Source of the DNA: a virus
IMG/VR virus record: IMGVR_UViG_3300043787_000002
Location: 1 to 21,146 of that record
Strand: one strand, 5' to 3'
Length of the DNA: 21,146 nucleotides
Position 1 is the first letter of the stretch; every line of letters begins with the position of its first letter. Positions 1-21,146 of this stretch are shown here, piece after piece. Made by a program: the position numbers and the translations under genes. Below the pieces are notes generated by a model. It made no database searches. It was not told where the DNA came from and worked only from the letters and a program-made list of their open reading frames with translations.

Positions 1-2194
1 ACCGGAATTTTATACCGCCCAACCTACAGAAAGATCCGAGGTCGTTGCCCTGAATCTCGGCGAAGAAATAGCGCCCTCTTGCTCGGGGCTCAATCCCTCC
101 CGTCGCATTCGTGACAATAAAGGGACCGTAAGCCACCCATTGCTCCCGAGGATCGTCCGGATATTCGGCCGTATAGAGGGTGATTTGGACCTGGGCGCTG
201 ACGCTCTGCGGCTGCTGCCAGCGCCGCCAGCGGAAGTCCGGCAGCAGAAAATCGACGAAGACTTTGTCCTCGCCGTCGCTCAGCATGAAAAATCCGGTCT
301 GGATCATCCAATTGATCGGCTTGCCGTTGGCGTCGCTTCCGATCTCCATTTGCATCAGCATGGAGGTCGCGCCGTCGGCCGCGATCATCGAGCTGATCGG
401 ATGGCCGAAGATGTTGTTGTCGATCCACGCGGTCACATTGATCGGCGTATTGCCAACCATGCCCTGCTGCGGGGTCGAGAGGCTGTAGTCCCACTCGCCC
501 GTGACCGGGTTGAATTTGACCCAGCTGTCGTTCTCGCCGGTCGTCGAAGCCTGCGACGGGAAGTGCCACATGACCTCGTCGTAGCCGCTGTTCGACGCGC
601 CCCGGATGTGCGGGAAATAGATATAATTCCCGCTGCTGTCCCTCGTGCCGTTCAGATTCTTAACGATCACGTCCCAGACGTCGCACTGCAATCTTTGCAC
701 GACGCCGTTCGAGTACATCCAGAAGGCGTCGCGGCTCATCCAGAACACCTGAGGCCCGTACACCGCGACGGCGTCCTTGCTGATCAGTCCACAGCCCTGC
801 GCCACCTCGTTGAAACCGAACACGTCAGGGTATCCGATGTACGCCATCACCCAGAGCCCAACGTCAGTCCAAAGCATCGCCTGTTGAGGCCCCTGGATGC
901 CTCCTATGATTTTACTTCCGCGCGTCAGCCGGTATGTTCCAGCCTGATTGGAAACACTTGCGGTCCAGGCGTTGTAGTTCGCGTTGTCGCACCATGCGAC
1001 GAGCATCGGGTCCTGCACCTGAAAGCTGCTTGCTCCGTAGGTGATGATCTGCTGCTCGGGCATGCCGATGAAAAAGCCGGTCACATTGCTCGGCCCATTG
1101 GCGATCATCTGAGCGTTCTGAATGCCGCTGATCGGGTCCCAAAAGAACAAGGGACCATTGGTCGCGTTCGCGATCAGCTGGGAGCCCCAGTTGCCCAGCG
1201 ACCAACTGTCCTCGGAGATATTGCCGAACCCCGGCGTCCCAGGCGAAGGCGGGAACTGATCGGCGACGATCGGCGCAGGCTGCGCGCCGGAGCCCCAGCC
1301 GCCGACGCCCCAGCCGCCGACGCCCCAGCCCGAGTTCGGGAGGAGCGGCGCTTGCGTGACCCAATAGAGGATCTGCGGCCAGCCGTTGAGATTGCCCTCT
1401 TGAACGAGGCTCGCCGTCGGAATGGAGAACGGCGCGAAAATGATAAAGTTGTTCGCGTCGATGATGAGCTGGACGGTGAAGAAGCCCTGAAGCGTAACCT
1501 CCCCATTCGCGCCGACGGCGGTCGGAATCGGGAGCGCGAAGGTCGCGCCCTGCACGAGCCCATGGTTGGGCAGATTAACTGTGATCACTTCGCTGTTGGC
1601 GACTGTCGAGAATGTCGCGACGTCCGGCGCGCCGGTCGGACCCGCCGTCGAGACCGCGTTGAAGGGCAGCGTGATCGTGTACTGCTCGGCCGTCATCATC
1701 GCCGTGATCGGGAACGAGCCGAAGATCACGATGCCGCCGATCGGGACATGCGATTGGACTTGGATCGAGCCGTAATTGTTGACCGCCGCATTGGGGTCAT
1801 TGATCGTGACGACCGGCGAGCCCGCCTGGGTCGCGAAGGTCTGGCCCGAAGTGCTCACCGCGTACTGCGGCGAGATGTTGCGCGTGAACGGCGTGCCGTT
1901 CTGAGTCGGCGTCAGAGCGAGTAGGCCCGCCGTCCCAGCGGCTGCGAGATGGTTCTCGATGTTGAGGTCAGCCCAGGCGCACAGCTCGCGCGTGATGCCG
2001 GGGATCGCGACGTTCGAGGGCCCGCCCGCCGAAGGCCCCAAGATGCTGCTGAAGAAATTCATCCAGCCGCCGTACTTCTCGGGCAACCCGCCGCGCCAGC
2101 GAATCAGGTTCGAGGCAACGACATTCGCCTGGAGGAGCGTCGGCGTCTGGACCGCCTTGACTCCCGGCATCAATTTCACCGTGGAGAAAGGCAT
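1..2194 (-). CDS. Tail nozzle / tail tube-like protein (P22 gp10 / T7 gp12-like), 3' end beyond window
   Basis: I translated the minus strand from ATG 2194; the frame stays open to base 1, giving at least 731 residues with the C-terminus outside the window. The protein starts MPFSTVKLMPGVKAVQTPTL. It carries an N-terminal LIRWRGGLPEKYGGW segment, a Gly-Trp repeat near residues 288-302, a WSLGNWGSQLIA...LFFWDP segment and, around residues 480-510, FWMSRDAFWMYSNGVVQRL followed by QCDVWDVIV. I know this set from podovirus nozzle proteins, which sit below the head-tail adaptor and close the DNA channel. The start lies 4 bases downstream of the adaptor gene's stop, which fits adaptor-nozzle pairing. 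The Shine-Dalgarno sequence is weak, so coupling to the upstream gene is likely. A long opposite-strand frame here (140-1924) is a GC-rich shadow. The nozzle assignment rests on remembered motifs and context. Confidence 0.8.
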   Translation of the reverse strand, partial: MPFSTVKLMPGVKAVQTPTLLQANVVASNLIRWRGGLPEKYGGWMNFFSSILGPSAGGPSNVAIPGITRELCAWADLNIENHLAAAGTAGLLALTPTQNGTPFTRNISPQYAVSTSGQTFATQAGSPVVTINDPNAAVNNYGSIQVQSHVPIGGIVIFGSFPITAMMTAEQYTITLPFNAVSTAGPTGAPDVATFSTVANSEVITVNLPNHGLVQGATFALPIPTAVGANGEVTLQGFFTVQLIIDANNFIIFAPFSIPTASLVQEGNLNGWPQILYWVTQAPLLPNSGWGVGGWGVGGWGSGAQPAPIVADQFPPSPGTPGFGNISEDSWSLGNWGSQLIANATNGPLFFWDPISGIQNAQMIANGPSNVTGFFIGMPEQQIITYGASSFQVQDPMLVAWCDNANYNAWTASVSNQAGTYRLTRGSKIIGGIQGPQQAMLWTDVGLWVMAYIGYPDVFGFNEVAQGCGLISKDAVAVYGPQVFWMSRDAFWMYSNGVVQRLQCDVWDVIVKNLNGTRDSSGNYIYFPHIRGASNSGYDEVMWHFPSQASTTGENDSWVKFNPVTGEWDYSLSTPQQGMVGNTPINVTAWIDNNIFGHPISSMIAADGATSMLMQMEIGSDANGKPINWMIQTGFFMLSDGEDKVFVDFLLPDFRWRRWQQPQSVSAQVQITLYTAEYPDDPREQWVAYGPFIVTNATGGIEPRARGRYFFAEIQGNDLGSFCRLGGIKFR
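1293..1330 (-). repeat. 15-bp tandem repeat encoding Gly-Trp-Gly-Val-Gly units
   Basis: Two full 15-base units and a partial third encode GWGVG-GWGVG-GWG inside the nozzle protein (about residues 289-302). The unit length is a multiple of three, so copy-number changes keep the frame. From memory, related nozzle proteins carry similar Gly-Trp/Tyr stretches before the central propeller-like region, so this is probably a family feature and not a random expansion. Confidence 0.8.
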
Positions 2195-2197
2195 CGA

Positions 2198-2998
2198 TCA
2201 TCCCGCCGGGGCCGGAGCTGGCGCCGCCGCCTGCGTCGCGCTGTAGGACGACAGCTGGTTCCAGCCGAGAAAGCGCTTCCGAGTCTCTTCGTTCTTCGCC
2301 GAGCCCAGGAGTTCGTTGTACTGGCCCTCCCAGCTCACCGCCATGCGCGGATCGTCGGACTGGGCGCCGAAGTTGTGGCGATAGCCGCTCGCGGAGATCA
2401 TTGCGGCGGCGAGAAAGAGATCGGGCAAGACCTGAGTCAGGAACGTCATCTGCGTCCCGTCCCCAGGCGGCGCGTTGTAGAGCGGGACCGGCCTGCACTT
2501 GCCGTGGATCAGGAAGGAATAGGCCTGATCCGGGGCAGGCCCGAAGACGAGAGTCACGTCGTCGAGCGGCGCGAAGTGGACCGGCCGTCCAACTGGGCCG
2601 GGGTTCGGAAAGGGGCCGCTATAGACCGCGTCGAGATAGTCGACCGTGGTCGGGAGGGCGGGCTCGCCTCCGAGTGTGGGCGCCACGCCAGCAATGGGAG
2701 GGGCTGCGCCAACGGGCTGGATCGAAACGCGCTCGACGATGAGGATCTGTTGCGCGGGAGACGGCGTCGCCGAGGTCGCGGCGCTCGCCAGGAAGCTCTG
2801 CTCGCGCTGATAGGCGGTCATGGGGAACCATTGCCGCGTCTCGGCGTGGAGACAATCGATCTCTCTGTAAATCCGCTGCTCGGCGTAATCGATGATCGTC
2901 GGCAGAATGAGCACGAAATTAGGATCGTTCACGTTGTTGTTCGGAACGATCATTTCCGACGCGAGCGCCGACTGGAAGCTGGCGTAAGTGTAGCTCAC
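2198..2998 (-). CDS. Head-tail adaptor protein (SU10 adaptor-like)
   Basis: This 266-residue protein begins with GTG 2998, which overlaps the upstream stop as GTGA and has AGGAG just before it. Residues about 27-50 read FVLILPTIIDYAEQRIYREIDCL, the 'PxxIxYAExRIYREID' signature I associate with adaptor proteins of SU10-like podoviruses. Later segments (VTLVFGPAPDQAYSFLIHGKCRPVPL, then FLTQVLPDLFLAAAMISASGY and a C-terminal helix with WEGQYNELLGSAKNEE) fit the same family. The family forms a ring under the portal that links it to the nozzle. The next gene downstream is the nozzle, which supports this. The C-terminus ends in an Ala/Pro-rich tail of unknown use. Confidence 0.8.
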   Translation of the reverse strand: MSYTYASFQSALASEMIVPNNNVNDPNFVLILPTIIDYAEQRIYREIDCLHAETRQWFPMTAYQREQSFLASAATSATPSPAQQILIVERVSIQPVGAAPPIAGVAPTLGGEPALPTTVDYLDAVYSGPFPNPGPVGRPVHFAPLDDVTLVFGPAPDQAYSFLIHGKCRPVPLYNAPPGDGTQMTFLTQVLPDLFLAAAMISASGYRHNFGAQSDDPRMAVSWEGQYNELLGSAKNEETRKRFLGWNQLSSYSATQAAAPAPAPAG

Positions 2999-3345
2999 CT
3001 TCTCCTCGCGGCTGGGAGCGGAGTCGGCTCCGGCTCTTCCGGCGGACGGTACGCTGGCGCGTTCGCCATCATCATCTCGAAACGCCGCTCGAAATCTTGG
3101 ATCTTGGCGACCATCAGCGCATCGAAGCGCTGCTCGAAATCGAAGAGATCCGCGTTCAGCCGATCGCCGCCTCCCTGCTCAAGCACATTGACGCGGCGCG
3201 ACAGGTCTTCCACTTGCCGCATGGCGTCTTCGGCCTTCATCGACGCGCGGATGAACTGCTCTTGCAGCGGGTTCAGTTCCGGCTGATGGTCCGGGGGCGG
3301 GGGAATGTAAGCCGGGATCGGTCGACCAGATTTGTCCTTGGCCAT
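2995..3345 (-). CDS. Small coiled-coil protein, unknown function
   Basis: The 116-residue product starts at ATG 3345, just after the TGA of the collar fibre (3347-3349). It has a Pro-rich N-terminus (IPAYIPPPPDHQPELNPL), then about 60 residues of charged helix with heptad character (SMKAEDAMRQVEDLSRRVNVLEQ and later FDFEQRFDALMVAKIQDFERRFEMM), then a Pro/Glu tail ending ARRR. No enzyme motif is visible. Its place between the fibre and the adaptor suggests a small virion or assembly protein that oligomerises through the coiled coil, but that is inference. The stop overlaps the adaptor start by four bases. Confidence 0.75.
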   Translation of the reverse strand: MAKDKSGRPIPAYIPPPPDHQPELNPLQEQFIRASMKAEDAMRQVEDLSRRVNVLEQGGGDRLNADLFDFEQRFDALMVAKIQDFERRFEMMMANAPAYRPPEEPEPTPLPAARRR

Positions 3346-3346
3346 A

Positions 3347-4225
3347 TCACTGATACCTTATGATGTAGTACATCGCCATGAACGGTTGCATGTTGTTGTG
3401 CCCCCACGAGCCGCCGTTGGCGTAGATCCCGATGCCGGTATAAGCGCCGTAGACGCCCTGGCCGGTCCCAGCGGCGCTGTTGAAGGTCCCGGTGTACGCG
3501 CCGCCCGTGTAGACGCCGGTCCCTGATGCACCAGTCCAATTTGTCTGCTGACTGCCTCCAGTTCCGGGCGCGATATTGACGGCTGGGGAGTACCACTGCT
3601 GATAGGTATGCGCGTGGCCGGGGTCGCCGATGCCATGGGCGTGCGTCGGATCGTTGAGGTAGTGGTTGTGGCCGGGGTCAGAGAGGCTGTGCGCGTGCGT
3701 CGGGTCGTAGACGCCGTGATCGTGATAGGTCAGCTCGTTGCCGTCGAGGACGTGCGAGATCTCGCCGCCCGCCGCGCTGATGCCCCATGAATTGCCCGCG
3801 CCGACGGGGACGCGGTCGAGCAGATTGGGGACGGCGAAATTGGTCCCGTCCCAGCCGTAGCCGCCGCCGATGACGTCCCACAGGACTGGCGCGTCGACGG
3901 GGTTGTAGTAGGCGCCGTTGCACATCAGGAAGTCGGCTGGCACGCCGCCGTTGGCGGCGAAGCTCAGGTCCCCGGCCCACACAATGATGCCGCCGACCGG
4001 GACGCCGATGACGCCTGCGGTGGCCGCATCGACATAGTCTTTGTTCGCCACTTCCGGCGGCGTCGTCGGGTCCGCGACGAGGAGCGGCCCGCCCATGCTC
4101 CCGCCCGCGATCGGGAGATAGGGGCCGCCGCCAACCGCGATCCATTTGAAGCCGTCCCACTCCCAAGTGGTCCCACCGTCTGTGAACTGGTCGCCGGGGG
4201 CTGGGTTGGGAGGGAAGTCGATCAC
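3347..4225 (-). CDS. Tail-collar-domain fibre with HxH metal-binding tip repeats
   Basis: I chose GTG 4225 because it overlaps the upstream stop as GTGA and has GGAGG seven bases before it; longer in-frame readings lie inside the upstream fibre gene. The product is 292 residues. Residues 1-33 (IDFPPNP..GDQFTDGGTTWEWDGFKW) match the N-terminus of the next fibre upstream. Residues 46-66 carry the common 'PLLVADPTTPPEVANKDYVDA' fibre segment. Residues 78-145 form a phage tail collar domain (GGIIVWAGDL, FLMCNGAYYNPVDAPVLWDVIG, FAVPNLLDRVPVGAG). Five HxH motifs follow at an exact nine-residue spacing, then a Gly/Tyr-rich repeat and a closing NNMQPFMAMYYIIRYQ. Collar-domain proteins are trimeric receptor-binding tips. 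This gene lacks an S74 chaperone, unlike the three fibres upstream. Confidence 0.85.
   Translation of the reverse strand: MIDFPPNPAPGDQFTDGGTTWEWDGFKWIAVGGGPYLPIAGGSMGGPLLVADPTTPPEVANKDYVDAATAGVIGVPVGGIIVWAGDLSFAANGGVPADFLMCNGAYYNPVDAPVLWDVIGGGYGWDGTNFAVPNLLDRVPVGAGNSWGISAAGGEISHVLDGNELTYHDHGVYDPTHAHSLSDPGHNHYLNDPTHAHGIGDPGHAHTYQQWYSPAVNIAPGTGGSQQTNWTGASGTGVYTGGAYTGTFNSAAGTGQGVYGAYTGIGIYANGGSWGHNNMQPFMAMYYIIRYQ
3608..3724 (-). repeat. 27-bp periodic repeat encoding five HxH motifs
   Basis: HDH 168-170, HAH 177-179, HNH 186-188, HAH 195-197 and HAH 204-206 are spaced exactly nine residues apart. Four of them sit in DPTHAH or DPGHxH units. The needle tip of phage T4 gp37 uses HxH motifs from three chains to bind a column of iron ions. 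By analogy, a trimer here could bind about five metals, but metal binding is inferred and not seen. Confidence 0.85.
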
Positions 4226-5604
4226 CGCGCCGCCTCCAGCTCCTCGACGCGCTTCGTCAATTGCTGCACCGCGCCGATCAAGAGGCTGATCATGGCGTTG
4301 CGGTCGAAGTCCCACACCACGCCGAGATGATCGTCGTGGTCGTCTCCCTTGCGCACGCCCTCTGGGAAGATCTCGTGGATTTGTTGCGCGATCATGCCGA
4401 CCGGGATGACCGGCGCGTCTCTCGCCGCCCTTGCTTCCTTAAGCCTCCAAGGATCGCCCTCCGGGTACGACTTCCAGCGAAACTGCTTGAGCGGAAACTT
4501 GAGCACGGTCGAGAGGCAGTCGAACGTCGAGGGCGCGATCCCCTCTTTCATGCGCTCGTCGGAGGCGTTGGCGATTGCATAAGCCGCGCCGCCGTTGTCG
4601 ATCGAGACGCTAACGGTGCCTGCGATGATGGTGCTCCAGCCGAAGCCAATAAAGCTGGCGCTGCCGTAAGCCATGCCCCGATAGCTAAGGCCGTAATATT
4701 CGAGGAGGACGTTGCCTGAATAAAAATTGCTCGGCCCGGTCGTGTTAAAGTAGCCGCTTGCGTCAATTGAGATACTCCCGCCGCTGCTTTGCTGTTGCAG
4801 GATCATCTGGTTGGAGGATTGCAACCAGTAAAGAATGCCCGCCGTGTTGCCTGCGGGATCGAGAAACCAATAGTGGCAATTGTCCGCCGCAGTGGGGGCT
4901 TGGGTATAAAAGAGGCCCGCTGCCGAGGTGACGTAGCCGTTGAACGTCGCCTCGGCGGTCGCGCGATCGATGATCAGGTAATTGCCGAGATAGGTGCCGT
5001 CATCGGCGGCGGCTTGGATCTGGAAATCCTGTCCGACATTGCCGCCGGTTTCCGGCGTGCCGTCACCGAGGCCGAGCCACCAACGCGCTGTGGCGGCGGC
5101 GGGCGGCCCAGTATAACCGCCGATCCAGTTGCCGCTCTGATCAGAGCTGGCGATGTTGATTTGAACAAGACCTGTCGCTGGCGCTGTGACGTTGAGCGTC
5201 TCAGTCAGCGTGCCGCCGCTCTCCCATCCGGCGTCCGATCGAAGGTAAGCGGTGTTATCGGATGGCGCGTCGGCGATCAGCCCTTGCGGCCCAACTGGTC
5301 CCACCGGACCCTGCGGCCCGACTGGCCCGAGCGGCCCCTCCGGCCCCACCGGCCCTGCGGTCCCGAGGTTGAGCGTGACAACCCATTGGCCGTTGCCGGT
5401 TGAATCGACATACCAAATGAAGAGCTGTGCGGAGACCGTGTCCCACCACAGCGTTCCAGGGACTGGATTCAGGGGCGATGCATCACCGAAATAGATCGGC
5501 GCGGTGCCGCCCATCGTCCATTTGACGCCGTCAAAAGTCCAAGTGACGCCACCCGTCGTGAATTGCTGGCCGCTGACCGGATTAGCTGGAAAGTCGATAG
5601 CCAT
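4222..5604 (-). CDS. Collagen-like tail fibre with C-terminal S74 chaperone domain (460 aa)
   Basis: The start ATG 5604 shares one base with the upstream stop (TGATG). Residues 2-33 form the IDFPANPVSGQQFTTGGVTWTFDGVKW module shared with the collar fibre. Residues 47-80 hold a second module (PGTLWWDTVSAQLFIWY...QWVVTLN) also found in the 801-residue fibre. A short collagen-like Gly-X-Y run spans 83-108, followed by DAPSDNTAYLRSDAGWESGG. The middle looks like beta-rich shaft and receptor-binding sequence. The C-terminus is an S74 intramolecular chaperone with the expected SDERMK dyad (Ser348, Lys353) and a final helix, ISLLIGAVQQLTKRVEELEAA. S74 domains trimerise the fibre and then cut themselves off between the residue before the Ser and the Ser. 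Host specificity is probably set by this and the neighbouring fibres. Confidence 0.88.
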   Translation of the reverse strand: MAIDFPANPVSGQQFTTGGVTWTFDGVKWTMGGTAPIYFGDASPLNPVPGTLWWDTVSAQLFIWYVDSTGNGQWVVTLNLGTAGPVGPEGPLGPVGPQGPVGPVGPQGLIADAPSDNTAYLRSDAGWESGGTLTETLNVTAPATGLVQINIASSDQSGNWIGGYTGPPAAATARWWLGLGDGTPETGGNVGQDFQIQAAADDGTYLGNYLIIDRATAEATFNGYVTSAAGLFYTQAPTAADNCHYWFLDPAGNTAGILYWLQSSNQMILQQQSSGGSISIDASGYFNTTGPSNFYSGNVLLEYYGLSYRGMAYGSASFIGFGWSTIIAGTVSVSIDNGGAAYAIANASDERMKEGIAPSTFDCLSTVLKFPLKQFRWKSYPEGDPWRLKEARAARDAPVIPVGMIAQQIHEIFPEGVRKGDDHDDHLGVVWDFDRNAMISLLIGAVQQLTKRVEELEAAR

Positions 5605-8009
5605 CAGGCTCTAGCCTCCAGCGTCTCGATGCGCGCTTGCATCTCTTGAATCGTCTTGGTCAGCGCCGCGACGAGCGCCATCAGGTTCGGCGCCTGAAGC
5701 CGATCAGGATGATCCTTGCTCCCAGTGGCGGCGGTTTCGCCCAGCGTCTCTTGCAGCTCGTGGGCGATGAAGCCCCAGCGCTCTCGATCGTCGGCCTCGA
5801 TCAGCGGTATGTTGGTCGAGCTTCTCTGCGCTGGGGCTGGGAGCGGCTGAAACGAAAATTCCTTCTGCCGATAGCGGATCGGACGCAGCGCTTTAATGTG
5901 ATCCCAGGTCGAGGCGAGCGGCGCGATATCCTCCTTGATCCGATAGTCGCAAGCCGGATTGGCGAAGTCGCGCGAGGACCAGATTTGGTAGTAGTTCGCG
6001 CCAGCGGACCAACCGCCAAAATAGGGGTTGCCGTTGGCATTCCAGCCAAAATTGACGCCGTAATATCCGTCGATGAGAAAGGTGAAGAAGGCGTCGTTGC
6101 TGGCGGGGGCGTTAAACCAGAAGGTGCCGCCAGTGGTTGTGGCGATCGAACCACCGGCCCAGATCACCGACGAACCAACCCCATAGCTAGACGTATTAAT
6201 GCCAGTGGTGGCGGTCCAGCCGCCTGTGGTCAGATTGCCGCCGGGATCAAGCGTCATCACGCCAAACGATGGCACCGGGTCTCCGGCCGATGCATCTGCG
6301 CCGACGTTGAACTCAAGGCCGCCCACGTCAGTGAAAATGATGGCGCTCGTTCCGTCGCCGTAAGCGATGTTCGTGGGGCCTGAGGGGGTGACGTAGGCAT
6401 TGAAGCGGATCGCGTTGCCGCTGGGAATAGTCAGCTCTTCGATGAAGGCTTGATCGTAGAGCGGCGGGGGCGAAGTCGGGATGGTCACGGCGCCGATGCC
6501 CAGCGAGCCGGTGAGCAGCCCGCCGCTATGCCACCCGCTCGATGAGCGAAGGTAAGCCGCGCCGTCAGTCGGCGCCTCGGGGACCGGCCCCACCGGACCT
6601 ACCGGCCCCTGCGGACCTACCGGGCCAATTGGCCCCTGAATCCCCGGCGGTCCTGTCGCCCCCTGCGGACCCGGCCCGCCGGTATTGTTGACCGCGATCA
6701 CCCACTGCGCGGTGCCGCCAGAACCCTCGTCGTAGAACACGAAGAGCTGTGCGCTGATGGTGTCCCACCACAGCTGCCCTGCGAAGGGCGTAGCCGGGGC
6801 GGTCGCGCTGATCGTCACGCCGCCGCCAGTCGTCCATGACAACCGCCCAGTGCCATCGGTCGAGAGGACATCGCCGAAGACGCCGCCTCCAATTTGGATA
6901 TTCGCAGGACCGGGAAAGGTCGCGCCGATCGGGAAGGCGACGCCACCCGTGAAGGTGCCGCCCATAATCGGCATCAGGGTGCTATCGCGAGGATGGACGT
7001 GATCGGCGAGCGCGTAGGACAGATCGACGCCGATGTCCGCTGTGCCGTCCATGAGCGGCAGAGTGGTCGAGGCAGGCGGTGGCGGCGGCACCGGAGTCCA
7101 GCCGCCGTTTTCGCGGCAATAGAGGTTGCCGTCGCTCGGTGCGTCGACCTGAATCGGGACGCCGATCCAGCCCGCGTCGTACCGACCATAGAGGGTGGAA
7201 TCGGTTGGCGCTTCTTGGACCGGCCCTGGCGGACCCACCGGCCCAATTGGGCCAGGAGGCCCGATAGTGCCGTCGATGCCGTCATTCCCGGCCGGACCCT
7301 GCCCCCCTTGAGGACCAGCCGCGCCCGCTGGCCCCTGGATTCCCTGCGGCCCCTCCGGTCCGACCGTCCCTGGCGAGCCGGGAACGCCTTGCGGCCCTTG
7401 CTGCCCAGTCGGCCCCTCGACTCCCTGCGGGCCGGTTGGCCCTGGCGGCCCCACGATCTGGCCGCCGTCGACCCAGCCTGCCGGGTCCATCACGGTCGTC
7501 ACATAGACCCAGACGTGGCCGGTGGGCTCGAAGAGGAGCCCGTTGCCTTGGGTCGCTTGATAGGCGGAATCGCCGGGTTGATCCCAGTCGGCCGGGAACG
7601 CGCCGTCAGGCGGCAGAGCGGTGGGCGGATTGGTGCTGAACGAGCCGATCAGCGTGCCGACTTCGCCCGCCGGACCTTGCAGGCCTTGAGGCCCCTCGGG
7701 ACCTTGCAGCCCAGTCGGACCGGCGATGCCGGGGACGCCCTGCGGACCGGCCGGTCCGGTTGACCCTTGCAAGCCATCCAGGCCGTCCTGGCCGGGTGGC
7801 CCCTGGATTCCCTGCGGTCCCCCAGGCCCAGGAACCCCCTGAGGCCCTGGCGGTCCCGCCGGACCCGGCGGTCCAATTGGTCCAGGCCCTGCGGCTCCGG
7901 GCATCCATGCCGTCTCCATCGGATTGATGGCGGTCACCTGAACGACGTCGCCGAGGTTCGGCAGCGAGGTCGGGACGAATTGCGAGACGTCGAGCGATTG
8001 CGAGCCCAT
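5604..8009 (-). CDS. Collagen-like tail fibre with S74-like domain, catalytic Ser replaced by Cys (801 aa)
   Basis: The start ATG 8009 overlaps the upstream stop as TGATG. After a unique N-terminus ([22 protein letters not shown]), collagen-like Gly-X-Y runs cover about residues 41-116, 186-263 and 444-477. Between the first two is a roughly 66-residue module (119-184, LIGSF...[14 protein letters not shown]...GWVDGGQ) that also occurs twice in the 1121-residue fibre. Residues 266-305 hold two 'EAPTD..LY.R...GW' units and 329-343 a [12 protein letters not shown] segment. The S74-like C-terminus reads [13 protein letters not shown], with Cys687 where Ser is usual and Lys692 kept, then a GFIAHELQE motif and a closing coiled coil. 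A Cys may still act as nucleophile, or cleavage may be slow or lost. The role is a trimeric tail fibre. Confidence 0.88.
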
Positions 8010-8362
8010 CAGCCCACCTTCTCATAGGCGTCGCGCCAGCCTGTCTGGACGAGGCTGACTTCGCCTTGGGGAGTCCGATGCGAGTAGACGCACCAAGCGT
8101 GACCGATCGGCGCGCCGCCGAGGAATTTGAACTCGTGCCGACAATCCTTTTCGATCAGGACATGGAACGGACCTTCGCGCTCGAAATCGAACGCCACCGC
8201 GCCATTGGGCTCCCATTTGGTGACGTGCCAGTTGCCGCAGAAACAGATGGTCGTATGGTCGAAAGCGTGGATATGGCCGCCGACGACCTCGCCCCGCTTG
8301 AGGCCCATGCCGCCCTCGCCCATGGCGCGGATGAAGATCGAGCCGCTAATCCACTCGGTCAC
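8009..8362 (-). CDS. Small cupin-like protein between two fibre genes, function unknown
   Basis: GTG 8362 is chosen because AAGGAGG lies seven bases upstream and the codon overlaps the preceding fibre's TGA as GTGA. This gives 117 residues; a longer reading in this frame would lie inside the fibre gene. The protein is rich in His and beta-prone residues: [11 protein letters not shown] (29-39), [10 protein letters not shown] (42-51), [15 protein letters not shown] (64-78) and [10 protein letters not shown] (87-96). The GxHxHxxDH pattern followed by a second G...H...H segment is reminiscent of a single-domain cupin with a His metal site. I cannot confirm the fold. Its place between two fibre genes suggests a fibre assembly factor, a virion protein or a small metal-dependent enzyme acting on receptor sugars; all of these are inference. 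Confidence 0.72.
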
Positions 8363-11300
8363 AGCCCCGCCTCCTTGAGCCGCGCCTCCAGCTCCTTGAT
8401 CTTCGCGACTGCTAGCGCGAGCAAACCAGTGATGTCGTAGCTCTTGCCCTCTTCTGCATTGGACCGCACCAGATCGGGCGCGGCGCGCTCGACGTCCTGG
8501 GCGATGAATCCCCAGTTCAATCGGTGCGGGTCGCTGTGCGGCCCTTCGCTGACCCCATCGGGAGCGGCGAGCGGGTTCGCGACTTTGGGTGGCTTCCAGC
8601 GGAAACGCACCGGCTTCAATCGGTCGAACGCTTTCGCCGCCTCGCGCACGTCGACCGGGGCGATGTCCATCTTCAGACTGATGTCTGATGGCGCACTGAT
8701 GGTAGCGTAGACGGTGCCGTTGAACGTGGTTGTTGGCCCCACGTTGGTGTGCAGGAACCAGTTCACACCATAGCCGCCGTTGCCGTTGTAAAGCCACATC
8801 TGGCCCTGCGCGCCGCCATACCCCGTGTAGGAGTCATGCGAGGCGTAGACCCCAGCACAGAGCTGACCGTTGGCGTTGGTCGCTACGAGGACCGGGGTTG
8901 GGTTGACGTTTGCGTTCGTGTAGTCGATCCAGCGGTAGTAGTAGCCCCCTGACTGGTACAGATCGATGCGACCGCCCTGCATCGTCAGCTGGCCGGTCAT
9001 CGTGTCGCCGGACTTGCTGACCTTCGCCAGGATCGCGTTGTTGTCGACGTAAGCTTTCGTCGCAGCGTCTTGCGCGCCGCTCGGATTGCTCAGTCCGATG
9101 ATCCGGCCACCGTTCATCGAAATGGCGGCGCCGACGCCAACATCGATGCCGACGCCTGCACTCAGCAGGCCGGTGAGCTGGCCACCCGCCAGCGGCAGCT
9201 TGGTGTCGGCGTAGGCCTTGTTGACGGCGTCCTGCGCAACGACCGGCGTGCCGAGGCCGGTCAGAAGCTGGCCGTTGATGTTCAGGAAGCCGCCCATGAC
9301 GATCCCGCCATCGGCGTTCAGCTGGCCGGTCATCGTGTCGCCGGTCCGCTGAACCGCATCGTTGGCGAGCGGGGTTAGCGCGGCGATGTCAGCGGTGTTT
9401 TGGCCGACGTCAGCTTCCGCTTGGTTCAGCGCCGCTTGCACGGTCGAAGCGCCGAACGCCATCGGCGCCAGCCCGATGTTGGAAGCGGCGAGATCCGGCG
9501 TGCCGACTGGCAACAGATTCCATTGGTTCCCGTCCGACATCCACCAGTCGCCGGAGTTCGCGGGCACCTGGGTTTCGGGAGGCCCGACGCTCGGCGTGCC
9601 CGCCGTACTGACAATGACGTAGTGATTGTCGCCAGCGACCGAGGCGGCTGGCAGCTGCCCATCGGGGATGCCGGAAGCGGAGGTGAAATCCGTCAGCCCG
9701 GTCGAGGCGTCGAACGAGCCGATGTACTGGAGTGCGCCCGTGACGGACTGGTCGACATAGAGCTTGTTCGCCGCCTGCATGTCATCGAGCGGCGTTCGAT
9801 CCAGCATCACCGTGCCGGTGAGACTGATCACCGCGCCGCCAACGGTTCCAGGCGACGGATTGGTGATAACCAGCGGCTCGTCGAGATAGCCGTAAGTGTC
9901 GGGGTCGCTGCGGAACAGCATGAAGCTGTTCCCGGCTGTGGTCACGCCCCACATCGGGAAGCCGCCAACGTTCAGCCCGAACCCCGGCAGCTCCAGCGAG
10001 CCCGTCATCGTACTGCCGCGCAATTGAACGTAGCGCGCGTCGCTATCTGCTTCAGTGAACGCGACGCCGAGCGGGTTCGCGGCGCCGTCGCCGATCATCG
10101 TCGCGTCATGCGTGACGTTCGCGATCCCGAGCGGATTGGCTGAGCCGTCGCCTTGCAACGAAGCGTCGTGGGTGACGACGAGGCTGAAGGTCGTCACTGG
10201 CGGCAGAATGTCGACCGCGAGCACCGAGTCGAGCGGAACGGCTTCGGCGAAAGAGATGGTCGAAGACGGATAATCGACCGAATAGTCGCCTGTGTAGGAG
10301 GAGCCGCTCGGGGTCAGCTTCACGCCGTTCAGCCAGATGATCAGGTTTTCGGCGCCGGTGAGCGTGTAATCGTTGGCGAATAGGTCCGGGTCAGTGAGCG
10401 CAAAGTCGGTCTGGCCGAGGGCGCCCGCGAGGTAGAACAGCGAGACCGCCTGGATGGCGACCGGCCCCATCGGCCCGTCAAGACCGGGAATGCCCTGGAC
10501 GCCTTGCGCTCCAGTCGGTCCTGGCGGCCCCTCGACCTGTCCGAGATTGACCCAGCCGCTCGGATCGACCGCGAGGCCGACATAGACGTAAATATCGTTG
10601 CTGACCGTGTAGACGAGCCCCTGACCCGGTTGCATCTGGAGATCGGCGGGCGGGTTGCCGGGGCTGTCCCAGTCGGCGGGGATCGCGCCGTTAGGGGGCA
10701 GCGCCGAGGGATCTTGCACGTCGAACGAGCCGACGAGAACCGCTGTCTGTCCCGGCGGCCCTTGCAAGCCTTCCGCGCCCATCGGGCCTTGCACGCCCTG
10801 CGGCCCTGCGGGGCCGACTGGGCCGAGAGGACCGGCGCGGCCGGATGTCCCGCGCACGCCCTGCGGTCCTTGCGGCCCTGTGACGCCTGGAGGCCCTTGG
10901 GGACCGGGCGGCCCGCTACCAGCGCCCAAGTTCACCCAGGCGACGGTGTTCCACGCCGTGCTGATATAGCCCCAGATGTCGTTCGTGCGCGTGTCGATGA
11001 GGGCTTGGCCGGGATAGAACTGAATCGGCGACAGCGGGTTGTTCTGTCCGTCCCAGTTGGCCGGAATGTAGCCGTCAGTCGGCAGCGCGGTCGTCGGCTG
11101 GTTGGAGAAGCTGCCTAGGATGTTCTCGAACTGCACGGGCGGACCAGCGGGTCCCTGCGCGCCGCTCGGCCCGGTGAGCCCCTGTATCCCCTGCGGACCG
11201 GCAGGCCCGACCTCGCCCTGGCCGCCTTGCGCGCCGTTGGGACCGGGAGGCCCTGGGACGCCTTGCAGGATGGACGGATCGATCCAGCTCGGATCGGCGT

Positions 11301-11724
11301 AAGGGCCGTTGGTGGAGAAGATCTGTCCTGGGATGCCAGGATTCAGCCACGCAGGACTCGCGTCGGTCTCGCCGATGAGGATCTGCCCGGTCGTTCCAAG
11401 CGGCAGATCGGAGACCTGGGAGAGGCCGCCGAGCTGGATCGCGTAGGGGATGGCGAAGGGCTTGCCGGTCCCGCCCATCAGGACCGGCAGCGGAACCGGC
11501 GGCGCGCCGAAGCCAACGACCTGATTGAGCGGGAGCTTAACCGTGATCCCGCCCTGGACCATCGGTATCCATTCGGAGCCACCGGGCAGGTTGCCCTGCG
11601 GCAGCTGCGTGATCGAGGAGACGTTGACCGGGACTTGGCTCGGCGCCCATTCGGCAGGCCCCGGCACGCCGGGGATCGGCGACGACGGCTGGCTCGGATC
11701 AGGGAAACGGACGCGCTTGTTCAT
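8359..11724 (-). CDS. Large collagen-like tail fibre with C-terminal S74 chaperone domain (1121 aa)
   Basis: ATG 11724 follows the zinc-ribbon gene's stop by a few bases. This is the largest complete gene here. Residues 1-150 are a unique N-terminal region, probably the particle-attachment part, including [21 protein letters not shown]. Collagen-like Gly-X-Y runs lie at about 154-196, 271-327 and 399-421. They are separated by two copies of a 'GSF...ALP.(D/N)G.IPA.WD...PGQ.L...GWVNLG' module (about 201-267 and 329-396). The rest of the shaft has tandem '[15 protein letters not shown]' units and several 'MTGQL...A..KAYVD' fibre repeats. The C-terminus is an S74 chaperone: SDISLK (Ser1013, Lys1018), [26 protein letters not shown] and a closing helix, [19 protein letters not shown]. 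Predicted role: trimeric tail fibre, self-cleaved after folding. Confidence 0.9.
8370..8376 (-). promoter_or_regulatory. Strong Shine-Dalgarno site deciding the GTG start at 8362
   Basis: AAGGAGG on the minus strand lies seven bases before GTG 8362. It sits inside the last codons of the upstream fibre, so the cupin-like protein has its own strong ribosome binding site and does not rely on coupling alone. Confidence 0.85.
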
Positions 11725-11727
11725 CGC

Positions 11728-12108
11728 TCACTCGATCGTTATCGGGCCTCTCGGCTCTTGCTCGGTCACGAGCGGGCGGAACGGCGGCGGAGGCCGCTGC
11801 TGCGTCGCAATCGGGTTGCCGGAGACCGGCGTCGGATCGAAACGCGAGGCGATGAAGTTTTCTGGCCTGGGGTCGTACACCGGCACCGGATCAGGCGGCG
11901 CGAGCCTCGCCTTCATCTGCGGATTCGGCCGGTCCTTGCACAGCAGGCAGACGCGCTTGCGCGTGTTTATGAGCTTGGTGCCCTGCCACTCGTACTGATA
12001 GCCGAGCTTGTGCAAGTTGTACCAAAGCCCGCATTTGTCACAGACCCCAAAAGCTCTCGGAGCCTGCGGGTTGGTGATGGCTCGGCCGGACCGCGAAGCG
12101 TAGCCCAT
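11728..12108 (-). CDS. Zinc-ribbon-like phage protein, function unknown
   Basis: The product has 126 residues and starts at ATG 12108, with AGGTGA four bases upstream. Two CxxC pairs (Cys23/Cys26 in CDKCGLWY and Cys54/Cys57 in CLLCKD) lie about 27 residues apart, a spacing that suits a zinc ribbon. The N-terminus is basic (SRSGRAITNPQAPRAF). The second half is Pro-rich and probably unstructured (PDPVPVYDPRPENF, QQRPPPPFRPLV). I have seen this arrangement in unannotated proteins of phage structural operons, but no function is known to me. It may be a small virion or assembly protein; a DNA-binding role is possible but not shown. Confidence 0.78.
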   Translation of the reverse strand: MGYASRSGRAITNPQAPRAFGVCDKCGLWYNLHKLGYQYEWQGTKLINTRKRVCLLCKDRPNPQMKARLAPPDPVPVYDPRPENFIASRFDPTPVSGNPIATQQRPPPPFRPLVTEQEPRGPITIE

Positions 12109-12117
12109 TGGGTCACC

Positions 12118-13014
12118 TCACTTGCAGCAGGGGACGCAACCTTCCGGCCCCTCGGGATGAACGGGCGGCTCTGGCTCGGGCTCGGGCGGCGTGGTCTGGG
12201 TGGCGTTCCAATCCTTGAACACGGCCTGGAGCGCCGGATTAGTGGAGATCGCCGAGGTGGACTTCGGCTGTTGCCCATAGCTGTAGGCGAAGGACATCGG
12301 TGGGCTCGGCAGCAAAGTGTGCCACTTGTCCAGTAGCTTCTGCATCTGCGGGCCGCTCGGCACCACAAACACGTTGTCCCAGCCGCCGAACGCCTGATAG
12401 GTCGGGGCCATCTTCTCGCGCGGAATATGAGCGTCGAGCGCCGCCTTCACATAGCGGTCGATCATCTCGTATTCGCACTTGTCCGGCCCAGCGTTCGCCG
12501 TGCGGCACGGGTAGCCGCCGACGCCGTAGACATCGAGCATCCCCGGAATGCTGAAGTCCATGTAATCGGGCTTTGTAGTCGAGCCGATGTTGCCGAGCTT
12601 CACGAAGGTGGAAATGCCGGGGAAATTGGCGTGAACGTAGTCCGTCTCGGCCTTCAGATTGATCATCGGACACGCGGGTTTCGAGCCGACCTGACGACCG
12701 TAAGGCTCGTCCATCAGGTAGAAGCCCCAGAGCTTGGCGTTGCCCTTGAACTGATCGATGAAGGCGCGGAATTGCGGACTGTCGCCGCTGCAACCGCCAT
12801 TGCTCTCGCCAACATAAACTAAGCCCTTTACGCCTTCGGGCAGCAGATTGAGGATCGACAAGCTCGACACGTCAGCGAGGTTGAAGCCCAGGTTGCCAGG
12901 GGCATAGCCATTGTTCCAGTTGCTCCCCGAAGTCATCCGCCAGGGGATCAGATCAGCGGAGAGCGCGGGCGCCGAGACCGAGACGAACAGAGCAGCAGCG
13001 ATCAAGCGTTTCAT
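12118..13014 (-). CDS. Exported glycoside-hydrolase-like (TIM-barrel) protein
   Basis: The start ATG 13014 has GGAGG seven bases upstream. Residues 1-20 (MKRLIAAALFVSVSAPALSA) are a textbook Sec signal peptide with an ALSA cleavage site. The mature part shows strand-like segments ending in acidic residues, as in glycosidase barrels: VKGLVYVGE (62-70), KLWGFYLMDEP (94-104), FVKLG (137-141), LDVYGVGGYP (160-169), APTYQAFGG (203-211) and SFAYSYGQ (241-248). The 'DEP' glutamate (Glu103) is my candidate acid/base. The tail is a Pro/Glu-rich linker ending CVPCCK. Cysteines at 75, 115, 170, 180, 293, 296 and 297 suit an exported, disulfide-bonded protein. I cannot assign a family or substrate. A signal peptide is unusual in a virion gene block, so this may be a cargo gene or an exported depolymerase. 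Confidence 0.7.
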   Translation of the reverse strand: MKRLIAAALFVSVSAPALSADLIPWRMTSGSNWNNGYAPGNLGFNLADVSSLSILNLLPEGVKGLVYVGESNGGCSGDSPQFRAFIDQFKGNAKLWGFYLMDEPYGRQVGSKPACPMINLKAETDYVHANFPGISTFVKLGNIGSTTKPDYMDFSIPGMLDVYGVGGYPCRTANAGPDKCEYEMIDRYVKAALDAHIPREKMAPTYQAFGGWDNVFVVPSGPQMQKLLDKWHTLLPSPPMSFAYSYGQQPKSTSAISTNPALQAVFKDWNATQTTPPEPEPEPPVHPEGPEGCVPCCK

Positions 13015-13026
13015 CGACCATCCTCC

Positions 13027-13722
13027 TCAGTCGTAGTAGCTCTGCACCATTGGCAAGAGATAGATCGAGCCGTCTTCAGTGTCCTGCGTCGCCGCGTAAT
13101 CGTAGGCCTGCTTCGCCATCGCCGCGCGCGTCACTTCGAGATCCTGGGCGTAATGCACCGCGAGGCGCGCGGCCATGCCCGCACAGGCCGCATCGAGCCA
13201 GCGATAGGGGACGTCGAGCTGCATCGCGCCGCGCAGGCTCGCGTCCTGCTGCTGGCCGAAGCTCCAGACGTGACAGTGGTAGTTCTGGTTCGGCCAGGGC
13301 CAGAGCGTGATGCTCGGCGAGATCTGACGGTCGAACCAGAATGTCGTCGGCCTCCCCTGCTGCATCTTGTTCGGCTGCATCGTGTACTCTTGTCTCGTCA
13401 TCGGCGTGATGGTCAGCTCTTGCTCGTTCGGCGGATCGCCCGTGCCGATCGTGACGTTGAGGACCATGATCGAGGTCGAGGGGATGGAATAGGTCGCGAA
13501 ATCGGGGCCGATGTCGAACACCAGCTCGCTGACCTTCCAGAGGTTCGGCCCGCGATTCGACCACTCGACTTGCATCAGGTTGGCCTCCATCCAGGCCTGA
13601 TGCAGATGCTCGGCGAGGACCATCGGGCCGCGAATCCGGATGCGCGAAAGCGCATTGAGCGTCACCTCTCCGGTCGAGGGGAAGAACCCGAAGGTGCCGC
13701 TGGTATTGCTGGGCTCGGTCAT
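13027..13722 (-). CDS. Putative tail tubular A-like / tail completion protein
   Basis: This 231-residue protein starts at ATG 13722, overlapping the upstream stop as ATGA. It begins GEVTLNALSRIRIRGPMVLAEHLHQAWMEANLMQVEWSNRGPNLWKV. Later it has ITPMTRQEYTMQPNKMQQGRPTTFWFDRQ, a WPWPNQNYHCHVWSF strand, and a helical end with LDAACAGMAARLAVHYA and a final YYD. Such a helical bundle plus small beta domain, with 'R.eY...PNK..G.PT.fwfdR', is typical of short-tail proteins related to T7 gp11 or P22 gp4. Because a separate SU10-like adaptor exists at 2198-2998, this one may be a second ring component or a structural protein of another kind. The structural class is fairly safe; the exact role is not. 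Confidence 0.65.
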   Translation of the reverse strand: MTEPSNTSGTFGFFPSTGEVTLNALSRIRIRGPMVLAEHLHQAWMEANLMQVEWSNRGPNLWKVSELVFDIGPDFATYSIPSTSIMVLNVTIGTGDPPNEQELTITPMTRQEYTMQPNKMQQGRPTTFWFDRQISPSITLWPWPNQNYHCHVWSFGQQQDASLRGAMQLDVPYRWLDAACAGMAARLAVHYAQDLEVTRAAMAKQAYDYAATQDTEDGSIYLLPMVQSYYD

Positions 13723-14138
13723 TTCGGCATCGCCGCGTAGTTCGAGCCCTCGCGCGCCGACTCACCCATCAGCGGCGGCGCGAACGGCCCCTGCGAGATG
13801 TTGCTGTGGCTGTGCTCGCCGACTTGAAGGAACGTCGCCTTCACCATGGCGCCGCTTACCAGGGTGAGCCGGAACCACAGCGGCGTCGCCATGATCTGGA
13901 AACTGGCGTTCACGTTTCCCATCGCTACGCCGGGAGGCAGAAGCGAAATTTGCCATCGCATGTCCGCGACCGCCACCGGGCTCACGAGGTCGTTCGGATC
14001 ATCAAAGCTATGCTGGAGCGTGTACGTCGAGCCGCCAAAGGTGTGGACTTGGACGCCGAGGACCGCCGTCGCAAAATTGTCCATGTTCACCATCGCCTGT
14101 GACTGGCCTGGGAACACGGTGGCGGTCACCGCGCGCAT
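13719..14138 (-). CDS. Small putative virion protein, paralog of the upstream gene (139 aa)
   Basis: The gene begins at ATG 14138, one base after the upstream stop, and its own stop overlaps the next start. Residues 39-72 (YTLQHSFDDPNDLVSPVAVADMRW, then ISLLPPG) align closely with the upstream 116-residue protein, and the QHSFDDPNDL block is identical. The common part looks like a small beta-sandwich: V..FP.QS..MVNMD, LGVQVHTFG, ATPLWFRLTL. This copy has about 30 extra C-terminal residues (HSNISQGPFAPPLMG...). I recognise no family with a known function. Position between the head and tail modules suggests a small capsid or tail accessory protein. Confidence 0.75.
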   Translation of the reverse strand: MRAVTATVFPGQSQAMVNMDNFATAVLGVQVHTFGGSTYTLQHSFDDPNDLVSPVAVADMRWQISLLPPGVAMGNVNASFQIMATPLWFRLTLVSGAMVKATFLQVGEHSHSNISQGPFAPPLMGESAREGSNYAAMPK

Positions 14139-14139
14139 G

Positions 14140-14490
14140 TCATCCTTCCACGACGTTGTACTGCTGCACGACCATCCTCGCCGCTCCGACGCCGGAGTTG
14201 AGGAGGAGCCGCATCCACAGCGGAGCGGTCGCCATGGAGAACGTGACCCCCGCGACTGCGTTAATCGCTCCGGCCGGAATCAATGAACTGTCCCACCACA
14301 TGTCCGCGAAGGGGACCGGGTTGATGAGGTCGTTCGGATCATCGAAGGAATGCTGCACGGTGTATTCGACCGTGCCCGTCGTCGTGACCTGAATCCCGAG
14401 AGGCGCGTCAGCCCACTCGTCGAGGCGAACCATGTCGGACGGCGTGCCCGGAGCGGCGTTGGGACCTACGGTCCTCGTAATCGGGCGCAT
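14140..14490 (-). CDS. Small putative virion protein, tandem paralog (116 aa)
   Basis: ATG 14490 is preceded by AGGAG, which itself comes right after the T-tract of the intrinsic terminator at 14502-14529. Residues 43-74 (YTVQHSFDDPNDLINPVPFADMWW, then SSLIPAG) match the downstream paralog, as does APLWMRLLL near residues 89-97. The predicted content is mostly beta strand, with no catalytic motif. This is the first gene after the terminator, so its expression, and that of the tail genes below it, depends on read-through or on a promoter I could not identify. Confidence 0.75.
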   Translation of the reverse strand: MRPITRTVGPNAAPGTPSDMVRLDEWADAPLGIQVTTTGTVEYTVQHSFDDPNDLINPVPFADMWWDSSLIPAGAINAVAGVTFSMATAPLWMRLLLNSGVGAARMVVQQYNVVEG

Positions 14491-14501
14491 TTCGCACTCC
14501 T

Positions 14502-14529
14502 AAAAAAGAAGCCGCCCTTTCAGGCGGCT
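14502..14529 (-). terminator. Intrinsic (Rho-independent) terminator between head and tail modules
   Basis: On the minus strand a perfect 7-bp stem, AGCCGCC / GGCGGCT, with a six-base loop is followed at once by TCTTTTTT. This is the only clear intrinsic terminator I found. It lies in the middle of a one-directional late operon and ends just before the Shine-Dalgarno of the gene at 14490. It probably lowers transcription of the tail genes relative to the head genes, unless antitermination overrides it. Confidence 0.88.
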
Positions 14530-14533
14530 ATCA

Positions 14534-14602
14534 GAGAAAGACGCCCGGTGTGGAAGGCTGGGCAATAGCCGGTTCGACAGGATTGTCGGTCGAGCGTCTC
14601 TC
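14534..14602 (-). ncRNA. Candidate structured RNA (three-way junction) ahead of the terminator
   Basis: In the minus-strand transcript, 14602-14594 pairs with 14544-14534 (GAGAGACGC with GCGTC-TT-TCTC, nine pairs and a two-base bulge). This encloses two hairpins: TCGAC/GTCGA (14593-14589 with 14578-14574) and GGCT/AGCC (14570-14567 with 14559-14556). A terminator, Shine-Dalgarno and start codon follow. The layout resembles a cis-regulatory leader or a small terminated RNA, but I matched no known class, and stems of this size can arise by chance in GC-rich DNA. Confidence 0.35.
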
Positions 14603-14606
14603 CGAA

Positions 14607-14999
14607 TTAAGGAACCTTTTCCCCTTCACTCATGATCTTTCGACCTTTCGGGCCGGAGCCCGCGTCATGGGTCTTCGGGTGTAGATCCGCGCCGACGCCG
14701 CCGCCGCTCTTGCGACCGGCTCGCCCCATCGAGGGCTTCTTGCCGCCGCCGCTGATTGTCCCGCCGAACGCCTTCTTCGCCCGACCGCCTGCCTTAAGGC
14801 GGGCCACGATGCCGCCATCCGCGCGATCGATGACCGCGCCGCCTTCCGCCTTGAAGATCGGCCCGGAGCCGCGCGAGAGCGTGCCGTCCGGCTCGTTCTT
14901 CGGGTGAGCGCCGCGTGCTTCCCTTTCGACGTTCTTCCTGGCTTGCCGCTTCAGAGCGCCTCCCGACGCCCTGCATTCACGATCGGACTCGCCTCGCAT
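14607..14999 (-). CDS. Small basic Gly/Lys-rich protein, function unknown
   Basis: The 130-residue product starts at ATG 14999, with CGGAG nine bases upstream, and ends with TAA 14607. It is rich in Gly, Lys and Arg and is probably disordered. It contains GGAVIDRADGGIVARLKAGGRAKKAFGG and ends with AGSGPKGRKIMSEGEKVP. Similar 'GG(R/K)...GG' and 'GAGSGxGR' pieces appear at the end of the Pro-rich protein at 20634-21146 and, as I recall, in small unannotated proteins of many phage structural operons. A nucleic-acid or charge-balancing role in the head is conceivable but unsupported. This is the last gene before the terminator. Confidence 0.7.
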   Translation of the reverse strand: MRGESDRECRASGGALKRQARKNVEREARGAHPKNEPDGTLSRGSGPIFKAEGGAVIDRADGGIVARLKAGGRAKKAFGGTISGGGKKPSMGRAGRKSGGGVGADLHPKTHDAGSGPKGRKIMSEGEKVP

Positions 15000-15012
15000 G
15001 GGGCTTACTCCG

Positions 15013-16209
15013 TTAGACCGGGTGGACGCCGAAGAGCGGCCCCGGATTGAACTGATTCGACGACAGTACTTGCGCCGGATTGAGCGTCATCACAATGACG
15101 AACGCGCTCGTGCCGTCCGGCCCCGCTCCCGTCACGCCAGCGAGGGGACCAGCCGGGGACAGCTGGAACGCGCCACGAGGATCGCCAGTCGCCGTGGTCG
15201 CTGGGTTGGTGAGATCGGCCCACTGCGTGCCCGCGTCGGCGGAGTAATCGACGCCCGCCATGCGGATGGCTGGCGCGAGCTGGTTGGGCAGGACCGAGAG
15301 CGGCAGGCCGATCAGGTCCGAGGTCACCACAGTGTAGTTCTGGCCAGCGGTGAACTGCGGAGTAGCCGCGAGCAAGACCTTGTAGGTCTTCCTGCCATAG
15401 GTTGTCGCCGCGCCCGCTGGCGTCGCGATCAGCTCGCTCTGCGGGCGCATGTAGATGTCGAGGCCCTGGATCAGAACGCTGCCCGCCGGACTGCCCGCGA
15501 CGCCGACGACGCCGACGCCGCGCGCGCAGCCGCAATCGGGCATCAGGAAGCGGCCAGCGCCGCCGTTCATGAACGCCGAATAGGCGGGCCGGAATGCGTA
15601 GGCGCCGGGATCGCCGAAATAGGTCCCGATCTGCGCGACGGCCGAACTCGCCTGCGCTGGGGGCGAAATGGCGATGTTGTTGACGCCGGGGCCGCCGATC
15701 GCGGTCACCTGGGCGAACAGCATCGAGCCGTTGGCGCCAGCGCCTGCGATCGACAGAATCTGCCCAACCGAGAAGCGCCACTTGTCGTTGGCGAAGACGC
15801 CGACGGTTGGGCTGCCGTTGTTGACGGTGGCTTGCGCGAAGCCCGTCTCGATGCCGACGCCGAGTGCGCCGCCGGGGGTCGGCGTACCCGGCGCCATACC
15901 GGACACATAGCCCAGGGCGAGTGGGAGGCTCACGCCTGACACTGCGGGTCCGGGTGCCGTTAAAGCGACGCCAGCTGGCTGGATGATCTGATTCAGCGCC
16001 AGGATGCTGTCGGACATGAACAGAGCCGGGAACCCGCCCGCGCCCTTCTTGTCCTTGGAGCCGCTCCCGGCCATGGAGAGCAGGCCGGAGCCCTGCCAGA
16101 AGATCGACGGGCCGATCTCGTTCGAGTATTCGGCGGGCGGGCCGCCATTCGGCGCGCCAGCGAACCCGCCAAGCGAGATCAGAGGGCCAGTAGAAGCGGC
16201 TTGCGCCAT
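15013..16209 (-). CDS. Gly/Ala-rich putative structural protein after the capsid gene (398 aa)
   Basis: ATG 16209 follows GAGGA by six bases and lies 15 bases after the capsid gene's stop. The protein is rich in Gly, Ala, Pro, Val and Thr with few charges, as expected for a beta-rich virion protein. Visible segments include a KDKKGAGGF turn near residue 53, WRFSVGQILSIAGAG, a CGCARGVGVVGVAG stretch and LSVLPNQLAPAIRM. There is no signal peptide or transmembrane helix. I do not recognise the family. Its place directly after the major capsid protein suggests a head decoration, vertex or head-completion protein, possibly abundant. It could also be a minor tail component. Confidence 0.75.
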   Translation of the reverse strand: MAQAASTGPLISLGGFAGAPNGGPPAEYSNEIGPSIFWQGSGLLSMAGSGSKDKKGAGGFPALFMSDSILALNQIIQPAGVALTAPGPAVSGVSLPLALGYVSGMAPGTPTPGGALGVGIETGFAQATVNNGSPTVGVFANDKWRFSVGQILSIAGAGANGSMLFAQVTAIGGPGVNNIAISPPAQASSAVAQIGTYFGDPGAYAFRPAYSAFMNGGAGRFLMPDCGCARGVGVVGVAGSPAGSVLIQGLDIYMRPQSELIATPAGAATTYGRKTYKVLLAATPQFTAGQNYTVVTSDLIGLPLSVLPNQLAPAIRMAGVDYSADAGTQWADLTNPATTATGDPRGAFQLSPAGPLAGVTGAGPDGTSAFVIVMTLNPAQVLSSNQFNPGPLFGVHPV

Positions 16210-16224
16210 AGTCGTTCCTCAGTA

Positions 16225-17139
16225 TTACTGCGTCGGGAACGAGCCCCAGATAGCTCTAAAGTCGAAGTACCCAAAAGAGTACCTCTCGTAACCTTTGACC
16301 AGCAAGTTATCTGAAGTAAAGTCCACCTGCATATCAAGTTCGAAGGCTACACGCTGCAAGTACAGCAAGCCTTCCTGATCCGTCATTACAAACCATGCGG
16401 TCGGCGATGTTAGATAGTCATGTACAAGATGACCATCAGGGATGCCGCCTGAAGTCTCAGGGATGGCGTTGACGTCGTTATCATTTGTTCCGGGGCGTAA
16501 AACGGTCCGGAGGAGCCGGATCGCTATTGGCTCAAGCGCGATCGGGACGACAAGCTTTCTTGCGCGGGCCTGCATACGGAGGCCTGCATTGTCTCGGAAC
16601 GAGCCGCGAATCGAGGCCTGCGCGTTGAGGAGCGAGGCCTCGTTGAGATCCATATCGATGGCGAAGCGGTTCGGAACGACGCCAGTATCGATTGGATGAT
16701 TCAAAGAACAGAGCGGCTGCTGATCCCCAAGAATGGTAGGATCGTAGACCGTCGCCATGTTTAATGGGTAGGCCCCATAGATTTCCTTGGTCTGATTGAA
16801 AGACTTCTGTAGTCCAAGGTTACTTGGTTGCCATTGCCTCTTGTACAAATTATCGTCGATCATCTTTCTGGTGAAAGCATAACCGAGGCCAATTTCTTTG
16901 TGGTACTGATTATAGACATAACGCTCGCCAGCTTGATTGTCGAACGTAGTCGGCCCGCCCTCGTTCTTCAGGGCTGCAAGCCCCAAATACCTCATCGATG
17001 CTGTGCGCTCGACGGACATATAGGACTTATCGACCTTATAGATCTTGGGATAGATCCGGTCGATGTCCTTATACTGTCCGGCCACCTTGCGGAGGCCGGG
17101 GAACAGCAGGTCATAAGCCTGGGCGACCGAGACGGCCAT
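16225..17139 (-). CDS. Major capsid protein (HK97-fold, Mu gpT-like)
   Basis: The start ATG 17139 has GAGGAGG eight bases upstream. The 304 residues match the Mu gpT-like major head subunit pattern from end to end. They include LFPGLRKVAGQYKDIDRIYP at the N-terminus, GLGYAFTRKMIDDNLYKRQ, the TKEIYGAYPLNMA segment, CSLNHPIDTG, MDLNEASLLNAQASIRGSFRDNAGLRM, a VVPIALEPIAIRLLRTVLRPGTNDNDVNAIPE region in three adjoining parts, and a C-terminal ERYSFGYFDFRAIWGS. About 300 residues is the usual length. The product forms the icosahedral shell, assembled on the scaffold gene product. By hand count GC over 16261-17100 is about 52%, well below its neighbours, and AGA, AGG, TTG and TCA codons appear, so the gene may have been exchanged from another phage. 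Confidence 0.93.
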   Translation of the reverse strand: MAVSVAQAYDLLFPGLRKVAGQYKDIDRIYPKIYKVDKSYMSVERTASMRYLGLAALKNEGGPTTFDNQAGERYVYNQYHKEIGLGYAFTRKMIDDNLYKRQWQPSNLGLQKSFNQTKEIYGAYPLNMATVYDPTILGDQQPLCSLNHPIDTGVVPNRFAIDMDLNEASLLNAQASIRGSFRDNAGLRMQARARKLVVPIALEPIAIRLLRTVLRPGTNDNDVNAIPETSGGIPDGHLVHDYLTSPTAWFVMTDQEGLLYLQRVAFELDMQVDFTSDNLLVKGYERYSFGYFDFRAIWGSFPTQ

Positions 17140-17147
17140 TTGTCAGT

Positions 17148-17154
17148 CCTCCTC
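17148..17154 (-). promoter_or_regulatory. Strong Shine-Dalgarno of the major capsid gene
   Basis: GAGGAGG overlaps the TGA of the preceding decoration-like gene and sits eight bases before ATG 17139. It is among the best ribosome binding sites in the window, as expected for the most abundant virion protein. Confidence 0.85.
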
Positions 17155-17752
17155 AGATGCCCGTCAGGGACTTAAAGTCCTGATTGTTGAAGGTGACGTA
17201 AGCCCAGTTGAACGGGCTCGTGACGTCGGTCCCAATGGCTCCCGGCGGGTCGCGGACAAGGTCGATGATGCGCCAGGGGAAGGTCGGGGTGACCGCTGGC
17301 GGGGTGACGGCCACGTCGAGCGTCGCGCCGGAGCGGCCGGTCTGCGTATTGCCCGCGCCGATCGCGAATTGCGCGTTCATGCCAATCATCGCGAGCGTGA
17401 TCTGGCCGTTACCCTGAACTCTGAAGACGGTTAACGGGTCGTCGATGACTTTCGCATGGACATCGAAGCCGGTGCCGGAAAGGACAGCGTCGTTACCGGG
17501 CCACCACGGGCTGGCGATCCACTTCTTCTGCGCGATCGACATATACTCGCAGCCGATAAAGATACCGGCAATCTGCGTCGTGCCGGGGGACGCCTGGGCG
17601 ACGTAGCCGGTCGAGAGCTGAACGATCGGATCGTTCGTGAAAATTGGGGTTGGGTTGCTCGCCGAGATCCAGCGGCGGCTCATCTGATAATTGACAGCGG
17701 CGCCGAGGCGGTGGCTGTCAGCGAAGCCGAAAGGCGCGTTGGGGTTGGGCAT
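17153..17752 (-). CDS. Head decoration-like structural protein
   Basis: The 199-residue protein starts at ATG 17752 after a 114-base leader with predicted hairpins. It begins PNPNAPFGFADSHRLGAAVNYQMSRRWISASN and continues with IFTNDPIVQLSTGYV, GIFIGCEYMSIAQKKWIASPWWPG and FDVHAKVIDDPLTVFRVQGNG. I associate this pattern (NAPFGF.., GIF.G..Y.....W...WPG, ViddP...F.VQ) with structural proteins next to Mu gpT-like capsid genes in unnamed podoviruses. No catalytic motif is present. It probably coats the head or stabilises capsomers, and it is translated from the same message as the capsid gene. The decoration role comes from position and pattern only. Confidence 0.75.
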   Translation of the reverse strand: MPNPNAPFGFADSHRLGAAVNYQMSRRWISASNPTPIFTNDPIVQLSTGYVAQASPGTTQIAGIFIGCEYMSIAQKKWIASPWWPGNDAVLSGTGFDVHAKVIDDPLTVFRVQGNGQITLAMIGMNAQFAIGAGNTQTGRSGATLDVAVTPPAVTPTFPWRIIDLVRDPPGAIGTDVTSPFNWAYVTFNNQDFKSLTGI

Positions 17753-17769
17753 GGTGATGACGATCCCTT

Positions 17770-17857
17770 CCGCAAGAGCGGGGTTTTAGGGTTCGTCTCA
17801 CCGAGCGCCGGACGAGACATTCAGTCGTTCAAGCGAGAGCACGAGCGCCGCACTCTC
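17770..17857 (-). other. Three consecutive hairpins in the leader of the decoration/capsid genes
   Basis: On the minus strand the gap 17866-17753 folds locally three times: GAGAGTGC / GTGCTCTC (17857-17835, eight pairs including two G-U), GTCTC..CCG / CGG.GAGAC (17818-17795) and CCGC-TCTT-GCGG (17781-17770). The last one abuts the GGAAGGG before ATG 17752. None has a T-tract, so these are not intrinsic terminators. They may stabilise or process the capsid message. I found no convincing promoter here. Confidence 0.4.
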
Positions 17858-17866
17858 ACCTACCGC

Positions 17867-18427
17867 CTAGTCGGGAACGCCAATGGGGCCGACGGTGGAC
17901 CCCACCCGAGGTTGCGTTTTACGATGCGCGTCGCGAGGCGCTGTTCCGGCTGGCGCCTCAACTAACTTTGCTTCGCTGTTCCGCACCTGATCGGTGGCTT
18001 TGAGTTTCTCGCGCAATCTTCGCCGATCTGTCAACTCCTTCGGTCTCTCCATCAACATCAGACCGTCGATAATTATGGTCTCATCTTGGTAGTCCGGGTA
18101 CAGCAACTCCCGGTGGCGATTGGCCGGAACGGGCGCCCAGCCGGTTCGGAGCAGCTGCGTCGAATAGTGCGGGAACTGCTTGCCGAAAACCGTGTGCGTC
18201 TTCCACTCATACGTCCAGCCCGGAGGTGATTCGGCGTAAAAGCGATCGAGGTAGACATCGCTGTCCTCGTCGTCCATGTCGCCGTACTGGGCCCGCAGCT
18301 CGGAAATCCTAATCCGCGCACGCTCGGCGTGGTCGACGTAGCCAGGGCGCGCCTCGTCCTCAGTGCGAAAGCCTGGACGCCCATTGCGTGCGCCCATGAA
18401 GCCTTCTTCGCCTTGGAAATCGGTCAT
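17867..18427 (-). CDS. Conserved phage protein downstream of scaffold, function unknown
   Basis: The 186-residue product starts at ATG 18427, overlapping the scaffold stop as ATGA. Around residues 67-113 it has SPPGWTYEWKTHTVFGKQFPHY and then LLRTGWAPVPANRHRELL, and near 126-142 GLMLMERPKELTDRRRL. The 'GW.Y.W...V.G......GW.PVPA.RH...LMERP..L' order is one I have seen in unannotated proteins placed between scaffold and capsid genes of other phages. The C-terminus is basic and probably disordered. There is no signal peptide or catalytic motif. A head assembly role is the simplest guess from position. Confidence 0.75.
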   Translation of the reverse strand: MTDFQGEEGFMGARNGRPGFRTEDEARPGYVDHAERARIRISELRAQYGDMDDEDSDVYLDRFYAESPPGWTYEWKTHTVFGKQFPHYSTQLLRTGWAPVPANRHRELLYPDYQDETIIIDGLMLMERPKELTDRRRLREKLKATDQVRNSEAKLVEAPAGTAPRDAHRKTQPRVGSTVGPIGVPD

Positions 18428-19488
18428 GACCGGGCTCCCAGAAGCTTGCCGCGCCCCTGCGCGTCGACCATCTCGGCCGCATACTCCTCGTCAGTCATGC
18501 CAAGGACGTCTCGGGCGTGCTCGCGCTGGCGGGCGGTGAGCGCGACGGCTGTGCCGCGCGTTCGGCCGGTGCGCAGATTGGGCGCTTCGGCGCGAGCTGG
18601 CGCGGCCATCCGGCTCTGGTTCAGCTGGCGCTGGCCCTGGCGGGTCTGTGTCATCTGGGGTGCGTCTCCCACTTCAAGAATTTCCTCGATTTTGTCGAAG
18701 TAGGCGTCGGTTTCGGGAATGAGTTTGAACTTGTTCACGGCGATGCGGTGCGCGCCGTCGATCCCATCGATCGCCGCCTGATCTCTGACTTGCTCGGGGT
18801 GGGACCTGATCCACGCCGCGCTCTTCGGGAAGCCCGTCCCATCGAGGTGACCGGATAGCCTTTGGACGTTCGCCTGCATCATCTGTGCAGGGTCCACGTA
18901 TTGCTGCCGCTGCGGTTGCGGCGCCTGCCTGGGCTGCGGCTGCGGCTGCTGTTGCGCCTCGGCGACGACGCCCTCGCGCATTTCCATCAGGCGTAACAAA
19001 TTGGCTCGCGCGTCCGAAATAAGAATCTGGGCGTCGGCGGCGCCCTTGTTGTCACCGCGTTCGAGCGCGCCCTGGAAGAAGGCGCGGGCCTGTTCGGAAT
19101 CGCGCTTCGCCGCCTCGATCGCCTGATCGACCATCTGCACATTCGACTGCGTGAGACCGCGCTCGGCGTGGACGCGCGCCAGATGCTCGTTTCGCGCCAC
19201 TTCGGCCGCGCGATTCGTCATCGCCATCTGGTTAGAGAGCTGGCGCTTCAGCTCAAGGACGCCTTCGTCCTCTGGAGCGGGCTCCGGCGAGGCGCGCATC
19301 GGCAGATCGTCCTCGACCGCCTTTGGCTCCGGCTTTTTGTCGCCCTTGCGGACCGGCTCGCCGCCGATAACGATGGTTTTCGGCTCTAACCGCTCCTCCG
19401 GCCTCAGATCGTCGTCGGGCTCATCGAGAAGCGCGCCGAAATGCGTCGCCTGCTCGGGGTCTTCCAGTTCGCTGCTTACTCTCGCCAT
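18424..19488 (-). CDS. Putative capsid scaffolding protein
   Basis: ATG 19488 lies one base after the upstream stop. The 354 residues are mostly charged helix. An acidic N-terminus (SSELEDPEQATHFGALLDEPDDDLRPEERLEP) leads into a long coiled-coil stretch (about residues 77-175). A Gln/Pro-rich linker follows (about 178-205, QQQPQPQPRQAPQPQRQQ). The helical end contains SAAWIRSHPEQVRDQ, then LIPETDAYFDKIEEILEVGD, and LTARQREHARDVLGMTDEEYAAEM. The 'AWI..HPE...D' and 'YFDKIE' pieces recur, as I recall, in scaffold-like proteins before phage capsid genes. Scaffolds are helical, elongated and coded just upstream of the major capsid protein, as here. No protease motif is visible. It would guide shell assembly and leave before DNA packaging. 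Confidence 0.75.
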   Translation of the reverse strand: MARVSSELEDPEQATHFGALLDEPDDDLRPEERLEPKTIVIGGEPVRKGDKKPEPKAVEDDLPMRASPEPAPEDEGVLELKRQLSNQMAMTNRAAEVARNEHLARVHAERGLTQSNVQMVDQAIEAAKRDSEQARAFFQGALERGDNKGAADAQILISDARANLLRLMEMREGVVAEAQQQPQPQPRQAPQPQRQQYVDPAQMMQANVQRLSGHLDGTGFPKSAAWIRSHPEQVRDQAAIDGIDGAHRIAVNKFKLIPETDAYFDKIEEILEVGDAPQMTQTRQGQRQLNQSRMAAPARAEAPNLRTGRTRGTAVALTARQREHARDVLGMTDEEYAAEMVDAQGRGKLLGARS

Positions 19489-19489
19489 G

Positions 19490-19957
19490 TCAGAACCATG
19501 CGTCCGGGTGATCGATTTTGCCTCGGATGTAGACGTCAGCGATGAATCGGACCTCGCGCGAGCCGATCATGCCCTTGAGGCCGTCCGAGGACCGGTAGAC
19601 CACCCAATCACCGGGCTCGACGTTCTGGTCGTAGAATTTGACGGGACCGTCATCGACGAAGGCGCGCGGCCCCTTCTTCAAGACCATGCCGACCTTGCCC
19701 TGGTAGCGATCCTCGTCGACCGCTTCCTCGGCGATCTCCAGGCCGCTGGCGGTGCGCGTCGCAGGCCGGATGTAGGTCGCGATGAGCACCTGTTGATTGA
19801 ATGGCTCGACCTTTTCGAGATCGTCGCCGCAAGTGTTCCAGATAACCTCGCGGGGGTCTTCAAGATGAAGCGTGACGATGCGATGATGCTGCGGCAAGTG
19901 GTCCTCTTCCTTGATCGTCTTCCTCGTTGTCGATTTGCTCGATCCATTCGAGGACAT
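19490..19957 (-). CDS. GroES-like co-chaperonin (Cpn10-type)
   Basis: The core from about residue 50 to 145 reads VEPFNQQVLIATYIRPATRTASGLEI, EDRYQGKVGMVLKKGPRAF and VEPGDWVVYRSSDG. This follows the GroES order of a first strand, a mobile loop (ATRTASGLEI in place of KSAGGIVL), a 'GxVxxVGxG' strand and a 'GDxVxxxxxxG' strand. GroES caps GroEL; T4 gp31 is a phage version needed for capsid folding. ATG 19957 gives 155 residues and a 98-base overlap with the upstream gene. TTG 19897, five bases after AAGGAAGAGG, would give 135 residues and a 38-base overlap; it may be the true start. Position just before scaffold and capsid genes fits a capsid-folding job, which is inferred. Confidence 0.8.
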   Translation of the reverse strand: MSSNGSSKSTTRKTIKEEDHLPQHHRIVTLHLEDPREVIWNTCGDDLEKVEPFNQQVLIATYIRPATRTASGLEIAEEAVDEDRYQGKVGMVLKKGPRAFVDDGPVKFYDQNVEPGDWVVYRSSDGLKGMIGSREVRFIADVYIRGKIDHPDAWF

Positions 19958-20105
19958 GGCCGAGCGCTTCCAGATATCCGGCGCGCTTTTTGTAGTCGGG
20001 GAAGTCAGCCGCCGCGCCGTTGATCAGCGGGCGCAGCATTTCCTTCTGCTTGGCCTCGATGCGCTCGGTCAGCTTCTTGGCGACGAAGATCGACATCGCG
20101 TCCAT
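19860..20105 (-). CDS. Small helical phage protein, function unknown
   Basis: The 81-residue product starts at ATG 20105, sharing one base with the upstream stop (TGATG). It is helical: SIFVAKKLTERIEAKQKEMLRPLINGAAADFPDYKKRAGYLEALGHVLEWIEQIDNEE, followed by a low-complexity tail. The 'L..G.A.DF..YK...GYLEAL..VL.WIE' pattern recalls small unannotated proteins found near portal genes in other phages. The last third overlaps the start of the GroES-like gene in another frame, and that C-terminal tail (GRGPLAAASSHRHASS) looks like read-through rather than a folded domain. No function can be assigned. Confidence 0.7.
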   Translation of the reverse strand: MDAMSIFVAKKLTERIEAKQKEMLRPLINGAAADFPDYKKRAGYLEALGHVLEWIEQIDNEEDDQGRGPLAAASSHRHASS

Positions 20106-20341
20106 CAGGGGCTGATCCTCGTCTCGCCGTCACCGAGGAAGTAACCGGGCCTCTCGGCGGGCTCCTCCATGACGGAGTGATAGAGCCCAATCCCGATCTC
20201 TTTCACGCCGCAGTCTTCGCTCTCGGTGAACATCGCGACGACCGTCTCGTTCGGCCGCGCGATGACGCCCGCCGCGACGAATTTCGGATTGTCGTCGCAG
20301 AGCGCCGCGAACTCACGGAATCGATCGCCCAGCTCGGTCAT
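20105..20341 (-). CDS. Small phage protein (78 aa), function unknown
   Basis: ATG 20341 overlaps the stop of the Acb2/Tad1-like gene as ATGA; longer readings in this frame lie inside that gene. The 78 residues read as a compact alpha/beta protein: LGDRFREFAALCDDNPKF, then VAAGVIARPNETVVAMFTE, then VKEIGIGLYHSVMEEP and a short tail. I recognise no family. It is translationally coupled to the immune-evasion candidate upstream, so a related counter-defence role is possible, but nothing in the sequence itself shows that. Confidence 0.7.
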   Translation of the reverse strand: MTELGDRFREFAALCDDNPKFVAAGVIARPNETVVAMFTESEDCGVKEIGIGLYHSVMEEPAERPGYFLGDGETRISP

Positions 20342-20637
20342 TTCGTGAGCCCTTTGACCGCCCACATTACGGCTTCCTCCACCTTCGTCTTGGCGAGCGA
20401 GGCTTCGCGCCCTTGCGGCACGCAAACCTCGATCGCGGCGAGGAACTCGACCCCGAGATCCTTGATGGCGACCATGTTTTTCTTCTCAGCATCGGAGAGC
20501 ACGCGGTACTGGTGGCGCACGTCGTTGTTGACGACCCGCTCGTCGCTCTCGCTGGCGACATTCGCGGTCGACAACGTCCTGCCCGCAGCCTCACCCGTCG
20601 CCCCGATCGGAACTCCCCGCACCTGTTCTGCGCTCAT
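20338..20637 (-). CDS. Acb2/Tad1-like hairpin protein, probable cyclic-nucleotide sponge (anti-CBASS or anti-Thoeris)
   Basis: The 99-residue protein starts at ATG 20637, overlapping the upstream stop as ATGA. After about 38 probably flexible residues it has NNDVRHQYRVLSDAEKKNMVAIKDLGVEFLAAIE, a short turn, and REASLAKTKVEEAVMWAVKGLT. This is a two-helix hairpin with the 'YR.L...E...M..IK..G' and 'A.TK.EEAVMWAVK.(I/L)T' signatures that I associate with the Acb2/Tad1 family. Acb2 forms hexamers that sequester the cyclic di- and trinucleotides used by CBASS; Tad1 sequesters Thoeris signals. As I recall, Acb2 needs Tyr11 and Lys26 for cyclic dinucleotides. Here Tyr44 and Lys59 have the same 15-residue spacing. 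The extra N-terminus is unusual compared with the roughly 90-residue family. The ligand cannot be predicted. Confidence 0.72.
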   Translation of the reverse strand: MSAEQVRGVPIGATGEAAGRTLSTANVASESDERVVNNDVRHQYRVLSDAEKKNMVAIKDLGVEFLAAIEVCVPQGREASLAKTKVEEAVMWAVKGLTK

Positions 20638-21146
20638 TCGGACAACATCACCTTCCCGTGGCCCTGGCGCTTGGTCTTCTCCATCCGGCCTCGGCCGGAG
20701 CCCGCGCCGAACTTCTCGGAGATCCGCCCGCCGTGTGCGCGCCCCATGCCTGGAGGCGGCATTCCAGGCGGCATGCCACCCGGAGGCGGCATGGGCGGCC
20801 TCGGCGGCGGGGGCGGCATGCCAGCGCCTGGAGGCATCCCCGGAGGCATGCCGCCCGGAGGCATGCCCTGCGGCGGCGGCGGAGGTGGCGGGGGCGGCAC
20901 CATCGGGTGTGGCATGATGGGGGGCGGCGGCGGCTGTTGCTGGCCCTTGTCGCCGCCCACGATGACGTTGACGACGGTCTTCCCTTTGGCGCCCTTCGCC
21001 TTGCCGCCGCGTGCGAGATTGGTTCGGCCGCCCTTGGCGCGCCCCAGGCCCGGTAGGCCAGGGAGCTGCCCGCCTGGAGGCGGCGCGAGCACGCCTGGGG
21101 GCGTTGTCTGCGGTGGAGGGCCGCCCAGGCCGCCGCCGAGCTGCTT
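20634..21146 (-). CDS. Pro/Gly/Met-rich protein, 5' end beyond window
   Basis: The frame is open from 21146 to the TGA at 20634, giving 170 residues without a required start; a GTG at 21092 is in frame, but upstream codons (KQLGGGLGGPPPQTTPPG) continue the same composition, so the true start is probably outside. The protein has a basic stretch (GRAKGGRTNLARGGKAKGAKGK), a hydrophobic VVNVIVGG strand, a long polyproline and MPPG-repeat region, and a basic end, AHGGRISEKFGAGSGRGRMEKTK. I recognise no family. It could be a disordered C-terminal tail of a larger structural protein such as the portal, or a separate small protein. The window does not decide between these. Confidence 0.65.
   Translation of the reverse strand, partial: KQLGGGLGGPPPQTTPPGVLAPPPGGQLPGLPGLGRAKGGRTNLARGGKAKGAKGKTVVNVIVGGDKGQQQPPPPPIMPHPMVPPPPPPPPPQGMPPGGMPPGMPPGAGMPPPPPRPPMPPPGGMPPGMPPPGMGRAHGGRISEKFGAGSGRGRMEKTKRQGHGKVMLSE
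20745..20935 (-). repeat. Low-complexity repeats encoding MPPG and polyproline
   Basis: Imperfect GC-rich repeats encode PPPPPPPPP, GGMPPGMPPG and PPMPPPGGMPPGMPPPG inside the Pro-rich protein. The repeat is in frame throughout. Such sequence is likely to be disordered and prone to slippage. Confidence 0.8.

Follow-up and report, generated by a model that had tools for sequence, protein, structure and literature searches.

We identified, in a head-gene operon of a virus, a small gene that most likely encodes a sponge of the Acb2 type, which would take up cyclic oligonucleotides of the CBASS class, with its ligand and oligomeric state predicted. The gene occupies a slot whose contents vary among phages with 95-100% identical head proteins: some carry a hairpin gene of the same type (type A), some a divergent hairpin gene (type B), and some nothing. 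The family is already known, and the gene itself adds one further likely member to the phage nucleotide sponges. The less expected result is the slot, which appears to be exchangeable, together with the apparently shuffled 5' module of the gene.

The window, meaning the whole 21,146-nucleotide stretch of DNA that was analyzed, contains the 99-codon open reading frame that an initial annotation had placed at 20338-20637. The frame is real and reads on the minus strand, which that annotation had left unstated, from an ATG start at 20637 to a TGA stop at 20338. The coupling that it had described on both sides of the gene can be read in the DNA as two ATGA overlaps, one at 20634-20637 between the stop of the upstream gene and the sponge start, and one at 20338-20341 between the sponge stop and the start of the next gene. 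Both motifs that had drawn attention to the product are present, YR.L...E...M..IK as Y44-R-V-L-S-D-A-E-K-K-N-M-V-A-I-K59 and A.TK.EEAVMWAVK as A82-K-T84-K-V-E-E-A-V-M-W-A-V-K95. The gene and its parts are located as follows.

20338..20637, minus strand: Acb2/Tad1-hairpin sponge gene, 99 aa (open reading frame; PF24729; phrog_1454)
20536..20637, minus strand: codons 1-34, N-terminal extension and candidate recombining 5' module (pLDDT, DNA identity, counterpart in L173)
20344..20508, minus strand: hairpin domain, residues 44-98 (Pfam span; AlphaFold2 helices; alignment to PaP2 Acb2 and T4 Vs.4)
20506-20508, minus strand: Tyr44 codon
20461-20463, minus strand: Lys59 codon
20386-20388, minus strand: Thr84 codon

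The proposed membership in the Acb2/Tad1 family was borne out by profile search, in which residues 44-98 matched Pfam PF24729 (Acb2_Tad1_hairpin) with an E-value of 2.7e-18 and 66.4 bits, far above the curated cut-off of 27. The protein also matches PHROG 1454, a family of unassigned function (E=1e-9), and an NCBIfam profile search returned no match. A scan of viral contigs recovered 74 relatives. Across 46 diverse aligned homologs, Y44, E78, A82, E88, A89, V90, M91 and W92 are invariant and N38, R41, H42, K59, T84 and K85 occur in at least 90%; a Lys stands 15 residues after the pocket aromatic in 43/43 homologs with a scorable aromatic. The profile match, the relatives, the conserved residues and this spacing together mean that the motifs are not a chance occurrence. 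Purifying selection acts on the hairpin (window versus L094, dN 0.022 and dS 0.48). Related loci in bacterial genomes come almost entirely from Alphaproteobacteria, with one from Solimonas, and gp37 of Sinorhizobium phage Aussie, whose gene lies between those for the head-to-tail adaptor and the stopper, is 66% identical to the sponge over 67 residues. One relative, L078 (Dunaliella viridis virus SI2), carries an algal host label, yet its genome is that of a member of the Caudoviricetes and includes a window-type hairpin gene; the label may be wrong.

The two-helix hairpin fold that had been anticipated was recovered in an AlphaFold2 monomer prediction fed the 46-sequence alignment, with helices at residues 49-72 and 77-98 and a block mean pLDDT of 97-98, 94 at the end. 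When this model was searched against the PDB with Foldseek, the top seven matches were all Acb2 chains (probability 0.91-0.99). Despite the high probability, the E-values are poor (about 0.4-0.9, best 0.38), which counts against an Acb2-type assignment; they are weak because the hairpin is short and simple. Top matches in BFVD were mostly named as Acb2/Tad1 hairpin proteins, so that in fold as well as in sequence family the product resembles the phage 'Acb2/Tad1 hairpin domain-containing proteins' of PHROG 1454. The first 25 residues are modeled at pLDDT below 50 with no strand, and where Acb2 has a short helix ahead of the hairpin, three residues (29-31) are modeled as helical with low confidence. 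The model thus lacks the N-terminal antiparallel beta-sheet described for Tad1, and the N-terminal extension is probably disordered.

The residues that would contact ligand are those of Acb2. The references for this comparison were PaP2 p26 (PDB 8h2j), T4 Vs.4 (PDB 7uq2) and Acb2 homolog 43 (PDB 9ptq) for Acb2, and PDB 7uav, 8kbe, 8kbg and 8kbh for Tad1; in the PDB, the 46-sequence profile matched Acb2 homolog 43, T4 Vs.4, five Tad1 sequences and PaP2 Acb2. Profile alignment to PaP2 Acb2, with its sequence taken from the phage genome, pairs Y44 with Y11 and K59 with K26, and across this pocket region a 20-letter stretch is paired with QYRVLSDAEKKNMVAIKDLG. The 15-residue spacing of Tyr44 and Lys59, which had been likened to that of Acb2 Tyr11 and Lys26, is therefore shared with Acb2 along with the hairpin domain, and the first helix follows the PaP2 pattern YR.LS.EE...M...K.LG..F. 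Y44 also aligns with Y9 of the T4 Vs.4 crystal chain 7uq2. Allowing for a one-residue offset, this would be Y8 of T4 Acb2, and the Y8A variant of that protein is binding-deficient (PMC12657230). In the second helix, which is T4-like, T84 would correspond to T68 of T4 Acb2, counted along the profile alignment with the residue read as T68; a T68M change lowers affinity (PMC12657230).

The same hairpin also occurs in Tad1, and the sponge could instead be a Tad1-like anti-Thoeris protein with a gcADPR-type molecule as its main ligand. PF24729 spans both families, the profile scores the five Tad1 sequences about equal to Acb2, and SRENACALTHVEEALMW in the second helix of Tad1 is similar to GREASLAKTKVEEAVMW of the sponge, following a common pattern SRE..A.T.VEEA.MW. 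The sponge departs from Acb2 in carrying RE..A.TKVEEAVMW here, and this C-terminal motif, in its general form RE..A.T.VEEA.MW, is equally close to Tad1 and Acb2, leaving the ligand class unsettled and weighing against a firm Acb2-type assignment. Two features speak against Tad1: the N-terminal beta-sheet of that family (PMC12043709) is not predicted in the sponge, and an Asp in the Tad1 sequences aligns with the position of Lys59. We consider the Tad1-type assignment, raised by its similar second helix and lowered on these two counts, unlikely. The initial annotation had proposed a counter to CBASS or Thoeris; since the product has the Tyr/Lys pair of Acb2 and no predicted Tad1 sheet, the alternatives narrow towards CBASS-type ligands, which sequence and model make the likelier, and Thoeris is less favored.

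The region ahead of the hairpin had been described as an unusual extension of roughly 38 residues, and this stands for part of it. The pocket aromatic is residue 44 in the sponge and residue 11 in PaP2 Acb2, a difference of 33 residues, and it lies mostly at 20-25 in the subfamily, so roughly 20 residues are special to the sponge. About half of the extension (VASESDER..NN..RH) is common to the subfamily: the NN..RH motif directly precedes the pocket Tyr in 40/46 homologs, and neither it nor the longer conserved SDER..NN..RH is a feature of PaP2 Acb2 in the alignment. This conserved motif could alter ligand choice, and cyclic trinucleotides are also bound by Acb2 (PMC12043709), so one could imagine that the product takes up a different messenger, for instance a type III CRISPR cyclic oligoadenylate or an undescribed signal. 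Nothing in our analysis indicates such a ligand and the pocket residues follow Acb2, making this quite improbable.

The half of the extension not shared with the subfamily behaves, judging from sequence comparison, as a shuffled and recombining 5' module. Its first ~22 residues were seen only in the window, in L002/L003 and L004, and, ahead of a different hairpin, in L173, a difference from the PHROG 1454 proteins (the contigs L002/L003 also appear under the names L103/L101, and L004 as L094). The first 101 nt of the gene (codons 1-34) are DNA-identical between the window and L101/L002, as are 21 nt upstream of it in L101, and the 100 nt upstream are 90% identical; the remainder of the gene differs, codons 34-99 having dS 0.54 and dN 0.19 against L101. 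The L101 hairpin instead resembles that of L091 (dN 0.03), which is without the extension. In L173, a type-B hairpin is preceded by a related extension, MTAGQVQGATTGATGEAAGKTLAT, with 67% identity across 24 residues. Identical 5' ends on differing hairpins, a hairpin shared with an extension-less relative, and this fusion are what suggest a module that recombines. The L173 gene itself (L173:3917-4213) encodes a 99-aa chimera of window-like extension and type-B hairpin and could be an assembly error. We also considered the extension as a functional specificity module, an idea so far unsupported: the L101 sequence is identical, and the comparison with L094 (first 18 codons, dN 0.08 and dS 0.37) is too short for a selection test.

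The surroundings of the gene had been described as a structural operon. The genes that bear on this description, all on the same strand as the sponge, are listed here.

20634..21146, minus strand: 3' part of an upstream Pro/Gly-rich gene, truncated at the window end, with a stop that overlaps the sponge start; left slot border in relatives
20105..20341, minus strand: downstream gene (MTELGDRFREF...), its ATG overlapping the sponge stop; right slot border, itself variable
19860..20105, minus strand: 81-aa gene (MDAMSIFVAKKL...), the right-hand anchor of the slot, conserved at 70-100% identity throughout the close lineage
19490..19957, minus strand: GroES-like co-chaperonin gene, 0.4 kb downstream of the sponge (Cpn10 E=4.2e-6, above cut-off; phrog_3188 E=1.5e-8)
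16225..17139, minus strand: probable major head protein, 3.2 kb downstream of the sponge (phrog_4523 'major head and protease protein' 8.3e-5; phrog_371 'major head protein' 1.5e-4)

The operon contains the GroES-like and head-protein-like genes; the description does not extend to the immediate neighbors, which are uncharacterized: neither the upstream Pro/Gly-rich gene nor the downstream gene at 20105..20341 has a Pfam or PHROG match. The head-protein-like product also resembles Mu gpT, in a match (E=0.006) that falls short of the Pfam cut-off. The GroES-like gene sits in the head operon and is kept across the lineage; as listed, its frame (19490-19957) overlaps the preceding gene by 98 nt, so the true start may be further inside the frame. 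The second gene upstream of the sponge encodes, in relatives, a cell-wall hydrolase domain. In the wider subfamily, surveyed with a simple ORF caller and with PHROG counts by family rather than by locus, the sponge gene often has terminase, portal, head protease or further head genes in its vicinity. Because head genes share its strand and its subfamily is often found near head genes, co-expression with capsid genes is likely. In PaP2, by contrast, p26 comes after the structural genes and is read from the other strand.

Other genes of the window were recorded along the way. Two separate SU10 adaptor-like proteins (PF24175) are encoded at 13027-13722 and 2198-2998, and the adjoining genes at 14140-14490 and 13719-14138 match the same places in relatives and look like tandem paralogs. 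Two long genes contain collagen-like repeats, one at 5604-8009 and one at 8359-11724, the product of the latter matching Pfam Collagen and bearing a Peptidase_S74 chaperone domain at its C terminus. The virion gene cluster also includes, at 12118-13014, a gene for a 298-aa protein that begins like a signal peptide (MKRLIAAALFVSVSAPALSA) and matched neither Pfam nor PHROG.

To compare the locus across the lineage, we fetched 80 relatives by their head protein as a lineage marker and defined the slot as what lies between the Pro/Gly-rich gene on one side and the conserved 81-aa gene on the other. The window-type hairpin fills the slot in L091, L094, L095, L100, L101, L103, L107 and L108, and the type-B hairpin (M..FGEKAVGLxFNPSGD...SIAITEAQxAQMWxVKAxTW) fills it in L096, L098, L099, L104, L110, L111 and L118, including one phage, L098, with a 99% identical head protein. 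L105 (head protein 97%) lacks the hairpin and goes straight on to the next gene, L116 and L117 (head protein 93%) lack both the hairpin and the next gene, and in L119 an unrelated 199-aa ORF occupies the slot. That ORF (L119:4278-4877) has Cys motifs and by eye resembles HNH/AP2-type mobile-gene proteins, with no significant Pfam match. L129/L130 carry a window-type gene elsewhere in the same operon. Among 33 parent contigs scanned for PF24729, 17 had one such gene and 16 none; no contig had more than one.

Type B belongs to the same family by its Pfam score and motif rather than by structure. All five type-B proteins scanned were above the PF24729 cut-off (29-40 bits), and hhalign aligned types A and B confidently over the second helix only (probability 94%, 25 columns). 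The type-B model has a short N-terminal helix and two long helices at pLDDT 96, the topology described for Acb2 (PMC10419184); its PDB fold search was weak, with T4 Vs.4 first at a probability of only 0.25 and E=1.4.

Kept flanks and changing cargo are the behavior of an accessory gene and argue against an essential structural role. By this comparison, the slot appears to behave as an exchangeable cassette, as expected for a counter-defense gene. The same data bear on an alternative in which the product serves in head assembly or as a small structural component, having taken on the hairpin fold and lost nucleotide binding. Its place on the same strand as head genes, and the many relatives that encode it close to head genes such as those for terminase, portal or head protease, would fit such a protein. 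A structural role is nonetheless very unlikely: the gene is missing from L105, L116 and L117, whose head proteins are 93-97% identical, is replaced by a divergent hairpin in L096, L098 and L104, and changes operon position in L129/L130, and its conserved residues are those of the ligand site. We also noted a junction on a 9-kb contig known as both L102 and L012 (positions 1-400), where window-lineage downstream genes are joined to a sponge gene; the start of that gene (MPTEQY...) and the upstream reading frame resemble those of L005, L015 and L018, and the contig is either a recombinant phage or an assembly chimera.

How an Acb2-type sponge would act from this position can be outlined. Its two antiparallel helices would assemble as a homohexamer like Acb2, in which Tyr44 and Lys59, with Thr84 of the second helix, would line pockets for cyclic oligonucleotides. 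The sponge would hold the cyclic oligonucleotides made by CBASS-like enzymes of the host away from their effectors without degrading them. Being in a late head operon, it is probably made alongside the capsid protein. This position would be slow against an early-acting defense, which counts against an Acb2-type sponge, and may suit a defense genetically linked to the capsid gene: CBASS escape has been linked to capsid-gene mutations (PMC10419184) and a Thoeris sensor to the head protein (PMC12043709), from which we infer that production with the capsid is plausible timing. Recombination would swap hairpin subfamilies at the slot and shuffle the 5' end coding for the disordered extension.

We tentatively suggest, as a possibility, that the head operon holds a dedicated sponge slot, at which recombination trades divergent hairpins and, separately, reshuffles a disordered module at the N terminus. 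Phages with near-identical capsids would then differ in the messengers they absorb, with expression tied to capsid synthesis in a way that may match the timing of the trigger. In the literature searched, which was covered in part, we found no description of sponges being swapped at one fixed slot. The slot may prove more useful than the gene. Phages with 95-100% identical head proteins that carry differing hairpins or none come near to a natural isogenic series, which would allow a direct test of ligand-range differences between hairpin subfamilies. A sponge helps against CBASS yet triggers Panoptes (PMC12657218, PMC12657230), and the same series would allow testing whether this dilemma drives hairpin swapping and loss.
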